From Planctomycetales bacterium (GTDB taxonomy: Bacteria > Planctomycetota > Planctomycetia > Planctomycetales > Planctomycetaceae), in the NCBI GenBank assembly GCA_026400835.1, contig JAPLOA010000076.1, forward strand, positions 1-64,000: a DNA stretch of 64,000 nucleotides, written 5' to 3'. The translations under genes and the position numbers were made by a program. Numbering within the stretch: position 1 is the first letter of the stretch; each line of letters begins with the position of its first letter. The notes below the pieces were generated by a model. The model saw only the letters and a program-made list of their open reading frames with translations, was not told where the DNA came from and ran no database searches. Shown piece by piece: positions 1 to 64,000 of this stretch.

Positions 1-2
1 GA

Positions 3-125
3 CTAAGTCTGTCAATTCTAAAGTCCGACACCACCATCAAAGACAACGTCCGAGGCAAACGTCTGCTTGCAGGATGGAATTTGAACAACCTCAAGAAGAT
101 TTTGTCAGCTTTTCAAGCCACTTGA
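3..125 (+). CDS. possible 3' end of an upstream gene, cut by the window edge
   Basis: The third frame is open from the window edge to a TGA at 123-125. The 40 residues look protein-like and basic, including the stretch NVRGKRLLAGWNLNNLKK, which is reminiscent of the C-terminal tail of a DNA-binding or transposase-like protein. I cannot assign a family. A second frame is also open to about 140, so the choice of frame rests on residue composition only. Confidence 0.25.
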   Translation, partial: LSLSILKSDTTIKDNVRGKRLLAGWNLNNLKKILSAFQAT

Positions 126-142
126 ACGTGCGATTGCCCTGA

Positions 143-511
143 ATGTTACTCGGATTGAACGCCGAGGCTTTCGCCCAAGTCCCGCCGATGCCGCCCACGA
201 TGCCAAGTCTTCCTTCGGTTTCATTAGCCCCTCTTGGGAATGTACATGTGGGAGACATCTATCATGTGTGTGGTACGACACAAAACATTCCCAACGGAAG
301 CGTTGTCAAGATTTCAATAATTCAGATGTTCATGAATGGGACATTTAGTACGGTAAACGTAGACGCCACGGTGTCGGGTGGCGCATTTTGTTCGGCTGAT
401 ACAATAGAGTTTACTGCAGTCGGTTCATTTTATCTCGGTGCTGTCTATGTGTCACCGGGGACTGGCGTGGTACAGGCCAACGCTGGGCAAGCGGGTGCGG
501 TGTTGCCATAG
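143..511 (+). CDS. small exported protein of unknown function
   Basis: A 122-residue ORF that I do not recognise. It begins MLLGLNAEAFAQ, which reads like the end of a signal peptide (hydrophobic tail, AFA then Q as the cleavage site) without the usual basic start. It continues with a Pro-rich stretch (VPPMPPTMPSLPS) and a beta-rich domain containing two cysteines (near residues 43 and 83) that could form a disulfide. A TGA lies immediately before the ATG and no good ribosome binding site is visible. The gene may therefore have lost its 5' end or may start at an unusual place. The domain looks extracellular. Coding status is probable but not certain. Confidence 0.5.
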   Translation: MLLGLNAEAFAQVPPMPPTMPSLPSVSLAPLGNVHVGDIYHVCGTTQNIPNGSVVKISIIQMFMNGTFSTVNVDATVSGGAFCSADTIEFTAVGSFYLGAVYVSPGTGVVQANAGQAGAVLP

Positions 512-571
512 TGAGCTCCCGTCAATTTTGAAAGAAACATGGCTTAAGTGGCCCGAGTGGAGTATCACGGC

Positions 572-1153
572 ATGGGGGTTGCAACTTGGATAGTGGAACA
601 CAAGTATCGGTGCGTGGTCCTTGTCGTTCTCCTGTTGTCGATTGGGCTTTGGGTACGGTCTCGAGGCTCTCACTCAGTCGGTGATGGACGCCGCGATTCG
701 TTTGGTGACGCGCTGTTCGAACGACCAGACTCAAAGTCTTCGGAGGCGACTGGATTCACCATTCGGATCGGTGGAAAAGATCCATTCAACGAGAGTCTTT
801 CCATTGCCGCTAACAAGCCTGTTACCGTGGAAAGCGTTTGGCCTCCCTCTGGCAGGGATCATCAACAAGTCGTTGAGATCGTCTTGAAGCCGATTCCAGA
901 AGCAAGCCCAACGGTTGACTCCGAACCACACATTGGCGTTCAAGTTTTCATGAATTACGACAGCATCGCTGGGGTATCAGATCCAGAAATGCAGTTTCCC
1001 GCCCCACAAGATTTAGTCTTCCCCTGCGACGCTGGAACACACGAAATGAGCGTTTATCTGCGACGTTTCCCACGGGACGCCGAATCAGCAATGCCGCAGA
1101 ATCTGCTGATGGGAACGACTCGGGTATTGGTAGTTGATTCGGTGGATCAGTAG
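572..1153 (+). CDS. membrane-anchored protein of unknown function
   Basis: Hypothetical protein of about 193 residues. An ATG at 572 is preceded by GGAG at 558-561, so I prefer it to the GTG at 548 in the same frame. The N-terminus MGVATWIVEHKYRC leads into one hydrophobic segment (VVLVVLLLSIGLWV, about residues 14-28), followed by RSRGSH. This fits a type II membrane anchor or uncleaved signal, with the remaining 160 residues outside. The ectodomain is rich in beta-type sequence and has no recognisable catalytic motif. It lies about 60 bp upstream of the DUF1559 gene on the same strand and may be co-transcribed with it. Confidence 0.6.
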   Translation: MGVATWIVEHKYRCVVLVVLLLSIGLWVRSRGSHSVGDGRRDSFGDALFERPDSKSSEATGFTIRIGGKDPFNESLSIAANKPVTVESVWPPSGRDHQQVVEIVLKPIPEASPTVDSEPHIGVQVFMNYDSIAGVSDPEMQFPAPQDLVFPCDAGTHEMSVYLRRFPRDAESAMPQNLLMGTTRVLVVDSVDQ

Positions 1154-1215
1154 CAATTTCTAACACTCTTTCCGCGTTTAGAGGTTGCCACGTTCGAATC
1201 GAGAACGGAGGAACG

Positions 1216-2184
1216 ATGTTTCGAAAGTCATTTGGGTTAGAATTTCAGCCCATGCAGGGCAATTCGTTGCGCGTATCTGATTGGTCGAAACGAAGAGGCA
1301 ACGTTGCTGGATTCACAATTGTTGAATTGATAGCTGTCACCGCCATCGCAACGGTGCTGTTAGGACTAGTTGTTCCAGCAGTTCAGTCAGCGCGTGAAAC
1401 AGCTCGCAGGACGGAGTGTCAAAATCATCTCCGGCAGTTGATTCTAGCTATTCACGCCCATGAAGGAACGTTTCGCGTTTTCCCTGTACCAGCGGTAGAA
1501 CGTGAATCATGGCAAGAGCGAATTCTGCCATTTTTGGAGCAGCCGAAACCGATTCGCAGTGCGAATGGTAAGCTGTCCGGCTCACCAGAGAACCTTTCTG
1601 TCTTTGCCTGCCCGGCGGACCCGTGGTCATTAGGATCGGTAACCAAATATGTCGGAACTAGCTACTACATAAATAATGGCGATGGCCCCGCTGCGGCCAA
1701 CGGCTTCTTTGACACTGGGGACCATACTCCGATCGCCGTTGGTGATGTTGTCGACGGCCTGGCAAACACTGCTGCGATTTCAGAACGACGCGCTGTGCCA
1801 GATACAGCACTGGCTGGGCAGCGATTTGAGGACGAATCTATATGGCGTCATCGAGTAATTCGCACAACCAGGAAGCTTATTGAGGATCCTGAATTGTTCG
1901 CGGACGAATGTGAGAACAGATCAGCTGCTCCAACTGTGTCCCAATACGTTGTGCCAAATTACAATCATATTCAGACGCCCAACCGCAACAGTTGTACCAA
2001 TGGACATCTTAGCGATGCCCGTGCAAGTCAATATGCTGCAATTGCTGCCAGCAGCCTGCATCCGGGACTTGTGCATCTCGCTACCGTTGATGGTGCCGTG
2101 CGTCCCATCTCCGATTCCATTGACCGAAAACTCTGGCGTGCAATTGGAACCCGAAATGGCGGCGAGACGACTGGCGATTTCTGA
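1216..2184 (+). CDS. DUF1559 prepilin-like protein
   Basis: A 322-residue member of the DUF1559 family, which is greatly expanded in Planctomycetota. GGAGG at 1207-1211 supports the ATG at 1216. The hallmark is a type IV pilin-like N-methylation/cleavage site, GFTIVELIAVTAIATVLLG (about residues 32-50), followed by the family signature QSARETARRTECQNHLRQL. The protein therefore has a single transmembrane helix processed by a prepilin peptidase, with a large exported domain. Near the C-terminus, VHLATVDGAVRPISDSID corresponds to the H-x9-DG motif of these proteins. Function in the family is unknown; pseudopilin or surface-layer roles are guesses. The 31 residues before the cleavage site are longer than usual. 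Confidence 0.9.
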   Translation: MFRKSFGLEFQPMQGNSLRVSDWSKRRGNVAGFTIVELIAVTAIATVLLGLVVPAVQSARETARRTECQNHLRQLILAIHAHEGTFRVFPVPAVERESWQERILPFLEQPKPIRSANGKLSGSPENLSVFACPADPWSLGSVTKYVGTSYYINNGDGPAAANGFFDTGDHTPIAVGDVVDGLANTAAISERRAVPDTALAGQRFEDESIWRHRVIRTTRKLIEDPELFADECENRSAAPTVSQYVVPNYNHIQTPNRNSCTNGHLSDARASQYAAIAASSLHPGLVHLATVDGAVRPISDSIDRKLWRAIGTRNGGETTGDF

Positions 2185-2282
2185 CGCGCTGCCCGTATTG
2201 CACACTTGGAGTGTCTGTCGCCGCAGTCAAACTAAGCACGGCATTTGCACCAAAAATGGAATGGATCTACTTGCCGGCCGAC

Positions 2283-2405
2283 CTACGAATGAATCGCGTG
2301 CTTGTCGACCGCCATGGCAACTCCTTTGACGGCATCTGAAAGTGTTGGATGAGCGTGGCAGCTACGGGCGATGCCTTCGGCGCTGGTGCCGAATTCCATG
2401 GCGAC
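2283..2405 (-). pseudogene. fragment of a second lpdA, last ~40 codons
   Basis: On the minus strand this encodes about 40 residues and a stop matching the end of the intact dihydrolipoamide dehydrogenase at 2864-4249. [20 protein letters not shown] here corresponds to [20 protein letters not shown] there, and both end in AVDKxAIHS. DNA similarity runs over roughly 2282-2411 versus 2862-2990 with about one difference in seven bases. The frame is intact and several changes are conservative, so this looks like the tail of a diverged homologue rather than a fresh duplication. Nothing upstream of it encodes the rest of the enzyme. Together with the intact copy it forms a direct repeat around the toxin-antitoxin remnant. 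Confidence 0.85.
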
Positions 2406-2545
2406 GGAGGGGCTTAGACAACGAGGGTGTAAATGCGCTTTAATCCCACGCGACCAGATGCGACTTTTGTGACGATGCACTTCCGGATGCACTTCATCGG
2501 ATTCACCAAAATCCTTTTGTGACAGCCTGAAGTGAAAGAGCAAAG

Positions 2546-2758
2546 ATGAGCATTGATCTGACAGAACTCAGGAGCCTGCCTGTGGAAGAAAAACTCCGGC
2601 TGGTAGAAATGCTCTGGGATGATATTGGCGCCGCCAACGAACCCGTCGTCCTGCACTCTTGGCACGTGACAGAGGCGAGTCGCAGGTCGGCCGAATGGAA
2701 GTCGGATCCCTCAATCGCGATCGATCGAGACGAATTGTGGCGTCGTGTCGATGGCTGA
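2546..2758 (+). CDS. addiction module antitoxin (PF09720-like)
   Basis: A 70-residue protein typical of the small addiction-module component family. It begins [20 protein letters not shown] and then has EMLWDDI, the usual start of these antitoxins, and ends with a helical tail containing DELWRRVDG. Such proteins bind and neutralise a RelE/ParE-type toxin encoded just downstream and repress their own promoter. Here the stop codon overlaps the toxin start in ATGGCTGA (2751-2758), as expected for a coupled pair. The toxin is truncated, so the antitoxin may be an orphan with no present target at this locus. Confidence 0.8.
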
Positions 2759-2873
2759 TCCACTGCGATTTCATCCGCAGGTTTTCGAAGACCTGAAGGC
2801 GGCAGTAGGTTGGTATGACGGGATCACAGCTTCAGATCCAGGCAAATGGAGAGCCCGTTTTGTCTACGAATGA
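2751..2873 (+). pseudogene. truncated RelE/ParE-type toxin
   Basis: Forty codons beginning [20 protein letters not shown] and continuing WYDGITASDPGKWRARF, the usual N-terminal half of plasmid-stabilisation (RelE/ParE fold) toxins, which run to about 95-100 residues. The frame ends at a TGA (2871-2873) inside the lpdA tail sequence, and the last codons (VYE) come from the repeat that also encodes the lpdA stop region. The C-terminal strands that carry the catalytic residues in RelE-like RNases are missing, so the toxin should be inactive. It overlaps the antitoxin gene by 8 bp. Confidence 0.8.
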
Positions 2874-2990
2874 ATCGCTCGCTTGTCGACAGCCATGGCC
2901 GCTTCTTTGACTGCTTCTGAAAGCGTCGGGTGAGCGTGGCAGCAGCGGGCGATGTCTTCGGCGCTGGCGCCGAATTCCATGGCGACGGCG
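2862..2990. repeat. direct repeat copy B (copy A at 2282-2411)
   Basis: This is the lpdA 3' end and stop region, repeated in the same orientation about 580 bp away at 2282-2411. Both copies begin CTACGAATGAATCGC and contain GGTGCCGAATTCCATGGCGA or a close match. The sequence between the copies is the toxin-antitoxin remnant, so copy B interrupts the toxin gene exactly at its edge. Confidence 0.8.
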
Positions 2991-4249
2991 GCTTCGTGAA
3001 TGAGTTCACCCGCATGAGCGCCAATGATGTGGACTCCAAGAACTCGGTCGGTGGCTTCATCGGCCAGGACTTTCACAAAGCCATCGGTATGACCGGCCGC
3101 ACGAGCTCGTCCATTGGCGGCGAAGCTGAAGCGGCCAGCTTTGTACTTGATTCCAGCAGCTTTCAAGGCGTCTTCGTTGGCTCCCGTGGACGCAATTTCC
3201 GGGGATGTGTAGATGACGGCAGGGATGGTGCCGTAATTGATGTGACCGTGGCCGGTCGCCATCTTCTCAACGCAGGCGATGCCTTCTTCTTCGGCTTTAT
3301 GAGCCAGCATCGCACCGCCGATGACGTCACCAACAGCATAGACACCAGCCGCTGTTGTCTGATAGCCGGCATTGACCTGAATGAAGCCACGCTTGTCGGT
3401 TTGCACGCCGGCTTCCGCCAGCCCGAGGTTGTCGGTACATGGCTTACGCCCAACAGCGACGAGCACTCGATCACATGTAATCGACTCAACACCTTCCATC
3501 GTGATAGTACAGGTCTTCCCGGCAGCAGTCACAGACGTGACTTTCGTTCCAAGCTTGAACGTCAGGCCCTGCTTTTCAAAAATCTTTTTTGCTTCGTTGG
3601 CCACTTGTTCGTCAACGCCCGGCAGGATACGAGGCAGATACTCAAGCACGGTCACTTTCGCACCGAGTCGACGCCAGACGGTGCCAAGTTCCAGTCCAAT
3701 CACACCAGCGCCGATAACAACGAGGTGCTCGGGAACTTCCGGCCACGCGATGGCTTCTGTGCTGGTGCCGATGCGATCTCCGTCCGGCTGAATGCCTGGC
3801 AAAGACGAAGACACGCTGCCGGTGGCAATCAGGATCTTCTTGCCGGTAATGGTCGCTGGTGCGTTGCCCGTGACTTCGACAACTCCGCTGCCTTTCAGCT
3901 TGCCATGTCCGAAGAATCGCTCAACCTTATTCTTCTTCAACAGGCCCTGGATACCGCCATCAAGCGTGCTGACGACCGAATCCTTGTGGCTCATCATCTT
4001 TGCAATGTCGACCGTCACTCCCTGAACGATGAGTCCTCGCTCGGCAAAGTGCTTCTGAGACTGCTCGTAAAGTTCACTGGTTTCCAGCAGTGCCTTGCTG
4101 GGGATGCAACCCACTCGCAGACAGGTCCCACCGAGCTTCTGTTCGCGTTCGACGACGGCGACTTTCATCCCGAGTTGAGAAGCCCGGATGGCGGCTACGT
4201 AACCGCCAGGACCAGCACCCACAACGATCAGATCGAATGATTCAGACAT
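2864..4249 (-). CDS. lpdA: dihydrolipoamide dehydrogenase (E3)
   Basis: A 461-residue flavoprotein disulfide reductase that reoxidises the dihydrolipoyl group of E2 and passes electrons to NAD+. I start at the ATG that gives MSESFDLIVVGAGPGG; the frame stays open for 16 more codons upstream but these do not resemble the family. Visible features are the FAD GxGxxG (residues 11-16), the redox-active pair in GGTCLRVGCIPSK (Cys43, Cys48), a second Rossmann motif for NAD (VVIGAGVIGLELG), the second FAD motif (YAVGDVIGG), and the catalytic HPTLSE dyad (His440, Glu445) contributed to the other subunit of the dimer. It is the last gene of the sucA-sucB-lpdA operon, 335 bp after sucB. A repeat element fills most of that gap. 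Confidence 0.97.
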   Translation of the reverse strand: MSESFDLIVVGAGPGGYVAAIRASQLGMKVAVVEREQKLGGTCLRVGCIPSKALLETSELYEQSQKHFAERGLIVQGVTVDIAKMMSHKDSVVSTLDGGIQGLLKKNKVERFFGHGKLKGSGVVEVTGNAPATITGKKILIATGSVSSSLPGIQPDGDRIGTSTEAIAWPEVPEHLVVIGAGVIGLELGTVWRRLGAKVTVLEYLPRILPGVDEQVANEAKKIFEKQGLTFKLGTKVTSVTAAGKTCTITMEGVESITCDRVLVAVGRKPCTDNLGLAEAGVQTDKRGFIQVNAGYQTTAAGVYAVGDVIGGAMLAHKAEEEGIACVEKMATGHGHINYGTIPAVIYTSPEIASTGANEDALKAAGIKYKAGRFSFAANGRARAAGHTDGFVKVLADEATDRVLGVHIIGAHAGELIHEAAVAMEFGASAEDIARCCHAHPTLSEAVKEAAMAVDKRAIHS

Positions 4250-4372
4250 TTCGAAAACTACCTGCAAGAGCGTGAAAGCAAAACCGCCGGAAGACACATG
4301 TTCTTCCAGCGGCGTATTTGGTTCAAGTTATCGCAAACAAAGACTTATCCAGAAGTGCCATCGCAACTTTTG

Positions 4373-4568
4373 GTAGGTCCTCCTTGCCGAGGAGGACTTC
4401 GCAGCTTGGCGCGACAATGTGTACAACCGGCACATCATTGTCGGCCCAAGGTAGTTGCCGGGATCCCACCACGTATCTTGCTTTCAAACGCAGCTTACCG
4501 TTGCTCAACATATGGCGGCTTAACGGTTCGCCCGGCGGCGAAAGTCCTTTCCGGCAGAAAGGACCTAC
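4373..4568. repeat. REPIN/MITE-like element with inverted hairpin ends
   Basis: The sucB-lpdA intergenic space contains two related hairpin-forming ends in inverted orientation. The left end reads GTAGGTCCTCCTTGCCGAGG then AGGACTTCGC. The right end, read on the other strand, is GTAGGTCCTTTCTGCCGGAA then AGGACTTTCGC. Each end is itself a stem-loop, and the interior is about 135 bp. Two inverted REP-like hairpins around a spacer is the layout of REPINs and of short non-autonomous elements. No transposase is present. It sits inside the operon transcript and could affect mRNA stability or lpdA expression. Confidence 0.6.
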
Positions 4569-4584
4569 TACGCCAATGACGTGA

Positions 4585-5763
4585 TCACACTTCCAGGATC
4601 AGCCGCGTTGGATCTTCAATCAGATCCTTCACAAGTTTCAGGAAGGAAACCGCTTCGCGACCGTCAACGACTCGATGGTCGTAAGTCAGTGCGACATACA
4701 TCATTGGCCGGATCACAACTTCGCCATTGACCGCGATTGGACGATCGAAGATGCCGTGCATCCCAAGCACTCCACTTTGCGGTGGATTAACAATCGGAGT
4801 CGACAACAGCGAACCGTAAACACCACCGTTGGTGATTGTGAAGGTACCACCGTCGAGTTCTTCCAGGGTAATCTGGTTGTTCTTGGCCTTCACCGCGTAC
4901 TGAACGATTGCAAGCTCGATATCGGAGAAGCTCATGTTCTCTGCATTGCGAAGAACCGGGACAACAAGCCCCTTGCCGCCGCCGATGGCAATCCCGATGT
5001 CGCAGTAATTGAAGTGCGTGAGCTGCTTGCCGTTCATCTGTGCGTTGAGGGCTGGGAACTGCTGAAGGCCAGCAACAACCGCTCGCACGAAGAACGACAT
5101 GAAGCCCAGTTTAACGCCGTATTTCTTTTCGAACACATCCTTATAGGACTCTCGCAGCTTCTTGACGGCCGACATGTCCACTTCGTTGAACGTGGTGAGC
5201 AATGCGGCTGTCTGCTGAGCCTCCACCAGACGTTTGGCAATGGTCTGACGAATCGGGCTGAGAGGCACGTTGCGAGTTTCGCGGCTTCCGCCTACTCGTA
5301 CAGGACCAGCCTGAACGGTACGAATTACATCCTCTTTCAACACACGACCACCAGGACCAGTGCCTGCAACCGAGCCCGCTGGAAGATTGTTCTTTGCCAT
5401 CTCGGACGCAGCCGCTGGCATCACATGAGCACCAGATTTGGGAGCAGGAGCCGAGGAAGATGCCGGAGCGGCTGGAGCCGCCACGGGAGTTGCTGGCGTG
5501 GCCGCCGCTGGTGCGTCGGATGGCGAAAGATACCCGATCACCTCACCGATCGCGGCCGATTCACCGGCCTTCTTCAGAATGCGAGTCACAACACCACCCA
5601 CAGGTGCTGGAACCCCAAATGTTGCTTTGTCCGTCTCTAGTCCGACCACGTCTTTGTCGGCTGCCACGAACTTTCCTTCGCCGACATACCACTCTCCAAT
5701 GAAGACTTCGGAGATGGATTCACCAACGGCCGGAACCTTGATTTCAATTTCCTTAGTGCTCAT
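4585..5763 (-). CDS. sucB: 2-oxoglutarate dehydrogenase E2 (dihydrolipoyl succinyltransferase)
   Basis: A 392-residue E2 core of the 2-oxoglutarate dehydrogenase complex, which transfers the succinyl group from lipoyl to CoA. It has a single N-terminal lipoyl domain with the modified lysine in ETDKATF (Lys46), an Ala/Pro-rich linker (about 82-112), a peripheral-subunit-binding domain (about 115-150, with [13 protein letters not shown]) and a catalytic domain ending in [12 protein letters not shown] (His363, Asp367). The opening [15 protein letters not shown] is typical of SucB rather than of pyruvate dehydrogenase E2. Its start overlaps the sucA stop by 4 bp, so translation is probably coupled. 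The length is normal. Confidence 0.96.
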
Positions 5764-8660
5764 TCGAGTTCAAATGCCTGTTTAAGAATTGTCTGTTGTT
5801 CAATTTTATGACTGGTCGCGGAACCCGTGGCCGGGCTGGCAGACTCAGGACGACATACACCTCGGAACGGATACCGATCCAGCAGGCGTTCCCCATACTT
5901 CATTCGCAGGAAGCCCCACGCCCCCATGTTGCGTGCTTCTTCCTGCACCCAGAATAGTGACAACTTTTCCGAATATTGCGACAACGCCTCTCCCAAAGCC
6001 TTCGCAGGGAATGGGTACAGCTGTTCAATTCGAATGATCGCCACATCAGTGATCTTGTTGTCTTCCCTGTACTTGGCGAGATCGTAATAAACTTTTCCAG
6101 AACAGAGCAGAACTCGACGAACGGCTTCTGCAGGGATTGTCGTATCCGGAATCACTTCCTGGAACTGTCCACTGACAAGTTCCGAAAGCGGAGAGGTCGC
6201 ATCCTTGGACCGAAGGAGACTCTTTGGAGTCATCACGACCAAGGGCTTTTTCCAGCGCCTAAGCGTTTGCCGCCGCAACAGATGGAAATAATTTGCTGGA
6301 GTCGTCGGATTGGCCACCTGAATATTGTCTTCGGCCCCCATGGCAAGGAACCGTTCAAGTCGTGCACTGGAATGCTCCGGCCCCTGCCCTTCCATTCCGT
6401 GAGGAAGCAACAGCACCATGCCGCTGAGTCGCTTCCACTTGTCTTCACCACTGGCAATGAACTGATCGATGATCACCTGAGCGACGTTAACAAAGTCACC
6501 GAACTGAGCTTCCCAGATCACAAGTCCGTCTGGACAGTCGAGGCTATAGCCGTACTCAAAACCAAGTACGCCAACTTCCGACAGCGGACTATTGTAGATC
6601 TCAACATGTTCCGGACGAGCAGCCACTTGCTGCAGACCAATCCAAACTCGCCCATCGTTGAAGTCGTAGAGTCCGGCATGGCGATGACTGAATGTTCCTC
6701 GGCGAACATCCTGCCCGCTGAACCGCATATGAGTCCCCTCCTGTACGAGGGTTCCGAAGGCAGTCATTTCTGCCCCACCCCAGTCAAAGAGCATCTCACC
6801 AGCCGCCATCTTCCGGCGGGATTCCAAAACCGCTTCAATTTTTGGATGCGGCTTGAACCCTTCCGGAGGTGACGTCAGCGTGTTCATTACCTTGCGAATC
6901 GTATCCGCGGGAACTCCGGTTACAGGAGAATCGGCTTTAGAGGAAGATCCGCCGAAATAACCATTCCACATCCCTCCGCCGCTGTCCTCCAGATACTTGA
7001 AGCCCTCTTTGCGAGCTTCGAGCAACTCTGCTTCCAGCACCTGCCCTCGACGCGCGACAATTTCCATCCCTTCTTCCTTTGTCACCTCGCGCAAACCGAC
7101 GAGAGATTCGAGGAAGCTGTTGAAAACTGTCTGGCGACTTCGAATGACCTGATACATCGTCGGCTGAGTGAAGGCAGGCTCGTCTGCTTCGTTGTGACCA
7201 CGGCGGCGGAAGCAGTACATGTCGATAATCACGTCGCGATGAAACTTCGCACGGAAGTCCATTGCCAACTGAACAACCTGAGCAACGGCTTCCGGATCTT
7301 CACCGTTAACATGGAAGATCGGAATCTGCAACATCCGAGCAACGTCGGTCGCATAAGTACACGACCGTGCTTCCGATGGAGAGGTCGTGAAGCCAATTTG
7401 ATTATTAACGACGATGTGCACTGTCCCGCCGGTTTGATACCCAGGCAGCTCACTCAGATTCAAAGTCTCCTGAATGACGCCTTCACCAGCAAACGCAGCA
7501 TCTCCATGCACCAGGATGACACAACTCCTGCGACGATCAAAATCCTCGTTTCGATCCTGTTTTGCTCGAAGTCGGCCCTGAGCAACCGGATTGACAAATT
7601 CCAGATGGCTTGGATTAAAGCACAATGTCAAATGGACATTCTGTCCTGACGACGTCATGCGATCGGAGCTGTAGCCAAGGTGGTACTTCACATCACCACG
7701 GCCCATCTTCAACTGAGGATCCACGTCATCAAATTCGCGGAAGATCTTCGATGGGCTCTTGCCCATAATATTTGCCAGCACATTCAGGCGACCGCGATGA
7801 GCCATTGCCAACACGATCAGATCTGTCCCCTGGCTTCCGGCTCGCTCAATCGCCATGTCGAGCAACGGAATGAGACTTTCGGCACCTTCGAGCGAAAAGC
7901 TTTTGGCACCAACGTACTTCTTTTGAACGAACTCCTCAAAAACAACAGCGTCACTCAGCCGCTCAAGAATTCGCACTTGTTCTGACCGTGACAATTTAAG
8001 TCGGTTGGCTGTTCGTTCCATACGGTCCTGAAGCCACTGTCGCACCTGCATGCTGTCGATGTGCATAAACTGCACGCCGATCGATCGACAATAAGTCGAT
8101 TGCATCCACGTAACAAGCTGACGCAGCGTTTGCGTATCAGGCCCACCTGCCCACTGAGTCGAAAACTTTCGATTCATGTGCTCTTCAGTGAAACCATAAA
8201 ATGCCGGATCAAGTTCTGCCGGCTTCGGACGCTCAGCATTCAGCGGATCAATCCTGGCAATGATATGGCCGCGAACGCGATAGCTGCGAATCAATTGATC
8301 AAGGCGTTCCTGCAGAATGACCGCATCTGAAGTCGAAGGATCAACTCGAACTTCAGTCGACTTATGAAAAATGCTCTCTGCCTGAAACGGTGCCTGCAAA
8401 CTTTCTGGTGTCAGACCGGAGTCAACGACCTGCAATTCATCGAAATAATCTCTCCAGTCAGGAGAAACAGAGTTGCGATCGCGTAGGTAGCTCTCCAACT
8501 GAGCTTCTGCGAACTCAACGTTCTGAGTTCCCATATCAACGCGCGGCTTCGCGTTGACGATTTGACCAGCACCATGCCCGGCAGCGCCGTTCCCGAGTCC
8601 TTCATTCGGCGAATCCAGAAACGCCGGGGCGCCTGACGGAAGTGAAGTTGTGTTAGACAT
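5760..8660 (-). CDS. sucA: 2-oxoglutarate dehydrogenase E1
   Basis: A 966-residue thiamine-diphosphate-dependent E1 that decarboxylates 2-oxoglutarate in the TCA cycle and succinylates E2. After a leader of about 45 residues comes the conserved E1o helix with [20 protein letters not shown], then [16 protein letters not shown], the [14 protein letters not shown] segment, the ThDP/Mg loop ([19 protein letters not shown]), [11 protein letters not shown] and the transketolase-like half ([34 protein letters not shown]). All expected blocks are present and the length is usual for OdhA/SucA. It is the first gene of the operon, divergent from mog across 231 bp that should hold both promoters. The N-terminal extension is poorly conserved, so the exact start is less certain than the rest. 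Confidence 0.97.
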
Positions 8661-8891
8661 TGTTCGAATAACTTTGCGTTCAGCGGTGCGGTATTGAGTG
8701 GGGAATACGACCGGCGTGGAAGGAACTGAGGGGAGTATTCTGGTTCAACAATTTAGTCTTAGACGCCCACAGGGTTGCCGCATCATAGACGGACTGCCAT
8801 GATTGGGAAGCTTTTGACGGTGTGCAGGTCAGGAATTTCGGAGTGGGAAAATTCTGAGACCGGACCGGGAACAAGAGGATAGTTGACTCAT

Positions 8892-9428
8892 ATGGAAACA
8901 ACTGCACACATTGGGGTGCTCACAGTATCAGACCGCGCCAGTCGAGGTGAATACGAAGATCTCGGGGGGCCAGCGATTCGGGATTATCTGTCCGAGGTGT
9001 TCGCTTCCCCATGGTCCCTGATCTACCAAGTCGTCCCTGACGATCGACCATTGATTGCCTTGGAAATGCGACGAATGTCGGATGAACTCAACTGCTGCCT
9101 GATCATTACGACAGGTGGAACCGGCCCGGCCGTCAGGGATGTCACGCCGGAGGCCACAACAGACGTGTGTGAGAAAATGATGCCCGGCTTTGGGGAGTTA
9201 ATGAGGAAGGTATCACTGGACAAAGTACCGACTGCCATCCTGAGCCGACAAACAGCAGGAATTCGAGCAAAATGCCTGATCGTAAACCTGCCCGGACAAC
9301 CCAAAGCAATCAAAGAGTGCTTAGATGCTGTAATGCCTGCAATTCCCTATTGCATCGATCTGATTGGCGGGCCGAGACTGGAAACTCATGAACATCGACT
9401 GAAAGCATTCAGACCCAAAGCGAAGTAG
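8892..9428 (+). CDS. mog: molybdopterin adenylyltransferase, MogA/MoaB family
   Basis: A protein of about 178 residues of the MogA/MoaB family, which activates molybdopterin by adenylation before molybdate insertion. The N-terminus IGVLTVSDRASRGEYEDLGG and the loop LIITTGGTGPAVRDVTPEAT are the family signatures. LPGQPKAIKECLDAVMPAIP matches the C-terminal substrate-binding part, and the overall form is closer to Mog than to MoaB. A TTG at 8883 in frame is an alternative start; AGAGGA at 8874-8879 sits between the usual spacings for the two, so the start is uncertain by three codons. No other cofactor-synthesis gene is adjacent. Confidence 0.9.
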   Translation: METTAHIGVLTVSDRASRGEYEDLGGPAIRDYLSEVFASPWSLIYQVVPDDRPLIALEMRRMSDELNCCLIITTGGTGPAVRDVTPEATTDVCEKMMPGFGELMRKVSLDKVPTAILSRQTAGIRAKCLIVNLPGQPKAIKECLDAVMPAIPYCIDLIGGPRLETHEHRLKAFRPKAK

Positions 9429-9474
9429 ACCCCCAATCCAGCATAGTTCTCCAACCCGTGGATACCAACAAAAA

Positions 9475-9503
9475 AGGCCCCTGAGAATACTCTCTGGGGC
9501 CTT
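9475..9503 (-). terminator. rho-independent terminator between convergent genes
   Basis: The arms AAGGCCCC and GGGGCCTT pair, with further pairing inside (GAGA with TCTC around ATAC). On the minus strand the stem is followed by a run of T, so it best serves the exported protein gene ending at 9524. On the plus strand the T tract is only two bases, but the stem could still help end mog transcription. Confidence 0.75.
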
Positions 9504-9523
9504 AACTTGAAATACAAATGTCA

Positions 9524-10774
9524 TCAGTTTGAAGGGCTCGCCGCACTGCTATTTTGTCCCGCGAGATAGCCAGCTCCAGCGCCAATCGCACCACCAAGAA
9601 GTGCACCGAGGCCGCCACCGCCTCCTCCGCCAGCACCACCACCGGCCCCGCCTCCGGCACCACCACCTGCTCCCGGAGTTCCCGGAGGAGCCCCCGGAGG
9701 CGTTGTCCCCGGAGTTACGCTGCCGCCGGTCAGAGGCCCCGAGTTCGTGCTATTGAAGTTGCCTGCGTTTGCCGGGGCAACATTCATTTCAAGCGAGGCC
9801 ATCACAGCAACAGTTCGGTATTGTGAAGAACCAGCCTGAGCGACCTCCTGCTCCGCCCCAATAATCTCGATACCCAGCGCAAAAGTGCCGTCCTTGCCGA
9901 CCCCGACAACGCTATGAGCCCCTGACGATAGGCCAGCGACAAGAAACTCACCGCTGTTCTCAACTTCAGCCTTTCCAACGATCTTGCCTTCCTGAACAAA
10001 GTAGATCGTCAGGTCAAGCACTTCACGAATCCGTCCCGTACGCTCGTCAAGCAGGTTAATCACACCCCGTAGTCGACCATCCTTCTGCAACTGAACCCGG
10101 TGGCCAGCTACCGAAGTAGAGACATCGCCTTCGCCAAGTGGGAATTTCTGATCCTCATCATTCGCAGCTTTACCGAAGCGAAGATCAGCCTTAGGAAGCT
10201 TCGCACTGATCAACTGCCTGACAACTGCAAGGTCGGAGCCCGAGACTACAGCAGAGTCAACATCGATCTCATTCGTCGCGGGATGCTTTTCATCAGACTC
10301 AACGAGGTTAATGCCGTAAAGCATAAAGCTGCTATCGCCATACGCCAATAAAGCGGCGACGCCTGGCTTCAAACCACGGATCTGAAAGTTTCCCTTCTCA
10401 TCCGTGGTTGCTTTGCCCGTTTCAGCCCCATCCTGAATCACTTTCACTGTAATTCCCGAGGCCACAGTGGACTCTGCACCGGAGGCAATTGTGGACAATT
10501 TCCCCGAAAAAGCCCCTGAAGCATCGAGAACAACGTCATGACTTCGTGAGTGAATTACCTGATCTGGAGCCAAAGGCTGGTTAATCGACCTGGCAACATC
10601 CTCAACAACAGTTTCCGCATTAGTTGGATTCTTCACGTTCGGCAGAACGTCCTCAGCCCCGACCGGAGTTTCTTGCTGTGATGATGCAGAAAGCGAGACA
10701 TACATCGAACCAGCAGTCACAGACGCGGCTAATCCAACCAGTGCAATGCCGGAGAAAAACTGATTAGACTTCAT
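9524..10774 (-). CDS. exported protein with Ig-like/Cna-B-type repeats and Gly-rich tail
   Basis: A 416-residue protein with a signal sequence (MKSNQFFSGIALVGLAASVT, then AGSMYVSLSASSQ). The middle reads like two carboxypeptidase-regulatory or Cna-B-like beta domains: GITVKVIQDGAETGKATTDE followed by GNFQIRGLKPG near 120-150, and a second instance with NLLDERTGRIREVLDL and GEFLVAGLSSGAHSVVGVGK. The last 70 residues are Pro/Gly-rich, with GAGGGAGGGAGGG, and end in a glycine-zipper-like hydrophobic run (GALLGGAIGAGAGYLAG) that could insert in a membrane. I do not know its function; a cell-envelope structural role is the simplest guess. The gene ends 20 bp from a strong terminator. Confidence 0.8.
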   Translation of the reverse strand: MKSNQFFSGIALVGLAASVTAGSMYVSLSASSQQETPVGAEDVLPNVKNPTNAETVVEDVARSINQPLAPDQVIHSRSHDVVLDASGAFSGKLSTIASGAESTVASGITVKVIQDGAETGKATTDEKGNFQIRGLKPGVAALLAYGDSSFMLYGINLVESDEKHPATNEIDVDSAVVSGSDLAVVRQLISAKLPKADLRFGKAANDEDQKFPLGEGDVSTSVAGHRVQLQKDGRLRGVINLLDERTGRIREVLDLTIYFVQEGKIVGKAEVENSGEFLVAGLSSGAHSVVGVGKDGTFALGIEIIGAEQEVAQAGSSQYRTVAVMASLEMNVAPANAGNFNSTNSGPLTGGSVTPGTTPPGAPPGTPGAGGGAGGGAGGGAGGGGGGGLGALLGGAIGAGAGYLAGQNSSAASPSN

Positions 10775-11003
10775 CTGACGATTTCCCTTTCTCGGGGACT
10801 ATCATGCGACAGTAAACATAAGGATCTGCGGGAGGAAACCCTCGGGCTTCGACCCTGTACTCGATCCTTCACCCAGAATTATGCCGGGGCCGCCCAAGTC
10901 AACGCAACTCAGAATCCGGATAATTCGTCGGATCTGAATAAAGCCACTCAATTCCCCAAACTGACCAAATCGACACCCAAAATCCAACGAAAGCCCGGAA
11001 ATT

Positions 11004-11786
11004 GTGACCACCACTCGAGTTACCACATGGAACGTCAATGGATTGCGTGCGGCTATTCGAAAAGGATTCCAAAGACACTTGGACGAGATCAATCCTGACG
11101 TGTTACTGCTGCAGGAGGTCAGAGCTCGACCAGAGCAGTTGCCCAAGGAGTTTCAGAGTCCCGACGGATGGCATGTCATCTGGAATCCTGCCGAGAAACC
11201 GGGCTACTCCGGAACAGCCATTTGGTCTCGCCAACCGATTCAAACGCATCAGCTGGGACTATCGCCATCCACCCCTGACTCTGAGGGACGGCTAATCGAA
11301 GCCGAAATCAACGGACTCCGCATCGCATCTGTTTATCTCCCGTCCGGCTCGTCCAGCCCGGAACGGCAAGCAGTCAAGAATGAATGGTTAAACCAATTCA
11401 TAACCTGGTCATCAAAAAGAACTGAACAAAAGCCCACTTTTTTTGGCGGCGACATCAATATTGCACACACCGAGAAAGACATTTTCTACGCAAAAGCTAA
11501 TGAGCAAACATCTGGTTTCCTGCCGCATGAAAGAGACTGGTTCGGCGGTTTGCTGAAATCCGGCTGGCACGATCTCGTTCGAGAACACCATGGCGACGTT
11601 CAGGGCCCGTACTCCTGGTGGTCAAATCGAGGCAAAGCCCGTGAACTGGACCGAGGCTGGCGAATTGACTATCTGCTTTGCAACAAGTCTGCCAGAAGTT
11701 TTTTTGAGTCCGCCATGATTCATCGAGAGGCTGGTCTTGAAGTGAGTGACCATGCACCCGTTTCGATCGATATTCGAATTCCCTGA
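11004..11786 (+). CDS. xthA: exodeoxyribonuclease III
   Basis: A 260-residue AP endonuclease/3'-5' exonuclease of the exonuclease III family, acting in base excision repair. The start is GTG (11004), giving MTTTRVTTWNVNGLRAAIRK. All catalytic blocks are present: Asn10 in WNVNG, the metal ligand Glu38 in LLLQEVR, Asp150/Asn152 in GGDINIAH, and the Asp249-His250 pair in SDHAPVSID. The substrate loop WSNRGKARELDRGWRIDYLL is also typical. Length is normal. It stands alone, between the divergent exported-protein gene and ileS. Confidence 0.95.
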   Translation: MTTTRVTTWNVNGLRAAIRKGFQRHLDEINPDVLLLQEVRARPEQLPKEFQSPDGWHVIWNPAEKPGYSGTAIWSRQPIQTHQLGLSPSTPDSEGRLIEAEINGLRIASVYLPSGSSSPERQAVKNEWLNQFITWSSKRTEQKPTFFGGDINIAHTEKDIFYAKANEQTSGFLPHERDWFGGLLKSGWHDLVREHHGDVQGPYSWWSNRGKARELDRGWRIDYLLCNKSARSFFESAMIHREAGLEVSDHAPVSIDIRIP

Positions 11787-12043
11787 GAAACCCGACACTT
11801 GATTTCTTATCGAGCTCGATCAAAGGGAGTAATACTTAACCTAACTCGAAGGCAGCAGGATGTCTCCAAATTATTCCGGACACCCCCAAACAAACACCTC
11901 CTTTGCAAACGGTGACGGCCTTAATTTGCTGGTCACAGGATCGTACGAAAGCCCTGAACCTCCTAAAATTCATTTCCAGGCGATGGGCTAGACGGCCCGT
12001 CCGGCACTTCCCTTTTTGATTCCCAGAAGCCACGTTTAGACTC

Positions 12044-15000
12044 ATGTTTCAACCCGTTTCAGACAGCAATTTTGTTACTGGCGAACATTCAGTTTTGAAG
12101 TTTTGGGAGATCCAACAGATCTTTCGCCAACTTCGGCAGAAGAATGCCGGCCGCAAGCGATGGAGTTTTCTTGACGGGCCGATCACAGCGAACAACCCGA
12201 TGGGAGTTCATCACGCCTGGGGCCGCACGTACAAAGATACCTATCAACGTTTTTTTGCGATGACCGGACACGATCTGCGATATCAGAACGGGTTTGACTG
12301 TCAGGGTCTGTGGGTTGAAGTGGAAGTGGAAAAACAGCTTGGCTTGGGGACCAGGACCGCAGTTCACGAATTCGGCATCGATAACTTCGTCAATGAATGC
12401 AAGCGACGAGTTCTCCGGTTCGCGGCTCGCCAGACCGAACAGTCGCAACGACTTGGCTACTGGATGGACTGGGACAATCCGACCCAGCTCCGACAATTGG
12501 CTGCACATTTAGGCACTGACGCAGAATTCACAATTACAACTCCGAGCGGCAGGACGGAAACGGCGAAGGCTCATCAACTGGTTGAGAAGCTGGGCAACCA
12601 GGAATGGGGCGGAAGCTATTTCACATTCAGCACTGAGAACAACGAAACAATCTGGACCTTTCTGAAGAAGTGCTTCGTACGTGGTAAGATCTATCAGGGT
12701 CACGACGTCATGCCCTGGTCCGGCCGCGGCGGCAGTGCATATTCGCAGATGGAAATTGCTGAAGGTCGCAAGCTGACCACTCACAAGAGCGTGTTTGTGA
12801 GGTTTCCATTACAAGATCGTGAAAACGAATACCTACTCGTCTGGACCACAACCCCATGGACACTCACCAGCAATGTCGCCTGCGCGGTGAATCCGGATTT
12901 GGACTACATCAAGCTCCAGACTAAGCGCGACAACGCGATCTATTACTTCGCCGAGGACAACCTGAACTTTCAGCGACTGTCGACCGAATTCAAAGACGGG
13001 TTCGGTCGACCAGAATGGAAGTGGCCGGAAGGCGTCCCGAAGCTGAAAACGCTGGCTCAGATCTTCAAAGAACAAGGCGGCTTCGAAGAACTCAGCACGC
13101 TCAAGGGCGCCGGGATGGTCGGCTGGAAATATGACGGGCCATTTGATGAACTGCCGGCCCAGCAAATGGATGGTGGGTGCCCTGTTGATGAGAGCAACCT
13201 TGGCAAATGCGGAAAGTCATGGCACAAAGTCATCGACGGCGGCCGCGATTCGCGCGGCAACGCGCACGTTGTTGCGGGTGAAGGCACCGGCATTGTTCAT
13301 ATGGCTCCCGGCTGTGGTGACATTGACCATAAAATCGGCGTGTCTGTCGGCATGCCAGTCATTGCGCCGCTGAAAGATGATGGCACGTACTCCGCTGAGT
13401 TCGGTGAGTTCGCGGGGCTTGAAGCGATCTCCCCAAAGACGGCTGAGTTGGTCTTCGAGAAGCTCAAGGCCAAGGGAATGCTGGTTGCCGTTGAAACGTA
13501 TCCGCATATCTATCCGCATTGCTGGCGAACGGGTGATGAACTGGTCTTTCGATTGGTTGACGAATGGTTCATCAATATGGACTGGCGTGAAGAGATCAAA
13601 GATGTGACGCGCCAGATCAAATGGTTGCCGGACAGCATCGATGGACAGGAACGCGAGATCGACTGGTTGACCAACATGGGCGACTGGATGATTTCCAAGA
13701 AGCGTTTCTGGGGACTTGCTCTGCCGATCTGGGTGAATGAGCTGGATCCGTCAGACTTCGAAGTGATCGGTTCGCTTGCGGAGCTCAAAGAACGCTGCGT
13801 CGAAGGCTGGGGAGATTTCGAAGGCAACACGCCGCATCGTCCGTGGATCGATGGAGTCATCATCGAAAGCCAAACGCCCGGCAAAGAAGGCCAGAGAATG
13901 CGCCGCGTTCCGGACGTGGGCAACCCATGGCTCGACGCAGGCATCGTGCCGTTCAGTACGATGGGCTACAACACGAACCGTGAAGAATGGCAGAAGTGGT
14001 ATCCGGCCGATCTGGTCACCGAGTGCTTTCCGGGCCAGTTCCGCAACTGGTTCTATTCGATGTTGTCGCTGTCGACGATGATGCGCTATGACGAAGCCGA
14101 CAACGCGGAAGACAAAAAGCCGTTCCGCACTCTGCTTGGTCACCGACTTGTTCAGAACGAACAAGGCAAGCCAATGCACAAATCCGACGGCACGGCGATT
14201 TGGTTTGAAGAAGCCGCCGAACAGCTCGGCGTCGACACCATGCGATGGATGTATCTGGCTCAGAACCCGGCTCAGGACCTGCGATTTGGAACTCGTCACG
14301 GCGACAAACCCGTGACACTTCAAACACCGGAAGGGCCAATCGACAAGACGCTGGAGGGGGTTGCAACCTGTACAGTGACGAGCGGTCCGGCTGATGAGAC
14401 TCGCCGACAGATCCTGATCCCATTGTGGAATTGCTACAAGTTCTTCGTGGACTACGCGATCGCTGATGGTTTCGTGCCGAGCGATGAATTGCGCTGGCGA
14501 GCGGCAGGGCATCAGCCCTCCGAGCAATCTGCCAGCGCGAACTCGGAGGGCTCACGCCCTGCCGCTCGCCTTGAAAACTACCAGGAGATCGATCGTTGGA
14601 TTCTGTCCAACCTGCAATCGCTGATCGACGTCGCTCATCGTGAAATGTCGAACTATAACGCCCCGGCGTTCTGTGCCGCCGCTGCTGGCTTTATTGACGA
14701 TCTCAGCAACTGGTATATCCGCCGCAATCGTCGTCGTTTCTGGCGATCCAAAGACGCCAGCGATTCAGACAAGAATGCAGCGTACGAAACGCTCTATGAA
14801 GTGCTCGTCACATTGTGCCGATTGCTGGCCCCGAGCATTCCGTTTCTGACGGAGCGGATGTATCAGAACCTGGTGCTTGGCAGTCAGCCGCAGGACGATA
14901 GCCCACGGGTTTCAACCAACGCACAGACACCGGCGGCTAGCGCCGTGGCGCTCACAGAACTCCCCTCTTCCGTCCATCTTTGCGACTACCCAACCGCCGA

Positions 15001-15769
15001 CACATCGCTGCTCGACGCGGATCTCAACCTGCGCATGGCATCAGCTCAGAAGGTGGTGAGACTCGGGCATAAGTTGCGGGAGGAATCGAACCTGCGAGTT
15101 CGTCAGCCGCTGGCGGAGTTGCGGTTTGCATCGTCCAATGCAGACACGGCCGCAGCGATTGAAAAGCTGGGCGACGTGATCGGTGAAGAGCTGAACATTC
15201 AAAAAGTGATTCGTCAGGACAACCTCGATTCGCTCGTCAAATACGCCTACAAGCCGAACCTGAAAACGCTCGGACCGAAGTACGGCAAGCTTCTGAATGC
15301 TCTGCGAACCAAACTGCCGGAACTCGGTGACGCCGTTCTGGCTCCGCTGCGTCGCGGCCAGAATCTGACGGTGGAACTGGAAGGCCAGTCGGTTGATCTG
15401 ACTCCGGAAGATGTTCTGGTCGGTACAGAGCAAGCCGCCGAATGGGTGTGTTCCGACGACGCAGGCATTCAAGTTGCGATCAGCACAGTGCTCACCCCGG
15501 AACTAATCCGCGAGGGCATGTCACGCGACTTCGTGCGTCAGGTCCAGCAACTTCGCAAAGACGCTGATCTCAACATCACTGATCGCATCCACATTCATTA
15601 TCACTCAGAAGACAAAACGGTCCAGGCGATGGTTGCTGAATGGGGCAGCTACATCAAGGGAGAAACACTGGCAGATCGTATTGAATTTGAGGCCTCGGCT
15701 GATGCCGTGATCAAGTCTGTGTCGGTGGGCGAGGCCAGTGCTAAAATCTGGATCGTAAGTCTCGTATAA
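12044..15769 (+). CDS. ileS: isoleucyl-tRNA synthetase, divergent type with repeat insertions
   Basis: A 1241-residue class I aminoacyl-tRNA synthetase that charges tRNA-Ile and edits valine. The HIGH motif is replaced by HHAWGR in [19 protein letters not shown] (about residue 55). The editing domain contains [20 protein letters not shown], and [19 protein letters not shown] follows. The KMSKS loop reads [14 protein letters not shown] (about residue 710) instead of KMSKS. The C-terminus resembles the anticodon-binding domain, with no visible zinc-finger cysteines. Two GC-rich palindromic repeats are translated in frame, at about residues 818-843 and 962-971. The length is above the common 930-1100. 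Assignment as IleS rather than ValS or LeuS rests on overall resemblance and on the ligand-binding blocks. Confidence 0.92.
14496..14570. repeat. 75-bp palindromic repeat translated inside ileS
   Basis: A 29-base left arm (14496-14524) starting GGCGAGCGGCAGGGCATCAG pairs with a right arm (14542-14570) at 27 of 29 positions around a 17-base loop. The element is exactly 25 codons long and keeps the frame, adding a polar stretch ([20 protein letters not shown]) between the catalytic core and a normal-looking helix ([15 protein letters not shown]). The structure is that of a REP/REPIN-type or Rickettsia-palindrome-type element captured in a coding region. Confidence 0.85.
14929..14955. repeat. 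second GC-rich palindromic motif inside ileS
   Basis: The sequence ACCGGCGGCTAGCGCCGTGG followed by CGCTCAC contains overlapping palindromes, including AGCGCC-GT-GGCGCT. It is translated in frame as TPAASAVAL, in a linker without clear homology between two conserved helices. CCCACGGGTTTCAACC about 25 bases upstream may belong to the same inserted block (about 14895-14960). Confidence 0.5.
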
Positions 15770-15784
15770 TGCAGGGAAATTCTT

Positions 15785-16249
15785 GTGATCATTATTGCCG
15801 AATTGATCGCCCTGGTGACAGCGTTGAGGAATGCCAATTTGCCTTTTGCTGTTTGCGGCGGGCTTGCGATGGCGATTCACGGACATCCGCGAGCAACGCA
15901 GGATATTGACATACTCATTCGGGAAGAGAATCTGAACGAAGTACTTGAAGTTGCAAAGGCTGTCGGCTTCTGGATTCCAAGCGGCAAGATGCCGTTTAAG
16001 GCGAAGACTCCACTTGCTATGGAGATCTACCGCGTCTCAAAGGCGGTCGGTGAAAAACTAATACCGTTGGACCTGATGCTTGTTTCACCCGCGCTGGAGG
16101 AAGTCTGGAACGGACGCATAAGCGGCCAGATTGGTGATGTGGATTGCACAGTTGTTTCCACCGACGGTCTCATTCGAATGAAAGAGATTGCCGCACGGAC
16201 ACAGGATCTTGCTGACATCGAAAAACTGCGAGCGGGGAACGCGACGTGA
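15785..16249 (+). CDS. nucleotidyltransferase-fold protein (AbiEii/MNT-like)
   Basis: A 154-residue protein starting at GTG, with AGGGA about 8 bases upstream. It carries the minimal nucleotidyltransferase signature: CGGLAMAIHGHPRATQDIDI (G-G, then D-x-D metal ligands near residues 40-42), a helix, and a later beta strand KLIPLDLMLVS supplying the third acid. Similar small proteins occur as the nucleotidyltransferase half of type IV AbiE-like or MNT/HEPN toxin-antitoxin modules, and as uncharacterised stand-alone proteins. It lies 15 bp after ileS and overlaps the next gene by four bases (GTGA), so the two form a unit and may be transcribed with ileS. Confidence 0.75.
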   Translation: MIIIAELIALVTALRNANLPFAVCGGLAMAIHGHPRATQDIDILIREENLNEVLEVAKAVGFWIPSGKMPFKAKTPLAMEIYRVSKAVGEKLIPLDLMLVSPALEEVWNGRISGQIGDVDCTVVSTDGLIRMKEIAARTQDLADIEKLRAGNAT

Positions 16250-16470
16250 GTGAAATCAGGCAATTTCCACCCGGTTCGAAAGGCGTTGACATGTCTGGGG
16301 ATGCCGTTCTGAAGCGGCTCATGATGGTCGGTGAACTCAATGAACTTTGTTGGTTTCTCGGCAGTTCACACCTCGCAAAGAAAGCCGCCGAGCAGGCCGG
16401 ACGTGCATGGCGAACACCATGGCTCCTGGTGGCGTCAGAATATCGCGACGGGGAGCCAATAGGTGAATGA
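16246..16470 (+). CDS. small partner of the nucleotidyltransferase, unknown
   Basis: A 74-residue ORF starting at GTG and overlapping the nucleotidyltransferase stop by 4 bp. The middle looks helical (MVGELNELCWFLGSSHLAKK), followed by the patch AWRTPWLLVASE. I do not recognise the family. The coupling suggests that the two proteins act together, as in toxin-antitoxin pairs, but it has neither an obvious HEPN motif (RxxxxH) nor a DNA-binding motif. It could equally be an accessory subunit. Confidence 0.55.
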   Translation: MSEIRQFPPGSKGVDMSGDAVLKRLMMVGELNELCWFLGSSHLAKKAAEQAGRAWRTPWLLVASEYRDGEPIGE

Positions 16471-16566
16471 GTTTAGCGCAAAGAAACCCGAACTACTACA
16501 GATTCAGGCCCTTTTATGCCCAGTTGAGCCACAGACGGGCTGTCACTCAGGAGCCCTGGTCGAGGT

Positions 16567-17376
16567 TCAATAGTTATAGCTCGGGTTATTCACGTCGAAG
16601 TCGCGATCAGAAAGTCGCACTTCCGGTTTGATTGACGTGAATGCATAGTCTTCCAGCATCGGCGGCTTTGCGTCCTTCTTCTTCGGAAAGCCAAACTGCT
16701 GAACTCGAACCGCCAGCCCTGATTTCTCGTCGATCCAAAGACGAGTCATGTGAAATTTGAACTGCTTCCGAGGCTGCGGATGGCTGCTTTCAATCACGCG
16801 ACACTTAGAGTCACCCACCTTCGCATCTTCAAAATACTTGACCTCCGTCTCCGCGTACTTCGTCTCTTCTTCCCACTGAAGCACAATCGACTCCAACATC
16901 TTCTTGAGCCCGGCCTTCGTGATTGGATAGCGATTCTCAGCCATCACACGAGAATCTTCGGGAGACAAAGTTAAGGTACCGATCAAAGCAGCGAGACCTG
17001 TTTCGTGGACCTGCAGCTTATTGTCATTCTTTCCGTCAACGAAGATGACCTCACGGCCTTCTGAAGGTTCCATAAAGTACATGTAGACGCTGAACGGTTC
17101 GTGGCGAACCTTCATCTTCATGGTCTGAGAAATCAATTCGTTTCCCACAACTTCCTTCTTCGAGAAAGTACACTCATACCCTCTCATCTCCTGTGCTTTA
17201 ACAAGACAGCTTTTGGCATGCCGCAATGCAGGCATCAGAGGATGCTCGGCGCCTGACGCTCGTTCATCGGCACACAAACCCTGATTTACGGCCAACTTAG
17301 CACCAGCCATGCACACTATCCCGGAGAAGCCACGTCGGGAGATTTTCTCACTAACATGATTCTGCTTGACTGACAT
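16567..17376 (-). CDS. DUF1571 exported protein
   Basis: A protein of about 269 residues, starting at the ATG giving MSVKQNHVSEKISRRGFSGI. The SRRGFSG plus hydrophobic stretch (IVCMAGAKLAVNQGL) looks like a Tat signal. The mature part matches the DUF1571 type common in Planctomycetota: CLVKAQEMRGYECTFSKKEV, VRHEPFSVYMYFMEPSEGRE, and WIDEKSGLAVRVQQFGFP. The fold is probably LolA/LolB-like, a periplasmic barrel, and such proteins are suspected of lipoprotein or hydrophobic-ligand handling, but none has an established role. The long upstream frame to 17502 is Cys- and Arg-rich and unlikely to be coding. Confidence 0.85.
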   Translation of the reverse strand: MSVKQNHVSEKISRRGFSGIVCMAGAKLAVNQGLCADERASGAEHPLMPALRHAKSCLVKAQEMRGYECTFSKKEVVGNELISQTMKMKVRHEPFSVYMYFMEPSEGREVIFVDGKNDNKLQVHETGLAALIGTLTLSPEDSRVMAENRYPITKAGLKKMLESIVLQWEEETKYAETEVKYFEDAKVGDSKCRVIESSHPQPRKQFKFHMTRLWIDEKSGLAVRVQQFGFPKKKDAKPPMLEDYAFTSIKPEVRLSDRDFDVNNPSYNY

Positions 17377-17795
17377 TCCGCATCTCCAAATCTTTTGCAG
17401 TGTGCAGCAACATCCATCGATCACGTGAGCCGTTCGAAAGGTCACCAGCGAATTTCGCCGGTTCCCGATATGCCGCAGTAATCCACGGGTTCCCACAATC
17501 ATACGTAACCTATTCTTCTCTCCATCGCTGATTTAAACCATATCGCATCATAAAAAATCAAACGCTGAATCCCTGTAAATTCAGTTTCCGGCTCGGAGCC
17601 TGAATATCTTCACGAGATGGTTCTGCACATGAAAAAACCTCTCGACGCCGACTCCGCAAACAACCAGTACTCACTGAACTACCATCCTGAGGGCAAACGA
17701 AAATTGGAATTGTGGTAACTCCCGTCGGCCGATAGACTCCGGCGGAAATTGCCCGATGGAGCGGCAATCCTATTTAAAAAAGACGGGATGCGGGA
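17377..17795. other. divergent intergenic region
   Basis: About 420 bp between the divergent DUF1571 gene and the acidic-protein gene. It must hold at least two promoters, but I cannot place them. I see only a short inverted repeat (GGCTCGGAGCC near 17592) and AT-rich patches, and no convincing gene. Confidence 0.4.
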
Positions 17796-18431
17796 ATGGA
17801 ATCCTCTCGCAGCGGACTACTTTCGACGCTGTTGATGACGTTACCACTAATCGTGGTCCCGGCCATGGCGTTGTTGCGCCCGCCAGGGCAGATGCCATCT
17901 GTCTCTACGATGCCGCTTGAAGCAACAGATGACTCTGCAGAGGAACTCCTTGATGAGTTCGATATTGTCGAGTCTGAATCTGAACCTAGAAAAACGCGTC
18001 CTGATCGCGCAACAGATGGTGCCAGCGAGGAATTCGACGAGCTATTTGATGAGTCTCCGTCCGCTAGTAATTCAAGATCGGCCGACGCGGACCGCCCATT
18101 GAAACGTGACTCCACAGAAGCCTTCGACAAAGACCTGTCAAATCCGTTCGACCTTGAGGAATCATCTGACGACTCACTCACAGGGCAGCAAACTCCGAAA
18201 ACGACCGGAGGTGCCGAGAGGATCGTTGAAGAACTGAACGTTAACGGAGCATTGCGAACAATGTGGTTTGAAGCTGGCTCAAGAACTCCCGTGGGGTTCG
18301 CAGCTTTCTTTCGTGGTCAGACTGAGTTGACCCGAATCCGATTCGAAGCCGTAGGGCAGTCACGTGAAGAATGTGCAAGAAATGTTCTGAATCAGGTTAG
18401 GCAGTGGCAGGCTGAACAGGCTGTGGAATAA
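17796..18431 (+). CDS. membrane-anchored acidic protein, unknown
   Basis: A 211-residue protein. The N-terminal hydrophobic segment (LLSTLLMTLPLIVVPAMALL) can act as an anchor or signal. Residues about 43-130 are highly acidic and Ser-rich (SAEELLDEFDIVESESEP, SEEFDELFDESPSASN) and are probably disordered. The last 70 residues form a small ordered domain (RTMWFEAGSRTPVGFAAFF, then GQSREECARNVLNQVRQWQ). No family recognised. The gene is followed by about 200 bp and then scpB on the same strand. Confidence 0.65.
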   Translation: MESSRSGLLSTLLMTLPLIVVPAMALLRPPGQMPSVSTMPLEATDDSAEELLDEFDIVESESEPRKTRPDRATDGASEEFDELFDESPSASNSRSADADRPLKRDSTEAFDKDLSNPFDLEESSDDSLTGQQTPKTTGGAERIVEELNVNGALRTMWFEAGSRTPVGFAAFFRGQTELTRIRFEAVGQSREECARNVLNQVRQWQAEQAVE

Positions 18432-18629
18432 CTATCTCGAGGTTTTCTGCAACGAGTTTCCCATGACCACTTAAAGTTTCTTCTGAGCTATCAGGTCCGA
18501 CATCTCTACACAGACCGGCGAATCTCGCATGCTCACTTTTCTCATTGCCAGGCTCCTCGTTTCTCTCTTCGAAACTGCACGCCGAAAACCCTGAGGAATT
18601 TTCGATTCCTTTGCCGACTCCTCTCAGCC

Positions 18630-19367
18630 ATGCCCCCATCATCGCGCGGAATATCGACACGAATCGGACAGCCCTGGTCAACAGTCTCTTCTGGTGGCAC
18701 AGACCGAGAGCGAATTCAGTGGCTGATCTCGAAAGGATCGTCCCTCGAGGACACTCGCGGCGCGTTTCAGATTCTTGCGGATGGCGGACTCGTTCGCTCA
18801 ACTCGCCTTGCTCGACTGGAAGCGGCCTTATTGATTGCTGAAGGTGCGACCCCAGCCAGGAAACTCTCGCAAGTCGCTCGACTGATTGACGTTCGTGAAG
18901 TGCAACAACTTATTCAGGTACTTAATGATGGCTATGACCGAACTCGTTCTGCATTCCGAATTGAGCAAACGGCGTCAGGCTACATTCTGATGACGCGAGC
19001 CTCACTGTCGGCGTGGCTGGACCGTCTCCACAATCGACAAGCAGAAATGAAGCTGTCAGCACCCATGATGGAAACGCTGACTATTGTCGCCTACCAACAG
19101 CCTGTGACGCGAGCCGACGTGGAAGCCATCCGAGGTGTACAGTCAGCCGAGATGATTCGCCAATTAATGGATCGAGGGCTATTGCGAATCGGCGGAGAAG
19201 ATGATTCTCTCGGTCGACCATTTCTTTACGAGACGACTCGGCAGTTTCTGTCGATGTTTGGACTGCGGAAGCTGGAAGATCTCCCAAATTTCGAGACCCT
19301 TCGCAGACAAAAAACATTCCCCGCGATCGCTGAAACACCTAACGAGGAAGAAGACGAGGCAGCATGA
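18630..19367 (+). CDS. scpB: segregation and condensation protein ScpB
   Basis: A 245-residue kleisin-associated subunit of the SMC-ScpAB condensin, a dimer of winged-helix domains acting in chromosome segregation. The diagnostic part is PMMETLTIVAYQQPVTRADV followed by EAIRGVQSAEMIRQLMDRGL and GRPFLYETTRQFLSMFGL, the second winged helix and the ScpA-contact helix. The first winged helix (LEAALLIAEGATPARKLSQV) is recognisable. The 40 residues before it are atypical, with no good ribosome binding site at 18630, so the true start may be further in. Neither scpA nor smc is next to it. Confidence 0.9.
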   Translation: MPPSSRGISTRIGQPWSTVSSGGTDRERIQWLISKGSSLEDTRGAFQILADGGLVRSTRLARLEAALLIAEGATPARKLSQVARLIDVREVQQLIQVLNDGYDRTRSAFRIEQTASGYILMTRASLSAWLDRLHNRQAEMKLSAPMMETLTIVAYQQPVTRADVEAIRGVQSAEMIRQLMDRGLLRIGGEDDSLGRPFLYETTRQFLSMFGLRKLEDLPNFETLRRQKTFPAIAETPNEEEDEAA

Positions 19368-19386
19368 AGCAACCAGACTATCTCCA

Positions 19387-20529
19387 TTAAAACGCAACAC
19401 CCATCCTTAACATCATTGCCGCATCCAGATCCTGCTGGAAACCGGTATTGGTATACTCGATGGACCTGTTGAAGACATAACCAGCTTCGACAAAGACGGA
19501 TCGATTTTGTGGCTGCAGATGTTCCAGACCGAACACCAGCCGCAGGTCGCTCAGCGTGAGTTCATCCGCGACTCCACCGGTCCGCTTGACAGCCCAGGTG
19601 TTGCCACCAAAGACTCCGCTAACATACCCCCACGTCTCATGCTCAGATCCACTCTTTGCCAGGCGGTAGGAAATCCTGGGTGAGGGAAACTGAATGTCAT
19701 ACTTCCACAATGGCGAGGGCGTCCAAAGCAAACCCATCGCTGGCAAAACCGGATAGTCATGGCGTCCCGTGTAAACAACGCCCCCAGAAACTGAAAGTGT
19801 CTTTGGTACCCATTGCCAGGTCAGAAGTCCGAGACCAAATAGCCGAAACGCGTTATCACCGGTCTGAAAATCGCTTCGAACCGACGGGGTAACCAGAATC
19901 ATCGATCCTAGTCGTTCTGACATCGGACGACGCCAAAACATCTTGACGCCTGTATCGTAGAGTGAATCAGGAACATCAAAGATCGCCGCAGCGTCAAGTA
20001 AATCAGCCCGAAAGTAAGGCGTAATGGATATCACATTGTCCATACTTCCCAGAGGGATCGCAAAACTGGCGCTGGTGTCGACAGTCCGCACGACAATGCC
20101 AGTGACAGGATCATCGCCGATCGAACCATAGTTCACCTGAACACCCTGAACAAAACCATTTCGATGGCGAACCAGGGGTATCTCACATTCGCCGCATTGT
20201 TCGCAATCCTGCTCCGCGCAGATTGTATCATGAGTGAACCCCACCGGTTCAAAAGTGCCGTCTTCTGCACCGTTCACGTCATAACCCGTGTTATTGAAGT
20301 CGTCTTGCCCTTCAATCAAGGAGCCATTCTCTAATGCGTTTTCCTGATTCTTTGTCTTTGTCATTTGGTGTGATACAAAGACGGGGATGAACGTTGAATC
20401 CCCGAAGTCGCTTGCAAATGACGTGATCCGCAAAGCATTCAGGAAAGGCTCTTCGCCTCTCGCTAGCCGAAAATTCGCGGCGAAAAGCAGAACGATCGGG
20501 ATGCAAATCAGCGTACGACGAGACAGCAT
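19387..20529 (-). CDS. exported beta-barrel-like protein
   Basis: Start chosen at MLSRRTLICIPIVLLFAANF, a clear signal peptide cleaved near ARG-EE; this gives about 380 residues. A linker follows with a cysteine cluster (CAEQDCEQCGECEIP), and then roughly 250 residues of alternating aromatic/polar strands ending in a terminal Phe (AAMMLRMGVAF), as in outer-membrane barrel proteins. Segments such as GVVYTGRHDYPVLPAMGLLW support that reading. The family is unknown; planctomycetes encode many such proteins. The gene converges with scpB, 19 bp apart. Confidence 0.75.
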   Translation of the reverse strand: MLSRRTLICIPIVLLFAANFRLARGEEPFLNALRITSFASDFGDSTFIPVFVSHQMTKTKNQENALENGSLIEGQDDFNNTGYDVNGAEDGTFEPVGFTHDTICAEQDCEQCGECEIPLVRHRNGFVQGVQVNYGSIGDDPVTGIVVRTVDTSASFAIPLGSMDNVISITPYFRADLLDAAAIFDVPDSLYDTGVKMFWRRPMSERLGSMILVTPSVRSDFQTGDNAFRLFGLGLLTWQWVPKTLSVSGGVVYTGRHDYPVLPAMGLLWTPSPLWKYDIQFPSPRISYRLAKSGSEHETWGYVSGVFGGNTWAVKRTGGVADELTLSDLRLVFGLEHLQPQNRSVFVEAGYVFNRSIEYTNTGFQQDLDAAMMLRMGVAF

Positions 20530-20913
20530 AGAAGTTCCCGACCATTGACCACGGACAGACTCAACGCACAAGCGCAGCATCAATCATTGTTCGGATCGCG
20601 CGGTGCCGTCTGCTTATCAGATGTAATGGTCGGCATTTTTCAAATGCTGACAGGGTGTCGTTTCTGCGAATGACATAACGTATTCGTCTTCAACCTGTAC
20701 TTTGTCCGGCAGTTTGCTTCCTTGATGAGCACACTTCGGCAGATTCTTCTGAACATTGGCTGAAGTCTTCTTAAAGCACATAAGGACTGCTATCCTTTGC
20801 CACTGCTTGTCATACCGATGAAATGAAGAATCCCAGTGAGAAGATGCTCACTCTGCGGATGAAGCTTTCGAATACACCCTCTTCTCCAGACTCCACTTGT
20901 AATTCATCAAATC
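20530..20913. other. divergent promoter region
   Basis: About 380 bp between the divergent barrel-protein gene and suhB. The only structure I see is an imperfect stem-loop, GGTCGGCATTT-TTC-AAATGCTGAC near 20627-20651, which could be an operator or a short terminator. No gene is evident. Confidence 0.4.
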
Positions 20914-21711
20914 ATGAAGCCATCTGAATTCAAAGCGGACGATCTGCAACTCTGGCTCTCCGCCGCTGTCGAAGCCGCGCAACGGGGTGGAAAAGTTCTT
21001 CAGGAATGGATTGGACGATTTTCTGTCCGGGAGAAGAGTCGGTCCAATCTCGTCACCGAAGCGGATGAAGCCTCACAGTCGGCAATCGTCGAAAGTCTCA
21101 AGCGGCATTTTCCAAACCATGGATTCCTCGGCGAAGAGAATCTCAACGATCGAACGCCGGGTACAGAAGCTTTCTGGATTATCGACCCACTCGATGGCAC
21201 CACAAACTATGTGCACAACTTCCCTTACTATTGCGTATCGATCGCCTTATCTGTTGGTGGTCGAATTGTTGTCGGTGTTATCCATGACCCAACTCGCAAC
21301 GAAACTTTCTCGGCGGTAATCGGACAAGGTGCGTTTCGCAACGGCCTGCGAATTCAGACGAGTGGAGAGACAGAAATGAAGTCTGCAATGGCAATTGCAA
21401 GCTTGCCCGTAGCAACGGATCCCGAAAACCCGGCCGTGAAGAGATTCCTGAAAGCACTCACACAACTGCAAGCTGTACAAAGGACGGGCTCAGCGGCGTT
21501 GAATCTGGCCTACGTCGCTTGCGGTCAAATTGACGCGTTCTGGTCCAGCAGTCTATACGCATGGGATGTGGCGGCAGGAGCCTTACTGGTTTCTGAAGCT
21601 GGAGGATCCATTACAACCCTTACAGGCGATGAATTTGATGTCTTCGTTCCAAGCCTGCTTGCTGCCAGTACTGCGACACTTCGCCAGGAACTCGTAGCCG
21701 CATTCCGTTGA
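20914..21711 (+). CDS. suhB: inositol-1-monophosphatase family protein
   Basis: A 265-residue Mg-dependent phosphatase of the IMPase/SuhB family. The metal-binding sites are clear: Glu74 in GFLGEEN, Asp91/Asp94 in WIIDPLDGTTNYVHNFPYYC, and Asp218 in YAWDVAAGALLVSEAGG. Length and order are standard. In bacteria these enzymes dephosphorylate inositol phosphates or sugar phosphates, and SuhB also has an RNA-polymerase role in Enterobacteria. The exact substrate here is unknown. It precedes the large membrane-anchored protein gene by 99 bp on the same strand. Confidence 0.93.
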   Translation: MKPSEFKADDLQLWLSAAVEAAQRGGKVLQEWIGRFSVREKSRSNLVTEADEASQSAIVESLKRHFPNHGFLGEENLNDRTPGTEAFWIIDPLDGTTNYVHNFPYYCVSIALSVGGRIVVGVIHDPTRNETFSAVIGQGAFRNGLRIQTSGETEMKSAMAIASLPVATDPENPAVKRFLKALTQLQAVQRTGSAALNLAYVACGQIDAFWSSSLYAWDVAAGALLVSEAGGSITTLTGDEFDVFVPSLLAASTATLRQELVAAFR

Positions 21712-21810
21712 TTTCCTTCAACGCCTTCACCAGCCGCCAAATTCCGCCTAAACTAACAGGAGAGTCATTTTCGGAGTCCGCGTCGTCTGATGCAGAAAGG
21801 AAGCGGGTCG

Positions 21811-24800
21811 ATGAGGCCATTAATCTGCCTGCTGTCACTGCAGCTTTGGATGATCTTGTTTGAATCTGAGCTTTACGCTCAGTCTGACAATGCCCCACTG
21901 CCACCATCCGAGACGAACGACGCGACTGTCGCAATTGCGGCTGATTCCAGTGTGGAGGCGGGGGCAATCCTTTTTCGGACTCCTCAGGGCCAACTGATCC
22001 CGGTCTCTGATCTGCTGGGAAACGGCATTGTTGACGAGATTCTGCAACGTGTCGAAGAACAGCGAAATGAGCCACGCTTCACAGTCTCTCAACTGGAAGT
22101 TGAGGGTAACATTGATCAGGACGAAGTGCGCCTGAAAATTGATCTACAGATCCAGGTGAACTCCGTTAAAGAATGGGTCATCGTTCCTCTGGCCCTTGGG
22201 GATGTTTATCTCGCCGGTCCACCGAAAGCCGTCTCTTCAGCCGTGAATGGGCAGTCAATGCTTACTACCGGTGAGCAGAATACTCAACAGTGGCATTTAC
22301 GAGGTAAGGGGCTGCACACGATTTCGATGGAACTCGTTGGAAAAACAAGGGTCGTGTCACCGGGCGTCTCGCAGATCAGCCTCAATCTCCCGGCCGCCCC
22401 GATCTCACATGCGATGTTTCAATTTGGTGGACCAGTTGAACTGTTGAAGCTTCCAGCATCCACTGTCGACAAGACCACCCGTGATGAGCAAGGCGTGCGT
22501 AAAGTTGAATTCTGGGGTCCGGGACCTGGTTTTGGAATGACCTGGTCGCAGGTCGTTTCGCGAATCACGCAGAAGCCTGTTATTCAGGTTCAGAACCGGA
22601 TGAAGCTGGACCTGACCACAATTCCTGTCACGCTGACAGGAACTCAGGTACTTCAGATTAGTGGAAGCCCAGTGAGTGAAATTCAGGTTACGTTTCCGGC
22701 GGGGTTTCAACTTGTCGAAGCCGATGCTCGGAACGCTGCCGGGGTCTCCGTCCTGAACAATTTCGAAAGTCCTTCCACGGACGGTCCTGTTGCGGCGCTG
22801 TATCGTCTGACCTCCGCACTGGAAGGTACGCTGACTCTCTCATTTGACCTCGAGCTTACGGGCCGTCAATTTCCACAGGACATCAGAGTCTCCATGCCGT
22901 CGGTTCGGGATGCCGGTCAGCAGCCGGGAGATTTGGATATTCTCGCTCCGACCGGACTTCTGGTTCAGCAAACAGAACTCCGGGGGGCTCAACGAATTCG
23001 TGTGACCTCGGAAGCCGATCTGAGTGTTGCCGCGACAGCCTTTCGCATGCGATCACCCGAATCTCTGATTGTCCTGCATGTCGAGGAGACCGAAGCTCAG
23101 TTTGCGGTTTCCCCGGAACTCAGTTTGAAACCTGACCCACAGAACGTGGTGATGACAGTCCGTTATCCTGTGAATGTGCTGAAAGGATCTCTGCTGGATC
23201 TCTCGATTATCTGGCCGGGTTACTCTGCCAACGAATGGCAAATCGTCCCAGGTACGTTTCGTCTGGAAACTGGAAAGAACAGTTTTCCGTTAACGAGGAC
23301 AACTTCGGAAACGGACAAAGATATACTTCAGGTGACTTTCCCTGAAAGGCAATCCGGGCAATTTACCGTCGTCTTCAGCGCGTATGCGCCTCTGGCGGAA
23401 GTGCGGTCGGGAACAATACAATTACGTTGCCCGGAGGTTGCAACTCGACGCGCACAACCTTTTGTCATTCGAACCATCGAGTCTGATGAATACTCTATTC
23501 GCCCCATCAACATGGGAACAGGAGAACTCTTGCCGTCTGTACCTGTTGCGGGGGCGTTGACGGGGATTGGAGTTGATGACGGATTGAAGTCGGAAAGCTG
23601 GCTTCACGATGATCCAACAAATCCTATTCGTCTCGAACTACCGGCGCAGGCGCCGTCGGTTAACGCGGAAATCACCGTGGGATTACAACCTCGAGAGAAC
23701 GGCATTGAAGTTCAACAGTTGATCCATTTCGAGATCGAACATCGTGACTTGACAAGCCTTCAACTACAGGTCCCGGATGGCATCCGTCGTCCCACAGTCA
23801 GAATCGCGGGGACAACCGAACCGCTTCGAGGGACCATTGAATCATCCAACTGGAGTTTCCGGCTTCCGGAAAGTCGGCGTGGTAGTCTCGACGTCGAGGT
23901 AACTTATTTGTGGTCAAGTCCGCTTGAGGCGGCACAGCCAATGAATCATGTGTATCAACTGCCGATGATTATTCCGGAGTCCACAACGGTCCTCAGTATT
24001 CTTGCAGGAACAAGTTCTTTCAGTGGAATCCGTGTTCCGGATGATTCCACATGGTCTCCGGTCTATTCAGAGACTTTTGAATCCGCGATGCAAACGACAC
24101 TGCCTGTGACGGTGATTCCAATTCAATGGACAGACCGGATGGCTCTGACTGCGTCCATAAGCCCGGATCTGGTCTTCGTTGGAACGACAATCATTGGCGG
24201 CCAGGCAATTACTTCAACACTTGCAGTTTATGATTCAGTCCCGAATTCAATCGTCATTGAAACTCCTGAAGACTTAAAGCTGGAAACAATTCTGCTCGGT
24301 GATCGTACATTGCGAGCAAGTGGTGCGGATTCCGTTGTCATGCCCCCCCAGAGGATCGCGGATCGGCGAGTCACTCGTCGCACAATTGCCGTTGATAAGA
24401 TCGACGGTATTGGCAGTGGCCCCGTACTCTTCGAGATTCGCGTTCGCGAAAAACTACCAGAAACGAAAGCACTGTGGTTATCTTCATTGTTCCATCGAGC
24501 ATCTATCGTCGGTGAGTCTGCGGCAGCCCCGGTTGTTTGGTGCGTTGGATCTCAGGACGAGTTTCAGGCGGTTTCCGCATCCACCACATTCTTGTCTTTG
24601 ACCCAGCGAGGAGCGACTATTCTTCCGGGAGGTGAGACGGTTCGCAGTCTGGCAGATCGACAGCTTCTTGCTGTAGTTTCGCCTTACTCAGAGGACCTCC
24701 AAAATGTGATTATCGAGCGAGCGGATGAATGGCTGGGGCAGCCCGGACGCCATGATTTGTTTTTTGGATCCTCAGAATCCGGTGCACTTAAGCTTTATCT

Positions 24801-25188
24801 GGTCCCACATGTCGCTTTGCTGCTGGTTAGTGCATTAACTTGTGTTGTTTTTTATCTGACGTCCTGGCTTTTCAGAGGACTTACAATCACGGCCCCGACC
24901 CTGCTGCTGATCTGTTTCGGCCTGGCTGCGTGGCTCTTTGTCCCGGAGCGAACACTAATCGTGGCTCCTTACGTCGCGATGGGCGTACTGTTTGGATTTG
25001 TTTCCGCCACGATACAGCGAATGACCAGCGAACGAAGAATGAGATTTTCCGGGTCTTCAAAAGTTAACGAGTATCCCACGGTATTTGGTTTCTCTGGTGT
25101 AATGACGTCACCATTGCCGGATTCCGGTGGTCCGATCTCCGCACAGAACTCGCGTGCTTCAGATGTGACAGTGGGTTCCGCGAGCTAA
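21811..25188 (+). CDS. giant membrane-anchored protein A, unknown
   Basis: A protein of about 1125 residues. AGGAAG eight bases upstream favours the ATG at 21811 over the one at 21790, giving the signal peptide MRPLICLLSLQLWMILFESE. Some 950 residues follow, almost entirely beta-type: acidic, Thr/Ser-rich and low in Lys, with recurring phrases such as FTVSQLEVEGNIDQDEVRLK and DLQIQVNSVKEWVIVPLALG. Near residue 990 come three or four hydrophobic helices (LVPHVALLLVSALTCVVFYL, TAPTLLLICFGLAAWLFVP, VAPYVAMGVLFGFVSATIQ) and a short basic then polar cytoplasmic tail. The topology is an exported beta-rich body held by a C-terminal membrane bundle. I do not know its function. The next gene encodes two similar units. 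Confidence 0.85.
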   Translation: MRPLICLLSLQLWMILFESELYAQSDNAPLPPSETNDATVAIAADSSVEAGAILFRTPQGQLIPVSDLLGNGIVDEILQRVEEQRNEPRFTVSQLEVEGNIDQDEVRLKIDLQIQVNSVKEWVIVPLALGDVYLAGPPKAVSSAVNGQSMLTTGEQNTQQWHLRGKGLHTISMELVGKTRVVSPGVSQISLNLPAAPISHAMFQFGGPVELLKLPASTVDKTTRDEQGVRKVEFWGPGPGFGMTWSQVVSRITQKPVIQVQNRMKLDLTTIPVTLTGTQVLQISGSPVSEIQVTFPAGFQLVEADARNAAGVSVLNNFESPSTDGPVAALYRLTSALEGTLTLSFDLELTGRQFPQDIRVSMPSVRDAGQQPGDLDILAPTGLLVQQTELRGAQRIRVTSEADLSVAATAFRMRSPESLIVLHVEETEAQFAVSPELSLKPDPQNVVMTVRYPVNVLKGSLLDLSIIWPGYSANEWQIVPGTFRLETGKNSFPLTRTTSETDKDILQVTFPERQSGQFTVVFSAYAPLAEVRSGTIQLRCPEVATRRAQPFVIRTIESDEYSIRPINMGTGELLPSVPVAGALTGIGVDDGLKSESWLHDDPTNPIRLELPAQAPSVNAEITVGLQPRENGIEVQQLIHFEIEHRDLTSLQLQVPDGIRRPTVRIAGTTEPLRGTIESSNWSFRLPESRRGSLDVEVTYLWSSPLEAAQPMNHVYQLPMIIPESTTVLSILAGTSSFSGIRVPDDSTWSPVYSETFESAMQTTLPVTVIPIQWTDRMALTASISPDLVFVGTTIIGGQAITSTLAVYDSVPNSIVIETPEDLKLETILLGDRTLRASGADSVVMPPQRIADRRVTRRTIAVDKIDGIGSGPVLFEIRVREKLPETKALWLSSLFHRASIVGESAAAPVVWCVGSQDEFQAVSASTTFLSLTQRGATILPGGETVRSLADRQLLAVVSPYSEDLQNVIIERADEWLGQPGRHDLFFGSSESGALKLYLVPHVALLLVSALTCVVFYLTSWLFRGLTITAPTLLLICFGLAAWLFVPERTLIVAPYVAMGVLFGFVSATIQRMTSERRMRFSGSSKVNEYPTVFGFSGVMTSPLPDSGGPISAQNSRASDVTVGSAS

Positions 25189-25338
25189 TCCGTCCCTCAA
25201 TTACCTAAGTTTCAAATTGAATTCGGGATTAACGAAGTAACTTTTTCACCTCGACTTCGAGGATACCACTTTCCCCTGGATGATACATTTTGCAAATGTT
25301 GTCGTGACTAATTCCCGGTCTGGGACTGACGGATCTTT

Positions 25339-28300
25339 ATGAACGTTCTGGCCTTACTTCTGATGATGCTGATGCAGAATTCGACCGATGGATCGAATCC
25401 GAGCGATCGTGCGCAGAACGAGGCTCCTGGACTCTCGACTGAAACCATGCCTCTTGATGAGATCAGACAGCGTGCAAACGCCGGAGAATATGTTCCAGTA
25501 CCGCGGAGTGAATTAGACAAGATCCGGACAAAGAGTCAGGCATCCGAACAACCTGAGTTCGCAAAGAATCGATCGAGAATCAGCAACGCGTTGTACGAAG
25601 CCACTCTGGAGGGCTCACGGATCACCTCGGGCGAGGTTGAACTCCGATTCTATGAAAATGAAGAACATTCAACAGCCAGCACCGACGACCAACTCACTTT
25701 GACTCCACAGTCTCGGTCCGCAATTCAAAGCGGAAACGGTTCCGACCAATCGACTGGAGGGCCGCTGTTGTTGGGGACAACAAACCTTCAGCAACTGAAA
25801 CTAACGGATGATCAGGGGCTCGTGACACTTGGATCCGACGCCTCACGACGGATATTTGTGCTTCGATCCGGCGTGCCAACACTTCTTTCCGGCACATGGA
25901 CGGCCGATGGGCTTGTGGCCGGCAACGTCGTCATGTTTCGGTTCTCACTGCCGAAAGCAACAACTTCGAAATTCCTGCTTCATACTCCTCCGGGAATTCA
26001 GGTCAGCAGCGTTGGCAGTCTAGTTCTTGGCCCGGAGATTTCTGAGTCGCGTTCGACGTGGACTCTGATCCCGGGGGATTCGTCACGTTTGACGATAAGT
26101 TGTCGACCCCAGTCTGACCTGAAGTCTCAGGAATCTCTGACTCTAAACGGTTTCACTGCCAGTCATATTGCTTCCGGAGAAGTACTGACCTCGCGTTGGA
26201 CAATCGGCTTACCTACGTCGGTTGTTCATCCGATTACAATCGTGGCTCGAATTCCGGAAAGCATGCGAGTCAATGAGGTTTCTCTTGAGGATAAGCGGCC
26301 CGTCGATTGGTCGGTCTTAAAAGAGAATAATCAATTCCTTTTGAAGATGTCGATCCCGAAGATGACATCAGGTGCCGTGATAACGATCTCAGCAGAGTCC
26401 ATTTTGCCTCAGTCCGAAACATGGAACCTTCCCATGCTTTCGCCATCTCATTGGGTTAGCACGGACAATCAGTATAAAGGACTGATTCTTCTGCCGATGA
26501 GCCAGATCAGCGTGCTACTTCCGTCGACGATCAAGCTTGATGAATGGACTTTGGTTGGAATTCAGGAACGAGATGTTGTTACCCGCCCTGATCAGTCAAG
26601 AGAGTATCAACTGACTCAATTTCTGCCCGAGGCATCCGCAGTCGTTCGCACGTCAACGAACCAACCACGAATCAGTGAAGCCCTTGCAACCATTGTCGAG
26701 CCGGCCGGGCGTCTCGCAACAGTCCGCTGCCTTACGAATGTCAGTTGTGAGGCGGCTCCTGTTGTGGAACTGAAGTGGCCTGTAACCCCGGGATGGCAAG
26801 TGATTGCAGTCCGCTATGCATCTAACTCCCGCTCTCTGTTTTTTGAAGCGACCGATGTGAGTTCTGCGTCAGATGTCAGTTTGCTGACAGTTCATCTTCC
26901 GGAAGCACTTGAACCGGGAGCATCGCGTCTGCTCGAGATTCAGTTGCAACAGACCGACAATGCGGACCAACTGTTACTCGCACTTCCGCTGCAGTCGATT
27001 CCGGAGTCTGAAAGAACAATTTCAGTCGTGATGTTTCCACCCGCATTTACTCTGAACACAGACCTCCAGCGACGATGGAGTATGGGACGTCGCTCCATGA
27101 GTCGCGACGAAGTGCTGCAACAGATGTCCTGGTTCCCGGCCAGTCGTTTTATTTCCGGTATGGAAGCTTTCGAAACGGGAAATGCAATATCGTTGACGCC
27201 ACAAATCTATTCTCCAGCCAACAATCTGATTGGCACTGAACAACAATTTGAGCACACAATCCGAATCACAGACGGGCTGATTGTGGAGAATTCACGAATT
27301 CAGATCCCCGCGGAAATGCAGGCGAACAACAACCTCACTGTGACTGTAACGTCCAGCGCGAGCCCTGACCTGAGATGGACCGTCGATGGTGAATCTGTCG
27401 CAGCCCGACGCGTAGACGATCCCGACCTGACATCTGAATGGAAGCGATGGACAATACCATTAAAGAACCCCGGAACGGGATCGTCTGTTGTTGTTCGGTG
27501 CGAATCGCGCAGGACTGTCAGTCCTGAATTCACAGCAACCATCCCTGTACCGGACTCAACACTGCCACTCGAAGGGACGCTTCAATTATTCGCCAGCGAT
27601 GAAGGACTACTCTCAGTCAGTGGCCTGGCCAGAGACAATCGGGATTCAGAACCACAATCAACGGTCTGGAAGTTACCCCCCGGTCTTTCGGCTGTTCGTG
27701 TCAAAGTCGATGTGAATCCGGGGCTGGAGTCAGGTCAGGCAATCGACCTGCATATTCTGCACCTGATCAGTGAGGAAAGTGGATCCCTGCACCGTGAACT
27801 TCTGGCCGTCGCAAACGTCGCTCGCAGCGCGGGACAGAATTCATTGCCACTGGCATTGCCGGAACATCTGCGTCCACTGGTTCTTGTCGACGGACATCGT
27901 GTTCAGCTTCAGCAAACGCCCGCGGGCTTTTCTATTCCACTACCTCTGACCTCTGCAGACTGCCAGGTCATCGTGCGCTGGACTGAATCAGCCAGTCGTT
28001 CACGGCGCGTCACAGGAGAACGTGAACTTCCCCGACTTTTTATGAATGAACTGGCAGTTCCGCAATGCACTCATCACTTCCTCGTCGATCCGGAACTCGA
28101 ACTGCAGTCCCCCGCCAATCCATTTGCTGCGACTGAACCTGCCGTCATCTCCGGGATTCTTGACCGACTCCTGATCAGCGCGACTGACGGAAGCCGAATG
28201 ATGCAGTCTCAGGATTCACGCTCCGTTCCTGCGGAAATCCGGCAGTTCATCATTCAATGGCAACTTGCAGCAGTTCAGGGCTGGCAGCCACAGACCCTGA

Positions 28301-31300
28301 TCGACACTATCGAGTCAAAAACAGCGGTGACAATTCAGGTGACTCAGTTGCGCCGTCGACTTGCGATCGCCGTAGGGACCTTTCTTTTACTGACATTCGG
28401 CTGCATAGCCTTCCGCAATCTTGCAGCACGCTACCGTGTCCCAACAGCCTTCGTGGCTCTTGGGTTTCTCGCTGTCAGCGTGCTCGTAAAAACTCCTGTG
28501 GTCAATGCAACACTTGAAGGAGCGTTCTGGGGACTCTGCGTTGGTTTGACATTCGTGATGCTAAGTCGCTGGAGTTGGATCCGAACGCCTTTGAAGGGCC
28601 TTTGGATTCAGTCTTGCGTCGTGATTGTGGTCATCGGTTATTCCCGGACTGCCACTGCATGGCAAAGTCCAGCGTCCGGAACTCCCCTACTGCGAACCGC
28701 CGGCAATTCGGGAGAGGTGATCCCTCCAAAACAAAGTCGAGGCATTGACGTCCTGATGCCAGACGTTGAATTTTCAGACGCAGATATCGTTTACGTTCGC
28801 CGTGATATCTTTGATCGTTTTCAGCAAAACACGATTGACCAAAAGAGTCTGATGCCAGCCGCTGTTGTCACAAAGCTGCATGCGAAAATCGTGGCAGAGG
28901 CCGCGAATTCTCTGGAAGTTCGCCTTACAGTGGGAGTTTCTGCCATCAGCGGCGAGGAAGATTCGGCGTTGCGTATTCCGCTACAGGGTTCTCATCTTGT
29001 TGAATGCCGGATCGACGGAATCCCGGTCCTCCCGGAGCCTTTTGGCTCAGATTCTATCGTTGTCCAAATCCCTGCTTCCAGTCTTCTCCCGTCTCGTTCT
29101 GTGGAAGACTCTACGTTCCTCTCTGCAGGAGATCGTTCAGCAATTTCAACCTCCGTGGATGCGGGCTCGCTTGATGCTTTCACCAGGCACACCATTGAGT
29201 GTCGACTGCGGCCTGTGACCTCAAGACAAACATCGGGGGTCCAATTCCGGCTACCCAGCCTGCCCTGCCCCGAAACCACCGTCGAAGTTGTATGCCCCGC
29301 AGATCTATACTCCAGTGCAAGAGCACAGTCTCCGGAGGGAGCAGTCCAGTGGAAACCAGCGGCAGGTGTAACAGAACTCAATAGTCTCGGAATGTCTGAT
29401 GGGGTCGATTTCCGGCTGCTCCAAAATGAAATTGAACGAGGGAGTCCGCGCTCAGCAACAGTTCAGATTCTAAGCATCTGTGAAACGAACGCCGGTCAAC
29501 AGATCATGAACTGCATCTGCCGATTTACACGGTGGAACAAGTTAGCGCCCGAAGTTCGTTACCGAGTTCCTGCTGGATTTCGGCTGAACACAGTCTCAGC
29601 GACAACCGGTGCCGATGTAATCACAGACCTGTTATGGTCAGTAGCAGACCAAAATGCGGTGATTCAGCTTCCTCCCGGTACCGGCGACAGCTTTGTTCTG
29701 GTTTTTCAATTGGTTCGTCTGACTGCCGGAGACGTTCAGAAGCAGTCAGTACCAGTTTCTGAGCTTCAACAATTCTCGGATTGCGTTGTCGCCCCGGATT
29801 TGTTGCTTGCCGTAAGAACCAACTCTGTCTTTTCAGTGCTTCCTCCCCAAGGCGAACAAGTTTCAACTGCCGCTTTCCCGGAGCTGCAGTCCGATTGGGG
29901 GCAATGGCTTCGGCGATCGGATGTTGTCTTTCGAGTCCCCGCTGGAAATGAAACGGTGGAGATCAACCTGGTTCCACGGACCAGCGTGAATGAAGTTCGC
30001 ATCTCTCAGAACGCAGATATTCGCGAAGGAGAAATCGAATGGAAGTGCCAGATTGACGTCGAAACATCTGTGCTTCCGGTTTTTCGTCATCGTCTTACAC
30101 TCACTTCGACTGTTGTGGTGAACGATGTGCAGGTTGTCGCAGGAGAAGCCAACCGTCTGGACTCGTGGCATCGACGAGGCGACCAGCTTGTAATCCAGCT
30201 AAAAGAAGGAACTACTGGCGCGCACAGCATCACACTCACAGGTCGGCAGAAAATTCGGCCGGACGATACGACCGTGTCGCTGCATAGTCCGCATCTCCAG
30301 AATGCACAGATCCTGGAATCTTCCATGACAGTGCAGGATCGGGAGGCACTGGGTCTCTCTATTCAAAAGCTTGGGGGAGCCGTTCCGGATAATCGCGTAG
30401 GTCCTGGCGATACAATTCCACCGGGAACACCTATCCGGATGCAGTTGGTGAATGAAACTGAGCCCATCGTTCTTGTACGAGCACGTCCCGTAGAGCCAAC
30501 GGGATCACTAGCCGCGATCAGATCAGCCGATCAGGTAACATTTGTTCTGCATATCAGTCAGTGGTCAGGAAGCCATGGGCCATTACAGGTTCGATTTAAA
30601 ACAGCACCGACTTTTATTCGCGAACCCTTCGTATTGATCGAACAGAGGGCACTCACGTTGTCTCATGACGAAGACAGCTTTGTGGCAGATCAGAGTGTCG
30701 TTCGAGAAATGTTCGACCAGCCGGAGTTCACCGTCATCTGGACTTTGCCTGCTGGAACAGTGGACGATCGCCAGCGTTCTGTCAGCTATGAGTTCCCCGA
30801 TCTTCTTCACAAAATGCGATGGGACAATCTGCTTCTGGTTCCAATAGATGCCTCTGTCGGATCTGCAGAACACACCGCAGCGTTGAAGAATGTGTTGTCG
30901 GCTATCCCAACATGGCTTTCCAACGCCGCATTATCCGTAGGCAAAGAGGCAGAGATCAAAAAGTCAGGCCTCCTGAATCTGCCTGACGGGCCAGATCTGA
31001 CCGAATCCAGACTTCTCATTCCTGCCCCCGCTGTTCAGGATTCCGGCACTGCCGAGACGGTTCGTGAGATCGTCGCCAATACAGATACCGTCGTCTGGTA
31101 TTGTTCAGGACAGTCGGCGGTGGGGGAAACTCTCGTCCTCCTTTATGCGGCCGATATACCATCAAAGTGTCTCGTGAAGATTCCGGCAGAGACGGTCGTC
31201 ACGGAAATTGAGACTGACGAATCGACGCGATGGGATGATGGTTCCCATAAATCTCTCGTGGTGGATTTACTGAAACCAGTGACAACATTGAAGCTGCGTT

Positions 31301-31959
31301 GGCTGGGACGCAGAACTGACCTCGAAGGCACCTCACCTGAACTGGAACTTTATCCCCCGTACCCAGTGAACTGTGTGACTCGAGGCTTTCTGACCGTCTT
31401 TGCAGAGAACGGAACACCTCGATTTGTCCGTCCCGGCTTGCCTGCTACTTCCCTGACGGCACTGCCTTCAGCACAGCAGGCCGATATTGACGCCAGTCTC
31501 CTGCACGCCGAATCAGCGGTCCCGGAGTCAGGGCGATCTCTGGAGATGCTCCCCTCTCGTGATTCATTGGCCCGGCTACAATTGTCGTTTCGCAAAGAGT
31601 TTCTTCAAAGATTTGAAAAGACCGGTCGAAGACTCCATGCATCGGCCACCTGCAAACTTTCCACCGAGGATCAGGAATTCTCTTTGTTAATCAGCGATCG
31701 GGGAGAGATGCCAGCCGTCTTCTCACTTGTTGTTGGACTCTTTGTGCTCTCAGTAGCAGCCTTTGCTCGAAATCGCGAAGCAAGTACAGAAACAACTCTT
31801 ATTCCACTCGATGCGCAGGTCATTAAGGTCCCCGTCACTTTCGACGATTCCTCAAGCCGTGCATCCCGGGGTGATCCCTCCGGAATTGAACACAGTTCAG
31901 CATCGAAGTCGCGATCAGGCGTGCGACCACCAGACAGGCCCTCGAATTCGAGCAACTGA
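25339..31959 (+). CDS. giant membrane-anchored protein B, two fused units
   Basis: A 2206-residue protein with short N-terminal hydrophobic start (MNVLALLLMMLMQ). The first half is an exported beta-rich region to about residue 1000, then membrane helices (IAVGTFLLLTFGCIAF, VPTAFVALGFLAVSVLV, EGAFWGLCVGLTFVML). A further segment, GLWIQSCVVIVVIGYSRTAT (about 1085-1105), resembles an internal signal anchor. The second half repeats the plan: a motif starting RGIDVLMPDVEFSDADIVYV, a beta-rich body, and one terminal helix (FSLVVGLFVLSVAAFA) before a polar tail. The N-terminal motif PLDEIRQRANAGEYVPVPRS and its second-half counterpart around VYVRRDIFDRFQ suggest two homologous units joined end to end. 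Function unknown. The high-frequency Ser/Thr/Gln/Arg composition matches protein A, 150 bp upstream. Confidence 0.85.
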   Translation: MNVLALLLMMLMQNSTDGSNPSDRAQNEAPGLSTETMPLDEIRQRANAGEYVPVPRSELDKIRTKSQASEQPEFAKNRSRISNALYEATLEGSRITSGEVELRFYENEEHSTASTDDQLTLTPQSRSAIQSGNGSDQSTGGPLLLGTTNLQQLKLTDDQGLVTLGSDASRRIFVLRSGVPTLLSGTWTADGLVAGNVVMFRFSLPKATTSKFLLHTPPGIQVSSVGSLVLGPEISESRSTWTLIPGDSSRLTISCRPQSDLKSQESLTLNGFTASHIASGEVLTSRWTIGLPTSVVHPITIVARIPESMRVNEVSLEDKRPVDWSVLKENNQFLLKMSIPKMTSGAVITISAESILPQSETWNLPMLSPSHWVSTDNQYKGLILLPMSQISVLLPSTIKLDEWTLVGIQERDVVTRPDQSREYQLTQFLPEASAVVRTSTNQPRISEALATIVEPAGRLATVRCLTNVSCEAAPVVELKWPVTPGWQVIAVRYASNSRSLFFEATDVSSASDVSLLTVHLPEALEPGASRLLEIQLQQTDNADQLLLALPLQSIPESERTISVVMFPPAFTLNTDLQRRWSMGRRSMSRDEVLQQMSWFPASRFISGMEAFETGNAISLTPQIYSPANNLIGTEQQFEHTIRITDGLIVENSRIQIPAEMQANNNLTVTVTSSASPDLRWTVDGESVAARRVDDPDLTSEWKRWTIPLKNPGTGSSVVVRCESRRTVSPEFTATIPVPDSTLPLEGTLQLFASDEGLLSVSGLARDNRDSEPQSTVWKLPPGLSAVRVKVDVNPGLESGQAIDLHILHLISEESGSLHRELLAVANVARSAGQNSLPLALPEHLRPLVLVDGHRVQLQQTPAGFSIPLPLTSADCQVIVRWTESASRSRRVTGERELPRLFMNELAVPQCTHHFLVDPELELQSPANPFAATEPAVISGILDRLLISATDGSRMMQSQDSRSVPAEIRQFIIQWQLAAVQGWQPQTLIDTIESKTAVTIQVTQLRRRLAIAVGTFLLLTFGCIAFRNLAARYRVPTAFVALGFLAVSVLVKTPVVNATLEGAFWGLCVGLTFVMLSRWSWIRTPLKGLWIQSCVVIVVIGYSRTATAWQSPASGTPLLRTAGNSGEVIPPKQSRGIDVLMPDVEFSDADIVYVRRDIFDRFQQNTIDQKSLMPAAVVTKLHAKIVAEAANSLEVRLTVGVSAISGEEDSALRIPLQGSHLVECRIDGIPVLPEPFGSDSIVVQIPASSLLPSRSVEDSTFLSAGDRSAISTSVDAGSLDAFTRHTIECRLRPVTSRQTSGVQFRLPSLPCPETTVEVVCPADLYSSARAQSPEGAVQWKPAAGVTELNSLGMSDGVDFRLLQNEIERGSPRSATVQILSICETNAGQQIMNCICRFTRWNKLAPEVRYRVPAGFRLNTVSATTGADVITDLLWSVADQNAVIQLPPGTGDSFVLVFQLVRLTAGDVQKQSVPVSELQQFSDCVVAPDLLLAVRTNSVFSVLPPQGEQVSTAAFPELQSDWGQWLRRSDVVFRVPAGNETVEINLVPRTSVNEVRISQNADIREGEIEWKCQIDVETSVLPVFRHRLTLTSTVVVNDVQVVAGEANRLDSWHRRGDQLVIQLKEGTTGAHSITLTGRQKIRPDDTTVSLHSPHLQNAQILESSMTVQDREALGLSIQKLGGAVPDNRVGPGDTIPPGTPIRMQLVNETEPIVLVRARPVEPTGSLAAIRSADQVTFVLHISQWSGSHGPLQVRFKTAPTFIREPFVLIEQRALTLSHDEDSFVADQSVVREMFDQPEFTVIWTLPAGTVDDRQRSVSYEFPDLLHKMRWDNLLLVPIDASVGSAEHTAALKNVLSAIPTWLSNAALSVGKEAEIKKSGLLNLPDGPDLTESRLLIPAPAVQDSGTAETVREIVANTDTVVWYCSGQSAVGETLVLLYAADIPSKCLVKIPAETVVTEIETDESTRWDDGSHKSLVVDLLKPVTTLKLRWLGRRTDLEGTSPELELYPPYPVNCVTRGFLTVFAENGTPRFVRPGLPATSLTALPSAQQADIDASLLHAESAVPESGRSLEMLPSRDSLARLQLSFRKEFLQRFEKTGRRLHASATCKLSTEDQEFSLLISDRGEMPAVFSLVVGLFVLSVAAFARNREASTETTLIPLDAQVIKVPVTFDDSSSRASRGDPSGIEHSSASKSRSGVRPPDRPSNSSN

Positions 31960-32341
31960 GTCCACGCAAGTGTGAACAACTGCGAAAAAACTGCTCCTAC
32001 TCAGAGCAAAATTGACGACGACCTATTCAACGAATCCCAGAAGGTCGTCTGACCAGACTTTCCACTCATGCCTTCCCAGCATCTGAATGAACTCACCACG
32101 CGGGAACGTGCTTCAGAATCCGCCGCCCCACACATGGCTTCTCACATGCCCCGGGGACAACTCGATCCAATCGGCAGATCGAAAAACACGCAGGGGCGAC
32201 GAGGCTGGTAATTCTGTTTGCCCATCCTCATCAGAGATCGCACAGAACTTCCGAATCTGAAACAATCCTCATTAATCCCGGCTGTTGTCTCTGCCGGAGA
32301 ACGGGACGCCCGGAAACAAATCAGACGGAACTGCATCTTCC
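31960..32341. other. gene-poor stretch before the transporter remnant
   Basis: About 380 bp between the giant-protein gene and a transporter remnant. Short frames here are interrupted and show nothing I can assign. It may contain decayed sequence belonging to the same remnant. Confidence 0.4.
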
Positions 32342-32856
32342 ATGGACGCTGTTATCTCCCGCATTCGCTTAGTAGCGATTTATGTCGGGCTGCTGCTGCC
32401 GGTAATCGCGTTCGGCGCTTTCAATGCGTTGGAATCGATTAACAACTCTCCCATCGACTGGGTTGGCTTCAGCATCCAATGGATATCGGCTCAGTGATGA
32501 CAGCAAGTATCGCATTGGGAATCGCAGTGGACGACACGCTGCACTTCCTTGCCTTCTTTCGACGCACAGTCAATCAACCAGGAACCTCGCGATTTTCAGC
32601 GGTCTTATCTGCCTATCAGCACTGTGGCGTTGCAATGATCCAGACGTCCGTTTCCTGCGGCATTGGTTTAATGGTGTACGCCTTCAGTGACTTTGTCCCA
32701 ACCAGTCGATTTGCGATTCTTATGGCTATTCTACTTTTGCTTGCCCTGCTGGGAGACCTGTTACTGTTGCCAGCCCTGCTGCTTTCTCCCGCGGGCCGTT
32801 TCTTCGCCCCCCGCTCATCACGCCACTCTATCGAAGTAATGCCAGTTCAACATTGA
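32342..32856 (+). pseudogene. collapsed MMPL/RND-type transporter
   Basis: Two pieces of an RND-superfamily (MMPL) exporter in different frames. The N-terminal piece (32342 to about 32476) starts MDAVISRIRLVAIYVGLLLP and continues VIAFGAFNALESINNSPIDW, the first helix and start of the first exported loop. The C-terminal piece, from about 32479, reads MDIGSVMTASIALGIAVDDT, then LHFLAFFRR, and carries the final helices (FAILMAILLLLALLGDLLLL). In intact transporters several hundred residues separate these, so a large internal deletion with a frame change joined them near 32476. The C-terminal ORF overlaps the 3' end of the convergent PKS gene by 29 bp. A short protein of the last helices could be translated but would not transport. 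Confidence 0.8.
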
Positions 32857-33946
32857 GGCCCGGACCAAACCCGAGCATAACACAAGGACGCCGCGCGGCG
32901 CGCATCTGTAGTTCATTCAGGATGAACAGAACTGTTGGCGACGACATGTTTCCACATCGCTGAAGAATGGAAATCGAGGGACTCATCTGTTCCTCGGTTA
33001 GTCCAGCAGCCTCCGCTGTGGCCGCCAGAATTCTGGGGCCGCCGGGATGAATCGCCCAGCTTGAAACATCTGCTATTGCCAGACCGTTGCGCCCAAGGAA
33101 TTGCTGAAGCACACCAGGAAGATGTCGAGTAATGATGCCTGGAACTTCCGGCGAAAGCGACATCTCGAATCCATTGTCTGCAATCCTCCAGGTCATCATA
33201 TCTTCGGAGTCAGGGATGACGCAACAACCATTGTCGACCAGCATCCCGTGCTTTGGTGACGTTGTTGAATCAATAGACAGACCAGAGCGACCAACAACTG
33301 CAGCGGCACCGTCAGCGAAAAGCGAATTGGCGACAATCTTCTGAGGATCCCAGCCATATTGATGGTGCAGGGAACACAGTTCAACAGCACACACCAGAAT
33401 AACGGCCTGAGGATCTGAATCGGCAAATGCTCTGGCGACTCGGAAGCCATTGAGTGCTCCATGGCATCCCATAAAACCAACATGAGTTCTTGCGACAGTT
33501 GCTGTAAGCCCCAGCTCTCGAATCAACTGCAAATCAGCCCCCGGCGCAGTAAATCCACTGCAGGAAACCGTGATCAGGTGAGTAATCTCATGAGCACCGA
33601 TCCCTGATTCGCTCAGAGCCTTTCCAGCTGCAGAGACCACGAGTCTCCCTGCTTCTTTTTCATAACGCTGCATACGTTCAGAAGTCGTCGGACCACGATC
33701 CTCAGCGGACTTCGCAAACTGGTAGAATCGCTCGGCCGTTGCCTCCCCGTCGGAAGACGATTCCAGAAGGACACTGTATCGCTGCTGCACGCCGGCACGC
33801 CGATACAACGCCTGCACCAGTGCAGGAACTTTGCTCGACTCCGCAGCATCGGCTGCTATGCACGTTGTTGCGAATGTAGCAGCACCCTGCTGTGAGATGC
33901 AGTGTTCAGGCAACGCTGTTCCGAGACCCAGAATGACAAACGACAT
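32828..33946 (-). CDS. type III polyketide synthase
   Basis: A 372-residue chalcone-synthase-like enzyme that condenses malonyl units onto an acyl starter without an acyl carrier protein. The catalytic triad is complete: Cys161 in VGFMGCHGALNG, His300 in WAIHPGGPRI, and Asn333 in LQRCGNMSSPTVLFIL. The C-terminal GFGPG loop is present (VMLGFGPGLNVELALL). It starts in a TGATG overlap with the FAD oxidoreductase gene and is the last gene of a three-gene operon. By analogy with SrsA and BpsA it may make alkylresorcinols or alkylpyrones from fatty acyl-CoA, but the starter cannot be read from sequence alone. Confidence 0.95.
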   Translation of the reverse strand: MSFVILGLGTALPEHCISQQGAATFATTCIAADAAESSKVPALVQALYRRAGVQQRYSVLLESSSDGEATAERFYQFAKSAEDRGPTTSERMQRYEKEAGRLVVSAAGKALSESGIGAHEITHLITVSCSGFTAPGADLQLIRELGLTATVARTHVGFMGCHGALNGFRVARAFADSDPQAVILVCAVELCSLHHQYGWDPQKIVANSLFADGAAAVVGRSGLSIDSTTSPKHGMLVDNGCCVIPDSEDMMTWRIADNGFEMSLSPEVPGIITRHLPGVLQQFLGRNGLAIADVSSWAIHPGGPRILAATAEAAGLTEEQMSPSISILQRCGNMSSPTVLFILNELQMRAARRPCVMLGFGPGLNVELALLR

Positions 33947-35163
33947 CAGACACTTTCCAGTGCCCGAGGCACTCGATTAATTCGGCCAACAAGATGCTGT
34001 GTCAGAGACGGAAAGACCCGACAAGCGGTCAGTACTGGTGTCAGCAACCACGGTTTTCGAAGTGCGGCTGAAAGAAGTCGGCATACTTTCTGTTCGCCAC
34101 TAACGATGGTTTTGAATGCCGCTTCCCAACCCAGCTCAAGACTTTGAGACCAAGTTTCATTGATTGCGGTTTTCACCAGAGGCATCACTGTCCGCGCAGC
34201 GGAAACAGCCCATGCCATCCCTTCACCAGTGAATGGTTCGATATATCCTGTAGAATCGCCCAGGAGAAAAATCCGGTGCCCGGATACTCTTGATGCCGTA
34301 CGCGTCAGGGGGATCGTGCCCTTAACAGCCGCCTCTCCAAGATGAGTCGGTATGGGCAATCCTGCCGCCTCGAAAATGCTGATCAATGATGAGCACGCGG
34401 ATCTGGACTGCTGCAAGTGACTCGGATTGATCGCCGCCGCGATATTCAATTGTCGATCTTCAATCTCCACAACTCCAGCATAGCCTTGCGGAGAAATGGC
34501 CATCAGAACAGCTCCCTGCGGAATCCAGCTGTCGCCGTCACTACGAGGAATCACCGCTCCCAGACCGATCCGAGATCCACGTTTTGGCGGAGAAGAGAAT
34601 TCGGGGAAAAGGTGCAAACTCGGATGCCCCAGTCCGTCACAAACCAGAACGACGCTAGCACAGACTTTCGTCTCTCTGTTCTCACTTGCTGAAGCTTCGA
34701 TATCAGTCGCAGCCGGATTTGGGGAACGATGCTTCAAGGAAATCGTCCGAAAATCATCTGTGAGAAATATGCCAGAAGCGTCAGATGGCACCACCGTGGC
34801 CGTTGCCTGCTCGACAACATCGCAACCAGCCTTTCTGGCCTCATTCAGGAGACACTGATCAAGTGATTTTCTCGACACGGCGATATTCTGAGGCATCGCT
34901 ATATCAAGTTTTCTTCCAGCGTAACGAATAGCGAGCGACGAAGTTGTCGTTGGCATAAGTTCCTGAAGACAGCCCGCAAGACCAGCGTCATTGAGAATCG
35001 CCAACGCTCTTCCATTGATACAGCAGCCGCAGACTTTATGACGCGGAAACAGCTGCCTCTCTGCTATCAGAGTCCTGAAACCACTCCGAGCACAAAAAAG
35101 CCCCGCTAATGAGCCCGCAATTCCGGCACCGATGACTACAACGTCATATCTCTCTGACGCCAT
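33946..35163 (-). CDS. FAD-dependent oxidoreductase, geranylgeranyl-reductase/PHBH type
   Basis: A protein of about 405 residues starting at MASERYDVVVIGAGIAGSLA; upstream in-frame ATGs would overlap the previous gene. It has the FAD-binding GxGxxG, a KVCGCCINGRAL segment where geranylgeranyl-reductase-type enzymes have their conserved Cys-Gly motif, and the second FAD motif HRIFLLGDSTGYIEPFTGEG. The family includes aromatic hydroxylases and isoprenoid reductases. Between a methyltransferase and a type III PKS, an obvious role is oxidation or reduction of the polyketide product, as SrsC does for phenolic lipids, but this is inference from context. The stop overlaps the PKS start. Confidence 0.88.
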   Translation of the reverse strand: MASERYDVVVIGAGIAGSLAGLFCARSGFRTLIAERQLFPRHKVCGCCINGRALAILNDAGLAGCLQELMPTTTSSLAIRYAGRKLDIAMPQNIAVSRKSLDQCLLNEARKAGCDVVEQATATVVPSDASGIFLTDDFRTISLKHRSPNPAATDIEASASENRETKVCASVVLVCDGLGHPSLHLFPEFSSPPKRGSRIGLGAVIPRSDGDSWIPQGAVLMAISPQGYAGVVEIEDRQLNIAAAINPSHLQQSRSACSSLISIFEAAGLPIPTHLGEAAVKGTIPLTRTASRVSGHRIFLLGDSTGYIEPFTGEGMAWAVSAARTVMPLVKTAINETWSQSLELGWEAAFKTIVSGEQKVCRLLSAALRKPWLLTPVLTACRVFPSLTQHLVGRINRVPRALESV

Positions 35164-35167
35164 TGAT

Positions 35168-35935
35168 TCATTGCCGTGCATAGGTCGTCTCGGCACTGAC
35201 TGGGGACTCAAGGCACTTGCTCTGCAGACTGGTCATAATGAATCGTTCTGGCCAGTGAGTCTCGAAGACCGCATTCCGAATGCCAGCTCGCTCTGCAAGC
35301 TTCTGCGTTTCAGCGACGGTCAATGCACCTTCGACGGACATGGGGCCATCAACATGAACAACATGACAACGCGTCAGGAGACGACACCCCAGCCAGGCAA
35401 GGCAGTAACCCAAACGGGTACGCTGTAAATCATCGATCAATACGAGCGAGCGAGCTGCGGCCTGCATTTTCTGCATCAAAAGCACGGCATCTACTGCCGT
35501 CAGGTGATGCAGAAACAGGCTGCACATCACAACATCATATTGGGCCTGCGGAAGCGGCTCCTGCAACGCGTTACAAAGTGTGAACCGGACATTTCCACGA
35601 TTCGCCGCCGAAGCCTGCCGCGTGGCAAATCCCATGGCGGTGGGACTGATGTCGCAGCCTTCAATATCTACCGCGATCCCCGCCCGCTCAGCTCTTCGAG
35701 AGAGTCGAATGGCGAGATCTCCGCCGCCGGAGGCAATGTCCAGAATGGAAACAGGCCGGTCAAAACTGACGCCCTTGAGATTCCTTCGTATCGCTCGCCA
35801 GACTGCCAGATCAGTCCGACTCCACCAGTTGATACGCCGTAGTCCAGTCAAGGCCCGCTCATGTGAGACGCCGTCGAGGGACGGATCGTCCATTAACTCA
35901 GACTGGAGATTTCGTGATCGCAGATCAAGCAACAT
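35168..35935 (-). CDS. SAM-dependent methyltransferase of the PKS operon
   Basis: A 255-residue class I methyltransferase. Motif I is VSILDIASGGGDLAIRLSRR (about residues 62-81), followed by the acidic strand DIEGCDISPTAMGFA and the post-motif YDVVMCSLFLHHLTAVDAVL. It also resembles UbiE-type enzymes in its C-terminal half (AETQKLAERAGIRNAVF). It is the first gene of the operon, 4 bp before the oxidoreductase start. The likely substrate is the polyketide product or an acyl/isoprenoid precursor; this is inference from the neighbours. Confidence 0.9.
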   Translation of the reverse strand: MLLDLRSRNLQSELMDDPSLDGVSHERALTGLRRINWWSRTDLAVWRAIRRNLKGVSFDRPVSILDIASGGGDLAIRLSRRAERAGIAVDIEGCDISPTAMGFATRQASAANRGNVRFTLCNALQEPLPQAQYDVVMCSLFLHHLTAVDAVLLMQKMQAAARSLVLIDDLQRTRLGYCLAWLGCRLLTRCHVVHVDGPMSVEGALTVAETQKLAERAGIRNAVFETHWPERFIMTSLQSKCLESPVSAETTYARQ

Positions 35936-36096
35936 AGAGAGGTTCTGCAGATCGCAGAAAATGAAAAAAACATGCTTTCGACATCACCGACTATGACAAT
36001 TGTAGTAATTCGCTCTCGACAGCAACAGTCCGCTTAAGTTATTGCTACCCGTGGTGATTCCATGTGGAGTGACCGTTTTCAGTGGAGGATTTGTCA

Positions 36097-36813
36097 ATGG
36101 TTCGGACTGGCAGCTTTCTTGTTTTGAGCTTGGTTCTTGGCGTCGTATCCGTATTCGTTCATTCTGTTTCTCTTGCGGAGCCGCAGCAGCCCGGCAAGCT
36201 GCAGAAACAAGCGAAGCCGGTAGAAGCTGAGCAGTTGGAGCCCCATCAGATCAGTGTCCAGAAAAGTCGGGTTTATATCTTCGTCGACAAGACCGGCCTG
36301 GGGCATCCGCATGGAGTCGAAGGACGACTCAAGAGCGGTTCACTAACCCTCGGTGCCGGTGAAGAAGCCGGGGAGTTGGTCTTCGACATGAACAGCTTTG
36401 ATGCTGACACCGATGCCGCCAGACGTTACGTCGGATTGAGCGGATCGACTGATGCGTCGACTCGTCGACAGGTCAACGACAACATGAAGAACACAGCAAT
36501 CCTGAATGTTAGTCAGTTTCCCACTGCCACGTTTGCGATCAAATCGGCGACCCTCCTGGAGAAGAAGAGTCGAACTGGTGCTCCTCTGTATGAGCTGACC
36601 GGTGAGTTCACGCTTCGAGGCAAGACTCGGCCCATCAAACTGGAAGCCGAAGCGGAGCAAAAGGACAACATGACTCACGTCCACGGGCGTTTTGCGATCC
36701 TGCAAACCCAGTACGGAATCACGCCATTTCGAAAAGCACTGGGTGCAGTCGGTGTGGCCGATCAGCTGATAATTCATGGCGATTTGTGGATCGCTTCAGG
36801 CGATGCTCCTTAG
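36097..36813 (+). CDS. YceI-family exported lipid-binding protein
   Basis: A protein of about 238 residues. GGAGG lies just upstream of the ATG at 36097, so the GTG at 36082 is not used. A signal peptide (MVRTGSFLVLSLVLGVVSVF, cleaved near SLAEP) precedes a YceI lipocalin-like barrel: RVYIFVDKTGLGHPHGVEGR, ELVFDMNSFDAD, FPTATFAIKSATLLEKK, LTGEFTLRGKTRPIKLEAEA, TPFRKALGAVGVADQLIIHG. YceI-fold proteins bind long isoprenoid or fatty chains in the periplasm. Placed divergently from the type III PKS operon and followed by two methyltransferase genes, it may carry the hydrophobic product; that is inference. Confidence 0.92.
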   Translation: MVRTGSFLVLSLVLGVVSVFVHSVSLAEPQQPGKLQKQAKPVEAEQLEPHQISVQKSRVYIFVDKTGLGHPHGVEGRLKSGSLTLGAGEEAGELVFDMNSFDADTDAARRYVGLSGSTDASTRRQVNDNMKNTAILNVSQFPTATFAIKSATLLEKKSRTGAPLYELTGEFTLRGKTRPIKLEAEAEQKDNMTHVHGRFAILQTQYGITPFRKALGAVGVADQLIIHGDLWIASGDAP

Positions 36814-36867
36814 CATCCTGCTCCGGCGAGAAACACACAGCATAATCCTGCAGCGAGTAACTTGAGA

Positions 36868-37701
36868 ATGATCTCTTGCCCGGACGTTCAGAAGAACGTC
36901 ATCAGACAACACTACAACATTTCCACGATCTTCTACAGAATTCTATGGGGGCAGCATATCCATCATGGACTATGGTCTGCCAATGAATCTCCCAAGGTTG
37001 CGGCACGTCAATTGACCGAACAACTCGCGCAAGAAGCCGACATTCGTCAGGGAGACAAAGTAGTCGATATCGGCTGCGGGATGGGAGGCTCATCGATCCA
37101 CCTCGCCAAACACCTGAAGTGTGAAGTCACCGGTATAACGATCAGTTCCTTCCAGAAACGCTACGCGACCTTGTCATCGCGTCTCGCGGGGACCTCCGGC
37201 AAAACATCCTTTCTATGTGAAGACGCGGAAAAGGTGGAACTTCCGGCCGGCAGCTTTGATGTCGCGTGGAGTGTCGAGTGCACGGAACATCTGTTCGACA
37301 AGCCTGCCTTTTTTCGAAAAATGGCGACATGGCTGCGTCCTGGAGGCAAAATTGCTATTTGTGCATGGCTTGCCGGTGATTCACCTTTAAGCGACTCACA
37401 GACAAAGCTTGTCTACGATGTTTGCGAAGGATTTTTCTGTCCTTCGCTTGGCTCAGAACAGGACTATTGTGACTGGCTAACAGCCGCAGGTCTTAAGATG
37501 ACTCGTGTCCATAACTGGACTACTCGAGTATCCAGAACATGGGAAATCTGCCGTGATCGAGTCCATCGATTTGGGATACGGCGCATTGCTTCGATCATTG
37601 ATCCAGGTCAGGTTATTTTTATCGACCGTTTCCAAACTCTCCTCGACGCCTACACCACAGGGGCGATGAAGTATGGTTGCTTCATTGCGGAAAAGATCTG
37701 A
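36868..37701 (+). CDS. SAM-dependent methyltransferase, tocopherol-methyltransferase-like
   Basis: A protein of about 277 residues with start taken at the ATG (36868) rather than TTG 36862. It has a YxIxTxFY/WG-type beginning (NVIRQHYNISTIFYRILWGQ) and HIHHGLW, followed by motif I VVDIGCGMGGSSIHLAKHL and the post-motif FDVAWSVECTEHLFDK. This N-terminal pattern is shared with gamma-tocopherol and sterol-type C-methyltransferases, which act on ring or prenyl-lipid substrates. Located 54 bp after the YceI gene, it is a good candidate for a second methylation step in the polyketide or quinone-like pathway. The substrate is not known. Confidence 0.9.
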   Translation: MISCPDVQKNVIRQHYNISTIFYRILWGQHIHHGLWSANESPKVAARQLTEQLAQEADIRQGDKVVDIGCGMGGSSIHLAKHLKCEVTGITISSFQKRYATLSSRLAGTSGKTSFLCEDAEKVELPAGSFDVAWSVECTEHLFDKPAFFRKMATWLRPGGKIAICAWLAGDSPLSDSQTKLVYDVCEGFFCPSLGSEQDYCDWLTAAGLKMTRVHNWTTRVSRTWEICRDRVHRFGIRRIASIIDPGQVIFIDRFQTLLDAYTTGAMKYGCFIAEKI

Positions 37702-37835
37702 CGCAGTCAAATTGAAAAAAACGATCTCCAACGAAATCAAAGGATGTGTATCGTTGTCGACTGACTCACCAGCGACTCGAGTCAGCATGGTGGCCGTGTC
37801 AATGTATATGAATTTTCAGAACAAGGATGTCTGAA

Positions 37836-38645
37836 ATGTCTGCATCGTTGCTCAATTCTCAATGTACCCATCAGGCATCCTCAGAGTTCTCTCTTCGTCG
37901 TCTCGCGGGATTTACACTTGGCATTGGAACTCAGGCGCTGTTTGCAATCACGGTAGTTGGATTGTTTTCGTTCCTGCGCTATGGCGCGACTCGATCTTCC
38001 GGTTCATGGATTCTGATTGATTGCCTGCTGGCATTGCAGTTTGCCATTCCCCACAGCCTGCTGCTGCACCCGAGAGCTCGATCAGCATTAAAGCATTGGG
38101 TTCCAACAGAGTTCTACGGTGCCTTCTTCTGCGTCTGTACGTGCATCAGCCTATTAGTGATGTTTGCCTTCTGGCGACGGACTACAACCATTCTGTGGGA
38201 TCTGGATGGCCCGGCGGCAAACGCTGTTGTGGGCTGTTTTTTGTTTTCGTGGGCCAGCATGCTCTACAGCATTCATCTGACAGGACTCGGTTTCCAGACC
38301 GGCTGGACTCAATGGATGCACTGGTACCAGCATAAGGAGATGCCTCGCCGCGAATTCGTTCCTCGTGGCGCCTATCGCTATCTCAGACACCCTGTCTACC
38401 TGAGCTTCCTCGGACTCATCTGGTTTACGCCGACAATGACACTGGATCATGCGGTACTAACCGGCATCTGGACTGTCTACATCGCCATCGGAAGTGTGCT
38501 CAAAGATCGCCGTTTATCATTCTACCTTGGCGAACCGTACTTGAGTTACATGCAAAAAGTCTCAGGTTATCCGCTCGTTCCCTTTGGCCCGCTTGCCAAG
38601 CGTCATGCGCCAGCTATGAATTCGGCTCCACCGGCACAAACGTAG
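37836..38645 (+). CDS. membrane methyltransferase, ICMT/NnrU-like
   Basis: A protein of about 269 residues, start placed at the ATG at 37836 because AAGGA at 37823-37827 fits it better than the ATG at 37827. Five or six hydrophobic helices are visible (GTQALFAITVVGLFSFL, LIDCLLALQFAIPHSLLL, FYGAFFCVCTCISLLVMFAF and others). The C-terminal part PRGAYRYLRHPVYLSFLGLI, then KDRRLSFYLGEPYLSYMQKV, is the SAM-binding signature of isoprenylcysteine carboxyl methyltransferase and methanethiol methyltransferase (MddA) relatives. BpsB and SrsB, which O-methylate type III PKS products, belong to this superfamily, so a matching role is attractive here. The 3' end overlaps ppk by 32 bp. Confidence 0.88.
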   Translation: MSASLLNSQCTHQASSEFSLRRLAGFTLGIGTQALFAITVVGLFSFLRYGATRSSGSWILIDCLLALQFAIPHSLLLHPRARSALKHWVPTEFYGAFFCVCTCISLLVMFAFWRRTTTILWDLDGPAANAVVGCFLFSWASMLYSIHLTGLGFQTGWTQWMHWYQHKEMPRREFVPRGAYRYLRHPVYLSFLGLIWFTPTMTLDHAVLTGIWTVYIAIGSVLKDRRLSFYLGEPYLSYMQKVSGYPLVPFGPLAKRHAPAMNSAPPAQT

Positions 38646-40716
38646 TACGGTTTCTCTCAAATGCATTCTCGGCGGCTTCGCGAGATCTCCGTTGAAATTC
38701 AAGCTGACTGCGATAGGGCTTCACGGGAGAACCTGTAGGCTGCTCGAAAGAGCCATCAGGGGTCAGAGTGCGTGCTTTCATGTTGTCCCGCAGGCAGGTC
38801 TTCAGAATATTGATGGCTTTGCGCTTGCAGTTGTCGTCAAGCACAGGGACCAGCAACTCAACGCGGCGATCAAGATTACGAGGCATCCAGTCGGCACTTG
38901 AAATAAAGACTCGCTCGTCGCCACCGTGGTGGAAATACATAACTCGCGCATGCTCAAGAAAACGATCGATGATGCTCGTAACGCGGATGTTCTCGCTCAT
39001 ACCGGGAACTCCGGGCTTCAGACAGCACACACCACGAATGCTCAGTTCTATCTCCACACCAGCCTGCGATGCATCATATAGCGCGGAGATCATGACTGGA
39101 TCAGCCAGAGAATTCAGCTTCAAAATGATATGACCCTTGTCTCCATTGCGGGCTCGTTCTTTCTCTACGTTGATCATTTCCAGCAGCTTCTCACGCAGCC
39201 CGATCGGTGCGGATTCAATCTGCGAGAACTGCTGAATCTGTGATGATCCGGTTACCGCATTGAACCAGGAAATGGCATCATTTCCCAGATCGCGATTGCA
39301 TGTCAGAAGGCTCAGGTCCGTATAAAAACGTGAGGTGATCTCGTTGTAGTTACCGGTGCCGAAGTGACAATAACGCTGAAATCCCTGTGGCTCTCGACGC
39401 ACGACAATGCAGGCTTTGGCATGCGTCTTCAAACCGCGTACACCGTAAATGACCTGTACTCCGCTGTATTCAAGCTGCCTGGCCCACTCGATGTTGCGAG
39501 CTTCATCGAAACGAGCTTTCAACTCCACAATGACGGTAACGTTTTTTCCATTCTCTGCCGCTCGCATCAGCGATTTGACGATCGGGCTGTTTCTGCTTGT
39601 GCGGTAGAGGGTTTGCTTAATCGCAACGACGTCACGATCTTCAGCAGCTTCGGCCAGCAATCGCAATACGGGTTCAAATGACTCGTACGGATGAAACAGC
39701 ATGACATCCTGAGACTTCATCGTGTCGAAAATCGATTCGGAAGGATCGATCTTCGGAGAATCACAGGGTGACCACGCGGGATACAAATGCTGATCAAATC
39801 CACTCACGTTGGAAAGCTGCATCAGGTCACTCAGCCCAACCGGCCCCGGCACAACATAGATATCTCGCTCACCGACACGCAGCAGTGCCTTCAGGAACTC
39901 AAGAATCGGACGGGTCACCTGGTCGGAGATTTCAACACGAGTACAGAAGCTGTCTTTGCGATAGTCGAGGACATCTTCCATCTCAGCCAGCAAATCAGCG
40001 CCATCTTCGTCACTGACGGTCAAATCGGCGTTACGAGTGACTCGAAAGGGGACCGTCGCAACAACTTCTTCACCCGGAAAGAATCGTCCTGCCATCAGCG
40101 TGATAGCATCTTCTGTCAGGATAAACTCATAGCCTCCCGCGCTAGGCAACGTGATGTATCGCAGATCAAAGCGTCCGAAAGGAATCACGGCAAAACGAAA
40201 TGGCTCAGCCTCCGACTTCCCTCTCAACTGCACGGCCACATTCACAGTACGACCGAACAGTAGCGGAAACCTGGCCGGATCATGGACGGCAATAGGTGTA
40301 AGCACCGCCTGAATCTGTTCCTGAAAAACCGTGTCAACAAAGTCGACCTGACGATCATTCAGTTCGCTGGGACGGCGACGGCGAATTCCGGCCTCTGCCA
40401 GGTGCGGCTCCATCTGTCGCAGGTAAACCTGATGCTGATCGGCCACCATTTTCTGAGTTCGAATGCTGATTGCGTTGATCTGTTCGAGCGGTGACATCCC
40501 TGAAGGATCCGGAGCCGTCTCACCTGCTCTGATCGAAGTCAGCAGGCTGCCGACACGGACCATGAAGAACTCGTCAAGGTTTGAGGCGGTAATCGCGAGA
40601 AACCTCAATTGTTCCAACAGCAGTACAGAGGGATCACAGGCCTCATCAAGAACTCGCTGATTGAATTCCAGCCAACTAAGTTCACGATTGGTAAATTCAG
40701 GTGTTATTTCTGACAT
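38614..40716 (-). CDS. ppk: polyphosphate kinase 1
   Basis: A 700-residue PPK1, which reversibly transfers the ATP gamma-phosphate to polyphosphate. The start is the ATG giving MSEITPEFTNRELSWLEFNQ, the usual N-terminal domain; 26 more in-frame codons upstream look non-coding. The autophosphorylated histidine is in GVRGLKTHAKACIVVRRE (His432). The second histidine region is present (FHHGGDERVFISSADWMPRN), as are IKQTLYRTSRNSPIVKSL and the NLDRRVELLVPV tail. Length is standard for the family. Its stop lies inside the end of the convergent membrane methyltransferase gene. Confidence 0.96.
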   Translation of the reverse strand: MSEITPEFTNRELSWLEFNQRVLDEACDPSVLLLEQLRFLAITASNLDEFFMVRVGSLLTSIRAGETAPDPSGMSPLEQINAISIRTQKMVADQHQVYLRQMEPHLAEAGIRRRRPSELNDRQVDFVDTVFQEQIQAVLTPIAVHDPARFPLLFGRTVNVAVQLRGKSEAEPFRFAVIPFGRFDLRYITLPSAGGYEFILTEDAITLMAGRFFPGEEVVATVPFRVTRNADLTVSDEDGADLLAEMEDVLDYRKDSFCTRVEISDQVTRPILEFLKALLRVGERDIYVVPGPVGLSDLMQLSNVSGFDQHLYPAWSPCDSPKIDPSESIFDTMKSQDVMLFHPYESFEPVLRLLAEAAEDRDVVAIKQTLYRTSRNSPIVKSLMRAAENGKNVTVIVELKARFDEARNIEWARQLEYSGVQVIYGVRGLKTHAKACIVVRREPQGFQRYCHFGTGNYNEITSRFYTDLSLLTCNRDLGNDAISWFNAVTGSSQIQQFSQIESAPIGLREKLLEMINVEKERARNGDKGHIILKLNSLADPVMISALYDASQAGVEIELSIRGVCCLKPGVPGMSENIRVTSIIDRFLEHARVMYFHHGGDERVFISSADWMPRNLDRRVELLVPVLDDNCKRKAINILKTCLRDNMKARTLTPDGSFEQPTGSPVKPYRSQLEFQRRSREAAENAFERNRTTFVPVEPNS

Positions 40717-40875
40717 CGTCTGTTCTGACAGGCAGAGAATCCTGCGTTGCTCTCTGAGAAAACGGCGTCCAGCACCTTGAGTGAAGGACGCCATCGTGGG
40801 ATTCGTGGATGCGGATCACTCGAAAATCGAACTTCCGACAATGGCAAGTCTAAGTTGCATTGCTCAATGAAGCAA

Positions 40876-41838
40876 TTATTGGCGAATTCCCGTGATATTG
40901 ACGCCGCTGCCGATCAGTAGATTATTCTCATAAGCCCAGCGATAAAACCGGCCCGACTTTTCGGGAGGCAATTCTTTCAGCTGCGAAAATCCTGCTTCCG
41001 CGAACCAACCTCTCAGTTCATCCACAGTGTGATGATATTGAAACCTGGGGGCCCACCAGTCAAAAGTGTCACATACGCGGTTTTCATAACTCGGGTGCGC
41101 ACTGAAATTAACGACCTTGTTGAGAGTCCGATTGACCAGGGGAGTACTTCCCAGAATAGCCCCAAGATGACAAAACGGCATCAACACAGCCGCCGGTAAG
41201 CGCGAAGTCAAAGCACGAAGGCCAGTATTGATCAGCTCCTGCCACCATTGATTTCGTCGATAGAGCCAGACCGAGTATCGCCCTCCAGGCTTCACCATCT
41301 TCGCGACAGCCTCGAACACAGCCCGTGTGTTGGCGTCGTGATGCATTACGCCGATCGAGAAAACAAAATCGAATGAGGCCTTTTCCAGTGGAAGCTGTTT
41401 CAGATCTGCCTGAACAAAATGCACATCAGGCAGATGTACACAAAGTTGACGAGCTTTATCGACTGCTCGAGTATGATCCGCCCCGATAACAACAGCACCA
41501 CTTTCACCACAGATCTTCGAGTAACGACCGCCACCGCACCCAGCGTCAAGCACTCGCATTCCGCGGAGTTGATTCAGGTCGATACCAGTCTTTGCCTCGA
41601 AAGTCGCGCGATCTTCATCATCGTGCGCTACTTCGAATGTCGTCCACTGGTGACCAAAACTCTCCAGATGCTGATCACTGACGAATCTCGGAATCCCATC
41701 AATGACTCGCCAGCGGTCCTTTGAATCCAGCGATCTAATGCCAACGCCGTCTGCATCCAAAACCAAGGCGGAACCATCCGCCAGGTTTCGCAGCGCGGAG
41801 AGTAACTCCGGCGATATGGAGGAATCTGAGTCAGTCAT
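40876..41838 (-). CDS. class I SAM-dependent methyltransferase
   Basis: A 320-residue protein. It opens with a Trm112-like region (LDSKDRWRVIDGIPRFVSDQ) that often precedes methyltransferases of this type, then HLESFGHQWTTFEV, motif I GMRVLDAGCGGGRYSKICG (about 92-110), the acidic strand VVIGADHTRAVDKARQ and FDFVFSIGVMHHDANTRAV. The substrate is unknown; sequences of this type are often linked to sugar or lipid modification. It lies 81 bp downstream of cimA on the same strand and may be transcribed with it. Confidence 0.88.
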   Translation of the reverse strand: MTDSDSSISPELLSALRNLADGSALVLDADGVGIRSLDSKDRWRVIDGIPRFVSDQHLESFGHQWTTFEVAHDDEDRATFEAKTGIDLNQLRGMRVLDAGCGGGRYSKICGESGAVVIGADHTRAVDKARQLCVHLPDVHFVQADLKQLPLEKASFDFVFSIGVMHHDANTRAVFEAVAKMVKPGGRYSVWLYRRNQWWQELINTGLRALTSRLPAAVLMPFCHLGAILGSTPLVNRTLNKVVNFSAHPSYENRVCDTFDWWAPRFQYHHTVDELRGWFAEAGFSQLKELPPEKSGRFYRWAYENNLLIGSGVNITGIRQ

Positions 41839-41919
41839 AGCCCATCGCAGGAATCAGGAGAGAACTGAAGCAATGACACAAGTATGCGGACACTTTGGCA
41901 GAATTCTGAGGTGGAAACC

Positions 41920-43500
41920 TCAGCCGTTGCCACCGCTTCGGATGACCCCACGATCCATGTGAATCTTGTATTCGACCGCGTCCACCAGAGCGATCCAGCT
42001 GGCTTCGATGATGTTTTCACTCACCCCAACAGTGCTCCAGACACTGTTGCGATCGCGGCTTTCAATCACAACTCGAACCTTGGCCGCAGTTCCTTCTGAG
42101 CTGTTGATTACACGCACCTTGTAGTCGACAAGAGCCATTTCCGCGAGTCCCGGATATGCTGGTGTCAGTGCCTTTCGCAACGCACTGTCCAGAGCATTTA
42201 CTGGGCCATCACCTTCACCGACAACGTGCTGACGAGCTGAGCCGATTGCCAGCTTGATCACAGCTTCAGTCATGGGGTCGCGGGCCTGATTTTCAACGTG
42301 CACTCGATAATGCTCGAGCTGAAACGCAGGCTGATAGCTACCAGCCTGTTTCATCACCAGCAAATCAAACGACGCTTCTGCCGCCTCAAACTGATATCCC
42401 TCGTTCTCCAGATCCTGAACGGCATTCAGAATCCGCGACATCAGTTCGTTGTCCTGACTGATGTTGAACTTCGTTGTTTTGGCGACGATATTGGATCGAC
42501 CGGATAACTCACTGACCAGAATTCGACGTTCATTCCCCACAGCTTCGGGAGTAATGTGTTCGTAACTTCTGGCCAGTCGATTGACAGCATGGACATGCAT
42601 GCCTCCTTTATGTGCAAAAGCACTTGTGCCGACAAAGGGTTGCCCGGAACGGAAATTCATGTTCGCCAGTTCGTACACATAGCGAGACAGCTCAGTCAGC
42701 CTCTGAATGCCACCGGGGATAAGAACTTCATAACCCAGTTTGATATTCAAATTTGCGGCGACGGAAACAAGATCCACGTTCCCGCAGCGTTCGCCAATTC
42801 CGTTGATCGTTCCCTGAACCTGCATCGCGCCAGCCTTCACGGCCGCCAACGAATTCGCAACGGCCAGTTCACAGTCATTGTGGCAATGAATTCCGATTGG
42901 CACTTTCACAGCGGCCTTCAGAGCTGAAACGAACTCCGCAATTTGTTCCGGCAGTGTTCCTCCGTTGGTGTCGCACATCACAATCATACCGGCTCCGGCT
43001 TCCGCTGCGGCCTGCAATGTCTGCAACGCGTAATCGGGATTCGCCTTCCAGCCGTCGAAGCAATGCTCCGCGTCGTAGATTGCTTCCCTTCCTTCCGATG
43101 CAACATATCCAATTGAGTCTCTGATCATTGCGATGTTTTCTTCCAGCGAGACTCGCAGGACTTCCGTGACATGCAAATCCCATGTTTTGCCCACAATCGT
43201 CACGGCAGGAGCTTTCGATCGAATCAGCGCCTGCATGCCGATATCGTCTTCGGCCGCAACGCCTTTTCGGCGAGTCATCCCAAAGGCAGAAACACGGGCG
43301 TGTTTTAGGTCCATGTCTGCAATTCGCTGAAAGAATTCTTCGTCTTTGGGATTGGAGAGCGGATATCCGCCTTCGATGTAGTCGAATCCCAATGAATCCA
43401 GCCGCTGAGCAATCATCAGCTTGTCCTGCAGCGAGAAATTAACGCCTTCCCCCTGAGAACCATCACGCAAGGTTGTGTCATACAGCTGGATACGGGACAT
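41920..43500 (-). CDS. cimA: citramalate synthase
   Basis: A 526-residue enzyme of the isopropylmalate-synthase superfamily, condensing pyruvate and acetyl-CoA into citramalate, the first step of threonine-independent isoleucine synthesis. I start at MSRIQLYDTTLRDGSQGEGV, which carries the catalytic and metal-binding TTLRDG. The remaining conserved blocks are PIGIHCHNDCELAVANSLAA (HxH metal ligands), GTINGIGERCGNVDLVSVA and a C-terminal regulatory domain (GEGDGPVNALDSALRKALTP) like the leucine-sensing domain of LeuA. Length and sequence fit the TIGR00977 citramalate synthase type rather than LeuA or homocitrate synthase. The open frame upstream to 43803 is not coding; it contains the leader peptide and attenuator described below. 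Confidence 0.94.
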   Translation of the reverse strand: MSRIQLYDTTLRDGSQGEGVNFSLQDKLMIAQRLDSLGFDYIEGGYPLSNPKDEEFFQRIADMDLKHARVSAFGMTRRKGVAAEDDIGMQALIRSKAPAVTIVGKTWDLHVTEVLRVSLEENIAMIRDSIGYVASEGREAIYDAEHCFDGWKANPDYALQTLQAAAEAGAGMIVMCDTNGGTLPEQIAEFVSALKAAVKVPIGIHCHNDCELAVANSLAAVKAGAMQVQGTINGIGERCGNVDLVSVAANLNIKLGYEVLIPGGIQRLTELSRYVYELANMNFRSGQPFVGTSAFAHKGGMHVHAVNRLARSYEHITPEAVGNERRILVSELSGRSNIVAKTTKFNISQDNELMSRILNAVQDLENEGYQFEAAEASFDLLVMKQAGSYQPAFQLEHYRVHVENQARDPMTEAVIKLAIGSARQHVVGEGDGPVNALDSALRKALTPAYPGLAEMALVDYKVRVINSSEGTAAKVRVVIESRDRNSVWSTVGVSENIIEASWIALVDAVEYKIHMDRGVIRSGGNG

Positions 43501-43522
43501 GTCGAAAACTTTCGGTACCAAT

Positions 43523-43549
43523 AAAAAAACCCTCAGGGTGTCCTGAGGG
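43523..43549 (-). terminator. intrinsic terminator/attenuator in the cimA leader
   Basis: On the minus strand CCCTCAGG pairs perfectly with CCTGAGGG around a four-base loop (ACAC), and the stem is followed by seven T (43529-43523). It lies 22 bases upstream of the cimA start codon and downstream of an Ile-rich leader ORF, so it is an attenuator rather than the end of a gene. The left arm (minus-strand CCTCAGG, plus 43542-43548) can instead pair with CCTGAGG at plus 43573-43579, forming an antiterminator. Confidence 0.85.
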
Positions 43550-43574
43550 CTGCGAAATTCAGTTTCTGCGATCC

Positions 43575-43652
43575 TCAGGCATAAAGCGGCGGTCGAGCGG
43601 TCATAAGGCCGCCGAGTCCGATAATCTGAATGCTGATAATGCTGAAGCTCAT
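43575..43652 (-). CDS. cimA leader peptide (Ile-rich)
   Basis: A 25-codon ORF that begins MSFSIISIQIIGLGGL: five isoleucine codons (ATT, ATC, ATT, ATT, ATC) within the first eleven, then two leucines, ending with RPPLYA. Its TGA stop lies inside the CCTGAGG that forms the antiterminator stem. A ribosome finishing the peptide would cover that segment and let the terminator form, while a ribosome stalled on the isoleucine codons would leave it free. This is the classic logic of amino-acid attenuation. Shine-Dalgarno sequence is weak, and the predicted transcription start is only a few bases upstream, so the leader may be read as a nearly leaderless mRNA. Confidence 0.8.
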   Translation of the reverse strand: MSFSIISIQIIGLGGLMTARPPLYA

Positions 43653-43661
43653 GGCCTGAAC

Positions 43662-43689
43662 TGTAAAAGATCGGCAGCCCAAACGTCAA
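43662..43689 (-). promoter_or_regulatory. putative cimA promoter
   Basis: On the minus strand TTGACG (plus 43684-43689) and TTTACA (plus 43662-43667) are separated by 16 bases. Initiation about seven bases downstream would start the RNA just before the leader ATG. The -35 is good and the -10 only fair, so this is a tentative placement. Confidence 0.4.
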
Positions 43690-43831
43690 CGAGAAAGTGT
43701 CAGAGTTTACGCGGCTTCGCATCGTTCGCGGGAATCTGGCTGTCCAGACTGCCCATATTGGGCTGACTTGGACGATCTCCGGTCTAAGATTGCGATGTAT
43801 CAATCCCCGTTAATTCGCCGAGACGTATTCC

Positions 43832-44404
43832 ATGTCAAATCCTGAAGTGCCCACCAGCCGCCCATTTTTGACCGGACGCAAGGTCGTGGCCTCAATGTTT
43901 TTGATGGGGATCTGTGCGACCGCATTTCTTTACGGTTACTGGACGCTGCATCTGATGCCGTTCATGCCGTTACAGGAGGCGATCGTTGCCGAGTTCCCCG
44001 GCTCCGCTCCACGGGTCAATGGTGGCAAGCGAAAGCTGCACAAAGACACCCCGGGAATGCTTCAGATTGGGATGAAGCTGAAGTTTGATCCCACATCCCT
44101 CGATCCCAGGTCCGTCGCCTCGATAGCGAACCTGCAAACTCGAATTCATGATCTTGTCATAGAAAAGGTCGAGATGCCGAAGTTGGATTGGGAACTGGAT
44201 GTCATCGAACTTTATGTCTATCAGTTGATCCAGGAACAGGAGATCCGTGAACGCTCGTTCCGTCTGGACTTCAGAAACCCCGTCGAATGGGTTGAAGTGG
44301 ATCTGACCGGCAACCCGATCATCGCCAATCGCCCGGCTCCCGAGGGTGGCCCGCCGACAACAGTTCCTCCGGAACATTCCTCGTCGGAGAAGCCTGCACC
44401 ATGA
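43832..44404 (+). CDS. membrane-anchored protein of unknown function
   Basis: A 190-residue protein with one N-terminal hydrophobic helix (VVASMFLMGICATAFLYGYW, about residues 18-37) after a short cytoplasmic start. The exported region has an ordered part (GMLQIGMKLKFDPTSLDPRS, LDWELDVIELYVYQLIQEQE, RLDFRNPVEWVEVDLTGNP) and a Pro/Ser-rich tail. No family recognised. Its stop overlaps the TRIC-family gene start in ATGA (44401-44404), so the two are probably coupled and might act in one membrane system. Confidence 0.75.
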   Translation: MSNPEVPTSRPFLTGRKVVASMFLMGICATAFLYGYWTLHLMPFMPLQEAIVAEFPGSAPRVNGGKRKLHKDTPGMLQIGMKLKFDPTSLDPRSVASIANLQTRIHDLVIEKVEMPKLDWELDVIELYVYQLIQEQEIRERSFRLDFRNPVEWVEVDLTGNPIIANRPAPEGGPPTTVPPEHSSSEKPAP

Positions 44405-45003
44405 TGCTGGTAATCGAAGTCGCCGCTGTAATCAGCGGCGCGATTTTTGGAGTGCTGCTGGCACGCCGCAAAGGCATGGACTTTGTCGGAGTCTTCTCAG
44501 TCGCGTTTATGACAGCGTTCGGTGGTGGCACGTTGCGCGATGTGCTGCTGGATCGTCACCCACTCTTCTGGATTCAGTACTCCTGGTACCCGGTGATTGT
44601 GTTTGTTGTAGCCGCTGCGGTGTCGTTGGTTCCACGTGTCCCTGATTGGGTCGAGACATTCTTGTATTTCCCGGACGCACTCGGTCTGGGTCTCTTCAGT
44701 ATCCTTGGAACGGAGATCGCCCTCGAGCAGGATGTCGTTCCTTTTGTGGCAGTGCTCTTCGGAGTCATGACCGGAACATTCGGCGGTGTGATTGGAGACA
44801 TCGCATGCAACGAAGTTCCCAGTCTCTTCCGCCCCATGACCCCCCTGTGCGCAACGTGCGCTTTTCTTGGAGGCTGGGTCCTGATTGGATGTAAACTCCT
44901 GCCGCTGCCGACTTCGGCCGACTTTGCAATCAGCGTGACGCTTGTCGTCCTGCTGCGACTGTTAGCCCTGAAATTCAATATCGGCCTGCGAGCGATTGAA
45001 TAG
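44401..45003 (+). CDS. TRIC-family cation channel (UPF0126, YadS/YicG-like)
   Basis: A 200-residue protein with about seven hydrophobic helices. The duplicated family signature is clear: MDFVGVFSVAFMTAFGGGTL with RDVLLDRHPLFWIQ in the first half, and VVPFVAVLFGVMTGTFGGVI with GDIACNEVPSLF in the second. Prokaryotic TRIC homologues form trimeric monovalent-cation channels. Length is normal. It starts inside the end of the upstream gene (4-bp overlap). Regulation is not visible. Confidence 0.9.
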   Translation: MMLVIEVAAVISGAIFGVLLARRKGMDFVGVFSVAFMTAFGGGTLRDVLLDRHPLFWIQYSWYPVIVFVVAAAVSLVPRVPDWVETFLYFPDALGLGLFSILGTEIALEQDVVPFVAVLFGVMTGTFGGVIGDIACNEVPSLFRPMTPLCATCAFLGGWVLIGCKLLPLPTSADFAISVTLVVLLRLLALKFNIGLRAIE

Positions 45004-45091
45004 TGTGGCTACGACCGCTCTGGTTGTTTGTGCCTCGTTAAGTCAAGTGGCATTGCCCTTTTGGACTGCTACAGCCCGCTGCAGCTTTCCC

Positions 45092-45191
45092 GTCCACAGC
45101 CTGCTGTGGACACAACTGTTTCGAACGACGCAGGTTCACTCGCGCGATTTGGCTGCAGACTGCGAGCACCAAAGCGGCAGCATGCTGCCGC
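45092..45191. repeat. two strong palindromes between convergent genes
   Basis: GTCCACAGC-CT-GCTGTGGAC (45092-45111) is a perfect 9-bp stem with a two-base loop, and GCGGCAGCATGCTGCCGC (45174-45191) is a perfect 18-bp palindrome. They sit in the 219 bp between the TRIC-family and cyanophycinase-like genes. Neither is followed by a T tract, so they look more like REP-type repeats or rho-independent structures of uncertain use than classic terminators. Confidence 0.6.
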
Positions 45192-45222
45192 ATTCCACGA
45201 GGGTAAGTCAACCCGCGAGACT

Positions 45223-46863
45223 TCAAGGTTGGTGTTCCATTAGCGTCCGAAGCTCAATCGAATCGCCGGTATTCACTGTTGTGTAAAGAGCGGCAGCAGA
45301 ACTCACATCCAACGGCAAGGACGCCTCCGGAGGCAGCGACTTTAGGTGTTGAGCCGACACAAAGTGAGCCGAATGCTGACCGATGACCTCAGCTTTTGAG
45401 CCAGTCACGACGACAGCAGTACCCTCATCAATACCGATCCCCAGCAACTTTGGGTGACGACGGATTACTGGCAACAAATCAGGCTGACGACCTCGTTGAG
45501 CAAAATGCTGATCAATCGCAACGCCGGGAAGGAACGCAAATCCTCGTTCGTAGCCCTCCGCCATCATGACGGTGTTGCCCAGCGGATGGCCTCGAACAAG
45601 AAACTCACCCTGAATCGTCGCTCCTGCGGAACTTCCTCCGATAACGCCACCGCGATGAAGCACATCGTGAAACAATTCAACGGCCGTGGTGTCGTTATAG
45701 GCGTCAACAAAATTCCACTGACGACCGCCCCCGAACCAAACGCCCGTCGCCGATTTCACGGCAGACTGAAATTCGTCCGTTTCAACTTCCCCACATCGCT
45801 GAGTCAGCACGGTGATATTCGCGACTTCAGCTCGTTTCAGGAAGCCGGGCACTTCGTCCGTGGTTTCAGCTCGAGGAACCGCTGTTGGCAGCACGACGAT
45901 TCTGGCATCGCGTCCTCCAGCGAGCTCGATGAATCGATCAACCACGTCTTTCGGCATTGAGCCTCCGCCGACAATGACCAGTGATCCCGATTTCAATTCC
46001 GGAGGACCATGTACTGGCTCACCGGGATTGACTCCCGATTTCCTTTGCAGAGCTGAGCGTCTCAACTGCGTGAGATCGGCAACTCCGCCGGCAGCAATCT
46101 CAAACGACTCGGCATCGCGATAATTGCAATTCGCCAGAAGGACTGTTGCCTTTCCCTTCCCTGTGACCTGAAGACTTCTGCCTGAGACAATCACTGCCGT
46201 CGATTCATCAATCCCGAGTCCAAAACAACCCGGATTCTGATCCACAGCAATTCGAGAACGATTCAGTCGATTCCGTTCGCTAAAGTGCTGATCAACAATG
46301 CCGTCCGGCAGAAAATCCCAACCCACTGAGATTTCAGGCTGATCTTTTCCGGAGGCGATCATCACTTTCGACATGATGGCAGCTCCGGCAGATGTGCCAG
46401 CGATCGTACCACCGCGTTGCAGCATCGCTCGAAGAGCATTCTCCACTCCGGAGCCAGCATACGTTGCTGCAAGCCGTGATTGTTGCCCGCCACAGATCCA
46501 GACAACACCGGTCTTCTCAATCGCCTTAATTGTCTCCGCAACCTTCTCCGGCGCCGGGAGTTCTGGATCAACTGAAATGACATCTGAAAGATCATGTTCG
46601 CTCAGCCAATGCCGAGCCGATTCGATAGCCTCGCGTGGTTCTGCAGAGGCATCGGCAAGAATCAGAATGGATGCACCCGCTAAGTTCTTTTCGAGAAGCT
46701 CAGTGGTACCCTCGGGAACCTCACCACCACCGACAAGAATCAGTGTGCCAGGGATTCCCTCCGAATCCAGAGTTGGCTCAGTTTGCGCATGGGCAGAGGA
46801 ACAGGTTAACACTGTTGCTGTGATCAACACTATTAGCTGGGTGCGTAGCGCGGGATTGAACAT
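45223..46863 (-). CDS. exported two-domain cyanophycinase-like peptidase
   Basis: A 546-residue protein starting MFNPALRTQLIVLITATVLT, a signal peptide cleaved near SAHA-QTEP. Two tandem peptidase S51 (cyanophycinase/dipeptidase E) domains follow, about residues 38-265 and 292-540. Domain 1 has LILVGGGEVPEG, VWICGGQQSRL and the nucleophile Ser158 in GGTIAGTSAGA. Domain 2 has LVIVGGGSMPKD, GVWFGGGRQWNF and Ser412 in GGVIGGSSAGA. Both retain the DQHF and ID(E) segments around the catalytic site. Cyanophycinases cut beta-Asp-Arg dipeptides from cyanophycin. A secreted tandem form could digest external cyanophycin or another aspartyl-linked polymer. Cyanophycin synthetase is not in the window. 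Confidence 0.88.
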   Translation of the reverse strand: MFNPALRTQLIVLITATVLTCSSAHAQTEPTLDSEGIPGTLILVGGGEVPEGTTELLEKNLAGASILILADASAEPREAIESARHWLSEHDLSDVISVDPELPAPEKVAETIKAIEKTGVVWICGGQQSRLAATYAGSGVENALRAMLQRGGTIAGTSAGAAIMSKVMIASGKDQPEISVGWDFLPDGIVDQHFSERNRLNRSRIAVDQNPGCFGLGIDESTAVIVSGRSLQVTGKGKATVLLANCNYRDAESFEIAAGGVADLTQLRRSALQRKSGVNPGEPVHGPPELKSGSLVIVGGGSMPKDVVDRFIELAGGRDARIVVLPTAVPRAETTDEVPGFLKRAEVANITVLTQRCGEVETDEFQSAVKSATGVWFGGGRQWNFVDAYNDTTAVELFHDVLHRGGVIGGSSAGATIQGEFLVRGHPLGNTVMMAEGYERGFAFLPGVAIDQHFAQRGRQPDLLPVIRRHPKLLGIGIDEGTAVVVTGSKAEVIGQHSAHFVSAQHLKSLPPEASLPLDVSSAAALYTTVNTGDSIELRTLMEHQP

Positions 46864-47097
46864 CGGCCGTGTAAAAATTTGATGGTCGTCGGTGTGATTC
46901 TGCCTCACTACACAAACAGACGCCTGCAACTCATAACGCGATCGATGGGGCATGGAACGGTACTCGGTAGCTCAGAAATGATCAGCGACGACCCTGACAC
47001 GCCCCGGATCATGAGCAATTACTCACAATTTGCCACTCCGATACCAAAAGGATTCGCTCAAGCCTTTAAGAACCAGATAAGTATATTTGATTCGCCA

Positions 47098-48354
47098 TCA
47101 CTTGCGTTGCCATTGAGCATACGGCACTGGACCAAGAAAGGCCTGATTCTCCAGCGGTGCGTTCTTGCCAAGCTCACTGATCGTCGGCGTGACAAACAGG
47201 AACCCAGCATGAGCGAACAACAGAGGCAGCATCAACAGCCGAATACCCCAGCGAAGTGGAAACCAGGCAAGTCGATCCTGAGCCATCCCACGATGGTAGG
47301 CCCATGCGACCAGAATTCTTGCAGGGTATGTGAGGATGATAAAGAACGGTGTCAGCAACAGTATCGCGTCGGCCGGCAGCAATCGAATCTTTGCGAGATA
47401 CAACGGAAACGTCATGGCATACATCAACACTGTCGTCAACATCCAGCTCAACGGCGCAGTCCGGATAACTCGACGAGCGACGCTGATCTTGAAGATCGAG
47501 CGGAACTTTCCGGTCACAGCCTGATGCACCTGCAGCAATGGAAGCCAGGCTGTTACGGGAATCATGATCAGCACACCAAGAAACGACAGCAGCCCGAAAA
47601 AAGGTGATGTGCGATTCGGTGCGGAATAGGCGACCATCAAACCGGCCGGGACAATCAGCCAAAGCACCGCTCCGAAGAACGCTTTCAGGCCAATCAAAAA
47701 ATGATGAACGGGGCGAACAAGTTCAAGGACCTGCTCCAGCCCGGCAGACATTTCTTCACGACCTTTCGAGCTGAAGACTTTTCGAAAGAGCCAAATCACA
47801 TTCTTAATCGGTCGCAGAAAACATCCCACCGTGCCGCCACGAGCAATCGCAAGCATCAGATGAGTCGCAACGAGGCACTGCAGAATGCGTAGATTGGAGG
47901 CCATCTGCATTACCCGTTCGTGCGACTCACCAAGAATCACAGCGGCGTCACTGGTTCGAGTTGCCTGAAGTCGAATTGGGATCAGGAATAAAATCGAAAA
48001 GAAGACAATGACGCCAAGACGCGGGGCCAAAGTCATCAACGGAAAGCCATCTCGCAGTCGACCGCTATCGGCAACTCGCCGCTGCGGATCGACAAGGTAG
48101 CCCAGAGTGAGGATATTCAGTCCGGGGATAGCAGCCAGAATCGCCAGGATCAGGATCAGGCATGCCGAGCCGAAAGCCACGTGAATCGCCCAGAACGCAG
48201 AACGCACTGGTTTCCATAGCCCGGGGAATTGTCCCGGCCCCATCCTCTGTTCAATCGGCGGCATAGCCTCCGGCTGAACCTCAGAATGCTCCTCAGGAGA
48301 CGACGGTGTGCCAATTGGCAAACGAGGAGGAGCTTCCTCTTGCAGGACGCTCAT
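47098..48354 (-). CDS. multispanning membrane protein, DUF4013-like
   Basis: A protein of about 418 residues started at MSVLQEEAPPRLPIGTPSSP. A 60-residue Pro/Glu-rich cytoplasmic leader is followed by about eight membrane segments, among them FGSACLILILAILAAIPGLN, LGVIVFFSILFLIPIRL, AVLWLIVPAGLMVAYSA and LLTPFFIILTYPARILVAWA. The segment NILTLGYLVDPQRRVADSGR is shared by planctomycete DUF4013 proteins as I recall them; the assignment is tentative. Function unknown. The gene is divergent from the DUF1549 gene across 226 bp. Confidence 0.75.
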   Translation of the reverse strand: MSVLQEEAPPRLPIGTPSSPEEHSEVQPEAMPPIEQRMGPGQFPGLWKPVRSAFWAIHVAFGSACLILILAILAAIPGLNILTLGYLVDPQRRVADSGRLRDGFPLMTLAPRLGVIVFFSILFLIPIRLQATRTSDAAVILGESHERVMQMASNLRILQCLVATHLMLAIARGGTVGCFLRPIKNVIWLFRKVFSSKGREEMSAGLEQVLELVRPVHHFLIGLKAFFGAVLWLIVPAGLMVAYSAPNRTSPFFGLLSFLGVLIMIPVTAWLPLLQVHQAVTGKFRSIFKISVARRVIRTAPLSWMLTTVLMYAMTFPLYLAKIRLLPADAILLLTPFFIILTYPARILVAWAYHRGMAQDRLAWFPLRWGIRLLMLPLLFAHAGFLFVTPTISELGKNAPLENQAFLGPVPYAQWQRK

Positions 48355-48580
48355 AATTGGATTCCTTGTGCTGCTTGTAGGTGATCGCACTTGCTCAATT
48401 CGGCGAATACCGATCAGAATTAGACAACAGAGTCCAGGTTTCCGAAAGATGGTTCGAATGAGTCTCTGTATTTGATGAGCAATCGGACCTCCGGTCACAG
48501 CACTGGCTGTGGGGGATGATTCAATTTGTGAACACGCCGTCAATGCGTGAACAAATCTGTGTAATGGGGATCAGAATTGT

Positions 48581-50278
48581 ATGAGAGCAATCATTGTCCT
48601 CTTTGCCGTCTCCGTCGTAATTCTTGCCCTGAAAGTGGTCGAGGTCGCCGGGCGCATTGACCATCGCCCTGCCCCTCCTGCGGCTGTCGCAGCCGAGCAG
48701 CAATTAAAAGACTCAGTTAGTCGCTTGAATGCGGAATTTCAGAAACAGTGGCAGGCGGAGAATGTTCGCCCCGCGGCTTTTGCAGATGATCTGACAGTCC
48801 TGCGCCGCCTTTCGCTGGCTCTATTCGGCACAGTGCCTTCGCTTGAAGACATTCGTAGATTTGAAGCCGATGAACAGCCAGATCGAATCGATCGATGGGT
48901 TGTCGATATGCTCAAGGATTCAAGATACAGCGACTATTTTGCAGAGCGACTGGCTCGCAGTCTTGTCGGAGTCGAAGGCGGACCGTTTATCATTTTCCGC
49001 CGCGACCGCATGACGGCATGGCTGGCCGATCAACTGCGGAAAGACGCGTCATGGTCTGAAATGACTAAAGAACTGATCGCAGCCGAAGGTCTCTGGACGG
49101 ATTCTCCAGCCGCCAACTTTATTACGATCGCTCGGCAGGATGATGAAACCATCAATGTCAACAAGCTGGCAGGCCGCTCAGTGCGAACATTTCTCGGCCA
49201 GCGAATTGACTGTGCTCAGTGTCATGACCATCCATTCGACCAGCAGTGGAAGCAGCATCATTTTGAAGAACTGGCCGCTTTTTTCTGTCAGGCTGGTGTG
49301 ACCTTTGGAGGCGTCACTGATAGCCGCCTTGATGACAAAAAGCAGAAAGTGGTCTACAAGGTTGTCGACCCAGGCAAAGAAGAATCGGAAGCCAGAATTA
49401 TTCCGGAAGCAGTGCCATTCAACTCAGAATGGCTGCCAGCAGAAGGTGGATTAAGACATCGCCTGGCAGAATGGATTACTCACAAGGACAATCGCCGTTA
49501 CGAACGGGCGATCGCGAATCGAGTTTGGGGATTCATGTTCGGTAAACCGTTGCATGACCCCGTCGACGATCTGCCGCATCCGGTTGAAGGTGAGCAGGAT
49601 GCACTCGACATTCTTGGACAGGAATTTCGCGCCCGTGGAGACAGGCTTAGTGTGCTGATTCGCATGATAGCGTTGTCAGATACTTTTCGGCTCTCTTCGG
49701 AATCAAGTGCCACCGACGAATCCGAATATCAGACGCAGGTCGATGCCTGGTCCACTTTCCCGCTCGTTCGGCTTCGTCCAGAACAGGTCATCGGATCGCT
49801 GTTTCAGGCGGCTCACATTCGCACGATCGACCAGAATTCCAATCTGATCGCCCGCGCTCAAAAGTTTGGGAATGAAAATGACTTTCTCAACGAATACGGT
49901 GACATGGGTGACGACGAACTCCTGCAGCAGGTCGGTACAATTCCACAAGCCCTGCTAAGAATGAATGGTCGATTCTCGTCAGAACTCAGCAAAGCAGAGC
50001 TGCTGACAGCCGCCGGACAGATTCTCGATTTTTCTCCGAACGAAGAGGCCGTTGTTGAGAACAGCTACCTGACTTGTCTTGCAAGACGCCCGTCGGACGA
50101 AGAAAAGGAGTATTTCGTGGCAATGCTCGACAAAACCTACGAGGCGGCCGCGAAGAAACGCGAAGCATCGCCGGGTGCTCCAGAAATGGATCCAAAGCCG
50201 GATCGTTCAAGAGCGGAAGTCGTCCAGGACATTTTCTGGACGCTCTTCAACAGCCCGGAATTTTCATGGAATCATTGA
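48581..50278 (+). CDS. DUF1549/DUF1553 exported protein
   Basis: A 565-residue protein with an N-terminal hydrophobic segment (MRAIIVLFAVSVVILALKVV). DUF1549 spans about residues 55-240 (LRRLSLALFGTVPSLEDIRR, DYFAERLARSLVGVE, VRTFLGQRIDCAQCHDHPFD). DUF1553 follows (LRHRLAEWITHKDNRRYERA, IANRVWGFMFGKPLHDPVDD). The CAQCH at Cys211-His215 is the usual CxxCH, possibly a haem site. These proteins pair with a DUF1501 gene, as here with a 60-bp gap, and are abundant in Planctomycetota and Verrucomicrobiota. Sugar or sulfated-glycan metabolism has been proposed for some of them but is not established for this pair. Confidence 0.92.
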   Translation: MRAIIVLFAVSVVILALKVVEVAGRIDHRPAPPAAVAAEQQLKDSVSRLNAEFQKQWQAENVRPAAFADDLTVLRRLSLALFGTVPSLEDIRRFEADEQPDRIDRWVVDMLKDSRYSDYFAERLARSLVGVEGGPFIIFRRDRMTAWLADQLRKDASWSEMTKELIAAEGLWTDSPAANFITIARQDDETINVNKLAGRSVRTFLGQRIDCAQCHDHPFDQQWKQHHFEELAAFFCQAGVTFGGVTDSRLDDKKQKVVYKVVDPGKEESEARIIPEAVPFNSEWLPAEGGLRHRLAEWITHKDNRRYERAIANRVWGFMFGKPLHDPVDDLPHPVEGEQDALDILGQEFRARGDRLSVLIRMIALSDTFRLSSESSATDESEYQTQVDAWSTFPLVRLRPEQVIGSLFQAAHIRTIDQNSNLIARAQKFGNENDFLNEYGDMGDDELLQQVGTIPQALLRMNGRFSSELSKAELLTAAGQILDFSPNEEAVVENSYLTCLARRPSDEEKEYFVAMLDKTYEAAAKKREASPGAPEMDPKPDRSRAEVVQDIFWTLFNSPEFSWNH

Positions 50279-50337
50279 CCGTTTCCTTCGTTTACGAATC
50301 AGATTCTCAAACCAGCCCGGCATTCTGAGTATTTATC

Positions 50338-51663
50338 ATGAACACAGAAATCAGTCGTCGACGAATTCTGCAAATGCTCTCCGTTTGCGGATTGACTCTG
50401 GCCTTGCCGGGCATGTCGGCTCGAGCAGCCTCACGGCGGCGCGAAGAGCGTCCAAAGTCGCTGATCACACTTTGGATGAACGGTGGCATGAGCCAACTGG
50501 AAACATGGGATCCACACCCGGGGACTCCGACCGGTGGCGAAGTGAAAGAGATCAATACCTCCGCTAAGGATATGCGTATCTCGGAAATGCTGCCGCAACT
50601 TGCCGAGCAAATGCACCTGTGCACTTTGATCCGATCGTTGACTTCCAAAGAAGGCGATCATGAGCGAGGTTCAGCCTTTGTGAAGACCGGATATCGTCCG
50701 GAGCCGACTCTGAAGTATCCCACACTTGGTGCGATCGCGGCCCATGAATTGCCCGACGCCAGGATTGAGATTCCTCAACACGTCGCACTGGCGCCGAGTG
50801 GCTTCGTGACACCGGAAGGCGGATACCTTGGAAACGAATGGGATGCCTTTCGAGTCTTCAGTCCCGGCGATGGACTGTCAAACTTGAAATCCTTCGTTTC
50901 AAAGGAACGTCAGACAGACCGGCTGAAAGGACTGAGTGTTGTCAGCAAACAATTCGAGTTCAATCGCCAATTCGGAACGACTCGCACGCTGCATCAAAAC
51001 ACCCTCGACCGCGCTCTGACCATGATGTCCTCCGAACAGCTGAAGGCGTTCGAACTGGACGCCGAACCTGCTGCCGTCAAGAAGACCTACGGCGATACTT
51101 CTTTCGGAAAAGGATGCCTGGTTGCTCGGCGGCTGGTGGAGGTTGGCGTTCGCTCCATCGAAGTCAATTTGTCAGGTTTCGATACACATGTGTCGAACCA
51201 CGAAGGGCATATCACTCAGACGAAGATCCTTGATCCTGCAATCGCAACGCTGCTCAAAGAACTTAAAGAACGAGATCTGCTGGATTCTACAATCGTGCTC
51301 TGCATGAGCGAATTCGGTCGCACACCCAGCATCAATCCTGCTGGTGGTCGAGATCACTGGCCGAACTGGTTCTCCTGCATGATCGCAGGAGGTGGTTTCC
51401 GCGAAGGCACTGTGATCGGTGCTACACCATCGGATCTTCCGAAGCAGTCTTCAAATATGCAGATGATGGCCGGCGGAAAAACCATCGGCCCCGAAGATCC
51501 CATTCAAGTTCCAGAGTTGTATGCGACCATCATGGCGGCGATGGGAATCGACGCTCGCAAAGAGATCATGACACCGATTGGTCGCCCCATTCGATTTGCC
51601 GATGCAACGCCGTCCGCACGCCTGCTGAAAGAAGAGGTCGCGGCAAAAGTCGTCCAGAGCTGA
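50338..51663 (+). CDS. DUF1501 Tat-exported protein
   Basis: A 441-residue protein with a Tat signal (MNTEISRRRILQMLSVCGLT; Arg pair at residues 7-9, then ALPGMSARA). It has the typical DUF1501 pattern, an alkaline-phosphatase/sulfatase-like fold without an obvious nucleophile: KSLITLWMNGGMSQLETWDP near residue 40, ALAPSGFVTPEGGYLGNEWD, SIEVNLSGFDTHVSNHEGHI and STIVLCMSEFGRTPSINPAG, ending with GGRDHWPNWFSCMIAGGGF. The HW and DTH segments probably bind metal. It is co-transcribed with the DUF1549 gene. The biochemical role of DUF1501 proteins is unknown. Confidence 0.93.
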   Translation: MNTEISRRRILQMLSVCGLTLALPGMSARAASRRREERPKSLITLWMNGGMSQLETWDPHPGTPTGGEVKEINTSAKDMRISEMLPQLAEQMHLCTLIRSLTSKEGDHERGSAFVKTGYRPEPTLKYPTLGAIAAHELPDARIEIPQHVALAPSGFVTPEGGYLGNEWDAFRVFSPGDGLSNLKSFVSKERQTDRLKGLSVVSKQFEFNRQFGTTRTLHQNTLDRALTMMSSEQLKAFELDAEPAAVKKTYGDTSFGKGCLVARRLVEVGVRSIEVNLSGFDTHVSNHEGHITQTKILDPAIATLLKELKERDLLDSTIVLCMSEFGRTPSINPAGGRDHWPNWFSCMIAGGGFREGTVIGATPSDLPKQSSNMQMMAGGKTIGPEDPIQVPELYATIMAAMGIDARKEIMTPIGRPIRFADATPSARLLKEEVAAKVVQS

Positions 51664-51758
51664 GTCGAGCAACCAGTTTCCAACAACCGCGTGCGTCAGA
51701 CCGTACACCCGTCGCTCTGTCAATTGGGATCTCAATTCTGGCCTTCAGTCCATGAAAA

Positions 51759-51787
51759 AAGCGTGGCACCTAATTGATGCCACGCTT
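51759..51787 (-). terminator. bidirectional terminator
   Basis: AAGCGTGGCA and TGCCACGCTT form a perfect 10-bp stem around a nine-base loop between convergent genes. A-rich sequence on the plus-strand 5' side makes a run of U on the minus strand, so it mainly ends the peroxidase transcript. It can also stop the DUF1501 transcript. Confidence 0.85.
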
Positions 51788-51822
51788 CTGAGTCTCAAGC
51801 GGTCTTCCGCTCGACACGCAAA

Positions 51823-54054
51823 CTACACGAATCGTATCCAGTCGGCAAAAAGTGAGTCCGCCAAGATATCCACTTCCGAGCCGTTTAGCGTAGACGCCTG
51901 TCGAGTTGATGCAGCCGAAACGGGAACGGATCCAAGGGAGGATTTGGTTGCAGTAGCCACTTTGGAGGAGCTTGAAGTAATGACTGCTGCCGGCCGAACT
52001 TGCTGACTGGCTCCGTTAGCTCCTTGAACAGAATTTGATGCGTCGACAGCACCGGATGTCGTCCCCGAAATCGTTGTCCTGTTTTCTGACCCTGGTCCCT
52101 GCCCACTTGCGACCGATTGTGTTGGACCGGGCCTGCCGGATTTTGCTGGTGGAGTCGTTGGACCAGAGGGTTTCGCAGGTGCAGGAGCTGAGAGATCCAC
52201 TCGTTCATTGTCATCGCCGGCCGTGATCGAGATCCTGCGACTGGTCGTCACGACAGTTCCGTCAGCTTTCAATGCCCGAACCTGGTAGACCCCGGTACGA
52301 AGCCCGTTCTGAACCCCGAATCGATAATGGCCATTTCGATCGGTTGTCGTGGTCGCCACCACCGCGCCATCCGCACTGTCGATCAACTGAACCTTGATTC
52401 TTGCGACCGGCGGTTCGTTGCGTTCCGATTTCTTGTTGCGATTGAGATCTGTCGTGATGACTCCAGCGACTTCTGATCGGAAGAAGAACGCATTCTTCTG
52501 GATTGATGTCAGATCCGTATTACGCTCAATCACGTCTGAAAGCGAAGTCTTTTGCAACTGGGCAAGCTGACGTCCGGAAAACTGATTCTGGTACCAGAAG
52601 CGATCACCATCTCGCAGCCGTTCGAATTGATCAACAATGATCGTCTGGAATGTTTCACCCACACTGCTGCCACGAACATGATCTTCAGCCAGACCACCGA
52701 CCCACAAGTCAATCTCATCGACCGAGCCGTAGAGTGATTCCAGTTTCGCCTGCAATGCCTTGTCAGAGGTAATTTCCGCGAAGCTTGTGACACGAGACAG
52801 GCCTATGGCCTCTCGTGTATCGTTGTAATCCGCAAGACCATGATCACGACCACGCTGGATGTTAAGGCTTGCCAGATCAAGACCGCCAGCGCCGGGAGGG
52901 CCGAACAGAAAGTTTCGAACTCCCTCAACAACTTCAGTATCAACTTCCATCGATGGATCTGAAGCCAAATACTTCAGAGCAGAGTCGATTCCGTTTTCCT
53001 TCACAACAGAGGTATTGAAAAATGCTTCTGCTAATGAAACCTCGTCGCGAACGGGCAGGCCATTGTCGTCAAGGAACCCGACGTCGTCTCCCAGCAGGCT
53101 GTGTCCGAAACGGAAGGCCGCTGTTGCAAACTCGTTGCTGATGCCCGGATTCACACTCGAATCGTAGCCATCATATTTCTCAAGTGCCCCTCGTCCCAGT
53201 AAAGACGGCAACCATTCGTTATAAGTAATCGCCTGAATCTCTGCCGCAATAATTGAGCGGGCCTGCTGGTAAACTTGCTCATCGGTGAGCTTTGCATTTG
53301 ACGCAGCAATTCGACTGGCCTGCAGGTTATGCTCCCGCACAAACAAGGTTTGCAACGAAATCAATCCGGGATTCTCGTTAGCCCTGATATCGCCTGCCTC
53401 GAACTGTCCATCGTCACCAACGGGCAGCAGATCTCCTTCACTGGTTTTCATCTTTCCGCCGGTGAGCGTCCGCAGCGAGGCGGCTGTTTCTGAATTGGAA
53501 CCATAAACCATCGATGCGTCTATAAAGGACGTAATCAGGTTGACCTGCTGGCGAGGATTATTCGCATCGGTTCCGATTGATTCATCAAAGGCTGATCGCA
53601 TCGTATCAATCGTCTTCGTCCCGGTTCCGGCGGGATCAAACGACGGATCACCTTTCGGGACAGCAATCGACATCTTCTCATTTTCTGCCGAAGACGTCAG
53701 CGTCATATCATGATCAATAAACTGCCCCCAGGCGTATGTCATGGCAGACATCAGACGCTTGCTGATTTCATCATTTCCGCCGCTATCTGAAACTGCATTA
53801 CTGATCAATCTGGCACTGGGACGATCTTCTCCGCCAACCGCAGAAATAGCGTCAGCATACTCCGCTTCGGCCAGCCTCAGCATCGCCTCTTCAGTACTGC
53901 CCCATTCTGGGTATTCAATGTTATTCCCAGTGCCATCGAGTGCTGCGGCCGACAACAATACTCGCGTTTCAGAACATTCAGCTGCAGTCGCTATGGCGGA
54001 GCGAATCTGAGTTGCAAGTCTGCGACGTGTCTCTTTTCGTGACCGATTAAACAT
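51823..54054 (-). CDS. exported animal-type haem peroxidase
   Basis: A 743-residue protein; GGGAGA before the ATG at 54054 decides the start. The N-terminus (RSRKETRRRLATQ, then ETRVLLSAAALDG) has the planctomycete extracellular-protein signature LExRxLLSA. The peroxidase domain (about 50-560) is complete: distal His115 in WGQFIDHDMTLT, catalytic Arg240 in QTLFVREHN, proximal His318 in AFRFGHSLLGDD, plus LASLNIQRGRDHGLADYN. A Cna-B/SdrD-like beta domain follows (VQLIDSADGAVVATTTTDRN, GHYRFGVQNG), then a 150-residue Pro/Ser/Thr-rich linker and a C-terminal patch ILADSLFADWIRF. The enzyme probably oxidises halides or phenols outside the cell. Confidence 0.92.
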   Translation of the reverse strand: MFNRSRKETRRRLATQIRSAIATAAECSETRVLLSAAALDGTGNNIEYPEWGSTEEAMLRLAEAEYADAISAVGGEDRPSARLISNAVSDSGGNDEISKRLMSAMTYAWGQFIDHDMTLTSSAENEKMSIAVPKGDPSFDPAGTGTKTIDTMRSAFDESIGTDANNPRQQVNLITSFIDASMVYGSNSETAASLRTLTGGKMKTSEGDLLPVGDDGQFEAGDIRANENPGLISLQTLFVREHNLQASRIAASNAKLTDEQVYQQARSIIAAEIQAITYNEWLPSLLGRGALEKYDGYDSSVNPGISNEFATAAFRFGHSLLGDDVGFLDDNGLPVRDEVSLAEAFFNTSVVKENGIDSALKYLASDPSMEVDTEVVEGVRNFLFGPPGAGGLDLASLNIQRGRDHGLADYNDTREAIGLSRVTSFAEITSDKALQAKLESLYGSVDEIDLWVGGLAEDHVRGSSVGETFQTIIVDQFERLRDGDRFWYQNQFSGRQLAQLQKTSLSDVIERNTDLTSIQKNAFFFRSEVAGVITTDLNRNKKSERNEPPVARIKVQLIDSADGAVVATTTTDRNGHYRFGVQNGLRTGVYQVRALKADGTVVTTSRRISITAGDDNERVDLSAPAPAKPSGPTTPPAKSGRPGPTQSVASGQGPGSENRTTISGTTSGAVDASNSVQGANGASQQVRPAAVITSSSSKVATATKSSLGSVPVSAASTRQASTLNGSEVDILADSLFADWIRFV

Positions 54055-54409
54055 GACATTCTCCCGACAGGATTTCATACAGTTGATGGGACCTGCTACT
54101 GAGTTTTCAGCAGAGGGGCTCAGCAAAAGCTGAGCGAAAGTCACTGTTGAGATTTGTCCAGCAGTGGCTCATCAAGGCGTGAAACGCAGGTGTCGAGATA
54201 ACTTCAGCCAACGATTTCAAAAAAATTGCGATGGTCGATGGCTGCTCTTCAGGTCGTCTTCAGGTTGACTGAGAAATGCATCAAACCGCGGAGCGGTGTT
54301 GCATAATCCATCACCAAAATGCTCCGAAAAGGAGACTTCACTTCTATCTCCGACGAGATATTCGCGATCGGGACCATGGGCTGCATTGAAAATGCAAACC
54401 GCTGATGCG
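54055..54409. other. intergenic region upstream of the peroxidase gene
   Basis: About 355 bp that should contain the peroxidase promoter and the end of the gene at 54410. I see a small stem TGCATT-GAA-AATGCA near 54385 and otherwise no gene or clear element. Confidence 0.4.
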
Positions 54410-55330
54410 TCAAGGAGCCGTTTGCTCTACCTTCGGTGTGGAGGCTTTCGGACTGATGCCAAACCAACCACCGATATCAAAGGGGATCTCCAGCTTCTCT
54501 GGCTTCTTTTTGATGGCCTTGTTCATTCTGGCCGGCAGATCTTTGTTTTCGTGGCGAAGTCGCATTTGAATCAACTCTTCAATGACTTCTCCATGCCCTT
54601 GCACAACCGTTCCTTTGAGGTGGCTTATACGCTGCAACCGAAAGTTTTCCATTTTGGCCGTGGCCTGAGTCACTGTGGGCACAAATCGAAGTCGAGTCCC
54701 CTTGTCGGTTGTCACAACTTCAGACTTTACATCAAGAACTGCGTGCAGGCTCAAATCAACCACGGCATCTGCGCTGATACTCCACAGCATGACTCCGTAG
54801 TTCCACTGCTGCTGTCGACCGTTGACCTGCAACTTCGCCGAGGTATGAATCTCATAGCGTTGAGTTTCCTCATCGGGATCCGGCCACTGAATCGCTCTTA
54901 AGGTAAAGGTGTTCGCCGGATCAACCAATTCTCCGGAGCCTCTCAACCACGTCCCGTGATTTACCATGTTCCAGCGCCGGCTGGTCTTCAACTTCCCTCC
55001 GTCAAAGTCGACATTAAGGCCCGACTGAATTCGCTTTTCGTCCCCCCAGCCATCTTCGTCATCGAACTTCTGTGGCAGAAGAATCAACGCAACACTGCGA
55101 ATAAACTGCTGACCTTCCTCTGGCAGATCTCGTCGCTGATGATTGGGCCGCTGGTAAGCCGCTTCGGTTGAGAGAACCTGTTCAGGCGATACTGTCACCT
55201 CAACGGCTTCAGATTCCTGCGACAACTGCGGGGCAGTAGTTGCTGCGGCCTCTTCCTGCCCAGCGAAGTGCGGTGGCGTGATTCCTATCACAAGAAGAGT
55301 GAGGGCAGAAAAGAGTCTTGGTGTAATCAT
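54410..55330 (-). CDS. exported protein, unknown
   Basis: A 306-residue protein with a signal peptide (MITPRLFSALTLLVIGITPP, then HFAGQ-EEAAA). The mature part begins with a polar linker and contains VALILLPQKFDDEDGWGDEK, SRRWNMVNHGTWLRGSGELV, WPDPDEETQRYEIHTSAKLQ, and two strand-rich repeats ending in IPFDIGGWFGISPKAS. DDEDGWG could be a metal-binding site but I cannot prove it. No family recognised. It lies 84 bp downstream of the threonine aldolase gene on the same strand. Confidence 0.75.
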   Translation of the reverse strand: MITPRLFSALTLLVIGITPPHFAGQEEAAATTAPQLSQESEAVEVTVSPEQVLSTEAAYQRPNHQRRDLPEEGQQFIRSVALILLPQKFDDEDGWGDEKRIQSGLNVDFDGGKLKTSRRWNMVNHGTWLRGSGELVDPANTFTLRAIQWPDPDEETQRYEIHTSAKLQVNGRQQQWNYGVMLWSISADAVVDLSLHAVLDVKSEVVTTDKGTRLRFVPTVTQATAKMENFRLQRISHLKGTVVQGHGEVIEELIQMRLRHENKDLPARMNKAIKKKPEKLEIPFDIGGWFGISPKASTPKVEQTAP

Positions 55331-55414
55331 TCGGCGGTTCCTTCCAGCCGAGATTGTAGCAATCCGCTTCGAAAGGACAGCAGCAAGTTTGGGAGATCAA
55401 CAGACGACAGCCTG

Positions 55415-56530
55415 CTATTTCGAATACGGCCCGGATCCGGCGGTCGCTGTTTGATTCGCCAGGCCCTTTGCAAGGCAACTCCGAACCACTTCCAGGGCTT
55501 GCGAGACGTCTTCGGCGGAAACATCCAGATGGGTCACTGCACGCATTCGCTGGCCGCCCATCGGACCGATCAGGATCCCCTGCTCCCTTAATGCCCCACA
55601 AAACTGTACGGCCGTCCCAAGGTTGGAGTCGATCTCAAAAAAAACAAGATTGGAGTCGACAAGCGAAGCATCGCAACGGAGCCCTTCAATGCCGGTCAAC
55701 CCCTGCGCCAACTGCTGAGCATTCTCGTGATCCTGCCGCAGACGATCAACATTATTCTCAAGTGCATGAATAGCAGCGGCCGCAACAATACCAGCCTGCC
55801 GCAGTGAACCTCCAAAGATCTTGCGTACTCTGCGAGCCTTCAGAATATCATCTCTGTCACCAATCAACATAGATCCCATCGGACATCCAAGCCCTTTGGA
55901 GAAGCACACCGAAATGGTGTCAAAGCATTTTCCCAGGTCCGTCGCCGAATATCCGCCGGCAACCATCGCATTAAAAACTCGAGCCCCATCCAGATGTCGC
56001 TTCAGTCCGTGGGCCACGGCCCATTCCGAAACACGCTGTAATTGATCCAGCGGATAGACTCGGCCACCACCGATGTTTGTGGTGTTCTCGAGGCAAAGTA
56101 ACCGCGTCCGAGGAAAATGCTGATCGTTACTTCGAATGCGTCCTTCCAGATTGGGGATATCCAGAAAACCCCCATCAGCCGCAATTGTGCGAACTGTCAC
56201 CCCGCTCAATGCGGCTGGCGCTCCACCCTCAAACAGTGAGATATGTCCTGTTTCGTTAATCAGAAGTTCGTCACCAGGAACGCAGTGAACTCGAACCCCC
56301 ATTTGATTACTCTGAGTTCCCGAACACGCAAACACGGCAGCCTCGCGACCGAACATTTCGGCAACCATTTTCTCGAGGCGATTGACTGTCGGATCTTCGC
56401 CCAGCATGTCGTCGCCGACCTCCGCGTTAGCCATCACATGACGCATCGCCAGGGACGGACGAGTGACAGTATCACTGCGAAGATCGATGAGTTTCACGGG
56501 ACAGACTTTCAAAGAACGGGAATGAGCCAT
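55415..56530 (-). CDS. ltaE: low-specificity threonine aldolase
   Basis: A 371-residue PLP enzyme of fold type I that cleaves threonine or allo-threonine to glycine and acetaldehyde. The family start is LIDLRSDTVTRPSLAMRHVM; the ten residues before it, from the ATG at 56530, are less certain. Expected blocks are GDDMLGEDPTVNRLE, FACSGTQSNQMGVRVHCVPG, ENTTNIGGGRVYPLDQL, KRHLDGARVFNAMVA and the Schiff-base lysine Lys212 in VCFSKGLGCPMGSMLIG. Length is slightly above average because of the tail. No glycine-cleavage gene is nearby. Confidence 0.93.
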   Translation of the reverse strand: MAHSRSLKVCPVKLIDLRSDTVTRPSLAMRHVMANAEVGDDMLGEDPTVNRLEKMVAEMFGREAAVFACSGTQSNQMGVRVHCVPGDELLINETGHISLFEGGAPAALSGVTVRTIAADGGFLDIPNLEGRIRSNDQHFPRTRLLCLENTTNIGGGRVYPLDQLQRVSEWAVAHGLKRHLDGARVFNAMVAGGYSATDLGKCFDTISVCFSKGLGCPMGSMLIGDRDDILKARRVRKIFGGSLRQAGIVAAAAIHALENNVDRLRQDHENAQQLAQGLTGIEGLRCDASLVDSNLVFFEIDSNLGTAVQFCGALREQGILIGPMGGQRMRAVTHLDVSAEDVSQALEVVRSCLAKGLANQTATAGSGPYSK

Positions 56531-56780
56531 AAAAAACAGTCAATTCAGGGTTGCGGACTGTACTTCGGGCTGCTGAAGGCTTCAATCACTGAACAAAGTA
56601 CTCTCCATCCCGCGACAAACACCCGCTTCCGGGGAAGAGACCGTTTTCCGCGTGGCTCTGCGATGTTTTCTCTCGGGATGATCTGATGCCAGGTGTTCGC
56701 GGGGGATTTTATTGAGACCACGATTTCAATCGTGTCCGCGAACTGAATAACAGCTCATTCGACTTACAGATTCTATACCC

Positions 56781-58145
56781 ATGCTTCCACTTGCCATAAA
56801 AACTATCGATTGCCGTCAGGGCGACGCAAAGCAACTGTTCCGCGACTTGCGCGATAAACTGAGTCCGCGAGGCGATGTTGTGTCCGAAGCAGGACGCCAA
56901 CGCACGATCGATCTGTTCGGAGAACCGCTCAGTCCTCGCGAAGTTGTGAAGCGAATTTGTGACGATGTCCGGAGTCGCGGTATTGAGGCCGTTCTGTACT
57001 ACACGTCCAAGCTTGACCGCAAAGATCTGACGCCTTCGACTGTACGCGTAACACAAAAGGAACTGGATGCAGCTTCTGAAAAGGTATCACCCGAGTTCCT
57101 GAATACGATCGGTCAGATCCGACAGAACATCGCTGAATTTCAGCGAGCCATTCTGCCCAAGGACGCCCGAATTGTTCGCAAGATTGGCGCCGAGATTGTC
57201 GAACTCCGTCAGCGACACTTGCCGATGAAGCGAGTCGGGATCTGTGTGCCGGGTGGGGCCGCCGCCTATCCTTCAACGGTGCTTATGACAGCAGTCCCGG
57301 CCATGACTGCAGGCGTCAAAGAGATTGCGATCGTTGTGCCTCCAACCGATTTCGGGGGCTACAACGTTGATATGCTTGCCACCTGCAATGAACTGGGGAT
57401 TAAAGAAGTCTATCGAGTCGGCGGTGCTCAGGCCGTCGCTGCACTGGCTTATGGAGTGGAAGGCATTCCGCGAGTCGACAAGATCGTCGGTCCGGGAAAC
57501 CTCTTTGTCGCTCTTGCCAAGCAGCATGTGTTTGGCGACGTCGATATCGACAGTATCGCGGGGCCCAGTGAAGTTATCGTTCTGGCCGACAATACGGCTC
57601 GCGCAGATTTCATCGCTGCAGATTTGATTTCGCAGGCTGAACACAGCCCGGGGTCCGGAGTTCTGATCACCTGGCATGAGCCGCTCATTGCCGCCGTAAA
57701 ACAGGCACTCGAAAAGCAACTGGCAGAACTGCAGCGAGGCGATCTTGCGCGGCAGTCGCTGGAAGATTACGGCGCCTTAATTCTGGCACGTGATGAAGCG
57801 GAAGCGGCGGCGTTGACTGACCTCCTTGCTCCCGAACATCTGCATATCTCAATGGATGTCCCCGAGAAGATGCTCTCGCAAATTCAAAACGCCGGGGCCA
57901 TTTTTATGGGGCATTTTACCCCTGTTGCTCTCGGCGACTATATCGCCGGGCCATCTCACGTGCTTCCGACAGGCGGGACGGCTCGATTCGCCAATGGCCT
58001 TGCCTCTACGGACTTCATCAAGCGCAGTTCGATCATTCACTACAACGCGGCTGCATTGCGAGCTGACGCCGATCATGTTCGTCTGATGGCCGAAAAAGAA
58101 GGCCTTACCGCTCACAGCGCCAGTATCGACATTCGACTGAAGTAA
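56781..58145 (+). CDS. hisD: histidinol dehydrogenase
   Basis: A 454-residue NAD-dependent zinc enzyme catalysing the last two steps of histidine synthesis, histidinol to histidine. The typical blocks are LPMKRVGICVPGGAAAYPST, YRVGGAQAVAALAYGVEGIP, VDKIVGPGNLFVALAKQHVF, DIDSIAGPSEVIVLADNTAR, DLISQAEHSPGSGVLITWHE and the C-terminal GPSHVLPTGGTARFANGLAS. Glu/His metal and catalytic residues sit in these blocks. Length is normal. It is followed after 24 bp by a HAD phosphatase on the same strand. That protein is not of the HisB type, and whether it serves histidinol phosphate is a guess. Confidence 0.96.
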   Translation: MLPLAIKTIDCRQGDAKQLFRDLRDKLSPRGDVVSEAGRQRTIDLFGEPLSPREVVKRICDDVRSRGIEAVLYYTSKLDRKDLTPSTVRVTQKELDAASEKVSPEFLNTIGQIRQNIAEFQRAILPKDARIVRKIGAEIVELRQRHLPMKRVGICVPGGAAAYPSTVLMTAVPAMTAGVKEIAIVVPPTDFGGYNVDMLATCNELGIKEVYRVGGAQAVAALAYGVEGIPRVDKIVGPGNLFVALAKQHVFGDVDIDSIAGPSEVIVLADNTARADFIAADLISQAEHSPGSGVLITWHEPLIAAVKQALEKQLAELQRGDLARQSLEDYGALILARDEAEAAALTDLLAPEHLHISMDVPEKMLSQIQNAGAIFMGHFTPVALGDYIAGPSHVLPTGGTARFANGLASTDFIKRSSIIHYNAAALRADADHVRLMAEKEGLTAHSASIDIRLK

Positions 58146-58169
58146 CCAGCCAGATCAGGAGAGAATTCA

Positions 58170-58859
58170 TTGTCACAGCACATCCTGTTTTTTGATATCG
58201 ACGGCACAATGCTCAGCACAGGAGGTGCCGGGCAGCGAGCCATGGAGCTAGCGCTCGTCGAAGAGTTTCGTATCCGCTTCCCGTTTGAAGACGTCCTGAC
58301 TGCTGGACGAACAGACTGCGGTATCGCGGATGAGATCTTTTCGAAGTATCAGCTCGAAGATTCGCCAAAAGAGCGACATAGATTTATGAACAGTTATCTT
58401 GAGCGTTTGCCGGTATGCCTCAAGACACTGCCGGGAGCCTTGTTGCCGGGTGTAACAGAACTTCTCGATCAGCTTCACAAGCTTGAGAATGTTCACTTAA
58501 GCCTGCTGACCGGCAATTACGTGGAAGGGGCATGGATCAAGCTTCGCCACTTTGGAATTGATCATTACTTCCAGTCCGGAGGTTATGGCGACGATCATCC
58601 TCATCGTGACGATGTTGCGAGGCTGGCCTTGCAGAACGTCTGCGAGCATTTGAATCGCCATGTCGACGGACATGATGCCTGCGTGATCGGTGATACTCCG
58701 GCCGATATTCGTTGTGCCCGAGCCATCAACGCGCGAGCGGCCGCTGTTGCAACCGGAGTTTACTCTCGTAATCAGCTAAGTCCTCATTCTCCGGATCATC
58801 TTTTCGATGACCTTAGCCATACTGACGCAGTGATGAACCGACTTTTGCAGAAACTCTGA
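58170..58859 (+). CDS. HAD-superfamily phosphatase
   Basis: A 229-residue hydrolase. The start is TTG, supported by AGGAGAG seven bases upstream; no better codon exists in frame. Motif I is ILFFDIDGTMLS (Asp9, Asp11), followed by a helical cap and motif II SLLTGNY. Near the end, VIGDTPADIRCARAINARAA gives the final acidic motif. The shape is that of phosphoglycolate-phosphatase-like enzymes. With hisD immediately upstream, a histidinol-phosphate role is possible, but general phosphatase or phosphoglycolate activity is equally likely. Confidence 0.88.
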   Translation: MSQHILFFDIDGTMLSTGGAGQRAMELALVEEFRIRFPFEDVLTAGRTDCGIADEIFSKYQLEDSPKERHRFMNSYLERLPVCLKTLPGALLPGVTELLDQLHKLENVHLSLLTGNYVEGAWIKLRHFGIDHYFQSGGYGDDHPHRDDVARLALQNVCEHLNRHVDGHDACVIGDTPADIRCARAINARAAAVATGVYSRNQLSPHSPDHLFDDLSHTDAVMNRLLQKL

Positions 58860-58911
58860 CTTTTCATGAGGCCATTGGCTGTACCCGTTTTGAATTGACG
58901 CCAAGGGCAGG

Positions 58912-59685
58912 ATGTGTATCAATCCCCTCATGGACGACACTCAAAATAAATCAGCTCCCATCGCCTCTTCTGAAGCCAATCCAATTCAATGCCCCACGGA
59001 CAGCATTTCTGCCAGCAATGCGGAACAGCCAACATTGACTGCGAAACCGCCGCAAGCCAATTTATTGTGGAGGCTGGTTAGAGTTCCGTTCTGGCTATTC
59101 TGCAAATCGTGGGTGCAGTTACGTGTCGTTGGACGTGAGCACATCGACAACACTCGAGGCGGCTTGTTTCTGGTCAACCATCAGTCATTTCTGGATCCCC
59201 TCTTTGTTGCCGTGTTCCTGGGAAGACCGGTCTCCTATCTGGCTCGTGACAATCTATTTCGCATACCTGTCATCGGCTGGATTCTCCGCAAAACACACGT
59301 GATCCCAATTAGTCGAGAGGCAGCGCGGGGCGGCAGCATTCGATTGGCCCTCGAACGTCTGGAGAGCGGATTTCTGGTGGGAATCTTCCCTGAGGGAACC
59401 CGCACCTCCGATGGCAAGGTCGGTGACTTTCGCCCCGGCTTCCTCGCACTGGCCCGGCGAACTCAACAACCCATTTATCCTGTCGGCATTGTTGGCGCAG
59501 ATCGTGTCATGCCGCGGAGTTCAAATTGGATTCGCCCGGGACGCGTCGATATCATCTTTGGCGCTCCATTCACGCCGGCCGAACTGCACCAGCTTCATGA
59601 CAGTAATGACGATGGCGCACTGTGCAGACTGGCTCGAAGCAGAGTCGAGGCATGCACGCAACAATCATCATTGATTGTTAAGTAG
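58912..59685 (+). CDS. plsC: 1-acyl-glycerol-3-phosphate acyltransferase family protein
   Basis: A 257-residue lysophospholipid acyltransferase; AAGGG upstream supports the ATG at 58912. About 50 polar residues come before the membrane-proximal helix (WRLVRVPFWLFCKSWVQLRV). The HX4D motif is VNHQSFLDP (His90, Asp95). The Arg-containing substrate motif is near RKTHVIPISREAARGG, and the motif-III block is FPEGTRTSDG (159-168). It transfers acyl chains to lysophosphatidate in phospholipid synthesis. The polar N-terminal leader is longer than in typical PlsC. The 3' end converges with the propeller gene, 65 bp apart. Confidence 0.92.
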   Translation: MCINPLMDDTQNKSAPIASSEANPIQCPTDSISASNAEQPTLTAKPPQANLLWRLVRVPFWLFCKSWVQLRVVGREHIDNTRGGLFLVNHQSFLDPLFVAVFLGRPVSYLARDNLFRIPVIGWILRKTHVIPISREAARGGSIRLALERLESGFLVGIFPEGTRTSDGKVGDFRPGFLALARRTQQPIYPVGIVGADRVMPRSSNWIRPGRVDIIFGAPFTPAELHQLHDSNDDGALCRLARSRVEACTQQSSLIVK

Positions 59686-59750
59686 ACCACTGCAGACGGA
59701 CGCATGTTGAAGTTATCAGGAGCCATCGAGTTCCATTGGCAGCGTCTCCC

Positions 59751-60923
59751 CTATTGCAGCCCGAGCTTCACAAGGTGGTTTCCCAGACGAACGTAGATCG
59801 CGTCGCCTGCAACAGCGGGATGGGTAAGCACCTGCACACGACTCTCCTGCAGCTTTAACCGCGAGAGGATTTGGGGAACTTCGGTTGCAGTATCGAGCAG
59901 CAACAGTTCTCCGTCATCATTCAAGGCCAGCAGCCGCGAATCAGTCGCAATCAGACTTCCGTATCCTGCAAAAGAATCATCCGAAATCGCTGCGACCGTC
60001 TTCAATTCCTGATCCGGATCCAGCCCATAAAGTTCGTTCCAGATGCCAAAGAGACGCTCCCCGGAGACAACGGGCGTGTGTGAGTCCGGCCGCAAATCAT
60101 TGTTGTGATGATCAGGCTCTGAGTGAAGTGTTCCATCAGCGTTAAAGTGGTAGACACGAGTTCCATTGTTTTCCGAGGATACCAGCAGACGATCTCCCAG
60201 AGAAACAGCCGTTGGCACATTAAAGTCACCAGTCTCCGGAGGTATCAACGTCCATAATCTTTTCCCGGTCTTCACATCCCAGCCGCCGAGTGATTCTGCG
60301 TCATAGCCGATAACCTGCTTTTCTTCTCCGACTGCCTTGAGTAGGAGTGACGAATATGACGCTTCATTGCCGGGAGTCTTCCAAACAACATCACCCGTCT
60401 CTGTATCCAGAGCCACCAAAGAAGCCTCTCTGCCACCGGGTTGCAGAATCAACTTTCCATCGACAAGCAACGGCGATCCGGAATGCCCCCAGATCATTTT
60501 CGGGGTGGAGAATTCTTTGGCAATGTTTAGTTGCCACATCATGATGCCGGACTCCAACTCCAGGCAACAGAGATGGCCAAACGCACCGAGTGTGTAAACG
60601 AACTCGCCGTCGATCAACGGCGTCGCGCGCGGCGCATTGCCGTAATCAAGATTGCCAAGGGCCGGATACGCATGTTGCCAGACGATGGAGCCATCTTCAC
60701 TGTCGAGGCACTGAAAAACATCATGGCGATCCAATGCGTCGCGGCTGCCGATGACCACAAAACCATTGGCGACAGAGACTCCCCCGAGGCCATCTCCAGA
60801 CAATTCCGTGGACCATTCGAAGTCCGGAGATTCCGGCAGGCTATCCGGAAGCCATTGAACACGCCCGTCTCTGTTCTGCCCACGCCATCCAGGCCAGTCT
60901 GTGTTTAGCGATACCGGCGTTAC
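59751..60923 (-). CDS. PQQ-like beta-propeller, likely the second half of a frameshift fusion
   Basis: About 390 residues of PQQ-like beta-propeller. In the conserved N-terminal blade DWPGWRGQNRDG leads to WLPDSLPESPDFEWSTELSG and GDGLGGVSVANGFVVIGSRD. Later blades contain SIVWQHAYPALGNLDYGNAP, VVWKTPGNEASYSSLLLKA and TGDFNVPTAVSLGDRLLVSS. The first start codon in frame is TTG at 60803, which would delete the first 40 residues including the WRGQNRDG block. No ATG, GTG or TTG exists above it before a TGA at the A9 run. Without its own signal peptide, this protein would not be exported if made separately. Reading through by a -1 slip at the upstream gene end would fuse it to the exported PhnD-like protein. 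A homopolymer sequencing error is the alternative. Confidence 0.75.
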   Translation of the reverse strand, partial: VTPVSLNTDWPGWRGQNRDGRVQWLPDSLPESPDFEWSTELSGDGLGGVSVANGFVVIGSRDALDRHDVFQCLDSEDGSIVWQHAYPALGNLDYGNAPRATPLIDGEFVYTLGAFGHLCCLELESGIMMWQLNIAKEFSTPKMIWGHSGSPLLVDGKLILQPGGREASLVALDTETGDVVWKTPGNEASYSSLLLKAVGEEKQVIGYDAESLGGWDVKTGKRLWTLIPPETGDFNVPTAVSLGDRLLVSSENNGTRVYHFNADGTLHSEPDHHNNDLRPDSHTPVVSGERLFGIWNELYGLDPDQELKTVAAISDDSFAGYGSLIATDSRLLALNDDGELLLLDTATEVPQILSRLKLQESRVQVLTHPAVAGDAIYVRLGNHLVKLGLQ

Positions 60924-61819
60924 TTTTTTTTTGCGTCATCAACCACTGAACTTGTTGCCACAGCTTCTTTCCACGGGACAAATCCTGAGGCCGTTTCCAG
61001 GTCAATCAACAACTGTGCATCCAAACCTGCCTCGTCCAACGCATTGGAAAGCTTAGATAACTCAGTGGCAGACAATGAAGCACGGGCGAAGAGAGTAATG
61101 AATGGAACCGGATTGCTTTCACCGATTACTCGCAGATCACCCTTCTTGACCTTGCCACACCCTTCCAGCAACGGTTCGGCATAACTTGAGATCACAGCCG
61201 AAGCCTTTGTAGTGGCCGACATTTCCATCAAGGCCACGGCAGCGTTGCTGCATGATGGAGACGTCTCCAGCTCATCAGGCAGTTGAATCCCGTGCTTTCG
61301 AAGAAGTTCGACCGGGGCAGCCGATTTTTCATCACAGTCCGCAGGACCAAAAAGTATTCGATAGCCCTTCAGGTCATCCACTGACCTGGCCGCGTCATCT
61401 TTTCTGACAACGATCAACCCTGTCTGTGTAACTTGATCTTTCAGATCGGTCAACTGAGCTAATGGAGTGACGTCGAGCTTTGCTTCCGCAGCATCGGCCA
61501 GAACTACGGAGTGCTTGCCGATAATCAAATCAGCCTTACCCTCAGACTTCTCCAGCGCTGCTTCAAGCGACTCTGCCCACACAACGTTGACTTTTCTTCC
61601 CAACTGCTTGTTCAGAAATGCGCCCAGTGACTCATATTTTCGCTGAGCGTATCCTTTGACACAATCACACGCCAAGGGCGCGGCCATGGGATCCATGACC
61701 ACCAATGTCAACGCATTCGCCTCTGATGATTCGCCTGCAGAAATCGTTAACGCTGGCACAACATTCAGAAACGAAAGCAATGCAATCACAACAGCACTGC
61801 AGTGAAAAACGTAAGACAC
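60920..61819 (-). CDS. PhnD-like substrate-binding protein
   Basis: A 299-residue periplasmic binding protein of the PhnD/phosphate-phosphonate type. The start is GTG with AAGGGG about six bases upstream. A signal peptide (MSYVFHCSAVVIALLSFLNV, cleaved near ISA-GESSE) precedes lobe 1 (ESLGAFLNKQLGRKVNVVWA, KADLIIGKHSVVLADAAE) and LIVVRKDDAARSVDDLKGYR, the hallmark phrase preceding ILFG; lobe 2 follows. An insertion with CDCVKGYAQRKYESLG and two further Cys is unusual. No transport permease or ATPase is in the window, so it may act as a sensor or be attached to another enzyme. It ends ...DDAKKK at an A9G run followed by TAA, where a -1 slip would enter the propeller frame. Confidence 0.88.
   Translation of the reverse strand: MSYVFHCSAVVIALLSFLNVVPALTISAGESSEANALTLVVMDPMAAPLACDCVKGYAQRKYESLGAFLNKQLGRKVNVVWAESLEAALEKSEGKADLIIGKHSVVLADAAEAKLDVTPLAQLTDLKDQVTQTGLIVVRKDDAARSVDDLKGYRILFGPADCDEKSAAPVELLRKHGIQLPDELETSPSCSNAAVALMEMSATTKASAVISSYAEPLLEGCGKVKKGDLRVIGESNPVPFITLFARASLSATELSKLSNALDEAGLDAQLLIDLETASGFVPWKEAVATSSVVDDAKKK
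60924..60932 (-). other. A9 run: possible -1 frameshift or transcription-slippage site
   Basis: On the minus strand the binding protein ends GCA AAA AAA AAG TAA. This includes A AAA AAG, the slippery heptamer used by dnaX. A -1 shift gives GCA AAA AAA AAA GTA ACG and enters the propeller frame. The run occupies the nine T positions on the plus strand. Confidence 0.55.
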
Positions 61820-61903
61820 GGAATCACCCCTTGAGGCTGAACGACTTCAGGCGAAACAAGAAAGGGCTTGAGCGGAGAACCAACTTCAATGCTCAGCTGT
61901 AAG

Positions 61904-63670
61904 CTACTGGTCCGCATCCTTTGCAGGTTTTGGATCTGAGGCCTCTTCAGGTCTGGAATCTTCAGCAGCCGCAGGCTTCTCGAGGACTCGCTTGTACCGA
62001 TTACTGGCCATCACGTTTTCGTTATACAAGAGTGAGATCGTGGCTTCATTATCACTCACGAACTCAATCTTGTAATCGTAGTATTGGATTGAGTCCTGCA
62101 ATTGCGACACGATCAGCGTGTTGCCATCCTGTTGGACAGCTTCCCATGCGTTGTCACCATCAGCAAACTGACCGCCAGACAACGTGAGCTTTCCGTCGGC
62201 ATCAAAACGGAAATAAGATGATGAATAGGGATCGTCCGCACTAACAGATTCCCCTTCAGCTCCCAGCAACCCTTGCAACAGTGCCCCCAAAACCGATGGC
62301 TCGCTATTCGCCGCGGGCTTATTCCCCGGGCGATTTCCATCAAGCGACCATTCTCCAATCAGCTTCATACCGAGACCTTCGCGTGCTTCTTTCGCCAATG
62401 CCTCATCAGGAGTAATCTCAGGAGCTTCCGCATTTGGAACCAGTACGCAAATGTGTGACTTGTCAACGTTCATCATGTAGTAACGATCACGCTTCGCATC
62501 GAATGCCACGGCCACATGTTTGCAGCCACCGCCGATTTTTGCCTTGCCAACAACTCCAATCAGTTCACCTTCTTTGTTGAACCGTTTGATCGTTCCAATA
62601 CTGGATTCGGCCGTCAGGATATCTCCGTTATCGCAACACCGCACGTTCATGGGATTGCAGCAGCTTCCGAATCCATCAATCGCTTTGCGATCACCTTTAC
62701 CGAAATCTGTCAGGCGTTCACCGTCACGATCCAGCAACGCAACTTTGAATTTCGTGTTCTCAGCGAGAACGAGGTGACTTTCTGTGGCCTGAATATCGCA
62801 CTGACCGCAGCATCCTCCCAACTCACTGACCACCTTCTTTGGCTCAGAAAACTCATGAGTCATGCGCCAGACTTCATAGCCGTAGCCTTCCAGAGCATTG
62901 CAGCACAGGAATACGTCTTTGCTGGTTACCGCAAGCGCGGTAATGCCCATTTTCTGAGTAAGCATCTGCTCGCCCGAAAACATCTGGGAGTACGAGTCTT
63001 CCGTTGATTTCAGTTGGTCTGCATAAAGAGCCTTTTGTTCTTCATATGTCGCCAGACGTTTCTTATCCCGCTCTGTCAATTCGGCTTCCGGCTTTTCCTT
63101 CAGCTTCTTAATGCGCTCTTCAATACTTGCGACCTGGTCGCGGAACATCTCGGTCATTTCATCAACTTGTTTCTTCGCCCCCTCCTGCACTCGCTGCTTG
63201 AATGTCTCCATGTCGCCGATATGTGGCGAATCAGCAGTGCTGCTGATTTTCCAGTCGTCGCCAAGGCGAGCAACCTTTCCATCACCTGCAACGAAAATCG
63301 AACCGTCAGGAGCCTGATTCAGTGCGGTCGGTGTAAAGGGCAGTTCAATGCTGCGAATAAGTTCGCCGTCTGGTGAGTACACTTGAAGCAACTTCGCAGC
63401 GACGTTTGTTTTTGTTTCCTGTGATCCGTCATCATTGAGCACATACTCAACGTTGTCGCCACCAACGCAGGCCAGCAGACTTCCTTCTTTGTCGAGACAA
63501 AACGTATTGAGAACAATCGGCTTCCCCTTATGCGTCGGCTTGATAACACGCGCCTGCTTATGCGTAGATGTGAACTCCTTCTCTGCAGCGACATTGTTCC
63601 CACAGAGCCAGAAAAAAAATGCCGCAACAAAAAGGAATGTTGCGATAGGTTTCAACTGATGTCGGTTCAT
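61904..63670 (-). CDS. exported Cys-rich beta-propeller-like protein
   Basis: A protein of about 588 residues starting at MNRHQLKPIATFLFVAAFFF, a signal peptide cleaved near NVAAEKE. The first half has propeller-type phrases (YSPDGELIRSIELPFTPTAL, NQAPDGSIFVAGDGKVARL) interrupted by a charged helical region, about residues 160-225 (KQRVQEGAKKQVDEMTEMFR), likely a coiled coil. The second half carries paired cysteines in GGCCGQCD, SCCNPMNVRCCDNGD and GGGCKHVAVAFD, as in NHL-type blades that may bind metal. A C-terminal barrel-like domain follows (YFRFDADGKLTLSGGQF, then YYDYKIEFVSDNEATISLLY) and a Lys/Glu-rich tail. The gene lies 84 bp upstream of the PhnD-like gene on the same strand. Confidence 0.8.
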   Translation of the reverse strand: MNRHQLKPIATFLFVAAFFFWLCGNNVAAEKEFTSTHKQARVIKPTHKGKPIVLNTFCLDKEGSLLACVGGDNVEYVLNDDGSQETKTNVAAKLLQVYSPDGELIRSIELPFTPTALNQAPDGSIFVAGDGKVARLGDDWKISSTADSPHIGDMETFKQRVQEGAKKQVDEMTEMFRDQVASIEERIKKLKEKPEAELTERDKKRLATYEEQKALYADQLKSTEDSYSQMFSGEQMLTQKMGITALAVTSKDVFLCCNALEGYGYEVWRMTHEFSEPKKVVSELGGCCGQCDIQATESHLVLAENTKFKVALLDRDGERLTDFGKGDRKAIDGFGSCCNPMNVRCCDNGDILTAESSIGTIKRFNKEGELIGVVGKAKIGGGCKHVAVAFDAKRDRYYMMNVDKSHICVLVPNAEAPEITPDEALAKEAREGLGMKLIGEWSLDGNRPGNKPAANSEPSVLGALLQGLLGAEGESVSADDPYSSSYFRFDADGKLTLSGGQFADGDNAWEAVQQDGNTLIVSQLQDSIQYYDYKIEFVSDNEATISLLYNENVMASNRYKRVLEKPAAAEDSRPEEASDPKPAKDADQ

Positions 63671-63856
63671 CCTTAACACTTCCAGCAAAGGATTCAAAAT
63701 TCGTTCCAACGGCAACCAGCCCAGGAACAAGAGTCGGTCTGCAGATTCAGTCCACGCATTTTGAAACGCGACAATTCAAAATTTCTTCAGCAACAGGCCT
63801 GCGGTTAAGATACACGTGTTCGTGCACGCCACGAAAATTCCGCCGTGAACGCTTCT

Positions 63857-64000
63857 TCATTCTGTTTTTTCGGAGTTGACGGCCGCGCCCGCTTCCGGAG
63901 TCGCAGGAACTCGCTGATAGCGATTGCTGCTGAGCACCCGATCTTTATAGAGCAAAGAAATCGTCACTTCGTCGTCAGTCACAAATTCGACTTTATATTC
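63857..64000 (-). CDS. 3' end of a paralogue of the adjacent propeller protein
   Basis: The minus-strand frame from the window edge encodes EYKVEFVTDDEVTISLLYKD, then RVLSSNRYQRVP, and a short acidic tail before the stop at 63857. This matches the C-terminal domain of the neighbouring protein (DYKIEFVSDNEATISLLYNE, VMASNRYKRVL). The two genes are therefore tandem paralogues; the rest of this one is outside the window. Confidence 0.85.
   Translation of the reverse strand, partial: EYKVEFVTDDEVTISLLYKDRVLSSNRYQRVPATPEAGAAVNSEKTE

Follow-up and report, generated by a model that had tools for sequence, protein, structure and literature searches.

We propose that a run of nine adenines (A9) at the 3' end of a planctomycete gene for a PhnD-like substrate-binding protein is a conserved slip site through which one gene would give two exported proteins, mostly by slippage of RNA polymerase (rough probability 0.65; both products are inferred, without RNA or peptide data). 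That slippage of one kind or the other, by polymerase or by ribosome, occurs at the run we hold to be very likely, again without direct evidence from RNA or peptides. In the proposed mechanism, the RNA polymerase would insert one extra A at the A9 run, and ordinary translation of the resulting A10 mRNA would yield a 689-aa fusion of the binding protein with a β-propeller. The unslipped A9 mRNA would meet a stop codon right after the run and give the PhnD-like binding protein alone, and ribosomal −1 slipping at the A_AAA_AAG heptamer may contribute as well. The fusion would thus tether the propeller, for which we saw no signal peptide of its own, to an exported binding protein.

Layout of the locus

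The window, i.e., the whole stretch of 64,000 nucleotides that was analysed, carries the PhnD-like/propeller feature on its minus strand, with the following parts:

61819..60920, minus strand: PhnD-like substrate-binding protein ORF, 299 aa, GTG start, PF12974; the short product
60932..60924, minus strand: A9 slip run, followed by G at 60923 and TAA at 60922-60920
60923..59751, minus strand: PQQ/BamB-like propeller, 390 codons plus stop, −1 frame, PF13360; the C-terminal part of the fusion

The binding-protein ORF begins with a signal-peptide-like stretch (judged by eye), matches PF12974 with an E-value of 2.6e-22 (79.8 bits, above the gathering score of 27), and ends in GAC GCA AAA AAA AAG TAA. 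The original prediction, which gave no strand, had this gene ending in A9G followed by TAA, and we found exactly this at 60932-60920 on the minus strand, with the A_AAA_AAG heptamer in the zero frame of the ORF at 60929-60923. The propeller (PF13360, E-value of 2.7e-24, 86.5 bits, above the gathering score of 27.6) lies in the −1 frame relative to the binding protein. This frame opens one codon ahead of the A-run, because two stops stand just upstream (SG-stop-stop-RKKKVTPV), and stays open down to 59751. A one-base slip at A9 leads directly into it and joins 299 and 390 residues into 689 aa, so both the predicted frame and the predicted lengths hold in the sequence. The first ATG, GTG or TTG of the propeller frame is the TTG at 60803, beyond the conserved WRGQNRDG block, which bears out the earlier claim that no propeller start precedes the first TTG. 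Between the A-run and this first possible start, the fusion of the window species would release the tryptic peptide VTPVSLNTDWPGWR. The "PQQ" label of the propeller is by fold only, and there are no data on PQQ binding or catalysis. The only other A/T runs of at least eight in the window are two A8 runs on the plus strand (55637-55644 and 63612-63619).

Conservation of the A-run in homologous loci

Relatives were found by searching with the binding protein. A script located 197 PhnD-domain loci, of which 134 non-identical ones remained after copies sharing an identical 55-residue signature were dropped; the figure counts loci, most of them in planctomycete genomes and metagenome-assembled genomes (MAGs), rather than species. 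By propeller frame, 79 loci have the propeller at −1, 45 were classed as fused in one frame, and 10 are other or cut off. The last group comprises two loci with the propeller at +1 (L088 and L138), one with a separate propeller in the same frame (L196), four without a propeller and three that are cut off. L012 was entered under "no propeller" because its contig ends, and its run and the start of its −1 frame are visible. Two of the 45 fused loci are doubtful: L139 has a brief propeller match only, and L011 (G004:C52), from a genome of the same genus, is a deletion-bearing remnant of the PhnD-propeller gene.

An A8-A10 run ends the PhnD ORF in all 79 loci with a −1 propeller. These loci are spread over several families of the class, and their PhnD identity to the window goes down to about 46% (best segment). 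The nearest relative, L003, retains the run with altered bases just downstream, and the closest named match of the window binding protein, from a Planctomycetaceae MAG, is 96% identical. The gene is patchy: it was found in 46 of 170 family genomes, in 84 of 397 from the class and in 18 of 392 drawn from the phylum. Two cultured strains, Rubripirellula obstinata CECT 8602 (L111) and Gemmata sp. IIL30 (L153), are among the carriers. Among the 81 slip loci (the 79 at −1 plus L088 and L138), whose GC content reaches 0.69, the run is A9 in 62, A8 in 17, A10 in two and never shorter than eight. Its codon phase varies (phase 2 in 53, 0 in 20 and 1 in 8), as do the residues encoded at it (KKK, EKKT, QKKS, KKN). 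Across these loci, what is conserved is a run length of 8-10, not the peptide or the codon phase. The production of a fusion beside the short binding protein, as predicted, is thereby strongly supported, although by conservation and not by RNA or protein data.

Runs of this kind are scarce elsewhere. On both strands of the 7.58-Mb genome there are 23 exact A9 and 128 exact A8 runs, and outside the junctions of 80 named loci (624,421 bases) we counted 12 A/T runs of eight and one of nine or more; the placement of A-runs at the junctions is more than chance. We examined 116 distinct A≥8 runs of the genome, namely the 23 A9 runs and 93 more; the set leaves out 28 of the 128 A8 sites and a few others. 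At two of the 116, long ORFs meet in a clean −1 junction when at least 100 open codons are required on each side of the run. A candidate +1 junction, L224, was set aside as probably spurious, having a long ORF on the opposite strand.

Polymerase or ribosomal slippage

At A/T runs of E. coli and Buchnera, single-base insertions prevail in transcripts and rise with run length (PMC5574713). According to PMC1088944, many genomes show selection against A/T runs at a length of nine, and Thermus dnaX undergoes slippage at A9; the same paper proposes that a 9A run whose length is conserved among homologues is a sign of purposeful slippage.

The real rival to polymerase slippage is programmed −1 frameshifting by the ribosome, of the kind known from E. 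coli dnaX and IS elements, at A_AAA_AAG or A_AAA_AAA, with the mRNA itself remaining A9; we regard it as possible, if rather doubtful. All 81 slip loci contain an A_AAA_AAN heptamer in phase, and 79 of them shift in the −1 direction, as this reading predicts. The run is followed by G in 71 (C in 10), as A_AAA_AAG would favour, and a stop codon begins one base past the run in 55. In addition, A_AA.A_AA.G is described as among the most efficient motifs in E. coli given IS911 or IS3 stimulators (PMC4066793). However, the heptamer needs just six or seven A's, yet no locus has fewer than eight, and ribosomes in a cell-free E. coli system are reported to slide robustly on A11 and little on A9 or A10 (PMC4363877). 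A single ribosomal −1 step cannot explain L088 (A10) and L138 (A8), where the propeller is at +1 and the shift must be the opposite one; both loci are MAG-derived and could be misassembled.

The evidence for stimulators is mixed. Shine-Dalgarno (SD)-like matches of at least 4 nt occur upstream in 26% of the 81 slip loci versus 42% of control windows. Folding after the run exceeds that of controls on average, both with dinucleotide shuffling (mean z −0.78, 20% of loci below −2, versus +0.28 and 1%) and with synonymous-codon shuffling (z −0.50, 15%, versus −0.19, 4%). A conserved downstream hairpin received no general support, the mean signal being weak in both shuffles and folding being strong in some loci only. 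The window itself has no notable fold (z −0.01 and 1.01), pseudoknots being outside these tests, and an Rfam search of 59700-62000 gave no match up to an E-value of 1.

We favour polymerase slippage because the run length is kept at 8-10 while its phase and flanking codons vary, because no general stimulator was found, and because a few fused genes keep A10 in frame. The original prediction had named the slippery site as the dnaX type. The in-phase A_AAA_AAG is indeed present, but the run length is kept in any phase, and no general stimulator was found. In our analysis, the pattern would fit transcriptional slippage as in Thermus dnaX better than ribosomal slippage as in E. coli dnaX.

Natural fusions, phylogeny and predicted structure

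In 43-45 of the 134 loci, one uninterrupted ORF encodes both the PhnD-like domain and the propeller. The domain combination, called unusual in the original prediction, is thus real as far as gene sequences can tell, and the proposed search of other genomes for the same fusion and for conserved A-runs returned both. Seven fused loci retain an in-frame A8-A10 run. In L106, L037, L042 and L191 each of the two other frames reaches a stop within about ten codons, and in L038, L041 and L146 one other frame runs on for tens of codons without a stop. The genes with A10 in frame could have arisen by recent mutation.

An AlphaFold2 model of the unbroken fusion L085, computed from a 27-row alignment in which P0001 and P0002 were separate rows, has a mean pLDDT of 86.6 and a pTM of 0.65. 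It contains two well-predicted domains whose mutual placement is uncertain, joined by a segment predicted as disordered (residues 281-307) that matches the junction site of the slip genes. The best 50 Foldseek matches of this model include BamB (E-value of 4.5e-17), tetrathionate hydrolase and PQQ dehydrogenases.

The phylogeny was inferred with FastTree from 125 concatenated PhnD and propeller rows, with nine loci excluded (the four without a propeller, the three cut off, and the doubtful L011 and L139) and with the +1 loci L088 and L138 labelled as slip. The slip label falls on both sides of the drawing midpoint, and the tree requires 12 changes between slip and fused, at least eight of them forced by starred branches (FastTree stars are less trustworthy). 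In the clade of genus g44, A9 slip genes are mixed with fused genes that have A10 (once A8) in frame. Of the loci from other classes, four (L211, L212, L213 and L216) are fused. When the tree was rooted with loci from other classes, the outgroup was not monophyletic, and the root was fused up to a gain cost of 2 and slip from 3; since the polarity depends on the costs and the outgroup is not monophyletic, whether slip or fused is the older state remains undecided.

These data bear on three further explanations. Replication slippage could alter the run length at the DNA level and toggle the fusion, as in phase variation, and the difference between related species (A9 in L036 and L040, A10 in L037, L038 and L042) would agree with this. 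Such switching should give a more even mix of frames than the one observed (79 at −1 and two at +1 versus seven with an in-frame run), and we therefore consider phase variation very unlikely.

We see equally little room for two separate genes, with translation of the propeller beginning independently, either from a rare start codon or through reinitiation past the stop. The stop and the propeller do adjoin, and the TTG at 60803 is present, but a start there would remove the conserved WRG block. Among the 79 loci at −1, ATG is absent between the run and the WRG motif in all, and GTG and TTG are also absent in 67; when the part of the propeller frame that precedes the run is counted as well, a start codon is absent in 56. 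(These counts use an approximate motif position for one locus, L107, in which no motif was detected.) Separate genes would also leave unexplained the conserved A-run, and they sit poorly with the natural fusions and the lack of a visible propeller signal peptide. Homologues with separate genes and a normal propeller start, which would have refuted the original prediction, amount to at most one of 134 loci: in L196 the propeller shares the frame of the binding protein and lies 81 nt downstream of it, with a start codon that is not established. Finally, a one-base homopolymer error at A9/A10 in a single ordinary fused gene would likewise join the frames, and this alternative, raised in the original prediction, is excluded because 79 loci share the same offset in many assemblies, including the single-contig genomes G079 and G086.

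A second A-run junction in the same genome

The other clean −1 junction among the runs examined in the genome joins a pair of ORFs unrelated to the PhnD-propeller gene:

G000:C67:71193-71203 (L230, L379): second −1 A-run junction, between a vWA protein and a TPR-like ORF

The upstream ORF encodes an 880-aa protein that has a vWA domain (PF13768) and, close to its end, Gly-Met repeats; the downstream ORF has 415 codons with a weak, below-cut-off TPR match. The family search matched the TPR-like protein in 157 of 170 genomes, and the class search matched the TPR half in 189 of 198. A −1 A-run junction is present in 45 of 68 loci examined, with an exact A9 in 43 of the 45. Of the first 48 loci (our own included), 39 are clearly −1 (37 A9, one A8 and one A10), L360 is in one frame with A10, L369 is +1 with A9, six have a run with too short an upstream sequence to decide the frame, and L262 has no run near its contig end. 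No start codon lies between run and domain in three of the 39 −1 loci and ATG is absent in 26, so that start codons are less telling here than at the PhnD-propeller site. Twenty more loci gave six with an exact A9 and −1, eight with one long ORF without a run, and six without a run, five of these last lying near a contig or frame edge. The sixth, L390 (G279:C228), is uncut and has a short frame and no A-run despite its upstream sequence; another junction may be used there. Two of the six A9 loci have GC contents of 0.69 and 0.72, which is notable because composition alone would make such runs very rare.

Among the 99 TPR-half matches listed outside the family of the window, 86 lie in one frame of 1,197-1,715 aa and 13 are shorter (hand count). 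The matches listed within the family are short frames, except for G161 (1,351 aa). Three members of family f2 are among the matches listed, all split with A9, and most f2 members are not among them. The long single ORFs elsewhere indicate that the vWA and TPR-like halves belong together, and on the sequences compared, an A-run sits at their junction in the family of the window and in some others. Whether polymerase slippage at about A9 is a clade-wide device of planctomycetes, acting on several genes and giving short and long forms of at least two unrelated exported proteins even at a GC content of 0.69-0.72, seems to us evenly balanced.

Genomic neighbourhood and possible role

Upstream of the binding protein, on the same strand, lies one further ORF:

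63730..61904, minus strand: Cys-rich NHL-like protein, 608 aa from TTG (true start uncertain)

This protein carries a CCGQC motif and has no Pfam match above cut-off, and its family match is weak (scyF_NHL, E-value of 2e-4, far under cut-off). In 74 of 81 loci, counting that of the window, an ORF of its cluster lies upstream in the same orientation. It is the only widely shared neighbour within about 4 kb among the twelve largest clusters, and it is probably an operon partner of the PhnD-propeller gene.

The binding domain shares its family with phosphonate- and phosphite-binding PhnD proteins (PF12974; PDB 5jvb), and a profile search matched the phosphonate-binding protein 5jvb with an E-value of 1.7e-10, whereas a single-sequence search with the binding domain gave no match. 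It differs from PhnD in three respects. First, it scores only 33.7 bits against TIGR03431, the PhnD equivalog, whose curated cut-off is 261.1. Second, it has a conserved CxC (124 of 125 sequences) and two further cysteines (122 and 125 of 125). Third, no ABC-transporter gene was found among the widely shared neighbours (twelve largest clusters, 81 loci); an ABC-ATPase-like cluster, named by eye, occurs in four of 81 loci at mixed positions. A PhnD paralogue in the same genome (L002, G000:C77:133976-134830) is 63-65% identical and has neither A-run nor propeller, and therefore the binding protein can stand alone. L002 adjoins a CobW/G3E-like GTPase (named by eye from the sequence). We infer that the locus encodes a module for sensing or scavenging in the envelope, and that the slip would set the ratio of free to propeller-tethered binding protein; the ligand and the role are unknown.

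Comparison with known systems and implications

To our knowledge, conserved slippage in ordinary bacterial chromosomal genes has rarely been described, dnaX being the classic case. According to PMC1088944 and PMC5009743, Thermus thermophilus dnaX is likewise a non-mobile chromosomal gene with an A9 late in its coding region and a short and a long product, and the in-frame-run members L106, L037, L042 and L191 match its layout. There, however, the long product is the zero frame and a replication subunit, whereas the long PhnD-propeller product usually needs the slip and would be an exported two-domain protein. With the ribosomal frameshifting of E. coli dnaX and IS3-type elements, the gene shares the in-phase A_AAA_AAG, the nearby stop and the −1 direction, but no general SD-like or stem-loop stimulator was found for it, and it keeps a run of at least eight in 81 of 81 loci. 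A8-A10 runs also fuse two ORFs, orfA and orfB, in IS elements of Deinococcus and Nostoc (PMC1088944); those are mobile, while the PhnD-propeller gene is chromosomal and kept across families of a bacterial class.

Among the best-ranked matches in open-licence PMC papers, we found no literature on planctomycete slippage or on a PhnD-propeller fusion, and a GeneTack survey of 1,106 genomes included two from planctomycetes (PMC3711429). Recoding thus seems to be unstudied in the class that carries this gene. If our reading is true, gene calls that end at the run divide many planctomycete proteins in two or miss their propeller half, and the recurrent switches between A-run slip and in-frame fusion would constitute a natural experiment on the purpose of the ratio of the two products.
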